Source: Spirosoma telluris (GTDB lineage: Bacteria > Bacteroidota > Bacteroidia > Cytophagales > Spirosomataceae). Taken from it: a stretch of 64,000 nt of DNA. The stretch spans positions 7,183,001 to 7,247,000 of the forward strand of contig QLII01000001.1 in NCBI GenBank assembly GCA_003259005.1. Reading direction: 5' to 3'. Positions 1 to 64,000 of this stretch are shown here, piece by piece (position 1 is the first letter of the stretch; each line of letters opens with the position of its first letter). The notes beneath the pieces were generated by a model. It worked only from the letters and a program-made list of their open reading frames with translations. It was not told the DNA's origin and searched no databases. The translations under genes and the position numbers were made by a program.

Positions 1-3000
1 TGTGGCGAATCTCGACTTTGTCAACTTCAACCTAAATCCGGCTAGCAAGGCACTGTATCGCGAGGTAGCGGCCGAATACCTGCACTGGTTTCATGGCGTG
101 AACGCACAGGGTAAGGTGATGCTGTCGAACATGGGGGCTTACGGAGCCGAGAACTCGCAGAACGAGATTTATCACACCTGGTTCCAGCACGGCACCGATT
201 GGGATAATGCCCTTACTTCGCCCAAAGGTCCCGCGCCGGGCTATGTGCCGGGTGGCCCTAATAATATGGATCAGTACGATGGAACCGAGGGGTATATCCG
301 GAACGAACCGCTTCAGAAACGATACAAAGACTGGAATACGGGCTTCCCTGAAAATTCATGGATTCTGACCGAAGTGGCGATTTACAACCAGGCACCCTAC
401 ATCAGCCTGCTCAGTCGTTTGATGATACCTACCTCAGACCCTACTGATACCGAACCACCAACCGTACCGACCAATCTGGTTGCTTCGGATCTGTCGCCTT
501 ATTCGGTGAAACTGACATGGACCGGTTCAACCGATAATCGGGGCGTAACGGCCTATGAGGTGTATCAGAACGATACAAAAATTGCCGAAACGCCGGAGAC
601 CTATCTGAACGTAATCACGCTTTCGCCCAGTACTAGTTATACATTTACCGTGAAGGCGGTCGACTTTTCGGCCAACCGCTCGACTGCCAGTAACGCTGTG
701 GCGGTGAACACCCCGCGCCTAGTCCAAACGATTTCATCATCTATGGCGACGCACTGAAAAGCACCATCTCCGACTGGTCGTGGAACAGCACCAATAATCC
801 CAGTAATACGGACCCCGTAAAACTTGGCCAAAAATCACTGAAAGTAAATGTAACAACAGCCTGGGGTGGACTGAGCCTTCGTAACAGCGAGGTACTGAAC
901 ACGGACAACTACCCTGGTGGGCTTCAATTCTGGTTCTATGGTACCGATAAACGGGTACGTGTCAGCATGAGCCAGGTCGACGTGGGTCAGACGACGGATT
1001 TTTACAATATCACCGCAGAGCCCAATACCTGGACACTCGTTCGCATTCCGTGGAGCGAGTGGGGCAACCCGGCGCAGCTTCAGCGGATTTCGATTACCGA
1101 TGGCTCGGGCGGTACACAAAGTTTCATTGTGGATGATATTCGACTCGTGGCGGGGGCCGACTCGCGCGATACCGAAGCGCCTACAGCACCGACTACACTG
1201 GGCACCAGTAATGTTACGGATACCAGCCTGCGCCTGACCTGGACGGCCTCAACGGATAATGTGGGTGTAACAACGTACGAGGTAGTACAAGGCAATACCA
1301 TATTGAACAATGTGGCGGGTACATCGCTGGATGTGTCGGGCCTGAGTTGCAATACATCGTACAACTTTACGGTACGCGCCAAAGATGCTGCTGGAAATAT
1401 ATCGGCCAACAGCAACACGGTGTATGTGATGACTGCCCCCTGTTCCGATAATCAGGCACCAACCGTACCTCTGAATCTTGTGGCGAATACGGTTACCGCT
1501 TCTGGCCTGACACTGACCTGGTCAGCTTCGACCGACAATGTGGGCATAACGGCCTATGAGGTGTACCAAAACGGGGTGTTGCTGAATGGAAACGTAGCGA
1601 GCACATCACTGACTGTGGGCAATCTGGCCTGTGGAACAACCTACACCTACACAGTACTGGCGAAAGATGCATCAGGCAACAAATCAGGTCAAAGTGCGGC
1701 CACCAATGCCACAACGCCAGCCTGTCCGCCCGCACAACCTACGGGTAATGAGGTGATCTACGATGAGTTGTTAAACGCGAACTGGCAGGAGTGGGGTTGG
1801 TCGATCAACTCGAACTATGCGAATGCGAATCCGGTAAAAGTGAACCAGCAGTCGCTGGCTGTCAATTATACCGATGGTTGGGGAGGCTGGGCCATCACCC
1901 GCAATACCCACTTTGTGACCACGCCCCAAACCATACTTCGGTTCTGGATATATGCTACGACCAACAAGACGATTGGTATTTGTACGAATTCGGAAAATGA
2001 GAGTGGGCAGAGCCCCTACGTGTCGTTCCAGCCTACGCCGAACGTATGGCAGGAGGTAGTAATTACAATGCCGCAACTGGCCAATCCCGCGAAGATTAAA
2101 CGACTCACGATTCAGTCGCAGGCACCGGGCGAAAATCTGATTTACCTGGATAACGTCCGGCTCGAAGGTTCGTTTTCTGTAACGGCCAGCAATGTAACAG
2201 CCTCCGGTCTGCTTCTGAACTGGACGGTTCCATCGGGCGTCACGAACATTGCCAGTTACGCTGTTTCTCAAAACGGTACGTTGCTGAATGGCAGCGTATC
2301 GGGTACATCGCTGGACATCACGGGATTGACTTGTGGCACTGGCTACAACTTCACCGTACAAGCCAACGATGCGGCTGGCAACGGACTGATGACGAGCGTT
2401 CCTCTCAGTGTATCGACTACGTTCTGCACGGGCTCATCGACCGTTGAGCTGATCTATGACGAAGCTTTCAACTCCGGCTGGGACGACTGGTCGTGGGGGC
2501 TGGCTACCAATTACGCCAACCTTAATCCTGTGAAAATTGGCCAGAAATCGGCCTTACTGACTTTCGAGGGTTGGGGTGCCTGGTCGATCTTCCGCAAAAC
2601 GGCACTGCCCGTTACACCCCAATCGACGATTCGTTTCTGGATGTATGCCACAACGAACAAAACGCTGGCGCTAACCACCTACGCCGAAAATGACAGTCAG
2701 GCGAGCCAGACCTACAGTTTCCAGCCCACACCGAATGGATGGCAGGAAGTGGTGATCACGATGCCGCAACTGGGCAACCCCACGCGTATCAAACGATTGG
2801 TACTGAATATGCCAACCTTCGGTCCGAACCCGATTTATCTGGATAATGTGCGTATCGAAACTCCCAACGGTTCGGCTCGGGTGGCTGCTTTGTCGGCAGA
2901 GTTCCCTGCCGAAGATCGAATGACGGTTAGCCCCAACCCGGCAACGGGTCCTGTGCGGGTGCAGGTATTAGCAAAGGAAGCACAAACAGGTACGCTTTCC

Positions 3001-3165
3001 GTGTTGAATCTGACTGGTATGCCGATTGTCAGTCAGCCGATAGTTGCTGAGGCTGGTCTGAACGAGTACACCCTTGACCTGAGTCAACAGCCATCGGGTC
3101 TGTATCTGGTAGAGTGGCAAACAGCAACCAGACGACTGACTCAGCGGCTAGTGCTGACAAAGTAG
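1..3165 (+). CDS. Secreted GH9 endoglucanase-like enzyme, C-terminal part, with FN3/CBM repeats and T9SS sorting domain
   Basis: Partial at the window start. The first ~140 residues match the C-terminal end of a glycoside hydrolase family 9 catalytic domain: the PGYVPGGPN block and, near nt 360-415, WILTEVAIYNQAP, where the Glu corresponds to the GH9 general acid. Then FN3-like modules (nt ~455-705, 1165-1435, 1440-1730, 2165-2435) alternate with three related ~135-residue beta-sandwich modules (nt ~735-1155, 1745-2160, 2445-2865) sharing the I-Y-D/G-x-W-x-W start and the L-D-N-V-R / V-D-D-I-R end; these are probably carbohydrate-binding. The last ~90 residues (VSPNPATGPV..., GLYLVEW, RLVLTK) are a type A T9SS sorting domain, so the enzyme is exported through type IX secretion and acts on beta-glucan outside the cell (family knowledge). 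A one-base loss in the C run at 711-714 breaks the frame; adding one C joins both halves (N-T-P-A-P-S-P-N). Confidence 0.85.
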
Positions 3166-3343
3166 GGTAGTAGAAAGGTAGCCGGGCTAACTGCTAAATT
3201 TGCAAGCAGTTAGCCCAGCTCTTTTCAGAAAGCTCTTTTTTCGGTTTTTCAGATAGGGTGGTATCAATTTCCATTTGATAGGTAAGCTAACTATCTAAAA
3301 ATAAAAAATCCTCCTGATTCCCAAACCAGAAGGATGTTGAAAG

Positions 3344-3414
3344 TCAACCCGCCGAGACTCGAACCCGGATCTTCCGAACCACAATCGGATGCTCTACCTT
3401 TGAGCTACGGGAGG
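3344..3414 (-). tRNA. tRNA-His(GTG), atypical acceptor stem
   Basis: Anticodon arm CCGA-TTGTGGT-TCGG gives anticodon GTG. The D-arm (GCTC/GAGC) and T-arm with TTCGAGT loop are good. The acceptor strands (plus 3345-3351 and 3408-3414) pair with two central mismatches, and the usual extra 5' G of tRNA-His is not evident. It is the last tRNA of the array in the direction of transcription. Confidence 0.7.
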
Positions 3415-3416
3415 GG

Positions 3417-3488
3417 TTGACGAGGAGAGAATCGAACTCCCATGACCTGAACCAAAATCAGGTATAATAACCGTTATATCACTCGTCA
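3417..3488 (-). tRNA. tRNA-Gln(TTG)
   Basis: Perfect 7-bp acceptor (TGACGAG/CTCGTCA), anticodon loop TTTTGGT giving TTG, T-loop TTCGATT, discriminator A. Only 2 nt separate it from the tRNA-His gene. Confidence 0.9.
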
Positions 3489-3493
3489 ATTTG

Positions 3494-3565
3494 TAGCCCT
3501 GGAGAGATTCGAACTCCCATAGCCGGTTCCGAAGACCGACGTCCTATCCGTTGAACGACAGGGCC
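3494..3565 (-). tRNA. tRNA-Arg(TCG)
   Basis: Acceptor GGCCCTG/CAGGGCT (one G-T), D-stem GTTC/GGAC, anticodon loop CTTCGGA giving TCG, T-arm GGGAG-TTCGAAT-CTCTC. Confidence 0.88.
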
Positions 3566-3572
3566 ATTATTG

Positions 3573-3660
3573 TCTCGGTAGAGGGACTCGAACCCCCATA
3601 GCCATTCAATGTACCAACGATGCTTAAAACCGTCGCGTCTACCAATTTCACCATACCGAG
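3573..3660 (-). tRNA. tRNA-Leu(TAA)
   Basis: Perfect acceptor CTCGGTA/TACCGAG, anticodon stem ACGGT/ATCGT around TTTAAGC giving TAA, a long class II variable arm, and T-loop TTCGAGT. Confidence 0.88.
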
Positions 3661-3664
3661 ATAG

Positions 3665-3738
3665 TACTCCGAGCGGGACTCGAACCCGCAGAACTCCTGA
3701 TCCTAAATCAGGCGACTTTGCCTTTTGCCCACCGGAGC
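3665..3738 (-). tRNA. tRNA-Leu(TAG) lacking the long variable arm
   Basis: Acceptor GCTCCGG/TCGGAGT with G-T ends, anticodon arm CCTGA-TTTAGGA-TCAGG giving TAG, T-arm GCGGG-TTCGAGT-CCCGC. The D-arm has leucine-like spacing, but the variable loop is only about 6 nt, whereas bacterial tRNA-Leu normally has a long arm. It may be a reduced leucine tRNA or an altered isotype. Confidence 0.75.
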
Positions 3739-3747
3739 TTATAATAA

Positions 3748-3833
3748 AAAGACACTCTGGATTGTCCAGAACAGCCGGGAACCTCACCCGGAAAGCTGAC
3801 AGGTTGATCAGTCCTGATTACATCAGTGCCTCT
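3748..3833 (-). ncRNA. Cloverleaf-like RNA at a tRNA position, not a recognisable tRNA
   Basis: On the minus strand a 9-bp terminal stem (plus 3748-3756 with 3825-3833) encloses several small hairpins: CTGAT-GTA-ATCAG, CTGA/TCAG, CCGGG-TGAGGTT-CCCGG and CTGG-ACAAT-CCAG. It has the size of a class II tRNA and the same spacing to its neighbours, but no TTCGA-type T-loop and no anticodon loop with T33. It could be a degenerate tRNA or another structured RNA. Confidence 0.4.
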
Positions 3834-3836
3834 TAG

Positions 3837-3908
3837 TAGGGTGAGCCGGATTTGAACCGACGACCTCACGCGCCCAAAGCGTGTAATCTACCGCTGATAT
3901 ACCACCCT
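3837..3908 (-). tRNA. tRNA-Pro(TGG)
   Basis: Acceptor AGGGTGG/TCACCCT, anticodon arm CACGC-TTTGGGC-GCGTG giving TGG, T-loop TTCAAAT, discriminator A. Confidence 0.88.
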
Positions 3909-3958
3909 AAATAAAATGTACTTACATTTGTATTGAAATTAATAAAATTAGTGACTTT

Positions 3959-4069
3959 ATGGCTTGTAAGAATACCCGTCCACGGATTTTAAAGCGTCGG
4001 AAACGTCTCCAAAAAGTTTTGTCTAAATTGACTCCCAGTACCAGTATCGAAGCTCCGAGTCAGGCGTAA
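3959..4069 (+). CDS. Small very basic hypothetical protein (36 aa)
   Basis: Opposite strand to the tRNA genes, in the 690-nt gap between tRNA-Pro and tRNA-Ser. ATG to TAA encodes 36 residues, with an Arg/Lys-rich centre (RPRILKRRKRLQK) and a Ser/Thr-rich tail, compatible with nucleic-acid binding. No family is recognised and no ribosome-binding site is evident. The hairpin at 4077-4103 follows at once. A chance ORF cannot be excluded. Confidence 0.3.
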   Translation: MACKNTRPRILKRRKRLQKVLSKLTPSTSIEAPSQA

Positions 4070-4076
4070 AACAAAA

Positions 4077-4103
4077 AGCCCTGACTCTTAGGGAGCCAGG
4101 GCT
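4077..4103 (-). terminator. Rho-independent terminator inside the tRNA array (minus-strand direction)
   Basis: Inverted repeat AGCCCTG-A-CTC (4077-4087) and GAG-C-CAGGGCT (4093-4103) around a 5-nt loop. On the minus strand the stem is followed by a T-rich tract (plus-strand A run 4067-4077). It would end transcripts coming from the upstream array and the gene at 4291-4521. Confidence 0.65.
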
Positions 4104-4112
4104 GGATACTGA

Positions 4113-4238
4113 ATGTCGTTGAACTTACCGGACATTACTCTCCCGACCTGGCTGGAAGCCTGGCAGATGCTGGGGGAGTTGTTGACGACGATTGTTCATG
4201 GTGCAATATTAGGAGGATTTTTCGATCCTGTCAAGTAA
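4113..4238 (+). CDS. Small hydrophobic hypothetical protein (41 aa)
   Basis: ATG to TAA, 41 residues, with an amphipathic first half (LPTWLEAWQMLGELL) and a hydrophobic second half (TTIVHGAILGGFF), so a single membrane segment is plausible. It lies next to the 36-aa ORF on the same strand, opposite to the tRNAs. No family recognised; small membrane peptides are common in phage-derived islands, but that is inference. Confidence 0.33.
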   Translation: MSLNLPDITLPTWLEAWQMLGELLTTIVHGAILGGFFDPVK

Positions 4239-4290
4239 ACCAAGAAAATTATTTTATTGGAGGCAGGGGAAGATCACCACCTACCTCTTA

Positions 4291-4521
4291 CTATATGTCG
4301 TGACCGTTTGGTGCCTCCTTCATTAACGTCAGGTGGTCGATGAGTATCCACCGTTCCTTGCCGTCCGTCAAGACACATTGTGCCTTGTTCGCTACCGTAT
4401 CAACTTCCTTTCCCGTCATTCGAAGGCCGCCGTTGATGTCATTGTGTGTTACATATGAGCCGTCGCCTAATCCAATTAAATTTGTCATTCGTTTAATGTA
4501 CCGTATACCAGATCCTGGCAT
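4291..4521 (-). CDS. Hypothetical protein (76 aa) within the tRNA array
   Basis: Cotranscribed direction with the tRNAs. A start at 4488 (MTNLIGLGDG) is an alternative to 4521. The protein is soluble and mixed alpha/beta by appearance, with a GLGDGSYVTHNDI stretch and a WILIDHL segment; no family is recognised. The terminator at 4077-4103 lies downstream. Protein genes embedded in tRNA arrays are typical of phage or integrative-element tRNA clusters, so a mobile-element origin is inferred. Confidence 0.5.
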   Translation of the reverse strand: MPGSGIRYIKRMTNLIGLGDGSYVTHNDINGGLRMTGKEVDTVANKAQCVLTDGKERWILIDHLTLMKEAPNGHDI

Positions 4522-4594
4522 AACAAATATACGAATCGCTCACTACGAAAACAAATGGATTTCAGGTCATTTTCAACTGATTAGTCTTCAATTG

Positions 4595-4678
4595 CAGAGA
4601 GGCCCGGGCTCGAACCGGGACAGGTGTTACCCCGACAGATTAGCAGTCTGTTACCTTAACCAATTCAGTCACCTCTCT
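4595..4678 (-). tRNA. tRNA-Ser(GCT)
   Basis: Perfect acceptor AGAGAGG/CCTCTCT, anticodon arm CAGA-CTGCTAA-TCTG giving GCT, long variable arm, T-arm CCCGG-TTCGAGC-CCGGG, discriminator G. Confidence 0.93.
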
Positions 4679-4682
4679 ATGG

Positions 4683-4765
4683 CGGAAGATGTAGGAATCG
4701 AACCCCTAAAGCTTTTACACCCAGCTGTTTTCAAGACAGTGTCCTCGTCCATTCGGGCGACCTCC
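4683..4765 (-). tRNA. tRNA-Ser(TGA), degenerate stems
   Basis: Anticodon arm CTGT-CTTGAAA-ACAG gives TGA, and there is a long variable arm and TTCGATT loop. The T-stem has two non-pairs and the acceptor (GGAGGTC/ATCTTCC) pairs only in its outer five positions. Functionality is uncertain. Confidence 0.68.
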
Positions 4766-4777
4766 AGTAAATAATTG

Positions 4778-4848
4778 CACAAAGGGAAGGATTCGAACCT
4801 CCGTTGATGGTTTTGGAGACCATAGTCCTACCGCTGGACGACCGATGT
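4778..4848 (-). tRNA. tRNA-Trp(CCA), two acceptor mismatches
   Basis: Anticodon arm ATGGT-CTCCAAA-ACCAT gives CCA; D-arm GTCC/GGAC and T-arm GGAGG/CCTTC are sound. The acceptor ACATCGG/CCTTTGT has two central pyrimidine mismatches, as in the tRNA-His of this array. Confidence 0.78.
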
Positions 4849-4856
4849 GTGAAGGC

Positions 4857-5189
4857 TTAACAGGGCCTTACTCCCTGTGCCTCATAGGCAGTATCACGCC
4901 GGGAGATTTCTCCGAATGGCGATTCGCCAACGCCCAGATGGCTAATGTTCCTGAATCCATTCTCGGGAGTAATAATCGACTCAGTCAACATTACGGAGCC
5001 CGTATTCTTACCATCTCCTTTCTTATGCTCGATATTCCCGGTGCTCGGATTATAGGAACCCCAGTCACCGCCCCGACCATTCCCGATTGGCTCCACAAAG
5101 TACCCTACACCTGTTACTGAAGAAGTAACAGCGAAACGTCCAGTCTCATCGGTGTCTTGAAAGAAGCGGGTAATAAGGTCAGGTTTCAT
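4857..5189 (-). CDS. Hypothetical protein (110 aa) within the tRNA array
   Basis: Begins MKPDLITRFFQDTDETGRF and is Gly/Asn/Ser rich (GNGRGGDWGSYN, STGNIEHKKGDGKN), which suggests a beta-rich soluble or structural protein; it has no membrane segment or signal peptide. It lies between tRNA-Thr and tRNA-Trp and reads in the same direction, so it is likely cotranscribed. No family is recognised. A small phage protein is a reasonable guess from context only. Confidence 0.5.
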   Translation of the reverse strand: MKPDLITRFFQDTDETGRFAVTSSVTGVGYFVEPIGNGRGGDWGSYNPSTGNIEHKKGDGKNTGSVMLTESIITPENGFRNISHLGVGESPFGEISRRDTAYEAQGVRPC

Positions 5190-5217
5190 AATTGTAAAGT
5201 TTAAAGGTACCGAATTG

Positions 5218-5290
5218 AGCTGCCTACCGGTCTCGAACCGATCGCCAATGGGTTACAAATCCACCGTTCTACCAACTGAACTAAAGCAGC
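5218..5290 (-). tRNA. tRNA-Thr(TGT)
   Basis: Acceptor GCTGCTT/AGGCAGC, D-arm GTTC/GAAC, anticodon loop TTTGTAA giving TGT, T-arm ATCGG-TTCGAGA-CCGGT, discriminator T. Confidence 0.9.
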
Positions 5291-5350
5291 ATGACTCGGA
5301 GAGCCGGGCCAACTGAGGCCCTCCGAATAAGTCACGTTGGCTATGACTGG

Positions 5351-5386
5351 TGGTACGAGTAGGGATCGAACCTACGGTTGCCGTTG
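5351..5386 (-). pseudogene. 3' half of a tRNA with encoded CCA
   Basis: T-arm GTAGG-TTCGATC-CCTAC, 3' acceptor strand TCGTACC, discriminator A and a genomic CCA (next to plus 5348-5351). Directly 5' of it on the minus strand is the complete tRNA-Phe, so the D-arm and anticodon arm are missing here. Its acceptor strand can pair (6 of 7, one G-T) with the orphan 5' half at 5999-6022, beyond the HNH gene. Confidence 0.6.
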
Positions 5387-5459
5387 TGGAGCCAGCAGGT
5401 TTCGAACCTGCCTCTTCTGCTCTTCAGGCAGACGCTTTCACCAGATTAGCTTCAGCTCC
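5387..5459 (-). tRNA. tRNA-Phe(GAA)
   Basis: Acceptor GGAGCTG/TGGCTCC, anticodon arm TCTGC-CTGAAGA-GCAGA giving GAA, T-arm GCAGG-TTCGAAA-CCTGC, discriminator A. Its first 36 nt overlap the 3' end of the HNH endonuclease gene, whose stop codon (TGA, 5424-5426) lies in the anticodon loop region. Confidence 0.9.
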
Positions 5460-5966
5460 ATATTTACTTTTTCGGTTGATGAGATTGTTTATAGTACTCT
5501 TTGACAGGATACCATATTTCTCCATTATCTCTTTATAGGTCATTCCTGACTGTTTATCAGTAATAATCGCCAGCTCTTGTTCGGTCCCAGCAAATACCTT
5601 TTTAGTCCGACCATATGTAGCCAATTCTACTAGAAGCTCTTCGGTATAGCGATCCGAATGAATTTCACAGTGGCAGTTAGCACAGACTAGATCACATTTC
5701 TGTAGCTCAGCCTCCACAACACTCCAAGCCTTATTACAGAACCGCCCAATCTCAAACTCCTTCTGGGACGGATCCCTGTGGTGAAAATGAAAAGCAGCGG
5801 GATGTCCTGCGAATCCGCATTTCGTACACTTACCACCCAGTAATTCAATAGACTTTAATTTAGCCCTAGCTCTCCGAAGCCTCGTATTGCAGCCATTGCA
5901 TCGTAACCGATTACGTCCCTGCAGCTGGTTGATTTCCCGGGCACATACTCTACAGGTATTTTTCAT
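5424..5966 (-). CDS. HNH endonuclease, homing-type, inside the tRNA array
   Basis: About 180 aa; ATG at 5966 preferred (an in-frame TTG lies at 5972). N-terminal zinc-binding motif CRVC...CNGC (residues ~6-30), a second C-x2-C (CTKC, ~50), then the HNH core HFHHRDP (~63-69) and CDLVCANCHCEIHSDR (~93-108). The C-terminal ~60 residues hold a helix-turn-helix-like segment (MTYKEIMEKYGILSKSTINNL) as in homing HNH enzymes. The expected role is site-specific DNA cleavage that drives spread of the gene or its host element (family knowledge). The gene runs 36 nt into tRNA-Phe and lies between two orphan tRNA halves, suggesting that it inserted in or targets a tRNA sequence (inference). Confidence 0.85.
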   Translation of the reverse strand: MKNTCRVCAREINQLQGRNRLRCNGCNTRLRRARAKLKSIELLGGKCTKCGFAGHPAAFHFHHRDPSQKEFEIGRFCNKAWSVVEAELQKCDLVCANCHCEIHSDRYTEELLVELATYGRTKKVFAGTEQELAIITDKQSGMTYKEIMEKYGILSKSTINNLINRKSKYGAEANLVKASA

Positions 5967-5998
5967 ATCCAAATATACTCACTTGGTAGTTCATTAAA

Positions 5999-6022
5999 AT
6001 CCTACCGCTGAGTTACAGTACC
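5999..6022 (-). pseudogene. 5' half of a tRNA (acceptor strand and D-arm)
   Basis: Minus strand reads GGTACTG-TA-ACTC-AGCGGTA-GGAT: a 5' acceptor strand, the TA spacer and a D-arm. No anticodon arm follows; the HNH gene begins 33 nt later. It is placed one spacer (6 nt) upstream of tRNA-Cys in the array register. It probably belongs with the 3' half at 5351-5386. Confidence 0.5.
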
Positions 6023-6028
6023 ATATTG

Positions 6029-6099
6029 AGGTTCCTACTGGATTTGAACCAGTGATCCCGCTTTTGCAGAGCCCGACCTTACCGCTTGGCTAAGGAACC
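6029..6099 (-). tRNA. tRNA-Cys(GCA), weak anticodon stem
   Basis: Perfect acceptor GGTTCCT/AGGAACC, T-arm ACTGG-TTCAAAT-CCAGT and D-stem GCC/GGT. Anticodon loop CTGCAAA gives GCA, but the anticodon stem has only three pairs plus two G-G oppositions. Confidence 0.82.
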
Positions 6100-6141
6100 G
6101 TTATAAAACCTACTAATCTGTTTATGAATTAGTAGATATCG

Positions 6142-6216
6142 TGTGACCGGTGGGGTTCGAACCCACGACCCTTCCCTTAAAAGGGGAATGCTCTAAGCCA
6201 ACTGAGCTACGATCAC
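6142..6216 (-). tRNA. tRNA-Lys(TTT)
   Basis: Acceptor GTGATCG/CGGTCAC, anticodon arm TTCCC-CTTTTAA-GGGAA giving TTT, T-arm GTGGG-TTCGAAC-CCCAC, discriminator A. Confidence 0.95.
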
Positions 6217-6221
6217 ATGTG

Positions 6222-6294
6222 TACGTCCGGATGGGTTTGAACCACCGGCCCTCACCGTATAAGGGTGCTGCTCTAACCCCTGAGCTACGGACGT
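6222..6294 (-). tRNA. tRNA-Ile(TAT)
   Basis: Perfect acceptor ACGTCCG/CGGACGT, D-arm GCTC/GAGC, anticodon loop CTTATAC giving TAT, T-loop TTCAAAC. Most bacteria read AUA with a lysidine-modified CAT tRNA; a genomic TAT isoleucine tRNA is typical of phages and mobile tRNA clusters (family knowledge). Confidence 0.92.
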
Positions 6295-6299
6295 ATAAG

Positions 6300-6373
6300 T
6301 AGTCATATCTGGATTCGAACCAGAGACCTTCTCCGTATCAGGGAGACGCTCTAACCAACTGAGCTATATGACT
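6300..6373 (-). tRNA. tRNA-Ile(GAT)
   Basis: Perfect acceptor AGTCATA/TATGACT, anticodon arm TCTCC-CTGATAC-GGAGA giving GAT, T-arm TCTGG-TTCGAAT-CCAGA, discriminator A. Confidence 0.95.
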
Positions 6374-6379
6374 ATAGAG

Positions 6380-6461
6380 TTGAAGCGGAGGGACTCGAAC
6401 CCCCAGAGCTTTCACACCTGATCTACAGTCAGGCCCGCTACCAGTTACGGTTTACGCTTCA
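6380..6461 (-). tRNA. tRNA-Tyr(GTA)
   Basis: Perfect acceptor TGAAGCG/CGCTTCA, anticodon arm CCTGA-CTGTAGA-TCAGG giving GTA, class II variable arm, T-loop TTCGAGT, discriminator A. Confidence 0.9.
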
Positions 6462-6470
6462 GTTTACTAG

Positions 6471-6561
6471 CAGGGGTAGAGGGATTCGAACCCGCGACGC
6501 TGCATCCGGTACGGTGTATACCCCCTATCCGGATTCTGTTTACCGGCCACAGACATACCCT
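6471..6561 (-). tRNA. Irregular tRNA with a 19-nt anticodon-arm loop
   Basis: 3' part is tRNA-like: T-loop TTCGAAT and acceptor strand TACCCCT with discriminator G. The 5' strand reads AGGGTA, which pairs if one G lost from a homopolymer is restored; a D-arm TCTG/CAGA follows. In place of a normal anticodon arm there is a 6-bp stem ATCCGG/CCGGAT closing a 19-nt loop (ATAGG...CCGTA). No isotype can be assigned. Degenerate, or interrupted in the anticodon loop. Confidence 0.5.
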
Positions 6562-6564
6562 TTG

Positions 6565-6640
6565 CAGTCCATATCGGATTCGAACCGATGATCTCCCCAG
6601 AGACAGTGGGGCAGGGACGGCCAGGCTCCCCTAATGGACC
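6565..6640 (-). tRNA. tRNA-Asp(GTC)
   Basis: Acceptor GGTCCAT/ATGGACT (one G-T), anticodon arm CCCCA-CTGTCTC-TGGGG giving GTC, T-arm ATCGG-TTCGAAT-CCGAT, discriminator G. Confidence 0.88.
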
Positions 6641-6652
6641 ATTTTCTTATTG

Positions 6653-6724
6653 AGGGGGATACTGGATTCGAACCAGTGGCCATTCGATTAACAGTCGAAA
6701 GCTCTACCGCTGAGCTAAACCCCC
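6653..6724 (-). tRNA. tRNA-Asn(GTT)
   Basis: Acceptor GGGGGTT/ATCCCCC with one T-T, anticodon arm TTCGA-CTGTTAA-TCGAA giving GTT, T-arm ACTGG-TTCGAAT-CCAGT. Confidence 0.93.
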
Positions 6725-6735
6725 GAAAAGAAAAA

Positions 6736-6763
6736 TCCCCTGCCGACTTGCGTTGACAGGGGA
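6736..6763 (-). terminator. Terminator hairpin between tRNA-Glu and the rest of the array
   Basis: TCCCCTG (6736-6742) pairs with CAGGGGA (6757-6763); on the minus strand it is followed by TTTTTCTTTTC. It shares CCCCTGCCGA with the hairpin at 7360-7384. It would separate the tRNA-Glu transcript from the downstream array, implying a promoter of its own for the main array unless it is leaky. Confidence 0.6.
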
Positions 6764-6897
6764 AGAAAACCTAAGTAAGTATCTATATAACTAGTGTACT
6801 GTTCGGTCAATATTTCCCCCATCTGCCAATCTATATAGCAGCTAAAGCACTTGGAAATAGTTGATGGATTCAGTAACATGATTTCTTAATCGTTTTG

Positions 6898-6986
6898 TAT
6901 CCGATACGGGACTTGAACGGCAGCGGCCGACCGTCCGTCTCTTCAAATTGAAAGTTTGAGATCCTAACCAACTAGACGAATCGGAC
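6898..6986 (-). tRNA. tRNA-Glu(TTC) with an enlarged variable/T region
   Basis: Acceptor GTCCGAT/ATCGGAT (one G-T), anticodon arm TCAAA-CTTTCAA-TTTGA giving TTC. Between the anticodon arm and the TTCAAGT loop there are about 12-14 extra GC-rich bases, so the gene is 89 nt rather than about 76. It is the first tRNA of the array in transcription order. Confidence 0.72.
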
Positions 6987-7554
6987 AGATTATTGCTCTG
7001 CCTCTCGCTCGACTAATATAGTTGTGATTGTTTTCATTTTAATTACCTAGTCAAAAAGTTTCGCCCTTTTGATGATGCAATGTTAAAAGCAGTCAGCGGA
7101 TTTTCCAAAATATTTGTCAATTAATTTTCTAATTATTTTGGGAATATATTAACTATTAGTTAGCAAACTATATAGTTCTCCCAGCCCAAATAATTCGTAG
7201 ATTTTTGGCAAAATAATTTCAAATAATTAACAAAATCAGTAATCAACTTTTCGACGTTTAGTCAATAGTTTTTACCAGCACCGATTCATTATTTACCCAC
7301 AAGATACGTATGTTCCTGAGCTAGTAGATCCGTCAGAAACAGCCTACTAGCTAACAAAAAACCCCTGCCGATCTGGAAGGGGTTAGTTTATTGAGTAAAG
7401 TCTTTATTACTTAGTCAATGGGAACCGACCCCTGCTTTTGGCAGATAAAGTCTATCGATTCATATTTACTGTAATTGTTCATGGCCCAAAGATAACGGAA
7501 TGAATTTGTCATTTCCAAATATGGAACTACTATTTCGTAAATTTAATTACCGAT
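6987..7554. other. AT-rich spacer flanking the tRNA array
   Basis: About 570 bp, distinctly richer in A/T than its neighbours, with no convincing gene. It should contain the promoter for the minus-strand array; no clear TAnnTTTG element is in register. A terminator-like hairpin lies at 7360-7384. Confidence 0.5.
7360..7384 (-). terminator. Terminator-like hairpin upstream of the array
   Basis: AACCCCT (7360-7366) pairs with AGGGGTT (7378-7384), followed on the minus strand by TTTTTTG. It has the same CCCCTGCCGA core as the hairpin at 6736-6763 and is oriented to stop minus-strand transcription before the array. Confidence 0.55.
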
Positions 7555-7901
7555 GTGCTTAAAAGCATGGCCATTAAAAAGTGCGCTTACTCTGGGTTAA
7601 TGTTACCCGTTATTGAAGATAAAGTGTTGGCTAAACGAGCCCTGGAAAAACGGTTTACCGTGCAGGAAATTCTGTTATTTTCTTCGGTCTCAGGCACAGG
7701 ATTGGATGTTGTACTGATACCCGGCAATACACCAAAGCAGGTTATCGAAAATACGCTCGTTGATGTTGCAGCCTTATCACTTAAATACACGGCCAAAGCA
7801 CTTTCGGTAAGGCTATTTTTAATACCGGAAAACAAGCAGGTAACACGGTTACTTTTGAAAACCCAAATTTAACCTCCTCGGTAGTCATGAAGACATACTG
7901 A
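7555..7901 (+). pseudogene. DUF711 (UPF0210-like) protein, C-terminal fragment
   Basis: The translation (VQEILLFSSVSGTGLDVV..., IPGNTP, LVDVAALSLKYTAKALSVRLFLIPG) resembles the C-terminal ~115 residues of DUF711 proteins, which are normally ~430-450 aa. The first ~300 residues are missing; the AT-rich spacer of the tRNA island stands in their place. A one-base loss in GG at 7827-7828 shifts the frame; restoring it gives K-Q-A-G-N-T-V-T-F-E-N-P-N and a natural end VVMKTY at 7901. A deletion or insertion event at the island edge is inferred. Confidence 0.6.
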
Positions 7902-7966
7902 AAAATCAGAAGATCACTGACTACAGCGGTGGCCGGAATAGATTTGTAACAACCTCTGTACTTGAG

Positions 7967-8305
7967 TCAGTTTTCCATAATCTCTTTGCGATGGGCTAAT
8001 CCCCAATAGTGTAACTCCTCCATAACTTTCTCCAGCGACTTCCCGTGGGCCGTAATGGAATAGTCTACAGTCGGAGGGAATGTATCATAGACAGCTCTTT
8101 TTATCAGTTTGTTGGCTTCCAGGCTTTTCAACTCCTTAGACAGTGTTTTGTCGGTAATGCCAGGAACTTCTCTTGACAGTTGCTTAAAGCGCTTGTTACC
8201 TGTTGACAATGCAAACAAGATGAGGAGCTTCCATCTGCCTTCAAGGGCTTCTAAGGCATCTTTAATCGAAAGCGCGGTTTTGGGGCATCCACCGGTGGTT
8301 AACAT
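7967..8305 (-). CDS. HxlR-family transcriptional regulator
   Basis: 112 aa, the usual length. The winged-helix fold of HxlR proteins is clear: CPKTALSIKDALEALEGRWK at the N-terminus, LLILFALSTG, FKQLSREVPGITDKTLSKEL (recognition helix) and a wing around VDYSITAHGKSL. The N-terminal Cys often senses oxidants or electrophiles in this family. It is divergent from the DoxX gene (8432), the common arrangement in which HxlR controls its neighbour. Confidence 0.9.
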   Translation of the reverse strand: MLTTGGCPKTALSIKDALEALEGRWKLLILFALSTGNKRFKQLSREVPGITDKTLSKELKSLEANKLIKRAVYDTFPPTVDYSITAHGKSLEKVMEELHYWGLAHRKEIMEN

Positions 8306-8431
8306 GCTGGCTGTTTGGGTTGGTAAGTTTTACGATACTATCCCATTGGAAAGCGCTATCCAGAGTGGAAGTGCTATCAACTGGATAGCAAACATAGCTA
8401 CTTTTGGGCCATTCCTAAAAAATAGCAAAGT

Positions 8432-8845
8432 ATGGCAGGTCAGCAAAAGTCATCAAAAGCAATACATATCATTCTCTGGGTAGCCCAGGTAGCTCTAGCG
8501 GTGAGTTTAGTGTGGGCGGCCGCCATGAAACTGTTCCAGCCTGTTGATAAGTTAGCTGCTATGTGGCCCTGGGCGGGGCAAGTGCCTGTGGCCTTGGTAA
8601 AGTTTACCGGAATCATCGATTTATTAGGTGCCATTGGGTTGATTCTGCCTTCACTACTTCGCATTAAGCCAAAACTTACACCCATTGCCGCTATTAGCAT
8701 TATGGTGCTAATGGTCTGCGCCAGTATTTTCCATATAGCACGGGGAGAGGCTTCGGTAATAGGCGTAAATATTGTTTTTGCTGGTATTGCCGCTTTTATC
8801 GTATGGGGACGGTTTACCAAAGCACCCATTACCGAGAAAAATTAG
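8432..8845 (+). CDS. DoxX-family membrane protein
   Basis: 137 aa with four predicted transmembrane helices (residues ~10-30, 55-75, 80-98, 105-125). DoxX-like features are the small-residue first helix with AAAMKLFQP and the second helix motif FTGIIDLLGAIGLILP. Members are inner-membrane proteins linked to redox or quinone metabolism, with function mostly undefined. It is probably regulated by the divergent HxlR gene. Confidence 0.85.
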   Translation: MAGQQKSSKAIHIILWVAQVALAVSLVWAAAMKLFQPVDKLAAMWPWAGQVPVALVKFTGIIDLLGAIGLILPSLLRIKPKLTPIAAISIMVLMVCASIFHIARGEASVIGVNIVFAGIAAFIVWGRFTKAPITEKN

Positions 8846-8858
8846 TGGCAAATTATAC

Positions 8859-8929
8859 CCACAGAGGCACCGTGAACACAGAGATATAGTTTACTAGTTT
8901 ATAGTTCTGTATTCTCTACGCCTTTGTGG
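8859..8929. repeat. Degenerate CACAGAGGCACAGAG inverted repeat
   Basis: Imperfect arms at 8859-8883 and 8905-8929 are a decayed copy of the perfect 30-bp inverted repeat at 20617-20704. It lies between DoxX and the antiporter gene. Confidence 0.6.
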
Positions 8930-8957
8930 ACAATAGACTTTTTATGATGAAAACCCT

Positions 8958-10528
8958 ATGCTTCATCTTTTTCCATATTATTTAGCCCTTATTGTTGCCA
9001 TCGTGCTGTTGATCATGCTGGCGAACAAGATTAAAGTGGCTTACCCTATTTTACTGGTTCTGGCTGGTCTGGCCTTTAGTTTTGTGCCCGGTGTGCCGCC
9101 TATTCAAATAGACCCGGAACTTATTTTTGTCATTTTTCTGCCCCCACTTTTGTATGAAGCCGCGTGGGCAATCTCCTGGAAAGAACTCTGGAAATGGCGA
9201 CGGATTATTGGCAGCTTTGCCTTTATCGTTGTATTCCTGACGTCGTTTGCTGTGGCCTGGGCGTCCAGCACGTTTATTCCGGGCTTTACGCTGGCACTGG
9301 GGTTTCTGTTGGGAGGTATCGTATCGCCCCCCGATGCGGTGAGTGCAGGGGCTATTCTGAAATTTGTAAAAGTGCCCAAACGGATGGCGTCGATGCTCGA
9401 AGGCGAAAGCCTGCTAAACGACGCATCGAGCCTGATTATCTTTCGGTTTGCCCTGATTGCCGTCAGCACCGGGCAGTTTGTCTGGCAGGACGCAGCTCTT
9501 AGTTTTGGCTGGATGGTATTCGGTGGGGTGAGTATCGGTCTAGCAGTTGCGTATATCTTTTTTAAACTGCACAAGCTACTCCCTACCGATGCCAATACAG
9601 ACCTTGTCCTTACGTTAGTAGCCCCTTATCTCATGTACATCATTGCCGAATCGGTACATAGTTCAGGGGTGTTAAGTGTGGTGAGTGGGGGCTTGTTTTT
9701 AGCCCAGCGAAGGCATATTTTTCTGAGTAGTACCAGCCGGTTGCGGGCCGTCAACGTATGGGAGTCGCTAAGCTTTATTCTGAATGGTCTGGTGTTTATG
9801 CTCATTGGGCTGGACCTGCCTGAAATCACTGCCGATTTAGATGGGGTCAGCACGGCTACGGCTATTGGTTATGGCTTGCTGATCACGCTAGTGCTGATTG
9901 TGAGTAGATTGCTATCAGCTTTTGGCGCTATTGTGGTTACGATGATTGCCCGAAATTTCATTACCGTAGCCGATTCGCGTTATCCGGGCATAAAAGGACC
10001 CTTTGTATTGGGCTGGGCCGGTATGCGCGGAGTGGTCTCGCTGGCAGCCGCCTTATCCATCCCGGTCCATCTTAGCAATGGGGTCGCGTTTCCGCAACGC
10101 AACCTTATTCTGTTCATCACGTTCATTGTGATCTTATCGACGCTGGTGCTTCAGGGTTAACCTTACCCTACTTTATCCGGAAATTTAAATTGCCCGATTC
10201 TGACCACCACCTACCCGAAGAGGAAGACTACCATCAGATGTATAAAAAGCTGGCGGAAGAAAGTTTGACTCATCTCAAAACCAGCTATGCCTCAGAGGTG
10301 AATGAACATCCCGCCTTACGGCAACTGGTCAGAAAATGGGAAGATAGTAATCAGCTACTTGACGATGAATTGAAAACCTCCGACCATAAAGACATTTACC
10401 TGCAAATGCTTGATCAGCAACGGCAATGGTTACGGGAGTGGAACAAAGACCCTACGACCAACGAAGAAGTTGTCCGCAAACATTTGCTGCGACTGGATCT
10501 GGAGGAAGAACGGATTCACTATTTGTAA
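8958..10528 (+). CDS. CPA1-family Na+/H+ antiporter
   Basis: About 523 aa once one frame break is repaired, the usual size for bacterial CPA1 exchangers. Roughly 12 membrane helices; the signature SPPDAVSAGAILK and LLNDASSLIIF (ion-binding Asp residues) and GWAGMRGVVSLAAALSIP are present. The last ~110 residues form a charged cytoplasmic tail starting LPDSDHHLPEEED. It exchanges Na+ for H+ across the inner membrane. The frame breaks at 10155-10158 (CAG GGT TAA); one extra T restores QGLTLPYFIRKF and joins the tail directly, so the gene is probably intact. Confidence 0.9.
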
Positions 10529-10539
10529 GGGCTTATTAC

Positions 10540-10670
10540 TGGTTCTGTTTTGTTTCTATGATTCTGTTGATTCTATGATTCTATTACCTACTGATTATTA
10601 GAACGATAGAATTTAAGAAACAGTAGAATCAACAGAATCCAAAGAATCAACAGAATCAACAGAATCAAAG
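10540..10670. repeat. Inverted repeat built of GATTCTGTT / AACAGAATC units
   Basis: The left side carries repeated GATTCT units and the right side (10613-10669) has tandem AGAATCAAC units; the two sides are complementary and could form a long imperfect hairpin. It sits 3' of the antiporter and may act as a bidirectional terminator or be a mobile repeat. A related element is at 42486-42545. Confidence 0.7.
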
Positions 10671-10768
10671 CCCTAGTGCACCCTTACTTTCGACTACAAC
10701 AACCATAGATTTGACTACGTCTGTTTTTTGGGTACTGATGACCTTTGCAGAAACAAAAAAACAGCAAA

Positions 10769-11663
10769 ATGAAAATCGTAGTAACAGGTTCGTTAGGGCA
10801 CATTAGTAAGCCTCTGACAGAGAAGTTAGTGCAAAAAGGGCATACCGTTACCGTTATTAGTAGTCAGCCTGAACGACAATCGGCCATTGAAACCTTAGGG
10901 GCCACCGCTGCCATTGGCTCAATAGAAGATGTTGATTTTTTAACCGCTACCTTTACCGGTGCCGATGCCGTTTATTGTATGGTGCCACCGGGCAACCCTT
11001 TCGACCACAGCCATGACGTAATCGCATCTGTCGGCAGACTTGCTACGAATTATGTACAAGCCATTCTGCAATCGGGAGTAAAACATGTCGTTTATCTGAG
11101 CAGCATTGGGGCGCATACAGATAAGGGTAATGGCATTCTTTTATTTCATTACAATGCTGAGCACATCCTGCAAACGCTGCCGTCTGATGTTGCCATTGCC
11201 TTTATGCGTCCCGTTGGTTTCTACTACAACTTATTGAGTTTTGTACATACTATAAAAACGCAGGGGTAATTGCTTCCAACTATGGCGCCGACGATATCGT
11301 ACCCTGGGTATCGCCCATCGATATTGCGACGGCGGTTGACGAAGAAATAACCCAATCGTTTACGGGTCGAAAAATACGGTATGTGACCAGCGAAGAGATT
11401 AGCTGCCAGGATTTAGCCCGTATACTAGGTACTGCTATCGGGAAGCCCGATTTAACATGGGTCGTTATTCCGGACGAACAATTGCTCAGTGGATTGAAAG
11501 CCGTTGGCATGAATCCCAGTTTGCTGCCGGCTATGTTGAAATGAACGCAGCTATACACAACGGTACTTTATTTGACGATTATTACCGCAATAAACCAGTA
11601 TTAGGAAACGTAAAGCTGGAAGCGTTTGCGGAAGAATTTGCTATAGTGTATAACGCCAGCTAA
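10769..11663 (+). CDS. NmrA-like NAD(P)-binding protein (atypical SDR)
   Basis: About 298 aa after repair. Starts MKIVVTGSLGHISKPL, a Rossmann Gly-rich loop (T-G-x-x-G-x-I), then VISSQPERQSAIETLG and YLSSIG typical of NmrA/NAD(P)H azoreductase-like proteins, which sense or reduce using NAD(P). ATG at 10769 fits better than the TTG at 10745. Two one-base losses interrupt it, in the G run 11263-11266 and the T run 11520-11522; restoring both gives one continuous reading ending AFAEEFAIVYNAS. The AraC gene starts 12 nt downstream, likely its regulator or operon mate. Confidence 0.82.
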
Positions 11664-11675
11664 ATGCGCTGACCC

Positions 11676-12596
11676 ATGAAAACCATAAAGCCTTATCGAA
11701 TCAGGACCATTGCTGAATATCACCAGATTATGGGGCTCCCTAAGCCGGAGCATCCCTTAATCAGTGTGATTAATATGGCATCCATTAAGCGTTTGCATGA
11801 TAATCAGTCAGTCAGTATTGTATTTGACTTTTATTCCATTTCCCTGAAACGGAATTTTAATGCCAAGATTAAATACGGTCAGCAGGCCTATGATTTTGAT
11901 GAAGGTATTATGTTTTTTATTTCGCCGGGACAGGTTTTTGGTATTGAGGTTGAGAAAGGTTCTGTCATAAAACGATCGGGATGGATGTTACTCATCCACC
12001 CCGATTTTCTCTGGAATACATCGTTGGCGAAAACGATAAAGCAGTACGACTTTTTTGATTATGCCGTCCATGAAGCCCTGTTTCTTTCGGAAAAAGAAGA
12101 AGTCATCATTATGGGTATGATGCAAAGCATTGAGCAGGAGTACCATGCAAACATTGATAAATTCAGTCAGGACATCATCATTGCTCATCTGGAACTATTG
12201 CTCAAGTACGCAGAGCGATTTTATCAACGCCAGTTCATCACTCGGAAAATAACCAATCATAAAATTCTGAATCGTCTGGAGGAAATTATTGCGGACTATT
12301 TCAACAGTGATGATCTGATGGAAAAAGGATTGCCAACCGTTCACTACGTTGCCGAGGTACTAAACCTATCGCCCACGTATTTAAGCAATTTGCTAAACGT
12401 ATTGACAGGCCAAAGCACCCAGCAACACATCCATGACAAGCTGATTGACAAGGCAAAAGAGAAATTATCCGTTACCGATTTGTCGGTCAGCGAAATTGCC
12501 TACGCATTAGGGTTCGAACATCCGCAGTCATTCAGCAAGTTATTCAAGACAAAAACCAACCTGTCGCCTTTGGCCTTCAGGCAGTCATTTAACTGA
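11676..12596 (+). CDS. AraC-family transcriptional regulator
   Basis: 306 aa: an N-terminal ~180-residue cupin-like sensing region (the FFISPGQVF stretch) and a C-terminal pair of helix-turn-helix motifs (HYVAEVLNLSPTYLSNLL; LSVSEIAYALGFEHPQSFSKLFK) ending in the AraC signature and LSPLAFRQ. It follows the NmrA-like gene by 12 nt and probably controls it. Confidence 0.93.
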   Translation: MKTIKPYRIRTIAEYHQIMGLPKPEHPLISVINMASIKRLHDNQSVSIVFDFYSISLKRNFNAKIKYGQQAYDFDEGIMFFISPGQVFGIEVEKGSVIKRSGWMLLIHPDFLWNTSLAKTIKQYDFFDYAVHEALFLSEKEEVIIMGMMQSIEQEYHANIDKFSQDIIIAHLELLLKYAERFYQRQFITRKITNHKILNRLEEIIADYFNSDDLMEKGLPTVHYVAEVLNLSPTYLSNLLNVLTGQSTQQHIHDKLIDKAKEKLSVTDLSVSEIAYALGFEHPQSFSKLFKTKTNLSPLAFRQSFN

Positions 12597-12623
12597 CAAA
12601 AGTCTTCTGCGCCCTGTGTTCAA

Positions 12624-13283
12624 TTAGATCGGTGCCAAGTGCCGGTCATATCCTGCTTTGACCAGGGCTTCGTAAGCTACCCACACATCATTCGGAATGT
12701 CTTGTTGTATCTGGAAACCCTTATCCGGATACGTTTTTATTCGTTGCAGGTCACCAACCATGATACTGATTACATCGTCAGGGGTCAAAGCTGGATTGGT
12801 ATACATACTCAAATAGATGTCAAACGAATCCTGTGGAGAGGTCACGATCACGTGTTTTTCTGGCCACACTTTTTTAAACGTAGCAAAACTCCGACGTTCC
12901 ATGTATGGTTTTTGTACAACAATGAACGTCTCTGGGTTGAGGTTGCGCTCCTCAAGCAACTGTTTGGTAAACAATACATTTTCGCCGGTATTGCTTGAGC
13001 GGTTTTCAATCAGAATTCGCTCGGCTGGAACTCCCATTCGAAGAGCAATTCGGGCAAATAGTTCGGCTTCTGGCTCCGACCACATGAATTTTGTAATCAC
13101 ACCTAAACCGCCCGAAAATATCAGCAGAGGAGCCCAGCCTTCCAGAAATAGGTCAGCTCCTCGTTCGGCAACTCGCAGGTCGTGGCTACAAAGTACTAAA
13201 ATGGCATCGGCTTTTTCCAGTTGGTGGTTGATATGGTGGTAGTTCCAAAGCTTTAGCGCTTGTTCACGTAAGTAATCTGTCAT
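12624..13283 (-). CDS. YdcF/DUF218-family protein
   Basis: 219 aa. The DUF218 core is visible: KADAILVLCSHDLRVAERGADLFLEG, PLLIFSGG, E-A-E-L-F, PAERILIENRSSNTGENV and VQKPYMERRSFATF. These proteins have a Rossmann-like fold; YdcF of E. coli binds S-adenosylmethionine, but the cellular role is unclear. It lacks the N-terminal membrane anchor of the envelope (SanA/ElyC) branch, so it is probably cytoplasmic. Convergent with the AraC gene. Confidence 0.85.
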   Translation of the reverse strand: MTDYLREQALKLWNYHHINHQLEKADAILVLCSHDLRVAERGADLFLEGWAPLLIFSGGLGVITKFMWSEPEAELFARIALRMGVPAERILIENRSSNTGENVLFTKQLLEERNLNPETFIVVQKPYMERRSFATFKKVWPEKHVIVTSPQDSFDIYLSMYTNPALTPDDVISIMVGDLQRIKTYPDKGFQIQQDIPNDVWVAYEALVKAGYDRHLAPI

Positions 13284-13683
13284 GATAATTTAGTTGATAA
13301 TCAAGAGAGGTTTGCTGACAAGAAAATTTTGGAAAAAAAACGAGGTAAATGTAATGGCCATACGTGCAGCTAGCCTTACTGTTAACTAACGAAATTTGCT
13401 AAGCTTTTTTATAGGAAAGAGGGGAGGGTTATAATTTGCTAATGCTTCAATGGGGGCAGGATAATACCGTATTGGAAAGGGTATTTTCCATGCTTATGGG
13501 TGGTGTGAGTTTTCAAAAGGTATAGACAGATTAGCTTTTTACCGTTTTCGATAGCCACATGGATTGGTCCTTGGTATAACCTGACTGACCAGGTGAATTG
13601 CCACGGTAGCTCCTATTTTTGCGTTCCGTAGAAATAGGCTTGAACAGTAACTAATTCGGTAACTTAACTTCTACAGTCAATTC
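13284..13683. other. 400-bp intergenic region upstream of the sigma factor gene
   Basis: No gene or repeat seen apart from the candidate -7 element at 13614-13621. It is the divergent promoter region for the YdcF-like and sigma factor genes. Confidence 0.5.
13614..13621 (+). promoter_or_regulatory. Candidate Bacteroidota -7 promoter element
   Basis: TATTTTTG fits TAnnTTTG; the sigma factor start lies ~70 nt downstream. No well-spaced -33 TTTG is evident, so this is a weak call. Confidence 0.4.
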
Positions 13684-13692
13684 TTGCGTCCC

Positions 13693-14306
13693 ATGGCTAT
13701 ACGTTCTAATTCGAATTCAACGCATACTGATATCCAGCTTTGGGAGCAGCTAAAAAACGGGAGTGAGTTAGCGTTTGGTAAGATTCTGGCTAACTACTTC
13801 AATCCGTTGCAAAACTACGGCTGCAAATTTGTGCGGGATGAAGACTTTGTGAAAGACTGTGTGCAGGAAGTATTTATTGAAATCTGGAATAGAAGAGACC
13901 GGATTAGTACCCCCGACAGCGTGCGGGCTTACCTGCTCAGTTGTGTTCGCAAACGGGTACTCCGTGAAGGACACCGGCAACATATCCTACGGGAAGATGC
14001 GTCTATCGACCTGGAAAATGAACTGACATTTGTCGAATTTTCGCCAGAATGGTTGCTGATTGAACAGGAAAGTGTAGCTGAAACCACCCATCGAATTGCG
14101 GATGCACTTAATAAGTTACCCAAACGACAGCGGGAGGTTATTTACCTGCGTTATTATCAAAACCTTGAACGGGATGAAATTGCAGCTATCATGGGGTGAA
14201 TCCGCAATCCATATCGAATTTGTTACAGGCTGCCTTCAAAAATTTCCGGGAAAATTGGGTTGGTTTTGTCCTGTTGGTCAATGCGCTCAGTCATTCTTCT
14301 TTCTAA
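13693..14306 (+). CDS. ECF sigma factor, FecI-like (SusCD locus 1)
   Basis: About 204 aa after repair. Region 2 (GKILANYFNPLQNYGCKFV, DFVKDCVQEVFIEIW) and region 4 (LNKLPKRQREVIYLRYYQNL, DEIAAIMG) are clear. The frame stops at IMG at 14199; one G restored to the run at 14193-14196 continues VNPQSISNLLQAAFKNFREN, completing the sigma-4 helix-turn-helix, and ends at 14306. It directs RNA polymerase to the downstream FecR/SusC/SusD genes. ATG at 13693 is preferred to the TTG at 13684. Confidence 0.88.
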
Positions 14307-14378
14307 TAATTGCCTAAAACAAGTATCTAAGCCCCTATTTGGCCATCTATTACCAACAGAGACCTACACCAGCGCAGC

Positions 14379-15462
14379 ATGAATCCCAATTATCAGAAAT
14401 ATAGTGTCGAAGACTTTACGCGGGATGAACAGTTTCGCCAATGGGTGATTCAGCGGGACCCGAAGAGCGAAGCGTTTTGGGCAGAATGGTTGGATAGGCC
14501 CCGAGGCATCTGGAAAAGTGCAGTTAGCCAGGGCTTTTCTGTATGCTTTAGAAGAAAAAAATACCGCCCTGCCCGACGATGAGTTAGCCGACATTGCCGA
14601 CAATATTATTCAGCAAAATAAACAACTCGTTCGTCCGCTCTGGTCGAGCCCTATGCTTCGGGTAGCTGCGTCGATTTTGGTTGTTCTCGGACTTGGTTAT
14701 TTATTTTTAGTGTACCAGCCTGGGTCGTCACGGGTTGATAAACTGGCCGAGATTAGCCCTGTATTGGCCGCTAACTACAACGAGGTTGAGAATACGAAGC
14801 CAGAACCGCAGGTGATTACCCTTCGGGATGGAAGCGTCGTTACGCTCTATACAAACAGCAAGTTGCGCTATCCCAGGCAGTTTACACCAAAACAGCGCGA
14901 GGTGTACCTGACTGGACAGGCCTTTTTTAAGATCACCAAAAACCCAAAACAGCCATTCTGGGTGCATTCCGACCAGATTTCAACGCAGGTATTAGGAACT
15001 TCGTTTTTAGTAAAGACAGAAGGTAACAACGCCAAAGTGGAAGTGCGCTCCGGGCGGGTATCGGTCTACACGCGGAAAGACATTCGGGCGGCTCGTCGGT
15101 TGAAGCAGAATGAATCGGTAGGTGTGGTGCTTACGGCCAACCAGCAGGTCGATTTTATTGAGAAAGAAGATCGGTTGGTGAAGTCGGTTGTGGAGCAACC
15201 TATTGTTCTTCAGAAAATCGAGCGCCACGAATATGAATTTGAGGATGTACCCATCGATAAAGTGTTTAAACAACTCGAAAAGACCTACGGCCTATCGGTT
15301 ATCTACGACCCGGTGACGGTTAAAAACTGCTTTATTACGGCCACGTTCTCCGATGAATCACTGTTTGAAAAGCTAAACCTAATTTGCCGAATCTCCCGCG
15401 CGACCTATGAAATTGTCGATGGCCAAATCATAATCCACAGTGTTGGATGTGACAATAAGTAG
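14379..15462 (+). CDS. FecR-family anti-sigma factor (locus 1)
   Basis: About 360 aa. N-terminal cytoplasmic part (YSVEDFTRDEQFRQWV), one transmembrane helix near VAASILVVLGLGYLFLVY, the periplasmic FecR domain (VITLRDGSVVTLYTNSKLRY, REVYLTGQAFFKITK, VLGTSFLVKT), and a C-terminal DUF4974 domain (DVPIDKVFKQLEKTYGLSVIYD). It holds the sigma factor until the SusC STN domain signals. A frame change lies at 14499-14502; removing one C, or adding two bases, gives ...LDR-P-E-A-S-G-K-V-Q-L-A. This is the only break not explained by a single lost base. Confidence 0.88.
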
Positions 15463-15574
15463 GTATATTTGACTGAGTTATGTAGATGCTGAAAAATATT
15501 TATAAAAATAATGACAAATAATACAGTATCTACCTAGCCAACTTGCTATCCGTGAGTAAATACCCGTTTAACTC

Positions 15575-18500
15575 ATGGATAAACTCTATTCTAAGTACCC
15601 ATCCTTCATTCGACTCATGAAGCTATCGGTTACTCAACTTCTGATCGCTGCTATATTCGTGAGTACCACCTGGGCCCATAGTGCCCGTGGGCAGGAGCTT
15701 CTCGATCAATATGTTCGGATTAAAGCAGGCAGTACGAACCTGAAAAGTACGCTGGCGCATCTGGAACGGACCACAAACGTTCGGTTTATTTACAACCCCA
15801 AGGAAATTCAGGCCGACCAGCGCGTGACATTGAGTGCCCGGTCTGTAACGCTCAAAGATTTCCTCAGTGAACTACTGACGCCCTTACACATTAATTATGA
15901 GGTGGCTGGTAAACAGATCGCTCTGTTCAAAAATCCATCTACAGGCAGCAATGACCTGGGCGATGGTACCTCACAACTAGCTTCCAGCCAGCTATTGGGC
16001 CGGGCCCTTGCCGAACGGGTCGTTTCGGGTCGTGTACTGGATGGCACAAACGGATCGGGCTTGCCTGGTGTTAGTGTGGTCCTGAAAGACACTCGCCTGG
16101 GTACCGTTACCGATGGCGACGGCAAATTCAAACTAGCCATTCCAGATCAGTACAACACAGCCGGTACCACCCTGATTTTTTCGTTTATTGGCTATGCCAG
16201 TCAGGAGGTTTTAGTGGGTAGCCGCAGCACAGTCGATGTGACGTTAGCCGTTGATAATAAGCAACTGAGCGAAGTGGTTGTGGTAGGGTATGGGACGCAA
16301 TCCCGCAAAAACCTCACAAGTGCGATCAGCACCATCAAACCCGAAGAACTGAACCGGGGGGCCATCAGCGATGTGGGTCAATTGTTACAAGGTAAAGTAC
16401 CAGGGCTGAACATTTCGGCCAGTGGCGACCCCAACACGCCATCGGCCGTTGTGCTGCGGGGCGCATCGACGATCAACAGTTCGCAGGGCCCTTTTTATGT
16501 GATTGACGGCGTACCGGGTGCCGATATATCCATTATTGCCCCCGACGATATTGCGTCCATCGACGTACTGAAAGATGCCGCAGCCACCGCTATTTATGGA
16601 AACCGTGCCGCCAATGGGGTCATTATGGTGACGACGAAGCGGGGCAAAAAAGGCATGATGCAGGTTAGCTACAGTGGCTATATGGGCATCGAAAATGTAT
16701 CCAGTAAATTGAACATGATGGATGCTGCCCAGCTACGGGACTTTCTGACGAAAAACGGGCAGTCGTTTTCGCCGAATGATGATAAAGGAGTCAATACCAA
16801 CTGGCAGCAGGCGGTTGAGAAAAATTCGGCCATCTCGCAAAATCACAACCTGTCGATTAGTGGTGGCTCGGAGCACAGCAATTATAGTGCAAGTATCAAC
16901 TACCTAGATAAGCAGGGGATTTTGCAGGGAAGTTCCTTAAGTCGGGTGATTGCCCGCTTAGCCGTTGAGCAATATGCGCTGAACGACAAAGTGAAATTCA
17001 GTTTGAACGTAACGAACTCAAACAGCAACGCCAACAATACGCCCCTGCGCAATAACGTATTGTTACAGATGATCAACCACTTACCGGTTTCGCCGATCAC
17101 GAATGCGGACGGTAGCTATTTTGAAAACTTTCAGAATACGGGCTATTTCAACCCGGTGGCGATGATCAATCACGCCAAGGATAATACCAAATACAACAAC
17201 CTGGTTGGGTCATTCAACACCCATGTGACGTTGCCTTTTGGGCTCTCGTATGACATGAACCTGTCGTACCAGAACAACACCTCCCTACACGGCGAATCCT
17301 ACGACAGCTATTATACTCAATACAACAGCGCGAATTTCTATAACAACCCTGATCCACCGTCCGTACACAGCATTCTGAATTTCGGTACGAATGGCTCGGC
17401 CTTACGGAATACGTACCAGACGACGCGCAAAGTGCTGGAAACCTTTCTTACCTGGGACAAAAGCTTTGGTGATCACACCATTAATGCCGTCTTAGGCTAT
17501 TCTTATCAGGGATCAATTTCCGGCGATGGTTTCCAGACATCGAGCACAAACTTCCCGGTCGATAATATTGGCTACAGCAATTTTGCCCTCAGTAATCCAT
17601 ATGCCGTTTCCTCGTACCGCATCAATTTCGGAGCCGATGGTATTTATCAGGAAACGAAGTTGATCTCTGATTTCGCCCGCCTGAACTACAACTATAAAGA
17701 CAAATACCTGATTCAGGGGTCGGTTCGTCGCGATGGAAGCTCAGTGTTTGGGGCTAACAATCAGTGGGGCTATTTTCCGGCGGGTAGCATCGCATGGCGG
17801 GTCAATCAGGAAGGGTTTATGCAGAACCAGAAGCTGTTTAACGACCTGAAAGTACGGGCTAGTTATGGGGTTACCGGTAACTCGTCGGGCTTCAATGCCT
17901 ACACGGCACAGTTCATTTCGGGGAGCCTGGGTACTTACTATTACAATGGTGTTCAAACGGCTGCCTATGGCCCTACGCAGGCGGCTAACCCCAATTTGCA
18001 ATGGGAGAAAACGGCAACTACCAATATCGGGGTTGATTTTACGGTCCTGAAGGGCAAACTGAGCGGTACGGTAGAATGGTATAACAAAGAGACGACGGGG
18101 ATGATTTACTCCTATCGTGTTGACCCGATTCTGGTTCCGGTGGGTAGCATTATTGCCAACGGAGGAAACATGAGTAACAAAGGTATTGAGGTGAGTCTGA
18201 GTGCGACACCTGTTCAGAAAGGGAAATTTACCTGGACAACGGGGCTTAATCTGGCGCATAACACCAATAAAATCAGTAGCTTAACTAATCCGCTCTTTGT
18301 TGGTGGTGACTCGGTTCGGACAACGCAGCCCGAAGGCGCTGGCCAAACCGGTAGCACGTTGCAGATTCTAAAAGCGGGTATGCCACTGGGTCAATTCTTT
18401 ACCCTACAATATGCAGGCAAAAATGACAAGGGCGTTTCGCAGTATGTCGATCACAATGGTAACCTAACGACTACACCAGTCATTGGCACCGATTATAAGT

Positions 18501-18967
18501 ACATGGGCAGTCCACAACCCAAATTACTGGTGGGCTGGACAAATACCCTGCGCTACGGTAACTTCGACTTCAATGTGTTTTTCAGAGGAGTATTTGGGAA
18601 CAAGATTTTCAACGCCACCCGTGCCGATTTGTTCCGCCCCAGCACAGCTCAATTCACCAATATTCTGGTCGACGTAGCCAGCGAATCGGCTACCGATGTA
18701 AACTCCTACAAATACTCCAGCCGCTTCATTGAAGATGGTAGTTATGTACGGCTGGACAACGCTACGTTAGGGTATAATTTCAAAAATCTGGGCCAATATG
18801 TAAAAACCATTCGGGTCTACGCTTCCGTGAATAATGCGTTTGTTATCACCAACTACAAAGGAATCGACCCTGAAGTCAATCAGGGCGGTATTGCGCCGGG
18901 GATAGATGCGAACAACTTCTATCCGAAAACCCGGACTATTCTGATCGGCCTAAACGCATCATTCTAA
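15575..18967 (+). CDS. SusC/RagA TonB-dependent outer-membrane transporter with STN domain (locus 1)
   Basis: 1130 aa. Signal peptide (~residues 15-40), an STN domain (~43-115, STNLKSTLAHLERTTNVRF), a carboxypeptidase-regulatory-like domain (~150-235, VSGRVLDGTNGSGLPGVSVV), the SusC plug signature VVVVGYGTQSRKN, then the plug (GAST-x-N, DVLKDAAATAIYGNRAANGVIMV) and a 22-strand barrel ending in FYPKTRTILIGLNASF. It imports oligosaccharide or another ligand from SusD through the outer membrane using TonB energy. The STN domain marks it as a transducer to the adjacent FecR. No frame break over 3.4 kb. Confidence 0.95.
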   Translation: MDKLYSKYPSFIRLMKLSVTQLLIAAIFVSTTWAHSARGQELLDQYVRIKAGSTNLKSTLAHLERTTNVRFIYNPKEIQADQRVTLSARSVTLKDFLSELLTPLHINYEVAGKQIALFKNPSTGSNDLGDGTSQLASSQLLGRALAERVVSGRVLDGTNGSGLPGVSVVLKDTRLGTVTDGDGKFKLAIPDQYNTAGTTLIFSFIGYASQEVLVGSRSTVDVTLAVDNKQLSEVVVVGYGTQSRKNLTSAISTIKPEELNRGAISDVGQLLQGKVPGLNISASGDPNTPSAVVLRGASTINSSQGPFYVIDGVPGADISIIAPDDIASIDVLKDAAATAIYGNRAANGVIMVTTKRGKKGMMQVSYSGYMGIENVSSKLNMMDAAQLRDFLTKNGQSFSPNDDKGVNTNWQQAVEKNSAISQNHNLSISGGSEHSNYSASINYLDKQGILQGSSLSRVIARLAVEQYALNDKVKFSLNVTNSNSNANNTPLRNNVLLQMINHLPVSPITNADGSYFENFQNTGYFNPVAMINHAKDNTKYNNLVGSFNTHVTLPFGLSYDMNLSYQNNTSLHGESYDSYYTQYNSANFYNNPDPPSVHSILNFGTNGSALRNTYQTTRKVLETFLTWDKSFGDHTINAVLGYSYQGSISGDGFQTSSTNFPVDNIGYSNFALSNPYAVSSYRINFGADGIYQETKLISDFARLNYNYKDKYLIQGSVRRDGSSVFGANNQWGYFPAGSIAWRVNQEGFMQNQKLFNDLKVRASYGVTGNSSGFNAYTAQFISGSLGTYYYNGVQTAAYGPTQAANPNLQWEKTATTNIGVDFTVLKGKLSGTVEWYNKETTGMIYSYRVDPILVPVGSIIANGGNMSNKGIEVSLSATPVQKGKFTWTTGLNLAHNTNKISSLTNPLFVGGDSVRTTQPEGAGQTGSTLQILKAGMPLGQFFTLQYAGKNDKGVSQYVDHNGNLTTTPVIGTDYKYMGSPQPKLLVGWTNTLRYGNFDFNVFFRGVFGNKIFNATRADLFRPSTAQFTNILVDVASESATDVNSYKYSSRFIEDGSYVRLDNATLGYNFKNLGQYVKTIRVYASVNNAFVITNYKGIDPEVNQGGIAPGIDANNFYPKTRTILIGLNASF

Positions 18968-18985
18968 CACCTTAGCGGAAAAATA

Positions 18986-20601
18986 ATGAAAAATATACTA
19001 ACCACTGGTGCCTTTCTGGGACTAGTAATGTTCCTGATTACCGCCTGTCACGATGTGACTGTCCCTGTCAACACTGAGTTGACGCCCGATATTTTCCCCC
19101 AGAATTCATCGCAGTTTATTCAGGCATCTGGTCCACCTTACGCGGCTCTTCGGGGTAATTTCTCCTTAGATTACTGGTTCATGCAGTCGCTCAGCACCGA
19201 TGAGGCCATTTTGCCCGCCCGCGGGGTAACTGGTATGATAATCAGGGATACCTCATGTTGCACTACCACAACTGGACGAAAGATCACGGCACAACGAATA
19301 GTACCTGGAGTTGGTTATCGACCGTAATTGGTACGTCGAATCAGGCCCTGTCTATTTTAGGACAGACGATACCCGCTTCAACGGCAAAGTCGACGAACCT
19401 GGCCGAACTGAAAATGGTGCGTGCACTGGCTTATTTCATGATGATGGATTTATACGGCAACGTACCCATCGACACGACCTACGGTGATTTTTCGCCCCAC
19501 CCGAAAGTTGAGCGTGCACAAGTTTTTTCGTTCATTGAGAAAGAAGTCAAAAATGCGCTGCCCTATCTGAGCCGGGTGTCGGGTCAGGCAACGTATGGCC
19601 GGGCCAACAAATTCACGGGCTTTGCCTTACTGGCCAAGATGTATTTAAACGCTGAATATTATACCGGCACGCAACGCTACAGCGATGCTGTGGTTGCCTG
19701 TGATAGCGTGATCAACTCCGGCCTCTATGCGCTGGAACCCCGGTCGTCTTACCTCCAGATGTTTTACCCGAACAATGGGCCGCAGATGAAGGAGTTCATT
19801 TTTGCCATCCCCTATGATCCGGCGGCTGGGGCCATGTCGGGTACCAATGGCATGATGTACCATGCCCGTTATGATGTACCACGTTCGGAAACTAAAAAAT
19901 TTAACCTGCCTTTTACGCCTAGTGCTCCTAGAAGTACACTGCCCGAATTTTATGTCAATTTCAATGATCCGAACGATGTTCGAAATGGACAGTGGCTCAA
20001 GGGATTGCAGTATATGAATGACGGCGTAACCCCTGTTACAGTAACCACAACCAAGAAAGGGTATGACCAATTCTATACGGGTTCGGATGGAGGAACTGCC
20101 TATACGTATCAGGTAAACCTTACGCCTGACATTATCCTTCGTCAGGACGTTGCTACATTCGATTTAGGTAACGACGAAATAGCCTGGAATATGGGTTATC
20201 GTAACGTTAAGTTCTATCCCGATGCCTCCTCGACCTCTCGTAACCAGAATAACGACGTACCGCTTTTCCGGTACTCAGATATTATTCTGATGAAAGCCGA
20301 AGCGATTCTTCGAGGTGGTACCGCAACCCAGGGACAGACGGCGGTTTCGCTGGTCAATCAGCTACGGGCCAACCGTACGACATCCGCGGCATTATCCAGC
20401 GTAACCTTAGATGACGTATATGCTGAGCGTTGCCGCGAATTTACCTGGGAAACCTGGCACCGTAATGACATGATTCGATTTGGCAAGTATGAAGGCAAGT
20501 GGGGATTCAAAACAAATGCGGATGCAACGCGCCGGATTTTCCCGATTCCCACAAACGCGTTCACCGTGAACCCCGCCCTGACCCAAAACCCGGGTTATTA
20601 A
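18986..20601 (+). CDS. SusD/RagB nutrient-binding outer-membrane lipoprotein (locus 1)
   Basis: About 538 aa after repair. Lipoprotein signal ending in ITAC (lipobox Cys ~21), TPR-type N-terminal half (MVRALAYFMMMDLYGNVPIDT, a standard SusD block), RadN-like QNPGY C-terminus. It captures ligand at the surface over its SusC partner, whose stop is 18 nt upstream. A one-base loss in GGGG at 19223-19226 breaks the frame; adding one G gives ARGGNWYDNQGYLMLHYHNW and a continuous protein. Confidence 0.9.
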
Positions 20602-20616
20602 TTGGCAGTAATTTTT

Positions 20617-20704
20617 TTAACCACAGAGGCACAGAGAACACAGAGTAAAAAGAAGATAAATGTCAGTCTTTTAAACTCTGTGTTCTCTGTGCCTCTGTGG
20701 TTAA
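20617..20704. repeat. Perfect 30-bp inverted repeat (CACAGAGGCACAGAG family)
   Basis: Arms 20617-20646 and 20675-20704 are exact reverse complements around a 28-nt loop. It lies just after the SusD stop and before the next gene; it may be a transcription attenuator or a MITE/REP-like repeat. A decayed copy is at 8859-8929. Confidence 0.85.
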
Positions 20705-20744
20705 TCGTTTTCTATTCTACTACACGATAATACTTACCAAACGT

Positions 20745-22511
20745 ATGGAAATCATTTCAAGGAAGTCATTTTTACAGCAGTGTTTGGGTATAGGGGTGGC
20801 TATTGGCCTGTCGCCACTGGTCGCCAATGCCTGGCATACCCGGACAGATGATTTCTACCGTAAACTCGTTCTTGCCAACAATAAAGACGTTGCCAAACTA
20901 CTTAAGACATTAGCGCCGGAAATTACCGAAGTCAGAAGACGGTCGGGTTATGAATTGGCCAATTTAGCGGCTGCGTTTTGTGAGCCTACATCAGCCTACT
21001 ACCAGCAAGAAGAGCTAGTGCCGTATATGGCAAAAATCATCCGGTTTCTGGTAAAAGCCCAACATACCGATGGTACACTCGATTTCGGGAATTTAGCCTC
21101 ACCACCCGATACCGCCTTTATTCTGGAGCCACTTTGTGCCGCAGGAACGATTCTGAAAGCGAACAATAGCGCGTCGCTAAACGAGGTAAAAAGTCTGCTC
21201 AAAGAGTTTATTGTCAAAGCAGGGGAGGCCCTTAGGCTGGGTGGTGTTCATACGCCTAATCACCGCTGGGTAGTGTCGGCGGCACTGGCAAAAATTAATG
21301 CCTTGTTCCCGAACCCGGCCTATGTCAAACGGATTCACGAGTGGCTTTCAGAAGGGGTTTATTGCGATAAAGACGGCAACTATCTGGAACGAAGCATGAA
21401 CTATTCGGCGGTGATTGACCGATCGCTCATTACGATTGGGCGGTTGCTTAAGATGCCTTCCTTATTTGAGCCCGTTCGGAAAAACCTTGGCCTGGTGTAC
21501 TACCATGCAGAACCTAATGGTGAGTTAGTTACGGTCGATTCGCGCCGACAGGATCAGTACGCACCTATTACTATTCTCTATTTTTACCACGATTATTACT
21601 ACCTGGCCATCAACGATAGCAATCATGAGTTTGCGGCCATTGCCAGGTACATCGAGACATTGAACGGGTTCGATGAGCGGGTTCTCAATGATTTGTTAGT
21701 CTATTTTTTGGAAGACCCGCTCTATAAAAAGCCACTTCCCGCACCCAAAACCCCGTCAGTTAATTTTGAAAAGTTCTTTGCCGAAACAAACCTCGTCCGA
21801 ATCCGGAGCAACAATACAACCACGACCATTTTTGGCGGTACCGATTTCCCGATTATCATTGCGTCTGGCCGGGCAAACAGTCCTAATTTCTTTGCGTTCA
21901 GAAAAGGCGAGGCTATTCTGAAGTACATGCGGTTTTCCACTGATTTTTTTAACACCGGCTATTTTCACAGCCAGGGCGTTACGAAAGCGGGGAATACGTA
22001 TGTATTGCATCAAAAAATAGAAGCGCCTTATTATCAACCCTTACCAGCTAAATTCAAACGAGCTGATGGCAATTACAAGCATTCGCAGAGTACCGATGGA
22101 CGATTCTGGAATAAGATGGATTTCGAGCATCGGCCGCAGAGTAACATTAATACGCTTGAAACTACCATTCGCATCGAAGAGAAAAATGGGGCCGATGAAC
22201 TGACGTTTTCGTCCAAAGGAACTAAGGGCGTACATGTGGTTATAGAATTCTGTTTTAAAGAAGGCGGTAGTCTGACCGGGCTGAAAAAGCTAGATGGGCC
22301 TGCTGAGAATTATACTTTAGAAAGTGGCCAGGGTGAGTATAGCTATGGTAACGATTCCATAAAATTCGGGCCGGGCGTCTTCACCCATACAAAACTCACT
22401 GGGCTTGAAGGCGAGCTATACAGCTCCCATTTCGGTAGCCTACGAACAGAAGGTATGCACGTTTTCTTTACCGGCATTACGCCTTTTGAGCATACGATTA
22501 CCATTGGATAG
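20745..22511 (+). CDS. Secreted (alpha/alpha)6-toroid protein, polysaccharide-lyase-like
   Basis: 588 aa from the ATG at 20745; an earlier in-frame start lies inside the inverted repeat and is rejected. The N-terminus SRKSFLQQCLGIGVAIG resembles a Tat signal with one Arg replaced by Lys. The first ~330 residues look all-helical, with NHRWVVSAALA and GVYCDKDGNYLERSMNYS, blocks reminiscent of alginate/heparin lyase-like toroids; the rest is beta-rich, with YYQP, FWNKMDFEHR and ITPFEHTITIG. Family not firmly recognised. Position after SusD suggests that it degrades or binds the glycan imported by locus 1. The exact activity is unknown. Confidence 0.6.
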   Translation: MEIISRKSFLQQCLGIGVAIGLSPLVANAWHTRTDDFYRKLVLANNKDVAKLLKTLAPEITEVRRRSGYELANLAAAFCEPTSAYYQQEELVPYMAKIIRFLVKAQHTDGTLDFGNLASPPDTAFILEPLCAAGTILKANNSASLNEVKSLLKEFIVKAGEALRLGGVHTPNHRWVVSAALAKINALFPNPAYVKRIHEWLSEGVYCDKDGNYLERSMNYSAVIDRSLITIGRLLKMPSLFEPVRKNLGLVYYHAEPNGELVTVDSRRQDQYAPITILYFYHDYYYLAINDSNHEFAAIARYIETLNGFDERVLNDLLVYFLEDPLYKKPLPAPKTPSVNFEKFFAETNLVRIRSNNTTTTIFGGTDFPIIIASGRANSPNFFAFRKGEAILKYMRFSTDFFNTGYFHSQGVTKAGNTYVLHQKIEAPYYQPLPAKFKRADGNYKHSQSTDGRFWNKMDFEHRPQSNINTLETTIRIEEKNGADELTFSSKGTKGVHVVIEFCFKEGGSLTGLKKLDGPAENYTLESGQGEYSYGNDSIKFGPGVFTHTKLTGLEGELYSSHFGSLRTEGMHVFFTGITPFEHTITIG

Positions 22512-22715
22512 TCTACTGATTGAACCTAACTAATTACTTTTCCTCAAGGACAATACGGATTTGATCCCTAAAAAGGTTACTTCTGGTTGCTTTCCAGATC
22601 GAAATACACTTTTTTTGTTGACTGCCTGTCTGCAAACAGGTAGGTTTATCGAGTGTAAGACGATGGAACACCAACCGTGATTTGCTCGATCCACCGTAAT
22701 CGTTCATGAGCAACC

Positions 22716-25702
22716 ATGATATATGGGTATCAGCCTAAAAAATCAGGCGCAATAGGCTGTAGATTGCTGAGAATTTTACTTCTGATTTGCGTTGAACTGG
22801 TTGCAGCCTTCACAGCCGAAGCGCAGCCCTTTATGTGCCGACAGTTTTCAGCTAATGACGGGTTACCCTCTTCCTATTGCTTTACGTCCATTCAGGATCG
22901 GGATGGCTACCTGTGGGTAGGTACTTATGGTGGCGTTGCGCGATTTGATGGAGCAACTTTCAAAAATTTCACCGTTAATGATGGTTTAGTCAACAATCAG
23001 GCACTCAGTTTTTGTCAGGATAAAGACCAGAATCTCTGGATTGGAACGTTCAACGGCATCAGCATCTGGAAGCAGGGACGTTTCCGGAATATCACGATGG
23101 CAGGCAAGATTCCCATCGAGCGCGTTTTTGGGATGACGCAGACGCGCGACGGGCGCATCTGGGCTACCTGTGAGAAAGGCCTCCTGGTTTTTAAGAACGC
23201 TGAAACACCACCAACCTTATATCAACTCGATACAGAGAACCAACCGGTTACACATCTTTGGGGTGTTTGCCAGACGCCATCCGGTCAATTGCTGGTTAGC
23301 AATACCTATAAGCTCTTTCTGTTCGATAAAAACCGATTTTCTGAAATAAAGTACCCTAACGGCCAATCGGTAGAAGCCCGCTGTCTGGTACGATTAGGCA
23401 ATCAGATGCTGATTGGTACCTACGAGCAGGGCGTACTCGACTACAAAGCAGGAACGGTTACGCCCCTGTATGCGTCGATACTACCCCTAAACTGCGTGTA
23501 TTCGATATCCTTACTGATAACCGCCAGCGATTGTGGCTGGCAACCAACCAGGGCGCTATTTGTATTGATAAAGGCAAAGCCACCATACTAAGTACGAAAA
23601 ACGATCTGCCCAGTGATAAATGTCTGGGGATCAGTAAAGACACCGAAGGGGACATCTGGATTACGTCGCCCGAGGGATTGATCCAATGCAAGGAGCGATT
23701 TGTTGATGTATTCACTAAAGCGAATGGACTGCTGAACGACGAAATTTACTCGCTGGGCAAAGATAAAAAGGGGGTTATTTATTTTGGTGGTTCCAATGGC
23801 CCCTTTTCGGCCTACCGTAGCGGGACATTTTTTCAGCCTTTCCCTGCCTTCACCGGAACAAAAAGCAGTGGCTTACCCATTCACTTTACCAAATTCGACC
23901 GAAAGGGTAATTTATGGATTTCCTGCGATGCCGAAGGGGTGTATAAAATCCGTAATAGCCAGATTGGTAAGGTAACAGCTACCGGAAAGTTCTGCTCGGC
24001 TTTTCTCGAAGATACGCTACACGACGCCATATGGCTGGGTAATCGGGAGGAATTAATTCGCTTTCAGCAGGGCCAGTGGACTAGCTTCAAGCCGCCTTTG
24101 GCGATGGCCGTTGATGATATTCTGGCCCTCTATCAGGATAAACAAAGCCGATTATGGATAGGTACCTATGGGTTACGGACTTTCGACGGTAAGACCTGGA
24201 CCGACCTCTCTAAAAAAACCAATACCGAAAACGTCTTTATACAGTCGATCAAAACAGATGCTGCCGGGGCAATCTGGGTGGGAACCATTGGAAAAGGAGT
24301 CCGAAAAATTCAGCTTGATAACCAGGGGGCTATTGTTTCGGTGGAGAGCATTACGATTCGTGAGGGCCTACAAAATGACAGTGTACTCGACCTCGAATTT
24401 GATAACGAAGGCCAGTTGTGGGTGGGATCTTTTGGCGGCATTATGCGGATTGACCTGAAACGGCCCAAAGAAAAAGGGCAGTACATATCCCGGGTTTTTA
24501 ACCGGAATAGTGGCGTACTGGACAATACGTGGCAAGTGGTTTCCTTCCTGAAAGATGATGACGGTACTATGTGGGCGGGCACCTCGAAAGGAGCCATGCG
24601 ATTCGATGTATCCGCGATTCCCAAGAATGCAATGAGCCCACCGGTCCATATCGTTTCGGCCCAATTACTAGAGAATGCGCATGATCCGTCAACAAGTGGC
24701 CGGACTATAGCCTCGAATGAGGTGTTGCCGTACTACCGAAATTCGGTCAATTTTCAATTTACAGGTATCAGTTTAAGTGATCCCACGGGTATTCGCTACA
24801 CCTACAAGCTGGCTGGCCTGCCCGATGCAACCTGGTCGGCGTTTTCGAATCAGAACAGTATTAATGTCAATAATTTATCACCTAATACCTATACACTACA
24901 GGTAAAAGCCATTAATGCCGAGGATGTGGAGAGCAAACGGGAGGCCACGTTTACGTTTACCATTGAGCCTCCGTTCTGGCAAACGTGGTGGTTTCAGCTC
25001 ATCGTGGCTTTAGTGGTAGCCAGCGCAATATGGGCAATTGTTCAGTTTCGGATTCGCTTTCTGAACGAAAAGCATAAAACAGCTTTACAACTTAGTGAGT
25101 GGAAACTAAAAGCGCTCCAGAGCCAGATGAATCCACACTTTATTTTCAACTCGCTCAATTCCATCCAAAATTTTATCATCACCAATCAGCCCATCGAAGG
25201 GGTGAAATACCTGTCGAAATTTTCTAAGCTTGTCAGGAAGATTTTAGAGAATTCGAATTATCAGCAGATGAAACTGGAGCGGGTCATGGAAACCCTGCAA
25301 ATGTATGTTGAACTGGAAGCCATGCGGTTCAATCAGGAATTTACCTATCAATTTGTCATTAGCGACGATGATAGTCTTTACGATACCCTATTGCCACCTA
25401 TGCTGTTTCAACCCTTTGTTGAGAATGCAATCTGGCACGGGTTGATGCCTAAAAAGGGCGACAAACTATTGCTCATCAAGGTTGAACGACAGGGCGATAC
25501 GTTGCTTTGTATCATTGACGACAATGGCGTAGGCCGGGGCAATAGGGCTAAAAAAGAGGGACATACCTCGCGCGGAGAGTCGATCACAAAAGATACATTT
25601 GACGCTTTTAACCAGCAGATGGGGAAAGAGGCAACCTTAGCCATTATTGATAAAATAGACCCGCTAACGGGCACTCGGGTAGAAATCCGGATTCCACTGT
25701 AA
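22716..25702 (+). CDS. Two-component propeller sensor with LytS-type histidine kinase domain
   Basis: About 995 aa after repair. Signal segment, then a periplasmic beta-propeller of two-component-regulator repeats (GLPSSYCFTSIQDRDGYLWVGT, LWIGTFNGISIW and many W-x-G-T blades), a Y_Y_Y domain (SFQF.. RYTYKLAGLPDATWS), one membrane helix (WFQLIVALVVASAIWAIVQF), and a cytoplasmic His_kinase domain (SQMNPHFIFNSLNSIQNFI, phospho-His in NPHF) with an ATPase part (PFVENAIWHGL, DDNGVGRG). It lacks the receiver and AraC modules of full hybrid sensors, and no LytTR partner is adjacent. A lost C at 23484-23487 splits the frame. Probably senses glycan breakdown products. Confidence 0.87.
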
Positions 25703-25704
25703 GC

Positions 25705-25746
25705 TATTCTTTGTCATTCCTACTGAAGTCGGAATGACAAAGAATA
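25705..25746. repeat. 16-bp perfect inverted repeat after the sensor kinase
   Basis: TATTCTTTGTCATTCC (25705-25720) and its exact complement (25731-25746) with a 10-nt loop, between convergent genes; probably a bidirectional terminator or a repeat element. Confidence 0.75.
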
Positions 25747-25805
25747 CATTCATTTTATTCCCATTTTAGGAAGTTGAAAATGGCTTAGAATCAGACCTGG
25801 ATTAC

Positions 25806-26660
25806 TTACTTTTTGGCACTGGCAATCAGGTCTTCGGCCATTTTTACATAATCGCCATTTTTGGCCTCTGTCGCCATTGCCACTGTTTTTTGAGCACTGG
25901 CAATGGCACTTTGCTTGTCTTTCAGTTTAAGCTCAATGCGGGCTTTCAGCAGCATAATCCAGAAGGCTTTCGGATTTTGCTCCGTCGCCTTATTAACCCA
26001 GCTCAGCGCTTTGGGCAACTCCCGATTGGTATCGTAGTAGTAGCTGGCCGCTTCAAAATAGGCGGGCTTATCGGAGGCCATAGAAGCCTCAATATTTTTC
26101 GTGATGATTTGGTCGATGTCGGCCGTGATGGTAACGGGAACGCGGGTGTTCGCCCACATAATTTCCAGTGTTGCCGAACCAGGCAGAATGTCAGCGATGT
26201 TAATGGTAAATGTTTCGACTTTGTTGGGTAACGTAGTTGGTTTTACCTGAACCCGAACAACTTCGTTTTCCAGTTTATAATCAGCCACATTGGCACCTAA
26301 TGTCAAATCTTTGGAGAGCATCACTTCCCAGCTTGTTTTTCCGGGAATCGTGAACAGCCCGTAGGTACCTGCTTTCACCTCTTTCCCTTCGAGTTTCACA
26401 TCCGATGAAAAGGTGATTTTAGAGGTTGCATTGGCACCCGTACGCCATACTTTTCCATAAGGAACCAGATCACCAAAGATCACCCGCCCTTTTGTGGCTG
26501 GTCTCGAATACTCAAGGGTAATGTCGCCTAAAGCAAAACTTTGTTTGGTCGTTTGAAGGGGGCTTGCCGCCGGTATTTTTAGCTGCGCGCTGGCAGTGGT
26601 AATAGACAGTACCATTAGCAGAATGGCTGCTGAAATGGATGATACTAGAGTACGTTTCAT
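25806..26660 (-). CDS. DUF2911-domain secreted protein with TPR-like tail
   Basis: 285 aa from ATG at 26660 (26684 possible). Signal peptide MKRTLVSSISAAILLMV...ASA. DUF2911 core at ~30-185: ITLEYSRPATKGRVIFGDLVPYGKVWRTGANA, TYGLFTIPG, WEVMLSKD, followed by ~90 helical residues (PKALSWVNKATEQNPKAFWI; LKDKQSAIASAQKTV) that look like TPR units. DUF2911 proteins are common in Bacteroidota, exported, and of unknown function. Convergent with the sensor kinase. Confidence 0.85.
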   Translation of the reverse strand: MKRTLVSSISAAILLMVLSITTASAQLKIPAASPLQTTKQSFALGDITLEYSRPATKGRVIFGDLVPYGKVWRTGANATSKITFSSDVKLEGKEVKAGTYGLFTIPGKTSWEVMLSKDLTLGANVADYKLENEVVRVQVKPTTLPNKVETFTINIADILPGSATLEIMWANTRVPVTITADIDQIITKNIEASMASDKPAYFEAASYYYDTNRELPKALSWVNKATEQNPKAFWIMLLKARIELKLKDKQSAIASAQKTVAMATEAKNGDYVKMAEDLIASAKK

Positions 26661-26953
26661 AGAAAAAATAGAATGCTGGGACATGATTGGTTTTCGTCGC
26701 GAAGGTACGGATGAATGACTCAGGAAAGGAAATAAGTAATGAAGTATAAATCTCAACTGGCTGTTTCCTGGTGTAGGGTGCCTATTACCATGCCCTCACT
26801 ATAGTCAAACAGAATTCACTATCTCAGGTTTGCTAGTAACCGACTGGAATTTTTTTTTAGTTGGTTTACACAACAAAACCAAATATTCTTACGACCAGTC
26901 AGACAGACAACACCAGTTCAATCAGCCTATCATCTACAGAATCATTAGCCCTG

Positions 26954-27064
26954 ATGACGGCTATTTTTACCGATCTTGACGCGGCAGAGACAGCTTATGA
27001 CGCGCTGTTATCACATGGCTTTTCGAAAGATGATTTTGGTAATCCCAAACTGTTCCACCTTTAA
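26954..27064 (+). pseudogene. N-terminal remnant of a general stress protein 17M-like domain
   Basis: MTAIFTDLDAAETAYDALLSHGFSKDD resembles the start of YflT/GSP17M-like proteins (beta strand, D-x-x-A-E-x-A, then G-F/Y). The reading ends after ~37 residues. The next ~270 bp (27065-27338) contain no ORF of note and look like decayed sequence. An in-frame TTG start at 26861 exists but adds no conserved residues. Confidence 0.4.
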
Positions 27065-27338
27065 GGATTACCATATATTAAACAAGTGAATGACTAAGCA
27101 AACTGGATAATAAGTAAACGTAACTGCCGAAGTAAGAAAAGTGATCGACACTTATTTTTGACGGATCTCAACGCAAACCGGCACTGAAAAAGAAATTTTA
27201 TCGGCTGGCTATACACCCAAGTAGAAGGCTATTTTAGAAAAGCATATGGTCATAAATAGATCAGAGTCGAAGTTTTTCCAGGGAGTGCTGTTACGTTAGA
27301 GCCCTTAGTCCTCGACTGTGCCGAACCAATTAGTCAAT

Positions 27339-27914
27339 TCAGGGGATTATTGACTTCTCTCGTTGTAGATGACGGTAAAATCGATACATACCCCAGCATA
27401 AGCTCAGCCCGCACAAAACCAAGATAAGGGCAGTAGAGTGACTGGAGAGCTTTGCAAAAATATGTTCTGCTATGTGCACAAAGCTGCTACCCGCTAGTCC
27501 CACCGCTACTGCCCAGAGTAGAGCACCCATGGCATTGAGCCCAATAAACACTAAGCGCGAGTAATCCGCCAGCCCAATAGCCGCTGGTATAACACCCCGT
27601 AAGCCATAGATCACCCGGAATCCCAACACTAGGCCAATGCCAAAGCGGTTCATTAATCGCTGTACGCGGCTAAATCGCAGTTGCCAGTTCGGACGCTTTA
27701 CTAGAAACGTTGCCCCATAGCGATGACCAACAAAGAAACAAAACTGGGCGGCTAGGAAGGAGGACAAAGCAGCTACACCAATGACAATGGGAAGTGAGAA
27801 ATACCCTTGTTGGGCTAAGTAAACGCCGATCAATAGCACGGCTTCGCTTTCGATCAAGACTCCTAGAAAGAGCATCGGGTAGCCGTAGGTTAGTATTAAC
27901 TCCTGAAATGACAT
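27339..27914 (-). CDS. DedA-family membrane protein (VTT/SNARE-associated fold)
   Basis: 191 aa from the ATG at 27914. Conserved DedA elements: Y-P-x-L-F-x-G-x-L-I-E-S-E, L-A-A-Q-F-C-F-F-V-G-H-R-Y-G, R-F-x-R-V-Q-x-L and F-R-V-I-Y-G-L-R-G-V-I-P-A-A-I-G. Four to six membrane segments. DedA proteins help recycle undecaprenyl phosphate or maintain membrane homeostasis (family knowledge). Confidence 0.88.
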   Translation of the reverse strand: MSFQELILTYGYPMLFLGVLIESEAVLLIGVYLAQQGYFSLPIVIGVAALSSFLAAQFCFFVGHRYGATFLVKRPNWQLRFSRVQRLMNRFGIGLVLGFRVIYGLRGVIPAAIGLADYSRLVFIGLNAMGALLWAVAVGLAGSSFVHIAEHIFAKLSSHSTALILVLCGLSLCWGMYRFYRHLQREKSIIP

Positions 27915-28066
27915 AGCCATGCTGGTTGAACTTAAGTCACTAACTAATGGCGGATCCAATAGTTAGTAGATCGATTAGCCTTCTTATCAACCGGATAAAA
28001 GCTCTAATCCATCTAACATACGTAATAGGTGGGCATAGTAGCCAATTTGATTATCTGGCCGTGTCA

Positions 28067-28513
28067 CTACCGCTTTGAATAACCAGTTATAGATGTAACC
28101 ATCGGTACGGTTAACGCATGAGCAAGTTCATCCAGCTGGTTAAACACAAGCCCAAGACGATCATCCCGACTCGTTTGGTAAGCAACCGGCTTTCCTTTTT
28201 CACGCACGGCCTTTCGGCGAGGCTTCGAGGGCATAGGCTTAAGCATTAGGCCCGTAATCTTAATTTTCCCCTGATGAATCGCCAGGATAGCGATATACCG
28301 AAAACCGGGCAAATTTGGGGTAAGTCGCTCGCCGGTTTGAAAATTAAGTCGCTCTTTGTCAGCTTTAAAGGTGTAACCCTCATCGACTAGAATCCGGCCG
28401 ATGGTCTTATACATCGCCGTGTCAGAAAGGGTGGTCGTTAATTCAATCACCTTCGCTCCGCGAACAGGCTCTATCGACTGTGAATAGGCCATTCTTGACA
28501 AGAGTACCCCCAA
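28067..28513 (-). CDS. Hypothetical protein, Bacteroidota-type (148 aa)
   Basis: Not recognised. Soluble alpha/beta pattern with EPVRGAKVIELTTTLSDTAMYKTIGRILVDEGY near the N-terminus, a basic linker (PSKPRRKAVREKGK) and a helical C-terminus (LGLVFNQLDELAHAL). An alternative start (MAYSQSIE) lies at 28489. The N-terminal part recalls the DUF4468-like families in which a stand-alone beta sheet follows a signal peptide, but this is weak. Confidence 0.5.
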   Translation of the reverse strand: MGVLLSRMAYSQSIEPVRGAKVIELTTTLSDTAMYKTIGRILVDEGYTFKADKERLNFQTGERLTPNLPGFRYIAILAIHQGKIKITGLMLKPMPSKPRRKAVREKGKPVAYQTSRDDRLGLVFNQLDELAHALTVPMVTSITGYSKR

Positions 28514-28761
28514 AACAACAAGCCTCTACAATAATGCTTCATCTATTGGCATACTAGTTTTTCGAAAAGTATTCGCCTATCCCGGATGAACTGATCAATA
28601 AGGGCTAAAATCGAAAGCGGCCTTGCTTCGTTTAATCCGTTCAGGTTACCCGTATGATATAGAATAGCTTTTCTTAGATAAATACTATTCGTACTGAACA
28701 ACTTGAACCGATTATAGTTTTTAAAGGTGTTATTTTTACTTTAATTGACTAATTAGTTACT

Positions 28762-29235
28762 ATGACTACCGTTTTCAAACTCGTTGGGGCCACCCTTTTG
28801 GGTATGACTATTTGTTCGTCCTGTAGCCGACCGGTCGCTTATTTTCAGCCCACAGCACGGCAGTCAGTCCATTCGGTGTAGGCTTTGACGGAGACGATAC
28901 CATCAACCCTCAGTCAGCAACCAGAAAGTTGCTAAACGCATGGGTCGGGTGCGTGAGTTACTATACTAATGAGCCAGCAGGCACAATCGACTCTGACTGC
29001 CCAAACAGCAACGACTCATAAACCAGCCTTATTCCAGCGCGTGATGCTCAAGAAGTTGGATAAGAAGATCAAAAATCAGTTGTCTCCCGAGCGAGCTATG
29101 GCTAAATCACTGCTGACCATAGGCACCATCATGGCCATCATTGGTCTGGTGCTGCTGGTGAACGTCGCTGCTCCCTTAGGCATCATTGCCTTGAGCGTTG
29201 GATTGGTCCTTATTTTAGTCGATTTACTTCGATAA
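28762..29235 (+). pseudogene. Broken lipoprotein/membrane protein of a Cytophagales-type family
   Basis: 28762-28881 encodes a lipoprotein start (MTTVFKLVGATLLGMTICSSCSRPVAYFQPTARQS), 28905-28968 in another frame reads SNQKVAKRMGRVRELLY, and 28969-29235 encodes 88 residues ending in a basic helix (RVMLKKLDKKIKNQLSPERAMAKSLL) and two membrane helices. I recall Cytophagales proteins with exactly this order: CSRPVAYFQPTAR, a variable linker, K-R-M-x-R-V-R, then two TM helices. The locus is therefore a single gene broken by frame changes and a shortened linker. The 88-aa part could also be translated alone. Confidence 0.45.
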
Positions 29236-29499
29236 GCTTGGGAGGCTACCTACTACCTCACGGTTCACGTTGGTCAGTCGATGGATGAATGCATACCCGT
29301 TTGGATACTCATTTTTTCACTCTCCATAGATTAAAGGCATGGGCAATCTTTTGTAGACCCATCGCAGACGACCGATTAGTCGCATGATTGGCTTACAGAA
29401 TTTTGGGTATTAGGGTTCGTAACGACAACGATGGGGCCGCTCCAGCCTTGCTGGCAATTGCCTCGGGAAACAACGCTCATCATTATCCGTTTACGCTTA

Positions 29500-29715
29500 C
29501 TAGTGATGCACTAGTCTCGACTTTAAAAAAATAAATCCAGCCCCTGAGTAAATCAAAATACCCAGCGTATCCCGTATGGCTTCGATATGATCCGCGGCAA
29601 ATACCCCAGTCTTATAATCCTGTACCCAGTCAATGAGGGCTACACAGTATAAAAATAAGCCAATCAGTGTTCCAATCACAATGCCTAGCAGTATCAGTCT
29701 CTGTCGCATAATCAC
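29500..29715 (-). CDS. Small two-helix membrane protein, paralogue of 31812-32174
   Basis: 71 aa with two hydrophobic helices around a conserved polar centre IDWVQDYKTGVFAADHIEAI. The same pattern (MDWLQDMKTGNFDSDPLEVV) occurs in the protein at 31812-32174, so the two are paralogues within 2.5 kb. No named family recognised. Confidence 0.55.
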   Translation of the reverse strand: MIMRQRLILLGIVIGTLIGLFLYCVALIDWVQDYKTGVFAADHIEAIRDTLGILIYSGAGFIFLKSRLVHH

Positions 29716-30127
29716 ATAGCCTTAACGCCACCCTAGCGCTAATGAATGGCAGGTGGCACCAACCCATACTAGCAATAGGCTTGCCAGATCAATACCGTTT
29801 TTAAGTATTGTCTTGATCCTGTGGGTATTAACGACTGGTATTCGCTAAAAAGGGGCAAAGATTTATTTTTAGGTAGGCTATCACCCGTATCCTCGTTTGG
29901 TTAACTAGTTCTTGTGATACCTGACCGGGACTTTCACTGTGTACCATTTTCTACAGGGTTGGTGAGTTAGTTCGACAGGTGCACGTGCCGCAAAAGAATA
30001 TGATTATTCATGATAGGCTCATATGTTGGTGAACATTGATCACTGATTGCAAGCTTCCGGGAAGATAGCCATGCGTAAGTGTACTGAACGTAATTGCCTG
30101 CCTAACTGCTCGCCATACTTTAGGGAT
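29716..30127. other. 412-bp intergenic region with no recognised feature
   Basis: No ORF, tRNA or strong inverted repeat seen. It separates the small membrane protein gene from the 3' end of the Wzi-like gene. Confidence 0.5.
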
Positions 30128-31615
30128 TCAGAATAGCCCGTCTTTTCGAAAGCCCAGATAAAACCCCATACTATTCTCATAAAGAACGCCCTGATCGGTC
30201 GCGACGGAGGCTGTTGCGGTAGCTCCCTTTAACACACGTACCGGTGATGATACCGACAGTACGCCGGAAAATTGATACACAGGATTTAAAAACGGTATTT
30301 CATAGGTACCAATATTTTCACTATACGAGGCTTTCAACTGAAACCGAAAATAATCCATGATCAGTCCCGATAATCCCAGATGCATCACGGCCACCCGGTT
30401 ATTGTTGGTAAAACCATACTGAGGCAACCCACTACGGCTGTCAGCGCTCGGGGTAATAAACGGGGTACCCAGAGTTAATCCATAGCGCGACCAACCATCC
30501 TGATACTGCGAATGATTGAAATAATTATCCCGGCCCCGCTGCGCGTCGTTCTCCAGAAATAAGCTACCGCCCTGACTTTGTGTAAATAAATATTCAAGCA
30601 GAATGTCCTGAATCTGCAAGCCATTGGGGTTGCGGGGACGACGATTGCGAATCCGTAGCCCATTTAGCCCATCCGCCAGATTGGTCAGGTGAAACAGAGA
30701 GCCATCCTCGTATATATTTTGCCGGTAGGCAAATACAGAAAACGAGCGGGCTATGTATTCAAGCGCCAGGTCAACCGTTCCCAGATGATTGCCAATCCGA
30801 TTCTCATGATCGAAGTTACTGATCCGGCTGGTATCCAGATCGGTCCGGTTACCCAGTGGTCTAGCCAATACGACATTGATATAATCACTGAATTGGTTGG
30901 GCAATTGGTTATTTTTTATGACCGCATTACCAGGTAGTTGGTTTGTGGTACCGCTCCACATGACTTCATGATTAATGCCCGTATAGAGTTTAAACCGCCA
31001 GTTGGGCTTTCCCAATCGGCCATAGAGCGCTTTTTGATGGAGCAGTACATGATTGACTAATCGATCATTTTCAAACCAGCCATGGGCATAGAATCCTTTA
31101 ATGCCAAACAGGGCATTTCTCGGTACGTAATCTGTCAAACCAATCTGTAGTTTAGTCATAGGCAAGGCATTGCCCGACCAGGCGTAAGAGCCTGACGAAA
31201 GCGTTGAGTCCACCAGCCCAATGATTTCCCGCCGTCGGCCCGCCCACACTTCCAGGCTATTGCCAAACTTAACCTTGATGTACGCAACGGGGAGTAGAAA
31301 TTTATAGCTATAGCCTGCATTCAAAACGCCTTCCAGCCCCCAGCCCCAGTCTATTCGTCGCTTGGTGACTGGTAGACTATCGTTTTTTTTAATGACCGGA
31401 CTACGGTAGGGCCTGCTGAAGCCTTGCCGTAAGGTCATGGCAGGTCCTTGGCTGGGTACAAGCCCATACTGATTGGCCCGCAGCCAGAACGGAATGCTGA
31501 CGGAGTAAAACCCGACTTCGGTTTGATACTGGACGGATCGAGTAGACTGTGCGGTGGCTGTGAAAACAGCCAACAGACTACTCAGTACTGGAACATAAAA
31601 CGGAATGTTGGTCAT
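30128..31615 (-). CDS. Capsule assembly Wzi-family outer-membrane protein
   Basis: 495 aa. Signal peptide (~1-23), then alternating beta strands of an 18-stranded Wzi-type barrel: PFWLRANQYGLVPSQGP, EVWAGRRREIIGLVDSTLSSGSYAWSGNALPMTKLQIG, FGIKGFYAHGWF and DGLNGLRIRNR. Wzi proteins anchor or assemble capsular polysaccharide on the outer membrane in proteobacteria; Bacteroidota homologues are widespread. Transcribed alone. Confidence 0.85.
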   Translation of the reverse strand: MTNIPFYVPVLSSLLAVFTATAQSTRSVQYQTEVGFYSVSIPFWLRANQYGLVPSQGPAMTLRQGFSRPYRSPVIKKNDSLPVTKRRIDWGWGLEGVLNAGYSYKFLLPVAYIKVKFGNSLEVWAGRRREIIGLVDSTLSSGSYAWSGNALPMTKLQIGLTDYVPRNALFGIKGFYAHGWFENDRLVNHVLLHQKALYGRLGKPNWRFKLYTGINHEVMWSGTTNQLPGNAVIKNNQLPNQFSDYINVVLARPLGNRTDLDTSRISNFDHENRIGNHLGTVDLALEYIARSFSVFAYRQNIYEDGSLFHLTNLADGLNGLRIRNRRPRNPNGLQIQDILLEYLFTQSQGGSLFLENDAQRGRDNYFNHSQYQDGWSRYGLTLGTPFITPSADSRSGLPQYGFTNNNRVAVMHLGLSGLIMDYFRFQLKASYSENIGTYEIPFLNPVYQFSGVLSVSSPVRVLKGATATASVATDQGVLYENSMGFYLGFRKDGLF

Positions 31616-31753
31616 GACTATCGGCTATAGCCTTGGATACAAATGCGGTATAATGCGTTGTCCTTAAAGAACGCACCGAGTAATATCCCTCATGGGATGA
31701 CTAGGGCAGCCTTTCTATGGAGGAGTAATCAATGAGCTTGTTTCGGCAATCTC

Positions 31754-31806
31754 GCCCTCATCGTGTCTCTTCCATCCATCAGGTACTGAAGAGACACGAT
31801 AAGGGC
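31754..31806. terminator. Long hairpin downstream of the LytTR operon
   Basis: Arms 31754-31772 and 31788-31806 (GCCCT-c-ATCGTGTCTCTTC and its complement) pair over 19 bp with one mismatch and a 15-nt loop. It lies just 3' of the minus-strand gene pair 32584-31812. No strong T tract, so termination is inferred from position. Confidence 0.6.
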
Positions 31807-31811
31807 AACCA

Positions 31812-32174
31812 TTAAACCCGGTGGGGCTGTGTAGGGTCTGGGTCCGCCGATATCCACTGAGTTGTATTCGTCACCGCCCTGTCGGGTTTCACCCAATGAT
31901 CCGGATTGCCTCTGTTTGGGAGTCGATCATCGACAGGCACATCGCTTGGATGGTTTTGTAAGTGGCTACCTTGCTTGATAGAACTTTTAATAAAGTGATA
32001 GGCCAAATAGCAATAGGCCACAATGACAACTGCCTCATTAACAACTTCCAGCGGATCGCTGTCAAAGTTGCCGGTTTTCATGTCCTGTAGCCAATCCATT
32101 AGTATCCAACCGTAGGCCGCGCTGCCCACCAAACCAGCTAAAATCAGGCTAAGTTTTACAACGGAACGTCTCAT
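31812..32174 (-). CDS. Membrane protein cotranscribed with a LytTR regulator
   Basis: 120 aa: two membrane helices (residues ~8-26 and 48-63) around MDWLQDMKTGNF and a ~55-residue hydrophilic tail rich in Asn, Asp and Pro. Overlaps the stop of the LytTR gene by 4 nt, implying translational coupling. Paralogous to the protein at 29500-29715. Possibly the membrane partner of the LytTR regulator, by analogy with small LytTR-associated membrane inhibitors (inference). Confidence 0.6.
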   Translation of the reverse strand: MRRSVVKLSLILAGLVGSAAYGWILMDWLQDMKTGNFDSDPLEVVNEAVVIVAYCYLAYHFIKSSIKQGSHLQNHPSDVPVDDRLPNRGNPDHWVKPDRAVTNTTQWISADPDPTQPHRV

Positions 32175-32584
32175 ACTAGTTCGGGAAGAAGATAAGATTT
32201 GGGAAGAGCGGAAGAAGACACCTTAGAGAATAGCGTGGAGTGCTGGTTGAGCTTAGCCACTACCTGTTCCAGCCGCCTGCGAGATACCTTGGCTTTATAC
32301 GTATCCATCAGGCAAACGGTTGTTTGCAGGGCGTTGTCAAACACCACGGCTTGAATAAAGGTGGGGTTAATCATCTCGGATTTATGGATACGCACAAAGT
32401 CAGGTAACTGATCCTCAAACCATTTAAGGGTCAGCGTGACCAGCATGGGTTTGGATTGGTTACTTAGGAATACCCAGGTATAATTGCCAAACCCTTGCAG
32501 GCGAACAATGGCCTTTAGCGATACGGGTCGTTCCTGACCGGGAAGCTTGATTGAGCCCGTGGATTGATTGACAGGATGAGTCAT
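32171..32584 (-). CDS. LytTR-domain DNA-binding protein
   Basis: 137 aa from ATG at 32584 (an upstream start at 32689 adds an unlikely leader). A LytTR domain fills it: IKLPGQERPVSLKAIVRLQGFGNYTWVF, LTLKWFEDQL, FVRIHKSEMINPTFI and a final strand VSRRRLEQV. There is no receiver domain, so it is a stand-alone LytTR regulator. The 4-nt overlap with the downstream membrane protein gene suggests a two-gene regulatory module. Confidence 0.85.
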   Translation of the reverse strand: MTHPVNQSTGSIKLPGQERPVSLKAIVRLQGFGNYTWVFLSNQSKPMLVTLTLKWFEDQLPDFVRIHKSEMINPTFIQAVVFDNALQTTVCLMDTYKAKVSRRRLEQVVAKLNQHSTLFSKVSSSALPKSYLLPELV

Positions 32585-32812
32585 GAATGAATAAATTAGG
32601 TAGTGTTGATGGAATTGGAAAAGCCAGATATAGCCTGATCTGACCGCAAACGATGAGATAATGGCTCGTTTAAGGAGAGACAGAGACACGGAGACACCAG
32701 GTATAGGAAAATCGCCCGAACGAGATTGACCTACACAGATAGCCTCAACGCGTCGGTTGACGGTTGATTCCGCTTACTTCAAAAGCGGTTTATAAAAGAA
32801 AGAGAGTAATCC

Positions 32813-33109
32813 CTACGACAAGGTGGGGAAATTGGCCAAGCGTTTAAGCCGAGGTGAAGTAGAGAGATTCAGGCGAGCAGAGGCCTGAGAAAAGAAGCCG
32901 CTATGGGCGTTCTGGGGAGATGGATGCGCTTGGGCGCGGGGCAGATTGCCAATTGAATTTAGGTCGAGGGTAGGCTGTCCGGAGAGAGCCAATGGCTGGG
33001 AGCTTTTCTGTCGATCCTGGATCAAAGGAGAGGTCTGTCCCAATGCCAGGGTAGACCGTCTGAAAGAAGCACGAAAACGATTCATTTGAGTTGAGTTTAA
33101 AAATGACAA
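32813..33109 (-). CDS. Doubtful hypothetical ORF (98 aa)
   Basis: Low-complexity Ser/Arg/Leu-rich reading with no recognisable domain, signal or membrane segment. It follows no operon. It may be a chance ORF in a ~570-bp region between the LytTR gene and the beta-propeller fragment that otherwise holds nothing clear. Confidence 0.2.
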   Translation of the reverse strand: MSFLNSTQMNRFRASFRRSTLALGQTSPLIQDRQKSSQPLALSGQPTLDLNSIGNLPRAQAHPSPQNAHSGFFSQASARLNLSTSPRLKRLANFPTLS

Positions 33110-33261
33110 TTATACCTAGTAAATGTGTGGGTAGTAGTTGAAGTCAGGAAAGACCAAAAGGCCTCTTCTGGTTGATAGGATGTTAAACAGACTTTCCTTA
33201 ATAATGTTTACGATGTACTCTCTCTACAGAAAAGAAACGGTATCCCAAATAACAAATAATA

Positions 33262-33876
33262 GCTCCTTTTAACGCTTCCTGTATCGCTAACAGCATTATC
33301 GATTCCATTCAAACACGGTCGTCAAAAACAGTAAGTGTGAGTTCCGACGGCAGCCGAGTGTACAGGGCCAATAACAATAGTAATTCGGTTAGTGTGATCA
33401 ACACAGTTACTAACACTGTGATCGCGACTATTGACGTAGGGGATAGGCCGCATGGAGTGAGCATGAGTTCCGATGGGAGTCGGGTGTATGTGGTCAACCT
33501 AATTTCCCAAACTGTGAGTGTGATCAATGCAGCTACCAATACAGTAGTGAACACCGTCAGTTTCCCTACTAATTTAGACAATAATTTGGGGAATTTTGTC
33601 GCCCCCGTCCGATGCTCGGGTACCTCTATAAGCTTTACGATCACTGTACTGCCTAGCGCCACCTGTACGAGCCAGTATACAATAAAGGCAGGTAGTTGGA
33701 CTGATGTGAGTATATGGTCATGTGGTCGGTTGCCGACAGTAACGGACGTGGTGACATTGAGTCATGAAGTCGGCTTGCCATCTAATTATCAAGGGCAGGC
33801 CTTTCAGATAATTTATTCCCAAACTGGGCGTCTGATAATGGACGTTAATAACCGGTTGCTATTGGAGGTTAATTAG
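33262..33876 (+). pseudogene. YVTN beta-propeller surface protein, truncated fragment
   Basis: Open from 33262 (a TAA lies immediately upstream) with no good start codon; the first GTG/ATG choices fall inside the first blade. It contains one and a half YVTN propeller repeats (TVSVSSDGSRVY, NSVSVINTVTNTVIATIDVGDRPHGV, DGSRVYVVN, TVSVINAATNTVVNTV) followed by a C-terminal module (SWTDVSIWSCGRLPTVTDVV...) common at the end of Bacteroidota surface adhesins. Intact proteins have seven blades, so most of the gene is missing. Confidence 0.65.
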
Positions 33877-33931
33877 ATCACCTTCCCGCTGGGTAATACT
33901 GACATTTTCGCTAGTCTGCCCATGATTAACC

Positions 33932-35068
33932 CTATTCATGGTTTTGGGCAATGCTGGGTTCGGCCACGGTCTGGATAGCGATGTTATCCCGGATATCATC
34001 GGAGGCCTTAACCAGTACCCGGTCGCTGGGTTTAAGGGAGCCAATAACTTCTACCTGATCACCCGATTCATTGCCCGTTTGCACCGTAATCCAGTGGGTT
34101 TTGCCGTTAACGACCGCAATGACATAACTGCCTTCCATTGAGACAACGACAGCCGATTTTGGTACGTAAAAACTCTTGCTTTGCCGCTGAACCGGAAAGC
34201 CAACTGTGGCGTACATGCCCGGCATGAGTTGTAGTCCTGGGTTCTTTACCTCAATTTCAATCAATTCGGCCCGTACACTTCGTTCAACATTGTATGAAAT
34301 GCGGTTGATCTTACCCGTAAAGGTTTTGCCAGGAAAGGCGTTGACCGAGAAGGTGACGGGTGCATTCTGCCGGATCTGACCAGCATACACTTCTGGTACG
34401 GTTACCTGCAAACGGAGCCGACCGATTTCTTTGAGTTTTAGCATAGGCTGGGCATCTTTTTGGGTCGGCCCTACCAACGCTCCCGGACTCAGGATACGCT
34501 CGGTAACCACCCCGTTAAAGGGGGCTCGCAGCATCAGGTATTGTTTCATCTGCCGGGCTGCCGCTACCCGTTGCTGCTGGCTATTTACGTCCGCACTGTC
34601 GCCCATTACCACGGCATGCGCCTGCTCTAACTCCTGCGGGGCAACCGCACCCGCTGTTTGGGCCGCCTGCTGGAGTCGCCGGTAATTACTTTTGCTGATG
34701 TTGAGTCGCCCTTTGGCGGCTGTCAGATCCGACAGGGTTCGGCTCAAATCCGACTCCAGTTCAGGCGCTTCCATCGTGGCTAGTAGTTGGCCCTTTTGCA
34801 CTTTGGCTCCCACATCAACGGGCATACTTTTGATAAAACCATTGACCTTGGCGTAGAGGGCGACGTCGTAATAGGGGACGAACTCGCCCGGTAGCGCCAG
34901 TTGTTTCGCCCGGGTTTCCACCGAAACCGGTATTGTCTGGTAAGCGGCCCCGCTAGCCGTTTGCGTTGTCTCAGTTTCCGTTTTTTTGCTATGCTCGTCT
35001 GAGGAGCAGGCTGGTAGTAACAGCGCTGATCCCGCCAGTAAGGATAAACTATACAGGAGTTTTTTCAT
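33932..35068 (-). CDS. RND efflux periplasmic adaptor (MFP), operon 1
   Basis: 378 aa. Lipoprotein signal (LLPACSS, lipobox Cys ~21). Barrel-sandwich hybrid: VNGFIKSMPVDVGAKVQKGQLLATMEAPELES, a coiled-coil hairpin (~95-165), APFNGVVTERILSPGALVGP, beta-barrel (TFTGKINRISYNV) and membrane-proximal domain (VQTGNESGDQVEVIGSLKPSDRVLV). It links the inner-membrane RND pump to the outer-membrane channel. Last gene of a minus-strand run RR-HK-small protein-OMF-RND-MFP. Confidence 0.93.
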   Translation of the reverse strand: MKKLLYSLSLLAGSALLLPACSSDEHSKKTETETTQTASGAAYQTIPVSVETRAKQLALPGEFVPYYDVALYAKVNGFIKSMPVDVGAKVQKGQLLATMEAPELESDLSRTLSDLTAAKGRLNISKSNYRRLQQAAQTAGAVAPQELEQAHAVVMGDSADVNSQQQRVAAARQMKQYLMLRAPFNGVVTERILSPGALVGPTQKDAQPMLKLKEIGRLRLQVTVPEVYAGQIRQNAPVTFSVNAFPGKTFTGKINRISYNVERSVRAELIEIEVKNPGLQLMPGMYATVGFPVQRQSKSFYVPKSAVVVSMEGSYVIAVVNGKTHWITVQTGNESGDQVEVIGSLKPSDRVLVKASDDIRDNIAIQTVAEPSIAQNHE

Positions 35069-35155
35069 GGTTTCAGATCAAATAGGCGCTCAGTCTCCTC
35101 AGCTCGTGACCAGTGATACAAACTGAATCGGGAGTTGGGTTAGCACGGACGCGGG

Positions 35156-38100
35156 TTAATTTGGGTTTGTGGTTAAGAGTTGTTTTTTGAGCGGATCGAC
35201 CCCATCATAAAATTCACTCTCTTCATCGTTCGGATTCAGCGAAGAGGATGTAACGGAGGCTTTCCGCTGGACACTGGCAAAAATGACCGGCAGAATCAGC
35301 AGGGCGGCAAAGGCCGAGAAAAACAAACCGCCAATGACCGCCCGGCCCAGCGGAGCGGATTGGTCACCGGCTTCTCCCAGCCCGGAGGCCATGGGAATCA
35401 TCCCGGCAATCATGGCCAGCGAGGTCATCATGATCGGTCGTAGCCGCATGCCGCCAGCAGTAAGGGCCGCTTTGGTCGAATCGTTGTAGACCAGTCGCAA
35501 CTGCTCGGCATTGGTAATTAAGAGAATGGCATTGGCGACCGAAACCCCCACCGACATAATGATGCCCATGTAGGATTGTAAATTGAGCGTACTGCCCGTC
35601 AGGCTGAGCAGCCCCAGCGAACCGGCCAGTACCGCCGGAATCGTTGATAAAACGACGAAGGCCACCCCGAACGATTGGAAATTAGCCATCAGCACCAGGA
35701 AAATAACGACAATCGCCAGTCCCAAACCCGTTTGCAGGCTGCCCAGGGTTTCGCGAAGCAGTTGGGCCATGCCCTGTAACTCAACAAGGGTACCTTTGGG
35801 TGGGGTACCTAGCCCGTCAATGACTTGCTGTACATCGCGGGTAGCCGTTCCGAGGTCTTTATTGAAAATATTGGCCGATACCGTCACCAGTCTACGTGGG
35901 CCGCTGCGATCATATTCGCCCGGTACGGTGGTCCGCCGGATGGTGGCCACGTCGCCCAGCGTTGGTCGGAGCTGGCCTTTGACCAGGGGAATATTTTCCA
36001 TGTCTTCGGTTGAGCTCATCTCGTATTCGGGCAACTGGACCTGAACCTGATAGGCATATCCGGTTTTTCGGTCCAGCCACAGATTTTTGGCCGTGAATCG
36101 GCTCGATGAAGTAGCTGCGACCAGACTCTTAGCGATGTCATCAGCGGTAAGGCCGAACTGAGCCGCCTTAACCCGATCGAACTGAATATCCAGTGTAGGG
36201 TAATTCAACGGCTGCTTGATACGGATGTCCCGCAGGTAGGGGATGGCTTTCAGCCCTTCCTGTAACCGCCTGGCGTATGCCTGCCCATCTTCCAGACTTT
36301 TGCCGCCAACCTGTACTTCAATGGGCGTCGATGCACCCTGACTCATGATTTTGTCGGTCAACTCAATAGGTTCGTACGAGATACCTACCCCGGCAATTGT
36401 TTCTTTACGGCGGCCCGCAGGTCTTCCCGCAGGGCGTCCATACTGCCGGAATAGGCTTCGTTTAAGGCCACTTGTACCGTAGCTTCGTGAGGTCCTGTGT
36501 TAAACACATACAGGTTGCTTGTGCCGTAACTCGAAGGCGTCATGCCTACAAAGGCAGAAGAGATTTCTACATTCTCTTTGCCCACCAGTTGTTCGATAAT
36601 ACTCAGTACTCGCTGAACCCGCTCTTCTGTGCGTTCAATGCGCATGCCCTGGGGCGCTATGACCCGCAGTTGAAACTGTTTGGCGTTGCTTTTGGGCAGC
36701 ATGTCCTGGCCAATGTACATAAACAGCAGTCCCGCCAGCCCGAACGTAATCAGTACGTAGCTGCTAATGACCAGCGTTCGATGACGCATCAGCGTTTCGA
36801 CCAGCGCCAGGTAGCGGGATTTAAACTTATCGAAGCCTTTCAGTTCGTTTTTGGTCGTCTTTTCATAATGCGCATGGTTCTCAACCTGATCCAGTTCCTG
36901 CTGATTTAAGACCTGCACGGCTTCTTCGTGATCGCCCTTATGATGCGATTTCATCCACCAGTTTGACAGAACCGGTACGAGCGTCAGGGCTAGAAAAAAG
37001 GCCACGATCATGGCAAAGCCAATGGAGAGCGAGAGGGGCAAAAACATGGCCTTGGGTACGCCCGTCATCAGAAACGATGGCGCAAACACAGCCAGAATAC
37101 AGATCAGGATCAGAAATTCCGGGAAGGCAATTTCCAGGCAGGCATCATAAATCGCCCTGGCTTTGGGTTTGCCCATCTCCAGGTGCTGGTGAATATTCTC
37201 GATGGTTACCGTGGCTTCATCGACCAGAATCCCAATGGCCAGCGCTAGCCCCGACAGGGTCATGATGTTAATGGTCTGACCTGCTGCATTGAGTAGCATC
37301 ACCGACGCCAGTACCGCAATGGGAATCGTTAACACCACGATGAGTGAGCTGCGCCAATCGCGCAAAAACAACAGCACCGTGAGCCCCGTCAATACCGCCC
37401 CAATGATACCTTCGCTCATCAGGCCACTAACGGCATTGGAGACGTAGACCGACTGATCAAACGCATAGCTGAGACGAACATCATCGGGCAACAGGCTCTG
37501 CATCTCGGCCAGTTTGGCTTTCAGAGCCGTAACCACCGCCATCGTAGAGGCATCGCCCGTTTTAGTCACTGGAATGTAGACTGCCCGTTTCCCGTTAACC
37601 AGGGCATAGCCAACGGTCTGATCGGCAGCATCATTGACGGTGGCCACATCACCCAGTAGTACAGTAGGCCCGGTGCCCATTTTGAGAGGAATCTGCGCGA
37701 ATTCACTCACCGTATTGATGACCGAGTTGGAGGGTGTCATGTAGGCATAATCCTTCATGCGCACCACCCCGGCGGGTGAAATCTGGTTCGCCTTAACCAC
37801 CGACTGCACAATCTGGTCGGGCGTCAGGGCGTATGACTGCATCTTTGCCGGATCGACTTTAATCACGACGGTTCGCTCGTTGCCCCAAAAGGTGGCGGGG
37901 ACGACGCTCCCGGAATTTTGGCCAGCAGGGGCCTAATTTTGGTTGAAGCCAGATCCTGAATTTCGGACAATGACCGGGTTTTGGAATTGAACACGAGCTG
38001 ACCCACCGGCAGCGTTGACGCATCGAAGCGTACCACCACCGGGGTTGCGAACCGGGAGGCAGGTAGGATAACACCCGGCTGACCTGGTTGGCCACTTCGC

Positions 38101-38418
38101 CAGCCGCCTGCGCCATATTTGTATTCTCGTAGAAAGAACATTTGACCAGCGTTAGTCCCTGTACGTTCTTGACGTCTACGTCCTTCACCCCCGAAACATA
38201 CAGCATCTGGTTCTGGTAGCGGGTGGCAATAAAACCCTCCATCTGGGAGGGCATCATGCCCCGTAGGACTGCGCGATATAGATCGTTGGGGCGTTGAGTT
38301 TGGGGAAAATATCAACGGGAATGTTGAGCACGGCCATGACCGAGAACACCAGCATGCCCAGTACCAGCACGACAATGGTGACGGGTTTGGAGAGCGCAGA
38401 AGCGATGAGTTGGTTCAT
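35156..38418 (-). CDS. RND efflux permease (HAE1/AcrB-like), operon 1
   Basis: About 1,085 aa after repair. N-terminal helix [17 protein letters not shown], porter domain ([27 protein letters not shown]), central helices with [20 protein letters not shown] (the RND motif with the conserved Asp), second porter half ([18 protein letters not shown]) and terminal helices ([22 protein letters not shown]). It exports drugs, metals or lipophilic compounds with proton influx. Four one-base losses interrupt it: 38259-38262, 38041-38044, 37883-37890 and 36388-36391; each repairs to conserved sequence (Y-G-G-M-M-P, Q-P-P-V-V-V, P-F-x-G-N-E-R-T, L-P-G-V-G-I-S). Confidence 0.9.
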
Positions 38419-38429
38419 GCAAAGCGGGG

Positions 38430-39841
38430 TTATTTGGTGGTCAGTTTGATAAAATCCGTGAGGTCACCTTCGGCCGCTGATTTCAGCAGAAACGACCGCC
38501 ATACATTATTAGTCGTAACGAACTGGTCGATCTCGGCCCGGTTCAGTAGGGTAAAGGCCTGAGTGAATTCGTAGATGTTCGACAAGCCAGCCCGATAGCG
38601 GGCCTGAGCCTGGTTGTAGGCTGCCTGTGCGGCCCCCAATTGAATGGGAGCCTGTTGAGCGGCTTCATAGGCGGTCTGGATCTGAAGATCGGCCGTTTGC
38701 TGTTGCGCCTGAATACGAAGCACTTCCTGGTCATACTGGTACTGATCGGCCTGGGTTCGAAGTGCCTGGGCTTTGGTTTCCTGCCGGGTACGAAACACAT
38801 CACTAAATCGCCAGAGGGTGCTTACCCCCACGAAGTAGTTGGCGATCCGAAAAGGCAGACCCGCGCCCAGCGAGGAGTTATAGATAAAATTACCTTCGGG
38901 TGTGAGGTTATCGTTAATGCCGGACCCACGCGCCCAAAAGGACCCGTTCAGCGAGATGGAGGGTAAATACGATTTACGAATTGCTTCCGTACGAGCCTGA
39001 CTAACATCAATTTGGCGCCGGTAATAGACCAGTACGGGATGGTTCACCAGTTTTTCCGCTATAAAGGGGAAATTAGGGGGCAACGACGTTCGAAATGTAG
39101 TGGTGTCCAGCCGAAACGCCTGACCCGGTAGGCCCAGCCATTCGCCGAGTTGTACGCGTTGCTGCTGGGCCATCCGCCGACTCTCAATGAGGAGTAAGCG
39201 CGCTTTGGCCTGTTCAGCATCGGCGAGTACACTATCGACGCCCGGTCTTCGGCCCGAGCGGGTATTGGCCTGCATCACCGTTCGAAAGGCTTCTATGCGG
39301 GCCAGATTGGCCGCCTGCACGTTAACTGTCTGGTCAATGATCAACGTCATCAGGTAAGCATCGGCCACGCGAACCTGATGCCTAAATAGTTCCTGGAGGT
39401 AATCGGCATTGGCCCGCTCAATGGCCGACCTGGACAGGGCGACTTCGGCTTTGTTACGCCCAAACGTAATCGCCTTCCAGTTTACATTCAGGGAAGTCAG
39501 GCTACCCCAGACTGCATCGGCGGTCGGGCCATTGGCTTTAATCCCGCTTGACACCGAGTTGGTAGAGCCTTCATTGGGGAAGGTGGCCCCCGCACGTTGT
39601 TGGAGGTAGCATATAGAGCCTGCGCCTGAAAGGTGGCCGAAGGTAGGAAACTGGCTTTGCGTGCCGCCAGATCGGCTTTGGTTGCCTCCGTTTCGGCCAG
39701 TTTATTTTTAATGGATGGGTAGTTCTGGGTCGCCAGTTCCAGTGCTTTGGCCAGGGTCAGGGTTGAATCGGAAGGTGCCGGTTGTGCCAACAAGTTCCTG
39801 ATAATCAGTAGTGGTAGCAAGATAAGGCTGCGACTAAACAT
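38430..39841 (-). CDS. TolC-like outer-membrane efflux protein (OMF), operon 1
   Basis: About 470 aa. Signal peptide (MFSRSLILLPLLI), first OEP repeat (LTLAKALELATQNYPSIKNKLAETEATKADL) and second repeat (QTAYEAAQQAPIQLGAAQAAYNQAQARYRAG), giving the trimeric channel-tunnel that completes the RND complex. 12 nt from the RND start. A lost base in the C5 run 39587-39591 breaks the frame near residue ~84; adding it gives N-N-V-R-G-A-T-F-P-N-E-G. Confidence 0.9.
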
Positions 39842-39913
39842 GGGAGAACGCATACGCACGGGAGTCAGAATAAGCCATAAAAACATAAAATCACACTTGA
39901 TCAGCTTGCTCGG

Positions 39914-40183
39914 TTAAGGGCCTGTCCGGGCAGACAGCGTATGTAAATCCGTTGGTGTCACCCGGTTCTTCAGGACAGTAATGACGCTATCCTTTTGGGT
40001 GTTTTCCCGGCTACAACTCGATAATTGCTGCAGAAGCTGATTCGTTTCGGTTTCGCTGGCTTCCGAATCGAGTAGCCAGTGGGCATTCGGCCGGTAAAGC
40101 TGGTAGACGTTTATCGCCAGCGAAACCAGGAGCCCGATACCCAGGATAACCGCTAAGAAATTAAAGGTGGTAGTCCGCTTCAT
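39914..40183 (-). CDS. Small membrane-anchored hypothetical protein between kinase and OMF genes
   Basis: 89 aa with one N-terminal membrane helix (FNFLAVILGIGLLVSLAINVY) and a hydrophilic, coiled-coil-prone region (ETNQLLQQLSSCSRENTQKDSVITVLKNRV). Likely periplasmic. Same strand and operon direction as the kinase upstream and the efflux genes downstream; role unknown. Confidence 0.6.
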   Translation of the reverse strand: MKRTTTFNFLAVILGIGLLVSLAINVYQLYRPNAHWLLDSEASETETNQLLQQLSSCSRENTQKDSVITVLKNRVTPTDLHTLSARTGP

Positions 40184-40300
40184 ACATCCGAGCCGTTTTA
40201 GCCTTCGGCGACAAAGATGCAGTTGCGGAATTAGAGCGGTCTTAGCCCGAGATTAGAATTCATTAGAATGGCTGATTCGGGATCAGCGTGCGAAACCTGA

Positions 40301-41689
40301 CTAAGCCAAAAAAAGCGGTCTGGCCTCATAAGCGGGTAGCTCGATGCTCACGGTCGTACCCGTTGCCGGGGTAGAGATCAGGCTAATTTTGCCCCGGTGC
40401 CGTTGAATGATCTGCTGAGTGATGGCTAGCCCTACGCCAAAGCCCTCAGCCTGTCCTGCATTTTGCCCCCGGTACAAGGGCTCAAAAATATGGGGTTGAT
40501 CGTCGAGGGGGATGCCGATGCCCTGATCGGTTACAGTGATCACGTGCAGGGCATCGGCCGGCTGGGTAAACAGATCGACCCGAACGGCCAGCCGGGAGTA
40601 TTTGCAGGCATTGTCGATCACGTTTTGCAGGGCCGTCGTCAGCAGAATTTCATTCCCCATCACCACAAAAAAATCGTCGGCGGGCATCTCACCAAACTGA
40701 AACGAAATCGTGCAGCCCGCTCGCTTTCGTTTGACCTGACTAACCGCCGACATCACGCATTCCTCCAGTCGAATGGGGGTCATGGCCAGCGCCCCGTCGC
40801 TCGTTTTGGCCAGCTTCAGCAAGCTATTGGTCAAATCTATCAGCTTGGTTAATTCCCGCATGGCCACCTCCATACTGATTCGCCAGTCGGCAGGATCGGT
40901 ATCGTACTGATGGGAGGTTTCGAGCGTTCCCAGTACTGTCGTTAAGGGTGTGCGCAGTTCGTGGGAGGCATGGGAAACAAACTGCCGCTGATTCTCGAAC
41001 GTCGTTTGAAGCTGGGTCAATAATTGATTGAAGGTCATGGCCAGCTGGGCAATTTCATCCGTTTGATTCCCCTCATTTAGCCGAAGAGTCAGGTGGGCAT
41101 CCGACTGTACCCCTCTGACCCGGCTGACCATGTTGGCTAAGGGCCTTAGGAACAGCCCCACAAAGTACCAACCCGAGATCATGATCAGTAAAAAGCCCCC
41201 CAGATTGGCCACGAGCAGAATGACAAGCAGGTTTTGTTGTTTGGAATGGCCTAGTCGGTCGTAACCCGTCACAAAGATGGAATAGGGTAGGCCCCGATCC
41301 TGGTATACAATCCCAACGCCTTCATTCCGGTTGATGGTAAATTGAACGGATGAGCGTTTAGAAAGAGACGGAATATAGCGGGCTTCCTGTTGAACGTAAG
41401 CGGGCGTCTGGTTGGTAAAGATCAGCTTGCCCTGTTGATCGAAGATGCTTATATGCTCTTCGGTGAGGGTTTGCAGATCCGTGGCATTCAGGGCGCGATC
41501 CAGTACGCCCTGGCTGGAATGACGGGAAATCATGACCCGCCCAAACAGCCGGGCCTTTCCCTGCAACCGAACGGTGAAGCCCTGTTCCCGGTAGACCGAG
41601 TAAAATGTATAAACAAAGCTGGTGAAGGCAATCTGGATGGCCAGGCCGATAGCCGTAAACAGGATGGTTAATTTATGTCGGATCAACAT
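40301..41689 (-). CDS. Sensor histidine kinase (HisKA type) of the efflux locus
   Basis: 462 aa. Two membrane helices (~8-30 and ~150-172) flank a periplasmic sensor of ~115 residues; HAMP (FLRPLANMVSRVRGV...), HisKA with FVSHASHELRTPLTTVLG (phospho-His), then N box NVIDNACKYS, G1 VTDQGIGIPLDDQ and G2 FGVGLAI. It resembles metal or envelope-stress kinases of the CusS/BaeS type by layout. Gene order with the response regulator (25 nt upstream) and the RND operon implies that it controls the pump. Confidence 0.93.
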   Translation of the reverse strand: MLIRHKLTILFTAIGLAIQIAFTSFVYTFYSVYREQGFTVRLQGKARLFGRVMISRHSSQGVLDRALNATDLQTLTEEHISIFDQQGKLIFTNQTPAYVQQEARYIPSLSKRSSVQFTINRNEGVGIVYQDRGLPYSIFVTGYDRLGHSKQQNLLVILLVANLGGFLLIMISGWYFVGLFLRPLANMVSRVRGVQSDAHLTLRLNEGNQTDEIAQLAMTFNQLLTQLQTTFENQRQFVSHASHELRTPLTTVLGTLETSHQYDTDPADWRISMEVAMRELTKLIDLTNSLLKLAKTSDGALAMTPIRLEECVMSAVSQVKRKRAGCTISFQFGEMPADDFFVVMGNEILLTTALQNVIDNACKYSRLAVRVDLFTQPADALHVITVTDQGIGIPLDDQPHIFEPLYRGQNAGQAEGFGVGLAITQQIIQRHRGKISLISTPATGTTVSIELPAYEARPLFLA

Positions 41690-41714
41690 GGCCTCCAGCT
41701 ATAACATAAGAAGT

Positions 41715-42386
41715 TTACGAATCATGAAGCGAGTAACCCATGCCAATTACGGTGTGTAGGAGTTTGGGCGAAAATTCCTTGTCAATTTTCTTGCGGAGGT
41801 AGTTGATGTACACATCAATCACATTGGTGTTGGAATCAAAATCCGTATCCCAGACTCGTTCGGCCAGTTCGGCACGGGAAATGATTTTGCCTTTATGCAG
41901 CAGCATATACTCTAATAAGGCAAATTCTTTGGATGTCAGCTCAATTCGTTTTTCGGCCCGAGTAACTACTTTCGTATCTAAATTCAGGGTTAGGTCGGCC
42001 AGGCGCAGTACGGTCGAATGCTGGAGAACATGCCGTTTGGTAATGGCTCGAATCCGAAGGAGCAATTCCCGGAAGGCAAATGGTTTGGGCAGGTAGTCAT
42101 CCGCACCCGCGTCGAAGCCTTTGACTTTATCCTCCAGGGTGTCCAGCGCCGTCAGCATCAAAACCGGTGTTCGTTCGTTTTCCCGTTTGATCAGTCGACA
42201 TAAGTCAAACCCGTTTAAGGAAGGCAGGTTCACATCCAGAATGACGGCATCATACTCATTTTTCTGAAAGAGCTGTTTGCCAATGTAGCCGTCATAGGCG
42301 AGGTCGGTACTGAATGATTCCGCTTCCAGCCCTTTTTTGATAAATGACGCTAAACTAACTTCGTCTTCAACGACTAATATCTTCAT
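41715..42386 (-). CDS. OmpR/PhoB-family response regulator
   Basis: 223 aa from ATG at 42386 (MKILVVEDEVSLASF); a longer upstream reading adds an unlikely leader. Receiver domain with the acidic pair (EDE), phospho-Asp in AVILDVNLPSLNG, Lys in DYLPKPFAF, and a winged-helix DNA-binding domain (ELTSKEFALLEYML, SRAELAERVWD, NVIDVYINYLRKKID). First gene of the efflux run; pairs with the adjacent kinase. Confidence 0.95.
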   Translation of the reverse strand: MKILVVEDEVSLASFIKKGLEAESFSTDLAYDGYIGKQLFQKNEYDAVILDVNLPSLNGFDLCRLIKRENERTPVLMLTALDTLEDKVKGFDAGADDYLPKPFAFRELLLRIRAITKRHVLQHSTVLRLADLTLNLDTKVVTRAEKRIELTSKEFALLEYMLLHKGKIISRAELAERVWDTDFDSNTNVIDVYINYLRKKIDKEFSPKLLHTVIGMGYSLHDS

Positions 42387-42485
42387 GAGTTGATTACCTG
42401 GCAATTCAGACCGCCAAAGTAAGATAATAACAATTAAACTCATTACATGTCTAGTCCTCTCCCAATTTAGATTCTTTTGATTCTA

Positions 42486-42545
42486 CTAGATTCTTTTGGT
42501 ACTAGATGCCTGATTATCAGAATCAATAGAAACAAAAGAATCTAG
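42486..42545. repeat. Inverted repeat CTAGATTCTTTTG in a divergent promoter region
   Basis: Arms 42486-42498 and 42533-42545 are exact complements of 13 nt, between the response regulator (-) and the Crp-like gene (+). Related in sequence style (GATTCTTTTGATTCT) to the repeat at 10540-10670. Confidence 0.7.
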
Positions 42546-42588
42546 TTTGGTAAAGCACTAGTTAAACCTCAGATTATAGCCTCTTGCA

Positions 42589-43151
42589 ATGCGAACTCCG
42601 TATAGGGCCATGAACCAATTTATACCACTACAGGAAGACTCCTGGCTCCTCCTTAAGAACGTACTGGTTGAGCATCAACTGGCGAAAAGTGATCTACTCC
42701 TGCAACCTGGTCAGGTATGTAAACACATCTTTTTTCTTCAGACAGGGCTTTTGAGAAGTTTCTATCTCAAAGAGGGTGAGGAACGCAACGTGGCTTTTAC
42801 GCTCGAAAATGGTTTTGTTACGGATCTGAAAAGTTTACGCTCAGCGCAACCTTCCGATCTCAGTATTCAGGCACTTGAACCCTCAACCCTGGTTAGCATT
42901 CCTAAAAATGACTTACTCCAGTTGTATGAAAGGTCGCATCAACTGGAAGCTTTCGGTAGACGGCTATTAGAAAACCTGCTGGAGGAGCAGGAAGAATATG
43001 CGACCTGGTTTACGCTTTATTCCGCAAAAGAAAGGTATACCCAATTGGTTAAAAAGCAACCTGCTTTGGTACAACGAGTTTCCCTGGGCCATTTAGCCTC
43101 TTTTTGGGTATTCGCCGGGAAACGTTGAGCCGAATTCGTAAAATGAAATAG
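42589..43151 (+). CDS. Crp/Fnr-family regulator 1
   Basis: About 188 aa after repair; ATG at 42610 is an alternative start. Cyclic-nucleotide-binding-like fold (LLQPGQVCKHIFFLQTGLLRSFYLKEGEERNVAF) and a C-terminal helix-turn-helix. A lost T in the run at 43101-43105 ends the frame early; restoring it gives L-A-S-F-L-G-I-R-R-E-T-L-S-R-I-R-K-M-K, a typical HTH. It lacks Cys clusters for an Fe-S centre. The next gene (SnoaL-like, 43227) has a TGAC-N4-GTCA palindrome upstream that may be its operator. Confidence 0.85.
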
Positions 43152-43161
43152 AGCTTCTTTT

Positions 43162-43175
43162 TTGACTTTTGTCAC
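43162..43175 (+). promoter_or_regulatory. Palindromic candidate Crp/Fnr site upstream of the SnoaL gene
   Basis: TTGACTTTTGTCAC; the core TGAC-N4-GTCA is symmetric. It ends 51 nt before the start codon and 23 nt before a -7-like element at 43199-43206. Confidence 0.5.
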
Positions 43176-43198
43176 AGATTTTCAGCGAACGGACCAGC

Positions 43199-43206
43199 TA
43201 CTTTTG
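43199..43206 (+). promoter_or_regulatory. Candidate -7 element for the SnoaL gene
   Basis: TACTTTTG fits TAnnTTTG and lies 20 nt before the ATG, consistent with a short leader. Confidence 0.45.
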
Positions 43207-43226
43207 CATAAACAAAAAACTACGCA

Positions 43227-43661
43227 ATGGACGTTCAACAAATCAAACAACTGGTCGCTAACTTTATTGAAGACATCTGGAATCAACGGCAATACGAAAA
43301 ACTGGAGCTGTATCTTCATCCAGATTATGTCGACCATTCGCTCCCAACGACACTATCCCCAAACGGTTTAGGTCTGATCAAATGGATTCAGGCAACCAGC
43401 CAGTCTTTTTTGCACACGACACACATTGAGGACCAGGTTACAGAGGCCGGTAAGACAATTCTAAAGATTAAGATGCGGATGACCCACGTAGGTATCTGGC
43501 GGGGTATTGACGCGACTGGCGCTCAAGTTACGACGACGGGCTACCGGTTTTATCGGGTAGCGGATGGCAAAATCATTGAACATTGGGCTGCAATTGACGG
43601 AACAATCTTAGAAAACCAGCTTAAACAGCAGATTAACCAAGGATGTAAGCTCCCCGAATAG
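43227..43661 (+). CDS. SnoaL-like / ester cyclase-type protein
   Basis: 144 aa, the usual length for a SnoaL-like NTF2-fold domain. Blocks: NFIEDIWNQRQYEKLELYLHPDYVDHS, a substrate-cone strand GIWRGIDATGAQVTTTGYRFYRVADGKIIEHWAAIDG. Members bind small molecules; some are cyclases or isomerases, many are uncharacterised. Soluble. Downstream of Crp-like regulator 1 and of a palindromic motif. Confidence 0.85.
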   Translation: MDVQQIKQLVANFIEDIWNQRQYEKLELYLHPDYVDHSLPTTLSPNGLGLIKWIQATSQSFLHTTHIEDQVTEAGKTILKIKMRMTHVGIWRGIDATGAQVTTTGYRFYRVADGKIIEHWAAIDGTILENQLKQQINQGCKLPE

Positions 43662-43694
43662 GGCATCTGATGGGGGAATACACGATTCAACTGT

Positions 43695-45037
43695 TTACCG
43701 CTTCCGACCCGTTCGCCAACGCTTCTTTAACCAGTCGATGAACCCAAATTCAGAGTTCTTGATCGTGTTTTTTACTTCACTGATTTCTTTACCTGACTCA
43801 ATCGTAATCGCCCGTGACTTACTGATGCTCAGGATCTGAGAAGTATAGAGGCTTCGATGCCCGGACATAAGAAACGCAATGACACAGGATACGGCAGCAT
43901 AGGGGGCTACCGCTGCCCCAAATAATTCGATGGCCAGAATACTCGACGCAATGGGCGTATTGGTTGTTCCCGCCAGCAGGCTCACAAAACCAATGGCCGC
44001 AAATGTGCCCTGGTCCGCGCCAACCGCATGGCCAAAGAAGCTACCAGCAGTAGCCCCTATAAATAAAACCGGTGTAATGACACTACCACTCCGGCTAATA
44101 CTTAACGTAATAATCGTGAAGAGCGCTTTCAGGATAAAGGCGTACCCCAATACGGGTACACCTTTTATACTCCCCTCCATCAGATTAAGTCCTAGTCCCA
44201 GATAGTCCCGTGAAAAGAGTAGCGTCAATCCGGCGAGTAACACCCCGCCCAGTAACCCCTTCCAGGGACGCCAGATTGGAATGCGATTGGTGAAGGCAGC
44301 GCTACGTTGTATTGCACTGATTAAGGCGTAGGCGCACAAACCAAAGAAAATGCCACCGGCTAACAACCGGATGAAGAAGCCCTCTTCAAAGGTGGGGACA
44401 AAATTTAGTGGATAATAGAAGAACGTGACGCCTAAGGCCGATGAAACCTGATAGGCCGTAATAGATGCTACGAACGCAGGGAGTAGCACGTCATACAAAA
44501 TGACCCCTACGGCCAGCAGCTCGATACCGAACAGGGCACCGGCCAGCGGTGCGCCAAACACACAGGAAAACCCCGCACAGAAGCCGCATAAGACCATCTT
44601 TCGGTGGTCAATAGCATCCATTCGAAATAGATTGGCGCATACACTGCCAATGCCCGCTCCAATTTGAGCACACGGACTTTCTTTCCCGGCAGAGCCCCTG
44701 TTGCCAAAATGAGCGCAATATTGACGACTTTGGTCGGGATGAAACTGCCTTCTATTTTGCCGTAATTTTTGTTGATTGCCGCAATCAACGTATCGGTGCC
44801 AACATGCTTTTTCAATAAAAACTGACTCAGTAAGTTGGCCGTGAAAAAACTAAGGGGTAGTAAGTAAAATACGTGCTGATACTGGTTGCTTTGCTCGATA
44901 ACGAAATGAATAAAGAGAATAAATCCCGATGCCGCCAATCCCACCAAACACCCAATCAGACTGGAAATGAACAGCCATTTAAGGACGGTAAAAAATAGAA
45001 TCACCTCTTCATTAACGCGCATACACAAGGAACACAT
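43695..45037 (-). CDS. ClC-family chloride channel or exchanger
   Basis: About 447 aa after repair. ClC signatures: G-K-E-S-P-C-A-Q-I-G-A-G-I-G (the G-K-E-G-P filter loop, with Ser for Gly), GFCAGFSCVFGAPLAGALFGIE, and SISRSGSVITPVLFIGATAG (GxFxP-like region). The gating glutamate of the filter is present, so proton-coupled exchange is possible. A lost base in the run at 44685-44687 breaks the frame exactly inside the filter; one G restores it. The first ~50 residues give the N-terminal helix. Confidence 0.87.
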
Positions 45038-45161
45038 TTTACGGGTAAATGTCCTGAGGATTATCTACATTCATTGCCTTACCTTGCTATCAGGAACGTT
45101 TGCACTCAGTCTTTCGCTTACAGTGTAAAAATCGATTTTAGTAAATTTTAAAACAGCACCT

Positions 45162-45756
45162 ATGGGTGGTTATATAGCAATATGTTTGAGCTGGCTTTTG
45201 TTCGGCTTAATTCACAGTTTAAGTGCAGCCTACTGGTTTAAACGAAGGATTATAACGGCCAACCTTGTTCCTCAGCCATACTATCGGCTGATCTACAATG
45301 GCATAGCCCTGATAACATTTTTGCCAGTACTCTTTGTACTCCGGGGAGCTCCTGTCGACTGGCTTAGTCCCTGGCACGGCTCAATCTGGGGGGGAGCCTA
45401 CTTATTGGAGTTGGGTTGCTAGTTGGTCTGTTTGCCTTTAAAGAATATGATTTAGCTGATTTTTTTGGCTGGCCAACAAATGCCTCGCTTAAAGAAAGCG
45501 GGGGCTTCGGCAGGATGGCTTACTTCGGTACGTTCGTCATCCGTTATACCTGGGAATAATTATTGCTCTACTTGGCTTACTTGCCAATCAACCTGACTGG
45601 AAGCATCTCATTTTTAGTTTATCGGCATTTGCTTACTTGCGGGTAGGTATTTACTTTGAAGAACGTAAACTCGTTAAAACCTTTGGTGAAGACTACGTAC
45701 GCTATCAGCTACAGGTTCCAATGCTTTTCCCAAACCGATTCGCACCCCACAGATAA
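45162..45756 (+). CDS. ICMT/PEMT-like membrane methyltransferase-family protein
   Basis: About 199 aa after repair of two breaks: the G7 run at 45388-45394 and the G5 run at 45500-45504, each short by one base. Reading then gives 5-6 membrane helices and the C-terminal signature L-R-Y-V-R-H-P-L-Y-L-G ... YFEERKLVKTFGEDYVRYQ ... PNRF, as in isoprenylcysteine carboxyl methyltransferase/PEMT-like (NnrU-related) proteins. Substrate unknown; the motif binds S-adenosylmethionine in characterised members. Crp-like regulator 2 begins 24 nt downstream. Confidence 0.75.
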
Positions 45757-45779
45757 CGTATGCCCTTACCAGATAGACC

Positions 45780-46417
45780 ATGAAATTAACGATTGAGTAT
45801 TTACAGGAAACCCTGAAGGGCCAATTCGAACTTTCGCTACTTCAGGAGTTGGTAGAAGTGGGCCAATTTAAGCGTGCTCCTGTTGGCTCTTACCTGATTC
45901 GACCAGGGAGTATATCCGTTCTGTTCCCTTTATTATTCGGGGATCGGTTAAAATTATGCGTCCCGATCAGGAAGGCCGGGAAGCGTTACTCTATTACCTG
46001 GGCGGACGGGATGCCTGTGCTATGTCGCTCACCTGTTGCCTGGGCAGCAAGCGGAGTGAAATTACGGCCGTAGTCGAGGAAGAAACGGAAATGATCGCCA
46101 TTCCGGTTGAGAAAGTTGACGAGTGGCTGTGTCGGTATTCCACCTGGAAGCAGTTTGTATTTCAAACGTATCAAAAACGCTTCGACAATTTACTGATGAC
46201 TATCGACGAAGTGATTTTCCATAAACTGGATGAACGCTTACTGGTTTACCTCCAGAAAAAAGTAGCGAGCTGCCAATGCACTGTTCTGACCATCACGCAC
46301 GAAGAAATTGCTCAGGAGCTAGCTACCTCACGGGAAGTGATTTCCCGGTTATTGAAACAACTGGAAAAGAACGGCCAAATTCAGCTATCGCGAAATAAAA
46401 TAACCATGCTGGCCTAA
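45780..46417 (+). CDS. Crp/Fnr-family regulator 2
   Basis: About 212 aa after repair. The sensor fold has PGEYIRSVPFIIRGSVKIMRPDQEGREALLYYL with Cys residues in RDACAMSLTCCLGSK, then a winged HTH: TITHEEIAQELATSREVISRLLKQLE. The Cys-rich segment after the beta-roll resembles Bacteroidota sensors of redox or sulfur species (inference). A lost G at 45906-45908 breaks the frame. Likely regulator of the TauE/DUF2892/thioredoxin genes that follow, two of which have a GTnAy-N4-rTCAC palindrome at the same distance from the start codon. Confidence 0.85.
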
Positions 46418-46429
46418 TTACCAGCCTTT

Positions 46430-46443
46430 GTAACAATTGTCAC
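46430..46443 (+). promoter_or_regulatory. Palindromic candidate Crp/Fnr site upstream of TauE
   Basis: GTAACAATTGTCAC; one mismatch from the perfect palindrome GTGAC-N4-GTCAC. Its last base is 48 nt before the TauE start, exactly as for the site before the DUF2892 gene. Confidence 0.55.
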
Positions 46444-46490
46444 GGAAGTCCTGCACGATACTGTCGAATTTCGCTTAAAAATTAAGCGTT

Positions 46491-47294
46491 ATGACACCAT
46501 TGCAGTTGGCAGGCTTTGCTGCTTCCATTCTTATTGGCGTCAGTCTGGGTTTAATTGGCGGAGGAGGAAGTATCCTGACAGTGCCCGTACTGGTCTATCT
46601 ACTAGGCGTTAATCCGTTGATGTCCACCACGTATTCGCTGTTCGTGGTTGGAACAACCTCCCTGGTTGGGTCCGTTACTTATATGCGGCAGCACCAGATT
46701 AATTATAAAGCCGCTGCAATCTTTTCGATCCCCTCGTTTTTCGCTGTTTACCTGACCCGGAAATTTATCGTCCCGAGCGTTCCCGACACTGTTTTTTCAA
46801 CGCCTACGTTCGTGCTCAGCAAGAGCGTAGCCATCATGATTTTCTTTGCCTTGATTATGTTAGTGGCATCCATGAGCATGATTCGGGATAATTCGCCTAA
46901 AGACCAGCAAGCCAGTGGACAGCTACGCTTCAATCTGCCATTGATTGCCCTGGATGGAATTTTAGTAGGAGTTCTAACCGGCATCGTTGGGGCTGGAGGT
47001 GGTTTTTTGATTATCCCCGCACTGGTGTTGATGGTTCGTCTGCCCATGAAAATGGCAGTAGGCACGTCACTACTAATCATTGCAGCGAATACACTGATTG
47101 GTTTTTGGGGCGGCACCGCTAACCTACACATTGACTGGCCCTTTCTGATCAAATTTACAACGCTTTCGGTTATCGGAATTATGCTGGGCACCTTCCTGGC
47201 GCGGTTTATTCCGAGTCGAAACTTGAAAAAAGGCTTCGGTTATTTCGTACTGGTAATGGGTATCTACATCATTCTTAAAGAAACCCTATTGTAA
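46491..47294 (+). CDS. TauE/SafE-family sulfite/sulfur-compound exporter
   Basis: 267 aa, 8 predicted membrane helices. Two TauE repeats: FAASILIGVSLGLIGGGGSILTVPVLVYLLG at the start and VGVLTGIVGAGGGFLIIPALVLM in the middle, each with the G-G-G-G-S/F motif. Members move sulfite, sulfonates or thiosulfate across the inner membrane. It sits in a cluster of sulfur-linked genes (MBL persulfide dioxygenase remnant, DUF2892, thioredoxin, rhodanese). Confidence 0.92.
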   Translation: MTPLQLAGFAASILIGVSLGLIGGGGSILTVPVLVYLLGVNPLMSTTYSLFVVGTTSLVGSVTYMRQHQINYKAAAIFSIPSFFAVYLTRKFIVPSVPDTVFSTPTFVLSKSVAIMIFFALIMLVASMSMIRDNSPKDQQASGQLRFNLPLIALDGILVGVLTGIVGAGGGFLIIPALVLMVRLPMKMAVGTSLLIIAANTLIGFWGGTANLHIDWPFLIKFTTLSVIGIMLGTFLARFIPSRNLKKGFGYFVLVMGIYIILKETLL

Positions 47295-47336
47295 AAAACT
47301 GCCTCATAAACTCCCTCCATAAAACGTACTAATACA

Positions 47337-47436
47337 ATGAAAATCGGACAAATCTGTAGCGGTTGCCTGTACAAGGGGCTTCTTCTATTGAATCAGACGG
47401 CGAAGTCGTCATCGTCGACCCGCTGCTACAAACCTG
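47337..47436 (+). pseudogene. MBL-fold persulfide dioxygenase-like remnant, copy 1
   Basis: After restoring one G at 47375-47378, the reading is MKIGQICSGCLYKGASSIESDGEVVIVDPLLQT and a stop. This is the first ~33 residues of ETHE1/BlrA-type MBL hydrolases (ASSIESDGEVVIVDP). The metal-binding H-x-H-x-D-H and everything after it is missing. A second N-terminal remnant is at 55449-55553. Confidence 0.6.
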
Positions 47437-47508
47437 ACCAAGGCAAAGTTCATGCCTAAACCTTATTAATTGAGTAATGGTGTAGTTGGTTTAAAATCAG
47501 ATGGCTAT

Positions 47509-47522
47509 GTGATTTTTATCAC
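47509..47522 (+). promoter_or_regulatory. Palindromic candidate Crp/Fnr site upstream of DUF2892
   Basis: GTGATTTTTATCAC; a perfect palindrome of the GTGAT-N4-ATCAC form. Its last base is 48 nt before the start codon at 47570. Confidence 0.55.
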
Positions 47523-47569
47523 CGAACTGGCACACAAAAAGGGGTTATTTCGTCCTAAAAACTACTGGT

Positions 47570-47779
47570 ATGAAAAAGAACATGGGTTCCCTTGACCGGA
47601 CTTTCCGGATTATTGTTGCTATTGTCCTGATTGCCTTATACGCCACTGGTACCATTACCGGGGTCTGGGGGATTGTCAGTTTGGTACTGGCTGGCGTGTT
47701 TTTATTAACCAGTCTGATTAGCACCTGTCCGCTTTACTTACCTTTCGGTATTCGGACGAACCAATCGAAAAAACGATAA
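47570..47779 (+). CDS. DUF2892 (YgaP-like) membrane protein
   Basis: 69 aa, two membrane helices. MGSLDRTFRIIVAIVLI..., GIVSLVLAGVFLLTSLISTCPLYLPFGI is the DUF2892 pattern with the conserved C-P-L-Y. In E. coli YgaP this module is fused to rhodanese. Here it lies with sulfur-handling genes; a rhodanese is encoded at 54829-55125. Confidence 0.88.
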   Translation: MKKNMGSLDRTFRIIVAIVLIALYATGTITGVWGIVSLVLAGVFLLTSLISTCPLYLPFGIRTNQSKKR

Positions 47780-47837
47780 GCCGAATTAGTGCGTGCTTTC
47801 CAGTGAAAGCAAAAACAGTGACTAACCATAAAAAGAG

Positions 47838-48083
47838 ATGTTCAATCTACAAAACTGGGGACTTATGCGAATTGCCCGACTAGCGGCTGGTGGCATTGTG
47901 TTGTGGAACGCACTAGCCGATCATCAGCCGCTACTGGGTCTCATGGGTGGTTTTCTATTGCTTCAGGCGGTGCTGAATATCGGCTGCGGAACGGGTGGTT
48001 GTGGCGTAGCCGCACCCAGACAACAACCGCAGAATTTCACTCAGGAATCGACGAAAGATATCGAATATGAAGAAATACATTAA
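47838..48083 (+). CDS. DUF2892-like small membrane protein with Cys-rich segment
   Basis: 81 aa: two hydrophobic helices (RIARLAAGGIVLWNA; GLMGGFLLLQAVLNIG) and a C-terminal GCGTGGCGVA motif. Layout resembles DUF2892 proteins, but the C-terminal cysteines take the place of C-P-L-Y. Overlaps the next gene by 17 nt, so likely translationally coupled. Confidence 0.7.
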   Translation: MFNLQNWGLMRIARLAAGGIVLWNALADHQPLLGLMGGFLLLQAVLNIGCGTGGCGVAAPRQQPQNFTQESTKDIEYEEIH

Positions 48084-48300
48084 CATCTGGAAAATCGGTG
48101 GTGCCTTGTTAGGTGCCTTAGGCGGTTATCTGTATTGGCACGAGGTCGGATGTCTGACTGGCCATTGCCCAATTCAGTCGCATTGGCAAACTATGACCAT
48201 TTGGGGCAGCACAATGGGTTTTTTAGTGGCCGATCTATTGCATTTGTTCGTACAGACAATTAGTAATCGAAATGGAAACGCAGAAAGGGCAATCCTTTAG
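48067..48300 (+). CDS. DUF6132-like small membrane protein
   Basis: 77 aa. GGALLGALGGYLYWHEVGCLTGHCPIQSHWQTMTIWGSTMGFLVADL shows the G-C-x-x-G-x-C-P-I motif between two helices that marks DUF6132. Commonly found next to sulfur-carrier and thioredoxin genes in Bacteroidota. Its end overlaps the thioredoxin start by 29 nt. Confidence 0.8.
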   Translation: MKKYINIWKIGGALLGALGGYLYWHEVGCLTGHCPIQSHWQTMTIWGSTMGFLVADLLHLFVQTISNRNGNAERAIL

Positions 48301-48597
48301 TGAAATTATTCAGGGAGAAACGCCCGTTCTGGTCGACTTCTTCGCCGAATGGTGCGGCTCCTGCAAAACGATGGCTCCGATCCTGAAAGACTTTTCAAGT
48401 CAAATGGGCGAGACCGTGTCCGTGCACTGAAAATTGATGTGGACAAAAGTCCACTGGTGACCACTGGTTATAAAATACAGGGCGTGCCGACACTGATTCT
48501 GTTTAAAAAAGGACAGATCGTTTGGCGATAGTCGGGTATGGTGTCTGCTCAAAAACTGGAACAAGTTGTCAGTCAGACAGAAAAGAGTTCAAATTAA
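48272..48597 (+). pseudogene. Thioredoxin-like gene, frame-broken and with an internal stop
   Basis: Start METQKGQSFSEIIQGETPVLVDFFAEWCGSCKTMAPIL has the thioredoxin active site, with Ser for Pro (WCGSCK). A lost G at 48406-48408 shifts the frame; restoration continues MGRDRVRALKIDVDKSPLVTTGYKIQGVPTLILFKKGQIVWR, then a TAG at 48529-48531 where a Gln codon (CAG) would be expected, and finally SGMVSAQKLEQVVSQTEKSSN to 48597. The stop cannot be explained by homopolymer error; either a real nonsense change or a substitution error. Confidence 0.7.
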
Positions 48598-48611
48598 TAG
48601 GGTACATCTTC

Positions 48612-48719
48612 ATGAATGAATTTTGGGAGACTCGCTACAGTAGTCCGGTTTATGCGTATGGAACTCAACCGAATGTGAAATGTAATCCTATCAATGCGAC
48701 GCTTTTTCGACGGGCATGA
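48612..48719 (+). pseudogene. Class I SAM methyltransferase, N-terminal remnant
   Basis: MNEFWETRYSSPVYAYGTQPN matches the usual start of small TehB-like methyltransferases (FW-x-x-RY...Y-x-YG-x-x-PN). Coding ends after ~20 conserved residues; the SAM-binding motif is absent. The opposite-strand gene 48691-48999 overlaps its end, so the rest was probably deleted. Confidence 0.55.
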
Positions 48720-48999
48720 TAAAAGCCCGAATCGGGAATTTGGGATGAACGTTTGCATTATGATCCATAATAAAGTGCATAGCGGCTTCCGCTTTTGCTT
48801 CTTCGGTGAAACTGAACAGGAAAATAGAGTCATAAAACTCATCTCCACTGGCAAACCAACTGTCCAGCAGATTAGATGAATCTTCGCCCTTAAACCCACT
48901 CGTTTCAGTAATACTAAAGGCGTTAATGCCAGATTGTTCCATTATTTTGGAAATGGAACGTTTATACGCTTTTAGCGCAGTAACTAACAGTAGTTTCAT
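48691..48999 (-). CDS. PII-like small protein, last gene of RND operon 2
   Basis: 102 aa, soluble. MKLLLVTALKAYKRSISKIMEQSGINAFSITETSGFKG and DSIFLFSFTEEAKAEAAMHFI read as alternating beta-alpha-beta, like a ferredoxin/PII-type fold. I recall homologues next to CzcA/HAE1 RND genes in Bacteroidota, where they may sense the exported compound or metal; this role is inference. It follows the RND gene by 72 nt. Confidence 0.55.
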   Translation of the reverse strand: MKLLLVTALKAYKRSISKIMEQSGINAFSITETSGFKGEDSSNLLDSWFASGDEFYDSIFLFSFTEEAKAEAAMHFIMDHNANVHPKFPIRAFIMPVEKASH

Positions 49000-49071
49000 T
49001 GGCTTAATTTTTAGGGGAGACGACAGGTGTCGTCTCCCTGGTGGTACTTACGTTCGTGGGAATTGACTTAC

Positions 49072-52000
49072 TTACTCCACTTCGTCCAGTTCCAAAACCG
49101 GTTCAGGCTTCTTGTTCTTAAGCATTTTGAAATACAGCAACGGAACTACCAGTAAGGTCAGAAAGGTAGACGTTACCGTACCGCCCATCAGCGAGATGGC
49201 CAGGCCCTGAAAAATTGGGTCGAACAAAATCACCACGGCACCCAGCGCTACGGCACCCGCTGTGAGCAGAATGGGCGTGGTACGAACGGCACCGGCCTCA
49301 ATGATGGCCTGTTTCAACGGAATGCCCTCCTCCAGACGGATGTTCACAAAATCCACCAGCAAGATGGAATTGCGCACCATGACCCCCGCCAGCGCAATGA
49401 AGCCAATCATGGATGTCGCGCTGAAATAGGCGCCCATCATCCAGTGACCCAGCACAATCCCGATCAGCGATAAGGGATGGCCGCCAGCATGATCAGCGGA
49501 ACGGTGAAGTTCTGAAACCAGCCCACAATTAGCATGTAGATGATGAGAATGGCCACCAGAAACGCAATGCCCAGATCCCGGAACACTTCGTAGGTGATCT
49601 GCCATTCGCCATCCCATTTCAGCGAGAAATTATCTTCCAGCTCCGGCTGAGCCATGTATTCTTCGTTCAGGCTGTAGCCATCGGGCAATTTGATGGTGTT
49701 CAGCTTATCGGAGATGGTACCCATGGCGTAGGACGGACTTTCCAGCTTTCCGGCCATATCGGCAAGTACATACACTACTCGTTTCTGATTTTTTCGGAAG
49801 ATGCTTTTCTCCTTGATGTTCTTCACAATCGTGACCAGGTCGCTCACCGGAACGGCATTGCCGCCCTGACCAATGACGTTCAGATTACGCAGATCGGCCA
49901 AATCTGACTTGTCAGCATCGCTCAGTTTGAGCAGAATATTGATCGGCTCCACTGATGCGTTGTCGTGCATGACGCCCACCGGCATGTTGGATAAGGCTGC
50001 GTTGATAACGGCCACGACCTGCGCCGGAGCCACCCCGGCTTTCATGGCTTTTTCCTTGTCTACTTCCAGCTTGTACTGGGGTTGATCGTCCTCCACCATC
50101 CAGTCGACGTCGACCACATCGGGTGTGGCAGCAAACAGTTGTTTCACCTGGCTGGCCACCTGCACTTGCTGGTCATAATCGGGGCCATAGATTTCGGCCA
50201 CCAGCGTCGACAGCACCGGCGGGCCGGGGGGACTTCGACCAGTTTTACATTGGCTCCGTAACGCTGCCCGATGGTCTGAATGCCCGCCCGCATCCCTTTC
50301 ACAATGCTGTGGCTTTGCTCACTGCGGTCTTTTTTATCGACCAGATTCACCTGAATATCGGCGATGTTATCCCCTTGCGCAGATCGTAATGGCGAACCAG
50401 CCCGTTAAAGCTGATGGGCCCGGCCGTACCTACGTAGGTTTGATAATTTTCGACCAGGGGCTGTTTAGCTACGTATTCGGTAATCTCGCGGGCCACGATA
50501 GCGGTCTTTTCGAGGGTGGTGCCTTCGGGCATATCAATCACCACCTGAAACTCATTCTTGTTATCGAAAGGCAGCATTTTAACCGCGACCCCTTTGGTGT
50601 AAAACAGCGTCAGCGTGCCGAGTAGCACCGCCGTGGTACCCAGAATGAACGTCCAGCGTAACCAGCTCTTTTCGAGCATCGGGTTAATCATCGCCTTGTA
50701 AATCTTATATATTCCCGAGTCCTCCAGTTTATCGACCGGGCCATGCGCATGGGATTCGCCTTTTTCGCGCAGAAACAGGTAACCCAGATACGGGGTCAGC
50801 GTGAGCGCCACAATGAGCGAGAGGATCATGGCAATGGACGCGCCAATGGGCATCGGGCTCATGTATGGCCCCATCATGCCCGATACAAAGGCCATGGGCA
50901 GCACGGCCGCAATGACCGTAAACGTAGCCAGAATAGTGGGGTTGCCTACTTCATTGATGGCGAAAATAGCCGCTTGGCGGAACGGTAAACGTTTCATCTT
51001 AAAGTGGCGGTGCATGTTCTCGGCTATGATGATCGAGTCATCCACCACAATCCCCGTAATGAACACCAGCGCAAACAAGGTGATCCGATTCAGGGTGTAG
51101 TCCAGTAAATAATAGCTGAACAGGGTCAGCGCAAAGGTGACGGGCACCGACAAAAAGACAACCAGTCCACCCCGCCAGCCCATGGCCAGCATGACAAAAA
51201 GCGTAACCACCACGATGGCGACAATCAGGTGAAGCAGCAGTTCAGACACTTTTTCGGAAGCCGATTCGCCGTAGTTGCGCGTGGTCGATACGTGAACATC
51301 GTTGGTGATGAGTTCTTTTTTCAGGTGCTCGACTTTGCTCAGGATTTGCTCCGAGAGGTGCATGGCGTCGGCCCCTTTTTTCTTGGCTACCGATAAGGTA
51401 ATGGCCTGATAATCGGAATTGTATGCTTGCTGATGTTTGGCATCGGCCCAGCCATAGCCAAAGGTGACATATTGACTGGGGGCGGCAGCGCCATCGGTAA
51501 TGGTGGCGATCTGTCGCAGGTAGACGGGTTGCTGTTGATTGACACCCACAATCAGGTTGGCAATCTCCTCGCGGCTGGTCAGAAAATTTCCCGTTTCTAC
51601 GGCAAAGGACGTATCATTCTTGACCAGAAAACCCGACATGAGTTGGGCATTGCTGCCCTGTATTTGCTTGGCAATACTCAGAAAGTCGACCTTGCTTTCT
51701 GCCATTTTATCCTTATCAAGCACCACGTTCACCACCCGGCTTCGGCCGCCAATGATCTTCACATCGGCAATGTCGGGGATTTTCTTGATCTCATTGGTGA
51801 GCACTTCGCCCTGCTGGCGCAGGTCAAAATCGCTGGTCGAGTCGCTCCAGAGGGTAACCCCCAGCACCGGCACATCGTCGATTGCGCGGGACTTGATGAG
51901 TGGCAAGGTGACACTCTGGGGCATCCGGTCCATGTTTTTCATCAGCTCGTTATAGAGCTTCACCAGTGAGCGTTCGACATCTTCGCCCACCTTAAACTGG

Positions 52001-52293
52001 ACAATGAGCATGGCCTGCCCCTTCATGGTGGTCGAATACACATACTCGACGCCCTTGATATTGGAAATGATCTTCTCCATCGGCATCACCACTTTGGATT
52101 CGGTTTCTTTGGGCGACGCGCCGGGGAAACCAATGAAAATATCGGCAATGGGTACTTCGATCTGGGGTTCTTCTTCCCGGGGGATTAAAAACGTACTGTA
52201 GGTGCCGATCAGCAGAAACGCGATCATTAACAGGATCGTTAATTTCGACGTCAGAAATGCTTTGGCGATATTACCTGAAAATTCTTCTTTCAT
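49072..52293 (-). CDS. RND efflux permease (HAE1/CzcA-like), operon 2
   Basis: About 1,075 aa after repair. N-terminal helix ([23 protein letters not shown]), porter domain ([24 protein letters not shown]), membrane motif [22 protein letters not shown] (two acidic residues of the proton relay), second porter half and terminal helices ([43 protein letters not shown]). Breaks at 50371-50374, 50226-50231 and 49474-49476 each repair with one base. Proton-driven export of metal or drug. Paired with the adaptor and OMF upstream. Confidence 0.9.
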
Positions 52294-52357
52294 GGGAGTT
52301 GTCGTTGATTACCAGGCTACCTGGCCTGATTCGCCCGGTAAGCGTTTGGCCTGATGC

Positions 52358-53445
52358 TTAATTGAGTTTTACCGGAACCCCATTGTAAAGCTTCCCATCG
52401 GCATGGGTGATGTAGGTCTCCGACGGATTTAAGCCCGAAATCACTTCCACATCATCCCGAACGTTTTGCCCAGTCGCACCCAGCGTAACAGGGCCGTATT
52501 GGCACTGCTCAACGTATAAATTCCGGTTAGCTGATCCTTGTGAATAATGGCGCTGGTGGGTATGCGAACCGATTTTGTATCGGAACCTGCGCTGGCAGCC
52601 TTGGTAGTTGGCAGCACTACATTGACGTACATACCGGCATAAACCCCTTTGCTCCGATTAGCTGGAATACTGATCTTGACCAGGTATTGCCCGCCGGTAT
52701 TTGCCGAGGAGGGGCTGATCTGGTTGATCTGGCTGGCGAAGGAACTGCCGGTGGCTTTGACAATGACGGTGGCTGGACCATTCAGCCTTACCTGACTGAT
52801 TTCGCTCTCGGGCACAGCCGCGCTCACTTGCAGTACGCCCGCCTGTTCGATGGTCAGGATGGGCATACCCGGTGTGGCCATGCTGCCCTCGTCCATCATT
52901 TTTTGGGTCACCAGGCCCGAAAAAGGAGCCCGTAAGCTACTGTAGCCGAGCATCACGTCCACCTCGTTGCGCATTTGTTTAGCCACTTCGAGTCTGGATT
53001 TGGCGGAATTATACTGCAAGGTAATATTGTCCATTTCTTTGGCCGTCGCACTTTCCTGTTTCACCAGGTTGGTGTACCGATTAAAATCTTTTTCGGCTGA
53101 GCGGAAAGCAGCTTCGGCCTCGGCATACATGGCTTCAGTCTGCGCTTTTTTGATGCGGATATCCTGATTGTTCACGCTCACCAGCAGTTGCCCTTTCGAT
53201 ACATGGTCGCCCACTTTGGCGTAAACTCGGGTAATTACCCCCATGAGTTTCGTGCTGATATTGACTGACTGAACGGCTTCGGTCTGGCCACTGACCCGGA
53301 TGCCGGACGAGCTGGTTTGCGTTGGTTTCGATATGCTGACAACAATTGGTTTTTGCGGCTGGCTGTCGGATGACGTTTCTTTTGTTTCGGACGAACAGGC
53401 CACTACGATCAGGAGTAGCCCGGCCATGATGAAAAATCGGATCAT
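52358..53445 (-). CDS. RND periplasmic adaptor (MFP/HlyD-like), operon 2
   Basis: About 362 aa after repair. Lipoprotein signal (LLLIVVACSSETK, Cys ~17), lipoyl/barrel-sandwich half (STKLMGVITRVYAKVGDHVSKGQLLVSVNNQD), coiled-coil hairpin, SLRAPFSGLVTQKMMDEGSMATPG, beta-barrel and C-terminal domain. A lost base in CCC at 52456-52458 causes an early stop; repair gives G-D-D-V-E-V-I-S-G-L-N-P-S-E-T-Y and an end at 52358. Confidence 0.9.
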
Positions 53446-53470
53446 TGGGGGGTAATTAAGTAGTTGGGTA

Positions 53471-54784
53471 TTAATTCGACGGGGCCGTTAAAAACTGTAA
53501 ATAGGCAAGGAGATTATTTTGATCGTAGGTAACCTGCTCGTAAACAAGCTTTTGTTGGGCAAGTTGTGTTTGGGCGGTCAGTAGCTGGGTGGTAGTTTCC
53601 AGCCCTTGCCGGTAACGGTTTTCGGTCAGTCGCAGCACTTCCTCCGCCTGAGAAATCGCACTTTCCTGTTGGTGCCGCTTAAATTTTGTGTTTTCTAGAT
53701 CGCGCATGGCTTTGGTGTAAGCCAGTTGGTTCTGAGCCATTATGTCGTCGAGTTGAACTTTCATTTTGCTGTTGGCAAACGCCTGCGATTTAAGGGCAAA
53801 CTTCGTTTTATTGCCGTTGAATACATCCCATGAGAGTTGCAGGCCCAGCAGATACGAACCCGACCCGAACCCGGCTACCCGTTTATCATTCAGGTAAACA
53901 TCGCCAACGGCGTTGAGCCGGGGTAATCGACTGTATTTGCCCGCGAGTGTCTTCGTTTCAGCAGCCTCGATGGAGGTGGCCAGTGCCTTGAAGTCGGCTC
54001 GGTTGGGTGAAATAGTTCCGGTAAATTCAGTTGCCGTCACCGAGTTTGCAGCCTCCGGTACCTGATAGATGGTGCCGGTTGGTTTGTTCATTAACAGGCT
54101 TAGAAAATCCGACGCATTCTGGATGTTGCTTTTGGCGTCGGCCAACTGGCTTTCCATAGTATTCACATACACCTGCATGTTCAACACATCCGACTTCTGC
54201 ACTAGTCCCTGGGTAAAGCGGTGGGAGGTGAACCGAAGCAAGGCGTTAGCTGTAGCCAGTGCTTTTTCCTGCACACTCACCAGCCGATACGCCAGTTGGA
54301 GTTGCAGATAGGCCTTCGTTACCTCAAAGGTGACGTGTTGCCGGGTGCGCACCGCCATCTGGTCGTAGACTTTGGTCTGAATCCCGGCACTTTTTCGCAT
54401 GTAATAGGCATCGACATTCACCAGCGGCTGCTGAATGGAGGCTTTTGTATAAAAATTACCCGTACTGTATGGTTTATTAAGCAGATCGGGATTGAAGTCA
54501 TTCTGGGTAATGGACTGCTGTTGGAGTTTAAACCCAAAGGCGTTGAGTGGATTATTGGTCGCCATGGCGGTATAGGAAATGCCCACCTGAGGCAGAAACA
54601 TAGCATTGGTCTGCCTGTAATCGGCCTGCGACTTGCTTCGATCCAGCTCGGCCATTTGTATGGATTTATTGGCCATCTGCGAGACCGTCAGCGCTTCGTC
54701 CAGGGTCAGGGTTTTAGCCTCATCCTGGGCGAAAGCGGCATAGCTGGTAACCGTCCATAAAAGCGCAATTGCCGTTTTTTTCAT
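53471..54784 (-). CDS. TolC-like outer-membrane efflux protein (OMF), operon 2
   Basis: 437 aa from ATG at 54784. Signal peptide (MKKTAIALLWTVTSYAAFAQ); first OEP repeat LTLDEALTVSQMANKSIQMAELDRSK and second repeat NTKFKRHQQESAISQAEEVLRLTENRYRQGLETTTQLLTAQTQL. Trimeric channel partner of the adaptor and RND pump downstream; no frame break. Confidence 0.92.
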   Translation of the reverse strand: MKKTAIALLWTVTSYAAFAQDEAKTLTLDEALTVSQMANKSIQMAELDRSKSQADYRQTNAMFLPQVGISYTAMATNNPLNAFGFKLQQQSITQNDFNPDLLNKPYSTGNFYTKASIQQPLVNVDAYYMRKSAGIQTKVYDQMAVRTRQHVTFEVTKAYLQLQLAYRLVSVQEKALATANALLRFTSHRFTQGLVQKSDVLNMQVYVNTMESQLADAKSNIQNASDFLSLLMNKPTGTIYQVPEAANSVTATEFTGTISPNRADFKALATSIEAAETKTLAGKYSRLPRLNAVGDVYLNDKRVAGFGSGSYLLGLQLSWDVFNGNKTKFALKSQAFANSKMKVQLDDIMAQNQLAYTKAMRDLENTKFKRHQQESAISQAEEVLRLTENRYRQGLETTTQLLTAQTQLAQQKLVYEQVTYDQNNLLAYLQFLTAPSN

Positions 54785-54828
54785 AATATGATAAATAGTC
54801 ACAACGTCTAACGCGTGGTCGTATACGT

Positions 54829-55125
54829 TTACTGATTCACTAGTTCATTCACCGACCGCCAGCTGCCTCCATTCTCACAGGTAATGCCCTGTTCCCGCAG
54901 GTAAGCGACGGCCTGTCCGCTGCGGTTTCCGCTGGCGCAACAGAGTACGAGGGGTTGTGGTAAATCGGTAAATTCATTCAGGCGAGTTGGTATTTGCTGT
55001 AAAGGAATATTGATACTGCCTGCTACATGTCCGCCATTGTATTCTTCGGGCGTTCTTACGTCAACGATTGTCTGGTTGGAAGCTTTCATGGTTTTATCCG
55101 TTAAAATGGTTAACAAACTCTTCAT
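54829..55125 (-). CDS. Rhodanese-domain protein
   Basis: 98 aa single-domain rhodanese: VDVRTPEEYNGGHVAGSINIPL and active-site loop CCASGNRSG with the catalytic Cys, and GSWRSV near the end. ATG at 55089 is a shorter alternative. Transfers sulfane sulfur. First gene upstream of the OMF-adaptor-RND-PII run and preceded by a GTGAC-type motif, linking efflux operon 2 to sulfur metabolism (inference). Confidence 0.9.
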   Translation of the reverse strand: MKSLLTILTDKTMKASNQTIVDVRTPEEYNGGHVAGSINIPLQQIPTRLNEFTDLPQPLVLCCASGNRSGQAVAYLREQGITCENGGSWRSVNELVNQ

Positions 55126-55197
55126 CGCTTGTGGCGCTCATTGGCCAGTCAATGAAGATCGACCATGCAAAACTAGATGGATGAAAAAGGGCGTTCT

Positions 55198-55211
55198 GCA
55201 ACATTTGTCAC
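55198..55211 (-). promoter_or_regulatory. Candidate Crp/Fnr site upstream of the rhodanese operon
   Basis: On the minus strand GTGACAAATGTTGC: one perfect GTGAC half-site, a degenerate second half. 73 nt from the rhodanese start. Weakest of the four motif copies. Confidence 0.4.
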
Positions 55212-55448
55212 ACAGCCATGAAAGAACTTCTTTTTTACTGCCTTAACAGTTAGGCTACCATTTAGAATACGACTAAACAAGGGTTGACTTATCGGAAGCA
55301 GGTGAACAAAAGATGAAAGCCTGACGAAAACGGCCACGGTCAAATGAGCTTCTCCTGAAGCTAGAAAAACTAATACTAATCAGTTTTTTGTAACAAATAT
55401 CATGAGACAGCCTTTGCCAGACCGCCAAAATTTAAGCCCTAAAACGTC
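55212..55448. other. Intergenic stretch upstream of the MBL remnant
   Basis: About 240 bp without recognisable gene. No strong repeat or promoter seen. Confidence 0.4.
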
Positions 55449-55553
55449 ATGATTGTAGAACAAATTTATACTGGATGTCTGGCAGAGGCTGCCAATTATA
55501 TTGAACCAGGTGGCGAAGTGGCCAGCGTTTGTTTGGATAATTATGCACAATGA
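55449..55553 (+). pseudogene. MBL-fold persulfide dioxygenase-like remnant, copy 2
   Basis: MIVEQIYTGCLAEAANYIEPGGEVA then unrelated residues and a stop at 55553. The first ~25 residues match the start of ETHE1/BlrA-type proteins (E-Q-I-Y-T-G-C-L-A-x-A-x-Y-x-I-E); all catalytic parts are gone. It is distinct in sequence from copy 1 at 47337. Confidence 0.6.
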
Positions 55554-55807
55554 AAATGAACATACAATGCCCCTATTGTAGCTGACTTGTTCTGATGTCA
55601 ATAAGATGTTTTCGTTGACTCCAATCAGGTAAAAACAGGTCTAGAGTCAATACACGTTTCAATGACTGTCCATCTATTTTAGTAGAAGGCATCAATTGAA
55701 AGCTCGATTTTCTGATTAGAAAGAGCTTTCTGGATAAGGCCAATCAGTTATAAGCCCTGCTAGTCCATCCTGCTGCTCGTATCCCCCCAACGTCCACCTT
55801 TACCAAC

Positions 55808-55978
55808 ATGAATAACGTATATACAAAATTCCTCTTCTTCACTGGAAAAGGTGGAGTAGGCAAAACAGCTGAACTAAATAAAATTAATGAAGGCTTATCC
55901 AGGGCCTGCACTACCGAAATGGCTTCCTTTGACGAGTTCTCGCGCTTTAGTACGGGCGAAGAGAGTCCCGATTCATAG
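55808..55978 (+). pseudogene. ArsA-like ATPase with a large internal deletion
   Basis: The reading starts MNNVYTKFLFFTGKGGVGKT, the P-loop of ArsA/GET3-type ATPases, then jumps at once to LNKINEGLSRACTTEMASFDEFSRF, which in intact ArsA lies some 200 residues later (the CTTE-x-A-x-F-D-E-F signature), and stops at 55978. So an internal deletion and a truncation removed most of the gene. Intact homologues pump or chaperone arsenite or tail-anchored clients. Confidence 0.6.
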
Positions 55979-56204
55979 TAGGTCCTAATTCTGAAGCCAT
56001 TGATGGGTATAAATGGCTCACCTTTTCCTCACGGTTTTTTGTGGACGATACATTCACATAAAAATGATACTTATGACATTTTTACATGGGTTTTCGCTGG
56101 GAAATAGATAGAATTCTTTAAGAGATTCATAATTTTCTAAAAAAGTTTCTATTGGACTCGGGGGTAAGGGCACTTTGTTTGTCTATAAGCTGTAAACCCT
56201 ACGG
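55979..56204. other. Intergenic region before SusCD locus 2
   Basis: About 225 bp; part may be further eroded ArsA sequence. Should contain the promoter for the sigma factor gene; no clear TAnnTTTG element recognised. Confidence 0.4.
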
Positions 56205-56882
56205 ATGGAGCCCATGCAGACGGTCGCTTTCAGGCATAATCTAGAACGTTCCGTGAAACCCACTGAAACGGACCCGTTGGCAACCGATGCTGACCAGGAG
56301 CCGGATGCTGAATATTTTATTCGGTTGGCCTTCGAAACAGATCCTAAGCGGGGTTGCGAACTCCTATTCCGGGCTTACTACCGCGATTTATGCAGTACGG
56401 CCATTCGATTTGTTTATTCCCGTCAGGCAGCCGAAGATATTGTGGGAGAGGTCTTCCTGTTGTTCTGGAATAATCAGATTTATCAAACCATAACCACTTC
56501 CTACCGGGCTTACCTGTTCCGCGCTGTGCGGAACCGGGCGTTCAATTACATCAAGTTTGACCTGAATCGGTCGGCTTCGCTGGAGTTGATTCCAGACGAC
56601 AGTGAACCGGACTCTGTGCAGCAACCCGATCAGATATTACAACTGGATGAACTGCTCCGACGAATCAATGAAATCGTTCGGACCCTACCACTGCAAGCCC
56701 AGCGGGTGTTCATTATGAGTCGATTTGATGGGCGATCCCATGCCGAAATTGCCCAGGAGTTACAGATCAATCACAAAACGGTTGAGAGCCATATTACGCG
56801 GGCTTTGTCGAGTTTAAGGCACTTACTCCGCCAGGAATTGTGTCTGCTCTTGCTGGGACTATCATACGCACTAGGAAGCTGA
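56205..56882 (+). CDS. ECF sigma factor, FecI-like (SusCD locus 2)
   Basis: 225 aa; ATG at 56214 is a possible alternative. Region 2 (CELLFRAYYRDLCSTAIRFVYSRQAAEDIVGEVFLLFW) and region 4 (LPLQAQRVFIMSRFDGRSHAEIAQELQINHKTVESHITRALSSLR) are typical of Bacteroidota ECF factors paired with FecR. An N-terminal extension of ~30 residues before region 2. The FecR gene starts 6 nt after its stop. Confidence 0.93.
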   Translation: MEPMQTVAFRHNLERSVKPTETDPLATDADQEPDAEYFIRLAFETDPKRGCELLFRAYYRDLCSTAIRFVYSRQAAEDIVGEVFLLFWNNQIYQTITTSYRAYLFRAVRNRAFNYIKFDLNRSASLELIPDDSEPDSVQQPDQILQLDELLRRINEIVRTLPLQAQRVFIMSRFDGRSHAEIAQELQINHKTVESHITRALSSLRHLLRQELCLLLLGLSYALGS

Positions 56883-56888
56883 TCCTCT

Positions 56889-57899
56889 ATGAATACTGCA
56901 ATAAACAAAGAGCTTTTGTTCTGCCACTTCGATGGCCGTACAACCCCGCTTCAGATTGAACTCCTTCGGGAGTGGCTTCAAACGTCGGAGAACCAGCAAG
57001 TCTATTATAGCTGGTTACAGGAATGGGAGCACCAGCACCCACAAATTATGACCGACCCAGATGTGGCCTATGCACTGTTTCAACAGAAACTTGGCGCTTC
57101 AACTCAGCTTCTATCGACCAGTCCTCGGCAGTCACAAAATTCTTGGCGATTACGGGTCTATTTGATGGCCGCTTCAGTAGCGGCTCTGCTTGTAACCCTT
57201 GGCTATCTGACCTGGCCGTACTGGGGGATGCGAACAATTGCAACCGACTATGGGGAGGTACGATCGTTGGTACTCGATGATGGCAGCCGGGTGACGCTGA
57301 ATGCGAACTCAAGACTTCAGATTCCCCGGTTTCATCTTGGGAAAGCATCCCGAGACGTGTTTTTACAGGGAGAAGCGGAATTCGCCATCGTGCATACAGC
57401 AGCGCATGACTCATTTAAAGTGCATACCGTCAATGATGTGGAAGTGATTGTGCTGGGAACTGAATTTACGGTCAATACGCGCCGGAACAATACGCGGGTT
57501 GTGCTAAACCGGGGAAAGGTGCAAGTACGCTACCCGATGCCCGACCAAATCAACACATTGATGATGAAGCCGGGCGATTGGGTGACGTTAACCACCAATG
57601 AGCAGCCCAAACGGGGTCGCCAACCCGTGGATCAGGCAACGGGAGCCAGCTGGAAAAATTATCAGTACACATTTCGGAACACCCCACTCCCGGAAGTCGC
57701 ATCCCTGATCAGCGATAACTTCGGAATCACGATTCAACTGGATGATGCGCTTACCAAACGGAGCGTTACCGGTACGTTTCACGCCCAAAGTGCCGACGAA
57801 CTCCTACAGGCACTTGTAGAACTGTTCGAGTTCAACGTGATCCGGCAGGGGAAAACAATAAAGCTGGTTTTATCCGATTCCACAAAGACCCTAAACTAA
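56889..57899 (+). CDS. FecR-family anti-sigma factor (locus 2)
   Basis: 336 aa: cytoplasmic N-terminus (LLFCHFDGRTTPLQIELLREWL), membrane helix (YLMAASVAALLVTLGYLTW), FecR domain (VRSLVLDDGSRVTLNANSRLQIP, DVFLQGEAEFAIVHT, VIVLGTEFTVNTRRN) and DUF4974 C-terminus (TPLPEVASLISDNFGITIQLDD). Transmits the signal from SusC locus 2 to the adjacent sigma factor. Confidence 0.94.
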   Translation: MNTAINKELLFCHFDGRTTPLQIELLREWLQTSENQQVYYSWLQEWEHQHPQIMTDPDVAYALFQQKLGASTQLLSTSPRQSQNSWRLRVYLMAASVAALLVTLGYLTWPYWGMRTIATDYGEVRSLVLDDGSRVTLNANSRLQIPRFHLGKASRDVFLQGEAEFAIVHTAAHDSFKVHTVNDVEVIVLGTEFTVNTRRNNTRVVLNRGKVQVRYPMPDQINTLMMKPGDWVTLTTNEQPKRGRQPVDQATGASWKNYQYTFRNTPLPEVASLISDNFGITIQLDDALTKRSVTGTFHAQSADELLQALVELFEFNVIRQGKTIKLVLSDSTKTLN

Positions 57900-57918
57900 T
57901 TTATAAATCCTGTTCTCT

Positions 57919-60900
57919 ATGAAAATTTGGCTACTATCCAGTTGCTGGGGGCTCGCTTTGTTCTCATTTTTTTTGGCACCGGCCCAATTACTAGCTACCT
58001 CTCGCGTAAAACCGGCCTCCTATCATCAGCCGTATACCTCTACAATCCGGCTACAAGATGCCTTACTGGAACTGCAACGGATCTACCACGTGGATATTCT
58101 GTTCGAAGAAGCCGGTATGGAACAGATAACGGTACCCGCTAACTACCTTGACTTTAGTAGTTCGCTCGAAAAAAATTTACGGAAGGTGTTGACACCAAAC
58201 GGATTTGGCTATAAAAAGCTGACGAAAGGGGGCTATGTGGTGCGTCGACTACCAGCCACTCGCGAGGAATTTTCCAAACAGCGGGCGGCACTCCAGGCAG
58301 ATGTAAAGGATGTGGTAACCCATTCTCCGGTACTGGAAATCGTTGAGCCGGTGGCGGAGGTTGCTAGGATTGAGCATACCATAGCTGGTAAAACAACGGA
58401 CGAAAAAGGGGAGGGGCTACCGGGCGTAAGCATTGTGATTAAAGGAACGCAGCGCGGAACGACATCGGATAAAGATGGGAAATACAGCCTGAATATACCC
58501 GATGAGAATCCTATTCTTATTTTCTCGTTTGTGGGGTATGTACCTCAGGAAGTGCTTGTTGGAAATCAGACAACGGTGAATGTTACGCTCCTGGCCGATA
58601 ACAGAGCCTTGAAAGAAGTGGTGGTGGTCGGCTACGGAACCCAGCGCGCCAAAGATGTTACAGGAGCCGTAGCCACTATCAATCAGGCCGCTATCAAGGA
58701 TCTGCCCGTTTCGTCGCTGGATCAGAAGATGATTGGTCAGGTGGCGGGTGTACAGATCCAGCAGGTGTCGGGCGCACCGGGGGCGGGCACATCCATACGC
58801 ATTCGGGGGAGTGGCTCACTAGGTGCTGGCAACGAACCCTTATACGTAGTGGATGGGATGCCCTACGCATCGGGCCTTAATCAGGCATTAAACCCACTGG
58901 TGTTTATTAACCCCAATGATATTGAATCCATCACCATCCTGAAAGATGCGTCGTCGACGGCCATTTACGGCTCACGGGGGGCAAATGGCGTGGTCATGAT
59001 TACCACTAAGCAGGGGCAGTTTAACCGGACGCAGGTTACCGGCTCGGTGATGCGGGGTGTGCAGGTCGTGCCGCAAAAAGGACGGCCTAAACTGATGAAC
59101 CAGCAAGAGTTTATTGACCTGCAACGCAACAAAATTGACATTGCCGTTCGGCGGGCCGAAAATCGGGCCACTACCCTCGCTGATTATCCGGTTGCGTATC
59201 AAAACCCTGAACAACTGGTTGGAAAGGGAACGGACTGGTATGACCTATTACTTCAGGCAGCGCCTATTCAGGACTACAATGTTAACCTAAATCGAGGCTC
59301 GCAGGATTCGCGATTGAGTGCCAGCCTGGGGTATTTCAAGCAGGATGGTGTATTACGTTATACCGGCATTCAACGATACAGCGCCCGACTCGGGATGGAT
59401 TCCAACCTGGGCAAAGCGTTTCGAGTGGGTGTTTCGCTTCAGCCAACCTTCATTGACCAGAGCCGAACCAATACTAACTCCAGTCGGGAAGATGTCATTG
59501 GCGTGGCCAACTGGGCCAACCCGGTCATGTCGCCCTACGATGCGAACGGCAACCTGATCCCGTATATTGTTTCGCCCCAAAGCAAGTACCATTCGGCCTG
59601 GAGCTTTGCGAATCCCTTGTTTACCCTTCGGGAAACGACTCAGTCCCAGCAACAATTTCAGAATTTGGGGCTGGCTTTCCTCGAATGGTCGATCACGCCG
59701 GATTTAAAAGTAAAAACGTCGGTCAATACGATCTGGTCGACCTCCAAGTTTTCGCAATACGTCCCCAGTACGGTAGGGGGCTCTAACCGGCCACCCGTAG
59801 CGGGAACGGGTAGTTCGGTCAATACGAATGGACAGAGTTTTAACTGGCTTATTGAAAACACATTAACCTACAAAAAGGCATTCGGCGATCACCGAATCGA
59901 TGCGCTAGCCGGGTACACGACTCAGAAAAGTACGACTAATAATTTAACCCTAACGGCGGGCCCCTATGGGAATGATTTAGTCCAAACTATCAATGCGGCA
60001 CCTGCCATTAGTGCCTGGGGCCAGACGGTTGACGAATGGAGTATCATTTCGTATCTGGGTCGGATCAATTATGGGTTCAAGGATAAGTACCTCTTTACGG
60101 CTACCATTCGGTCAGACGGTTCTTCCCGATTCGGGGCTAAAAACCGGTATGCCTATTTCCCTTCTCTGGCAGGGGCCTGGCGGATCTCGGAAGAAGATTT
60201 CCTGAAGAACAACAAGTACGTTAATAGCCTTAAATTACGGGTTAGTTATGGCAAAAGTGGTAACAACAATATTGGTAATTATTCCCATCTGGCCTCCATT
60301 AATCCGGGTTCCTACGTGTTTGGAGCCAACCAGGTGTCTGCTTCCTATGTGGGGTTAGCCAATCCCTATTTAACCTGGGAGGAATCGCAACAGATCGACG
60401 CCGGGGTGGATGCGGAATTTTTCAATGGTCGTATCGCATTGACCGTTGATGCCTACAACCGGTTAAGCAAAAACATGCTTCTGAACGATGTCATTCCGGC
60501 CATTACGGGCTACAATACGGCCGTTGTCAACAAAGGCAATGTTCGCAATCAAGGGCTCGAAATTGCCCTGGGCGTTAAGCCTATAACGGGGGCGTTCAAC
60601 TGGGATATCAATGCCAACATTGCCTTCAATCGCAACAAAGTGCTCTCCCTGAACGACAATGGTGACCGGATTCTGTCGGGTAATAACGATAACAATCCAA
60701 CCAATGTCACCGTCGTTGGTCAGCCCATTGGTCAGTTTTTTGGCTTTGTTCTCGATGGCGTGTATTCGGATGCTGACATTGCCAATCCTAGTCTTGTTAA
60801 GTCAGCTCAGGTGTATGCGGGTAATCCCAAATACCGGGATGTCAATGGCGATGGCGTTGTTAATGATTTACTGGATTACACGATTATTGGGAATCCATAT

Positions 60901-61413
60901 CCCAAGTTTACGTTTGGTCTGACCAATAACCTGACTTATAAGCGGTTCAATGTGGGCGTTATCGTCAATGGCTCCTACGGTGGCCATGTCATGAATGGGC
61001 TGCGGCAAACGGTCGATAATCTACAGGGCTTTTTTAATGTTCGGGAGGAATGGGTAAACCGCTGGCGAAGTTCGGATAATCCCGGTACCGGCATGTTATA
61101 CGGGGTACCTAAATTAACGCCCAGCTGGGGCCATCGGGTAAACACAATGTGGGTCGAAGATGCTACGTTCCTGCGTATCGCCAACCTGTCGCTGGGCTAT
61201 TCACTTCCCGATAAACTCGTTCGAAAAAGTGGTTTTCTGGAGGGTTGCCGCCTATACATGACCATTCAAAACCTGGCGATGTTTACCCGCTACGAAGGTG
61301 CCAATCCAGAAGGGCAGTCAAAAGACATTAACAATACGCTATCGCCGGGATTCGATATATCATCCTATCCACTGGCCCGCACGACCTCATTTGGCATCAA
61401 TCTGCAATTCTGA
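57919..61413 (+). CDS. SusC/RagA TonB-dependent transporter with STN domain (locus 2)
   Basis: 1164 aa. Signal peptide (~1-28), STN domain (~40-112, TIRLQDALLELQRIYHVDILF), a linker, carboxypeptidase-like domain (~153-235, IAGKTTDEKGEGLPGVSIVIKG), SusC signature KEVVVVGYGTQRAKDV, plug (DASSTAIYGSRGANGVVMITTK) and barrel ending TSFGINLQF. Imports a ligand bound by SusD and signals to FecR through STN. No frame break over 3.5 kb. Confidence 0.95.
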   Translation: MKIWLLSSCWGLALFSFFLAPAQLLATSRVKPASYHQPYTSTIRLQDALLELQRIYHVDILFEEAGMEQITVPANYLDFSSSLEKNLRKVLTPNGFGYKKLTKGGYVVRRLPATREEFSKQRAALQADVKDVVTHSPVLEIVEPVAEVARIEHTIAGKTTDEKGEGLPGVSIVIKGTQRGTTSDKDGKYSLNIPDENPILIFSFVGYVPQEVLVGNQTTVNVTLLADNRALKEVVVVGYGTQRAKDVTGAVATINQAAIKDLPVSSLDQKMIGQVAGVQIQQVSGAPGAGTSIRIRGSGSLGAGNEPLYVVDGMPYASGLNQALNPLVFINPNDIESITILKDASSTAIYGSRGANGVVMITTKQGQFNRTQVTGSVMRGVQVVPQKGRPKLMNQQEFIDLQRNKIDIAVRRAENRATTLADYPVAYQNPEQLVGKGTDWYDLLLQAAPIQDYNVNLNRGSQDSRLSASLGYFKQDGVLRYTGIQRYSARLGMDSNLGKAFRVGVSLQPTFIDQSRTNTNSSREDVIGVANWANPVMSPYDANGNLIPYIVSPQSKYHSAWSFANPLFTLRETTQSQQQFQNLGLAFLEWSITPDLKVKTSVNTIWSTSKFSQYVPSTVGGSNRPPVAGTGSSVNTNGQSFNWLIENTLTYKKAFGDHRIDALAGYTTQKSTTNNLTLTAGPYGNDLVQTINAAPAISAWGQTVDEWSIISYLGRINYGFKDKYLFTATIRSDGSSRFGAKNRYAYFPSLAGAWRISEEDFLKNNKYVNSLKLRVSYGKSGNNNIGNYSHLASINPGSYVFGANQVSASYVGLANPYLTWEESQQIDAGVDAEFFNGRIALTVDAYNRLSKNMLLNDVIPAITGYNTAVVNKGNVRNQGLEIALGVKPITGAFNWDINANIAFNRNKVLSLNDNGDRILSGNNDNNPTNVTVVGQPIGQFFGFVLDGVYSDADIANPSLVKSAQVYAGNPKYRDVNGDGVVNDLLDYTIIGNPYPKFTFGLTNNLTYKRFNVGVIVNGSYGGHVMNGLRQTVDNLQGFFNVREEWVNRWRSSDNPGTGMLYGVPKLTPSWGHRVNTMWVEDATFLRIANLSLGYSLPDKLVRKSGFLEGCRLYMTIQNLAMFTRYEGANPEGQSKDINNTLSPGFDISSYPLARTTSFGINLQF

Positions 61414-61459
61414 TCATTATCGCTCTGGGACTCACATTCATCTCTAACCGTCAAAAAAA

Positions 61460-62937
61460 ATGAGAAACCTCATTTGCGGACTCCTTCTCCTGTTCCTATC
61501 GGGCTGCTCCAACAGCTTTCTGGAGCTTTACCCGAAAACGACACTGAACGAAGGGAATTTTTACCAAACTGAAGTCGAATATATCTTACTTGCCAATGGC
61601 TGTTATGTGCCGATTCGGGATTATGAAAAGAACTTCCATTGGGTACTGGCCGAGCTGATTTCTGATAACGCCAGTTTTCAGAACAACACCAAAACGGGCG
61701 AAGCGTCCAAAGGGGTAATCGATCAGTTCATCTTCACGTCAGACAATGTAGCATATTCTAATTTCTGGAATCTCTCCTACAATGGCATTACCCGTTGCAA
61801 CAAACTACTGAGCGAATTAGACCGAACGGGCGTAAACTGGTCGAAGCTGTCCTATAAAGACCGATGTACCGGTGAAGCCCTGTTTCTGCGTGCGTTGTAT
61901 TATTTCAATCTGGTTCGGCAGTTCGGAGGGGTACCGCTGGTGCTCACACCCTTAACCTCTCAGGAAGCGGTCAGCATAAAACGAAGCACAGAAGAACAGG
62001 TGTATGCCAGTATCATCAGCGATCTCAAGCTGGCGGCTACCCGTTTTGCCAGCGCGAAAGATGTAGAGGAAGTTGGGCGGGCCAACGAAACGGCGGCTTT
62101 GGCCTTGCTCGGCAAAGTGTACCTGACCCGGCTCAATTTTACCGAGGCTGAGGTAGTGCTGAAATCCGTGATTACAGCCGGAAAATATAGCCTTCAGCCC
62201 AATTATGCGGACCTGTTCAACCCGGCCAGTAAGGATTATAAAGAAACAATTTTTGCCATTCAGTACTCCGAAAATAGTGTTGATCTAGCCAGCCGATTCA
62301 TTTTCTGGTTTGCCCCCAACACCTCGGGCGGGGAGGTTACCAAACGCCCTAATATCAGCGTCGTTGGGGCGGGGTGGAACCAGCCTACACAGGATTTGCT
62401 GAACGCCTTCGAAGCGGGCGATAAGCGAAAAGACGTATCCATCGGCTTCTGGAAAGGTATCGACTGGGACTCCCAGATTCGCTCCATACCGTATTGTGCC
62501 AAGTATAAGCCACCTATATCGGCCCCGACGACCGGTGCAGCGACAACCTGCCCATTCTTCGTTACTCGGATGTGTTGTTGATGTACGCCGAAACACTTAA
62601 TGAACTGGGCCGGACAAGTGAGGCACTGCCTTTTGTACAACAGGTACGTACGCGAGCTGGTTTGGTGAATCCGCTGACTGGGCTGGATAAGGTGGCTCTT
62701 CAAACCCTCATTGCCAAAGAGCGCCAGGTTGAGTTCTGTTTCGAAAATCAAAGGTGGTACGACCTCAAACGAACGGGAAAAGCCATTGAGGTCATGAGCG
62801 CTCACGGTTTACGGGAGAAAGCGAGCAAATCGTTCTTATACCCTGAAGCGTACACAGTTACACCGACTAAACTGGTCGCACCCATCCCCAATGTTGAGGT
62901 TTCTGTGAACAAGATTGATCAGAATCCTGGCTATTGA
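61460..62937 (+). CDS. SusD/RagB nutrient-binding lipoprotein (locus 2)
   Basis: About 492 aa after repair. Lipoprotein signal with LLFLSGCSNSFLEL (Cys ~16), the SusD block YKDRCTGEALFLRALYYFNLVRQFGGVPLV, TPR-like helices and the C-terminal VNKIDQNPGY. A lost C at 62523-62526 splits it; adding one gives A-P-D-D-R-C-S-D-N-L-P-I-L-R-Y-S-D-V-L-L, the conserved R-Y-S/A-D-V-L-L-x-Y-A-E segment. Surface partner of the SusC 46 nt upstream. Confidence 0.9.
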
Positions 62938-62994
62938 GTTGTTGTGTTTGGTGACGCTGCCAGTTCATCTAATCTTAAACTTTTCTAAAACACC

Positions 62995-64000
62995 TTGAAA
63001 TCTTTCCTTTTTTTACTTCTTGCTGGCACTTTGGTGATGGGGCTTCGCCCCATAGAAAACGGGCAGTCAAAACCCCCATCACCCCCTAATATTATTTTCC
63101 TGCTGGCCGATGATCAGCGGTGGGATGCGCTGGGCGTGGCCGGGAATACCATCATCCAGACGCCAAACATCGACCGGCTGGCCCGCGACGGGTTTTACTT
63201 TAAACGTTCCTACGTCACCACGCCCATATGCGCTATAAGCCGGGCCAGTATTTTTAGCGGCCAGTACGCTCGTCGGCATGGGATCGTGGATTTCGCGACG
63301 CCCTTTACTGATTCGGCATTGGCACAGACATACCCCGCGCTGCTCCGCAAGGCAGGCTACCGAACGGGCTTTATTGGCAAGTACGGTGTGGGAAATAAGA
63401 TGCCCGTGGATGCCTTTGATTACTGGCGCGGTTTCGATGGGCAGGGCAACTATGCGGCAAAAGATGCACAAGGGAAACCCATTCACCTGACGGATCTGAT
63501 GGGGCAACAGATGGACGAATTTCTCCAGGGCAACTCAAGCGGGAAACCATTTTGCCTGTCGGTGAGCTTTAAAGCCCCCACGCACAGGATGCAGCCAAGC
63601 CTGAATTTCCGTATGCCGAGCGCTTCAGTAAACTCTACACCGACAAGACCCTGAAACGCCCCATTCTGGCTCAGGATAAGTATTACCAGCAGTTTCCCGA
63701 CTGGTTTCGGCATAACGACCAGAACGAATCCCGAATCCGTTGGAGCCGTCGTTTCGCCACGGATTCGCTATTTCAGCAAACCACAAAATCGTACAACCGC
63801 CTGATTACCGGCGTGGATGATGTGGTGGGTAAACTGCGCCGATCGCTACAAGAGCGTGGACTTTCGGAGAATACCATCATTGTCTATACCAGCGATAACG
63901 GATTTTACGAAGGAGAATATGGATTTGCCGATAAATGGTATGGTCATGAATTGTCTATCCGGGTACCGCTCATCATTTACGATCCCCGGCAGCCAGCCTG
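62995..64000 (+). CDS. Sulfatase (formylglycine type), 3' end outside the window
   Basis: Begins at a TTG (MKSFLFLLLAGTLVMG signal peptide). Sulfatase core: NIIFLLADDQRWDALGVAGN (metal-binding Asp pair), TPNIDRLARDGFYF, the FGly motif C-A-I-S-R-A-S-I-F-S-G (~79-89; the Cys is oxidised to formylglycine), GYRTGFIGKYG, and after repair ITGVDDVVGKLRRSL, YTSDNGFYEGEYGFADKW. A lost C at 63575-63579 breaks the frame; adding one gives K-A-P-H-A-Q-D. Removes sulfate esters, presumably from the glycan handled by SusCD locus 2. Confidence 0.9.

What the first reader, a model, noticed from the sequence alone, without database searches (positions are those of the whole stretch)
3344..6986. A ~3.6-kb minus-strand tRNA array in a Bacteroidota genome, with about 20 tRNAs and embedded protein genes
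Well-formed tRNAs for His, Gln, Arg, Leu (2), Pro, Ser (2), Trp, Thr, Phe, Cys, Lys, Ile (2), Tyr, Asp, Asn and Glu lie head to tail on one strand, mostly a few nt apart; Ala, Gly, Val and Met are not seen. Normal chromosomal tRNA genes are not organised this way. The set includes a tRNA-Ile(TAT), typical of phages and mobile elements, and the array carries an HNH gene, unknown small genes and its own terminators. Such arrays occur in phages and integrative elements and are proposed to rescue translation when host tRNAs are cleaved by anticodon nucleases (established idea). Whether this one is functional is not known.
Basis: partly seen in the sequence, partly recalled or inferred. Interest (0 to 1): 0.85.

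Follow-up and report, generated by a model that had tools for sequence, protein, structure and literature searches.

The report
tRNA array with codon-matched leader switches
A spare set of tRNA genes in a Spirosoma bacterium is preceded by tiny genes whose codons spell out the very tRNAs that follow, which looks like a switch that turns the spare set on when those tRNAs run out, and the same design appears in phages.

Summary
The array is real: ARAGORN minus-strand tRNAs at 3343-6987 (Rfam agrees), in a Spirosoma genome. It looks accessory: 16 of 18 have a same-anticodon copy elsewhere; Ile(GAT) and Ile(TAT) were not found again. Seven right-flank proteins showed no phage or integrase gene; mobility is untested otherwise.

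Three sub-blocks are headed by a short ORF, then an intrinsic terminator. The ORF codons name the downstream tRNAs: MNN-RRQQLPQHLP-... precedes Pro, Leu, Leu, Arg, Gln, His. The layout recurs in other Bacteroidia genomes and in viral contigs. Picked by one rule, 32 chromosomal leaders match their own arrays far better than swapped ones (0 of 20,000 permutations); so do 39 non-redundant leaders of a second viral set (0 of 20,000). Named phages (Cellulophaga phi38:1, Maribacter Panino) carry it; T4 and crAss001 showed none. Most clusters examined have no leader by this rule.

Best reading: ribosome-mediated attenuation (trp/his logic). Loss of a listed tRNA stalls the leader ribosome, the terminator fails, replacements are made. 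Antiterminator pairing supports this in many leaders; equilibrium folding does not. Nothing was tested at the bench. My searches found no paper describing it.

The parts
7487..7494 (-). -7 box TATCTTTG (Bacteroidota TAnnTTTG consensus, recalled) 4 nt before the leader A1 start codon
   Evidence: sequence; a perfect TAnnTTTG stands 2-8 nt before ATG in 11 of the 32 picked leaders
7411..7482 (-). Leader peptide A1 MNNYSKYESIDFICQKQGSVPID; residues match the Glu-Asn-Asp-Tyr-Ile-Ile-Lys-Cys-Phe... tRNAs
   Evidence: homologue in Spirosoma sp. 48-14 (L075)
7360..7384 (-). Intrinsic terminator of A1 (AACCCCTTCC-AGATC-GGCAGGGGTT + TTTTGTT)
   Evidence: in L075 the 5' arm is identical, the 3' arm differs by one base, the loop differs
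6897..6987 (-). tRNA-Glu(ttc)
6715..6879 (-). Leader A2 MLLNPSTISKCFSCYIDWQ...; homologous to MLLNIKNISKKFICYIDWQTGGYLDHSVS of L075, but one nt shorter after the control codons, so that the frame runs on through the terminator to a stop inside tRNA-Asn
6736..6763 (-). Intrinsic terminator of A2 (TCCCCTGTC ... GGCAGGGGA + T run)
6141..6724 (-). tRNA block Asn(gtt) 6652-6724, Asp(gtc) 6564-6640, Tyr(gta) 6379-6461, Ile(gat) 6299-6373, Ile(tat) 6221-6294, Lys(ttt) 6141-6216
   Evidence: 6173-6461 (Tyr, Ile, Ile, part of Lys) is 84% identical to G022/L075
6028..6099 (-). tRNA-Cys(gca)
5424..5972 (-). HNH endonuclease with a C-terminal HTH-like part, inside the array
   Evidence: HTH matches are below Pfam's cut-off
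4594..5459 (-). tRNA block Phe(gaa) 5386-5459, Thr(tgt) 5217-5290, Trp(cca) 4777-4848, Ser(gct) 4594-4678; orphan ORF 4857-5189 lies inside; a sub-threshold Ser-like tRNA at about 4683-4766
4204..4211 (-). -7 box-like TAATATTG, 4 nt before the leader A3 start codon (one mismatch to TAnnTTTG)
   Evidence: sequence
4125..4199 (-). Leader peptide A3 MNNRRQQLPQHLPGFQPGRESNVR; matches Pro-Leu-Leu-Arg-Gln-His
   Evidence: best 10-residue window 10 of 10 matched, reached by 0 of 20,000 random peptides
4077..4103 (-). Intrinsic terminator of A3 (AGCCCTGGCTC-CCTAA-GAGTCAGGGCT + TTTTGTTT)
3343..3908 (-). tRNA block under A3: Pro(tgg) 3836-3908, Leu(tag) 3664-3738, Leu(taa) 3572-3660, Arg(tcg) 3493-3565, Gln(ttg) 3414-3489, His(gtg) 3343-3414

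Best explanation
The array is a reserve tRNA set held off by ribosome-mediated transcription attenuators. A sub-block starts with a short leader ORF, often sitting directly on a promoter-like box, then a terminator, then the tRNAs. The leader's codons call for the very tRNAs encoded downstream. When charged tRNAs of that set are plentiful, the ribosome runs through the leader and covers its 3' part, the terminator forms, and the array stays off. When one of them is depleted, the ribosome stalls at its codon. The 3' part of the leader is then free to pair with the terminator's 5' arm, the terminator fails, and the tRNAs are transcribed. The likely trigger is tRNA cleavage by anticodon nucleases of phage-defence or toxin systems. 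In phages the same unit would be an inducible counter-defence; in chromosomes it is a captured or shared repair reserve. Shown (by sequence): leader, terminator and tRNA order; codon-to-tRNA match; recurrence in other genomes of the class and in phages; a complementary leader region in many of them. Inferred: translation of the leaders, direction of the response, trigger, and benefit.
For: (1) Chromosomal statistics: 32 rule-picked leaders; fraction of leader residues naming a downstream tRNA 0.407 against 0.279 with arrays swapped (0 of 20,000 as high); other two frames 0.197 and 0.227; 93% of array amino acids appear in the leader (75% when swapped); CMH odds ratio 6.0, p 4e-10. With similar leaders removed, 29 remain: 0.417 against 0.288, 0 of 20,000. 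(2) A viral set meant as a control gave the same: 15 leaders, 0.639 against 0.540, 0 of 10,000 (not cleared of similar leaders). A second viral set, cleared of leaders similar to the first set or to each other: 39 leaders, 0.494 against 0.431, 0 of 20,000; CMH odds ratio 3.3, p 3e-11. (3) Named phages: phi38:1 ...LLHQEPLEQLRLP... before Pro-Glu-Gln-His-Leu-Arg; Panino MKTQRLHQELEQP... before Pro-Glu-Gln-His-Leu-Leu-Arg. (4) Codon boxes: where the array serves one box only, leader Arg codons fall in it 29 to 9 and Leu 8 to 1 (Ser 16 to 12, weak). (5) A leader region starting at median codon 19 pairs with the terminator 5' arm: 19 of 32 beat at least 285 of 300 shuffles. Matched residues lie before it (294 of 600) more than from it on (69 of 263), p 3e-10. 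(6) 11 of 32 leaders have TAnnTTTG 2-8 nt before ATG. (7) Concerted change: no tRNA-Glu was called in the L075 array, and its A1 leader has Gly where the window has Glu. (8) In L228 an rtcB gene (RNA repair ligase) follows directly on the last tRNA.
Against: Equilibrium folding does not show the switch: only 8 of 34 leaders have any stall position at which the antiterminator wins, and matched codons are not enriched there (31 of 64 against 357 of 843, p 0.36). The model therefore needs co-transcriptional kinetics. Antiterminator pairing does not pass the 15-of-300 mark in 13 of 32 leaders; window A3's is no better than shuffles (94 of 300 as strong) and A1's is modest (17 of 300). Window A2 seems frame-shifted through its own terminator, so A2 may be broken. 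Counted over the whole peptide, some leaders are no better than random: Panino a 2623 of 20,000, G025 1832 of 20,000, though their best 10-residue windows are rare (1 and 32 of 20,000). By my rule most clusters have no leader: 43 of 73 chromosomal, 92 of 107 and 299 of 353 viral, and none in T4 or crAss001. Some picked ORFs plainly do not match (for example L112 MDSMTV... and one in phage Calle_1). No expression data were available. A tRNA-cleavage trigger cannot be told from amino-acid starvation by sequence.
Confidence: 0.8

Rival explanations
1. Plain phage or mobile-element cargo: a constitutively expressed array that makes up for codon bias or cleaved tRNAs. The short ORFs are incidental.
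For: HNH gene with relatives inside viral tRNA arrays in 3 of 11 loci; best same-anticodon identity of array tRNAs averages 0.667 to host tRNAs (16 pairs, 1-2 candidates each), 0.758 to other Bacteroidia arrays (473 tRNAs) and 0.773 to viral tRNAs (4884), so the larger sets are favoured by size; most clusters lack a leader by my rule.
Against: The codon match is far beyond chance in three sets, and the other two frames lack it in the chromosomal set. Terminators stand in front of the tRNAs, which makes little sense for constitutive supply.
Confidence: 0.1
2. The attenuator answers amino-acid starvation (low charging) rather than loss of tRNA molecules, as in biosynthetic operons.
For: The leader design is that of trp/his attenuators (recalled), which respond to charging; the sequence cannot separate the two inputs.
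Against: The regulated product is the tRNA itself, which would not help if the amino acid is missing. Most leaders name several different amino acids. In L228 the array adjoins the RNA-repair ligase rtcB.
Confidence: 0.25
3. The array is part of the housekeeping set: without it the cell cannot read some codons.
For: No other Ile(gat) was found; the one rRNA operon found has no tRNA in its spacer.
Against: 16 of 18 have same-anticodon copies elsewhere. The genome scan scored only 150 of 435 tRNA candidates and the assembly is 94.65% complete, so a missed Ile(gat) is possible. 30 of 36 genus genomes gave no array hit with the T-loop pattern.
Confidence: 0.08

Closest known systems
Ribosome-mediated transcription attenuators of trp, his, leu, ilv operons (recalled)
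   Same: Short leader ORF with control codons that name the operon's product; intrinsic terminator; in 19 of 32 leaders a leader 3' part complementary to the terminator 5' arm.
   Different: The regulated genes are tRNAs, not enzymes. One leader names several amino acids at once, so it would work as an OR gate. Several attenuators can follow one another in one array.
tRNA array units / tRNA gene clusters of mycobacteria, phages and plasmids (PMC5966550, PMC6409571, PMC12803027: passages from term look-ups)
   Same: Dense tRNA genes, often with HNH genes; suspected anti-defence role.
   Different: Those texts contain no occurrence of 'leader', 'attenuat', 'terminator' or 'promoter'; Cellulophaga phage clusters are named in PMC6409571 without leaders.
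Phage tRNAs that evade tRNA-cutting defences (PMC10264068, PMC11555353: listing with abstract start, and term look-ups)
   Same: Replacement tRNAs against tRNA-targeting defences.
   Different: No inducible control is described: 'leader' and 'attenuat' 0 occurrences.
T-box riboswitches
   Same: Sense tRNA state and control a terminator (recalled).
   Different: Sensing here is by a translated leader; the Rfam scan at gathering scores listed tRNA matches only in the window.

Membership tests
Ribosome-mediated transcription attenuator | Short leader ORF with control codons matching the regulated product | tested here: met
Ribosome-mediated transcription attenuator | Intrinsic terminator between leader and structural genes | tested here: met
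   window: (in the picked sets the terminator was a selection criterion)
Ribosome-mediated transcription attenuator | Mutually exclusive antiterminator using the leader 3' part | tested here: inconclusive
   duplex test positive in 19 of 32; equilibrium stall folding negative; window A3 not significant, A1 modest
Ribosome-mediated transcription attenuator | Expression rises when the control tRNA is depleted | not testable with these tools
   needs a reporter or RNA-seq
tRNA array unit | Unusually many tRNA genes at high density on one strand | tested here: met
   18 in 3.6 kb
tRNA array unit | Accessory to a separate full tRNA set | tested here: inconclusive
   16 of 18 duplicated; Ile(gat) and Ile(tat) not found elsewhere
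Prophage or integrative element | Integrase, att repeats or phage structural genes beside the array | tested here: inconclusive
   three in-array and seven right-flank proteins (4.3 to 13.3 kb) scanned, no integrase or phage structural gene; left flank and att repeats not tested
T-box riboswitch | T-box RNA structure upstream | tested here: not met
   Rfam: only tRNA matches over cut-off in the window

The most novel reading that the evidence does not exclude
Many phage tRNA arrays, and related arrays kept in Bacteroidia chromosomes, are not constitutive codon supplements but inducible counter-measures. A multi-codon leader peptide works as an OR-gate sensor of tRNA destruction and releases replacement tRNAs of the sensed set only when the host or a rival starts to cut tRNAs.
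Probability: 0.6. Interest if true: 0.95.

Novelty: new variant of a known kind. Interest (0 to 1): 0.9.

Why it matters
[quoted passage not shown] A leader that lists the tRNAs downstream says what the array senses, when it should be on, and which tRNAs are expected to be lost. That makes the rescue hypothesis directly testable and lets one read likely nuclease targets from sequence. It also extends textbook attenuation from amino-acid synthesis to the tRNAs themselves, with a many-input leader, and it is present in isolated phages with named hosts (Cellulophaga phi38:1, Maribacter Panino).

Tried and rejected
Host-duplicate origin: rejected; array tRNAs are 57-78% identical to host isoacceptors.

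Empty site: the right flank only was searched in the genus; matches to its genes are scattered over many places, and I did not follow them to an empty site. Left flank not searched.

Equilibrium stall folding: did not support the switch; reported as evidence against.

Grouping of tRNAs under one leader by anticodon nt 36 (codon first base): seen in chromosomal leaders (concordance 0.418 against 0.324, 4 of 5000 shuffles) but not in the viral set (1115 of 5000); not claimed.

PADLOC on 9 window proteins: none matched. One viral scan for relatives of ORF 4857-5189: none.

Literature. None of the rows listed was on leader-controlled tRNA arrays; three listings were cut (20 of 153, 10 of 18, 15 of 28). 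Two ISME J papers on Cellulophaga infection named in a reference list were not held.

Selection told: the 61 loci scanned for the chromosomal statistic were chosen by me from the listings, passing over housekeeping triplets and tandem repeats by eye. L077, L078, L123-L125 and L185 were fetched but left out. Of 35 candidates, 3 near-duplicates were dropped (32 used). Window A1, A2 and L075 A1 were not picked by the rule and are not in the 32. The second viral set (266 loci; 55 candidates, 51 after removing repeats, 50 usable; 0.536 against 0.469, 0 of 10,000) turned out to hold 40 loci (L317-L356) of the first scan and some leaders much like those of the first set; one search repeats it without them (44 leaders, then 39 after removing similar ones).
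Full report
WHAT IS THERE. ARAGORN finds 18 minus-strand tRNAs at 3343-6987 and no other in the 64 kb. Rfam agrees: 17 over the cut-off in the window; Asp is not listed there but scores 44.1 bits in the genome scan. The window lies at G000:C1:7183001-7247000 of a 9.09 Mb, four-contig assembly, 94.65% complete; C1 is 8.66 Mb long. The genus is Spirosoma: a same-genus genome (G022) has a contig of 746,668 bases, the length of NZ_MKUD01000001.1, Spirosoma sp. 48-14, and the leader A1 pattern hits that record. The class name Bacteroidia is recalled.

ACCESSORY SET. Elsewhere in the genome, 41 tRNAs were called. Of the 18 array tRNAs, 16 have a same-anticodon copy there, at 57-78% identity. Ile(gat) and Ile(tat) do not. 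Two further searches for Ile(gat) gave none, and the one rRNA operon found has a tRNA-free spacer. A looser pattern found an Ile(gat)-like loop outside an array in only 2 of 13 Spirosoma genomes, so the patterns or the assemblies may miss it; the scan scored 150 of 435 candidates. I leave this open.

THE LEADERS. Reading the minus strand shows short ORFs followed by G+C-rich hairpins with T runs in front of tRNA blocks. A3 (4125-4199) encodes MNNRRQQLPQHLPGFQPGRESNVR; its terminator is at 4077-4103; the tRNAs that follow are Pro, Leu, Leu, Arg, Gln, His. Its best ten-residue window is matched 10 of 10; none of 20,000 random peptides drawn from the pooled leaders did as well. A1 (7411-7482) encodes MNNYSKYESIDFICQKQGSVPID; the tRNAs downstream begin Glu, Asn, Asp, Tyr, Ile, Ile, Lys, Cys, Phe. 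A2 (from 6879) begins MLLNPSTISKCFSCYIDWQ. Both have homologues in Spirosoma sp. 48-14 (L075). There the A1 stretch is 90% identical, the terminator's 5' arm is unchanged and its 3' arm differs by one base, and the Glu codon is replaced by Gly; no tRNA-Glu was called in that array. A2 in the window is one base shorter after the control codons, and its frame runs on through the terminator, so A2 may be damaged.

RECURRENCE IN CHROMOSOMES. Searches of 36 genus, 222 family, 390 order and 296 class genomes (overlapping sets) for array DNA or three tightly spaced T-loops gave many arrays; I fetched those that looked like arrays. With one rule (terminator within 260 nt before a tRNA; ATG ORF of 12-45 codons ending 10-55 nt before it), 30 of 73 tRNA clusters in 61 loci had a leader candidate. 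After dropping 3 near-duplicates of 35, 32 leaders were tested. The fraction of leader residues that name a downstream tRNA is 0.407, against 0.279 (sd 0.017) when arrays are swapped; 0 of 20,000 permutations reach it. The other two frames give 0.197 and 0.227. The leaders cover 93% of the array's amino acids (75% when swapped). The Cochran-Mantel-Haenszel odds ratio over amino acids is 6.0, p 4e-10. With similar leaders removed, 29 remain and the result holds (0.417 against 0.288, 0 of 20,000). Wrong picks of the rule are included in these numbers. Examples: QRPQHQRQP before Pro, Arg, then Gln, His (L112); FFSFYCF before Cys, Phe, Tyr (L118); QYQPQPSSCQYW before Pro, Tyr, Cys, Trp, Gln (L119); LYSLSWLSYSL before Leu, Ser, Tyr (L178).

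RECURRENCE IN PHAGES. I ran the same rule on 91 IMG/VR loci expecting a negative control. It was positive: 15 leaders in 15 of 107 clusters, 0.639 against 0.540, 0 of 10,000. A further 266 loci gave candidates in 54 of 353 clusters; 50 leaders, 0.536 against 0.469, 0 of 10,000. On checking, 40 of those loci came from the first scan and a few leaders resembled the first set. Without them and without similar leaders, 39 remain: 0.494 against 0.431, z 4.2, 0 of 20,000; odds ratio 3.3, p 3e-11. Through one of these (L386) I reached named phages: Cellulophaga phage phi38:1 (NC_021796.1), Calle_1 (NC_062744.1) and Maribacter phage Panino (PP540027.1). phi38:1 has MKTIMNIATDIRTKGVKLL... before Lys, Ile, Gly, Met, Asp, Thr, Val, Arg; MKTNMTYNNFSWYSNCSFSS... 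before Ser, Ser, Asn, Phe; and ...MNVTLLHQEPLEQLRLP... before Pro, Glu, Gln, His, Leu, Arg (the listed ORF is longer; I take the inner start, as in Calle_1). Panino has MKTQRLHQELEQP... before Pro, Glu, Gln, His, Leu, Leu, Arg, and MRAATGIAIIGRTKDK... before Ala, Lys, Ile, Gly, Asp, Thr, Val, Met. One further Calle_1 candidate, before Leu, does not match. The tRNA regions of T4 and Bacteroides phage crAss001 showed no such unit.

MECHANISM. The geometry is that of trp/his attenuation (recalled): control codons first, then a leader stretch (starting at median codon 19) complementary to the terminator's 5' arm, then the stop, mostly 18-28 nt, and the terminator. In 19 of 32 leaders this pairing is matched by no more than 15 of 300 shuffles; in G025 it is -24.6 kcal/mol against a shuffle mean of -11.5. 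tRNA-naming residues lie before that stretch (294 of 600) rather than from it on (69 of 263), p 3e-10. Where only one codon box is served by the array, Arg codons of the leader lie in that box 29 to 9, Leu 8 to 1, Ser 16 to 12. Eleven of 32 leaders have a perfect TAnnTTTG box 2-8 nt before ATG, which suggests that the leader mRNA starts at or next to the start codon (inference). Against it: equilibrium folding with a stalled ribosome shows the antiterminator in only 8 of 34 leaders, with no enrichment of matched codons there (p 0.36); window A3 and A1 pair weakly (94 and 17 of 300 shuffles as strong). A kinetic switch would fit, but that is inference.

TRIGGER. That tRNA cleavage is the trigger is inferred. 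The output is tRNA, which helps when tRNAs are destroyed and not when an amino acid is missing. In L228, whose first block stands under the leader MILHFIQPQQLRPQSEEGDNYA, an rtcB gene (RNA-repair ligase) follows on the last tRNA; of 20 genes next to leader-bearing arrays that were scanned, it is the only one with an RNA-repair match. Phage tRNAs are reported to evade tRNA-cutting defences (PMC10264068, PMC11555353; listings and term look-ups).

NOVELTY. Ten literature searches (some listings cut) and term look-ups in seven papers found no mention of leader peptides or attenuators for tRNA arrays. The library holds open-licence papers only. Attenuation is a known kind; tRNA arrays as its target, with many-input leaders, look new.

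Noticed in passing
window 5335-6045 (minus): The HNH gene and tRNA-Phe seem to lie between the 5' half (about 6025-5985) and the 3' half (about 5385-5346, with encoded CCA) of another tRNA; some joined versions are called a tRNA by ARAGORN (17 hits, 12 of them Trp, anticodon not certain). It may be a tRNA split by insertion.
   Followed up: partly
L228:4681-6213 (+): An rtcB RNA-ligase reading frame begins at the last tRNA (Phe) of an array whose first block is leader-controlled, in line with a tRNA-damage response.
   Followed up: partly
L183 and L165: In L183 (G244) a tRNA that ARAGORN calls Pyl(cta), and in L165 (G259) an undetermined one, stand next to Gln(ctg) and Lys(ctt); they may be amber-reading tRNAs.
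   Followed up: no
G000:C1:6108500-6114500 (L079): The only rRNA operon found has a 16S-23S spacer of about 210 nt with no tRNA-Ile or tRNA-Ala.
   Followed up: partly
window 7555-7872: Fragment of a DUF711 protein (profile positions 310-399 of 413) right beside the array's upstream end; it may mark a rearrangement border.
   Followed up: no
window 4857-5189, 4291-4521 (minus) and 3959-4069 (plus): Orphan ORFs inside the array with no PHROG match at E 0.1 (the first two also had no Pfam match); the plus-strand one is short and Arg/Lys-rich.
   Followed up: partly
L076:7047-10448 (+): Next to the G025 array lies a 1133-aa PLD-helicase protein resembling several anti-phage defence proteins in PADLOC (best E 5e-44).
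   Followed up: no
window Phe, Tyr and Leu(taa) tRNAs: Nucleotide 37 is G in the array copies and A in the host copies; such anticodon-loop changes could alter modification or nuclease recognition.
   Followed up: no
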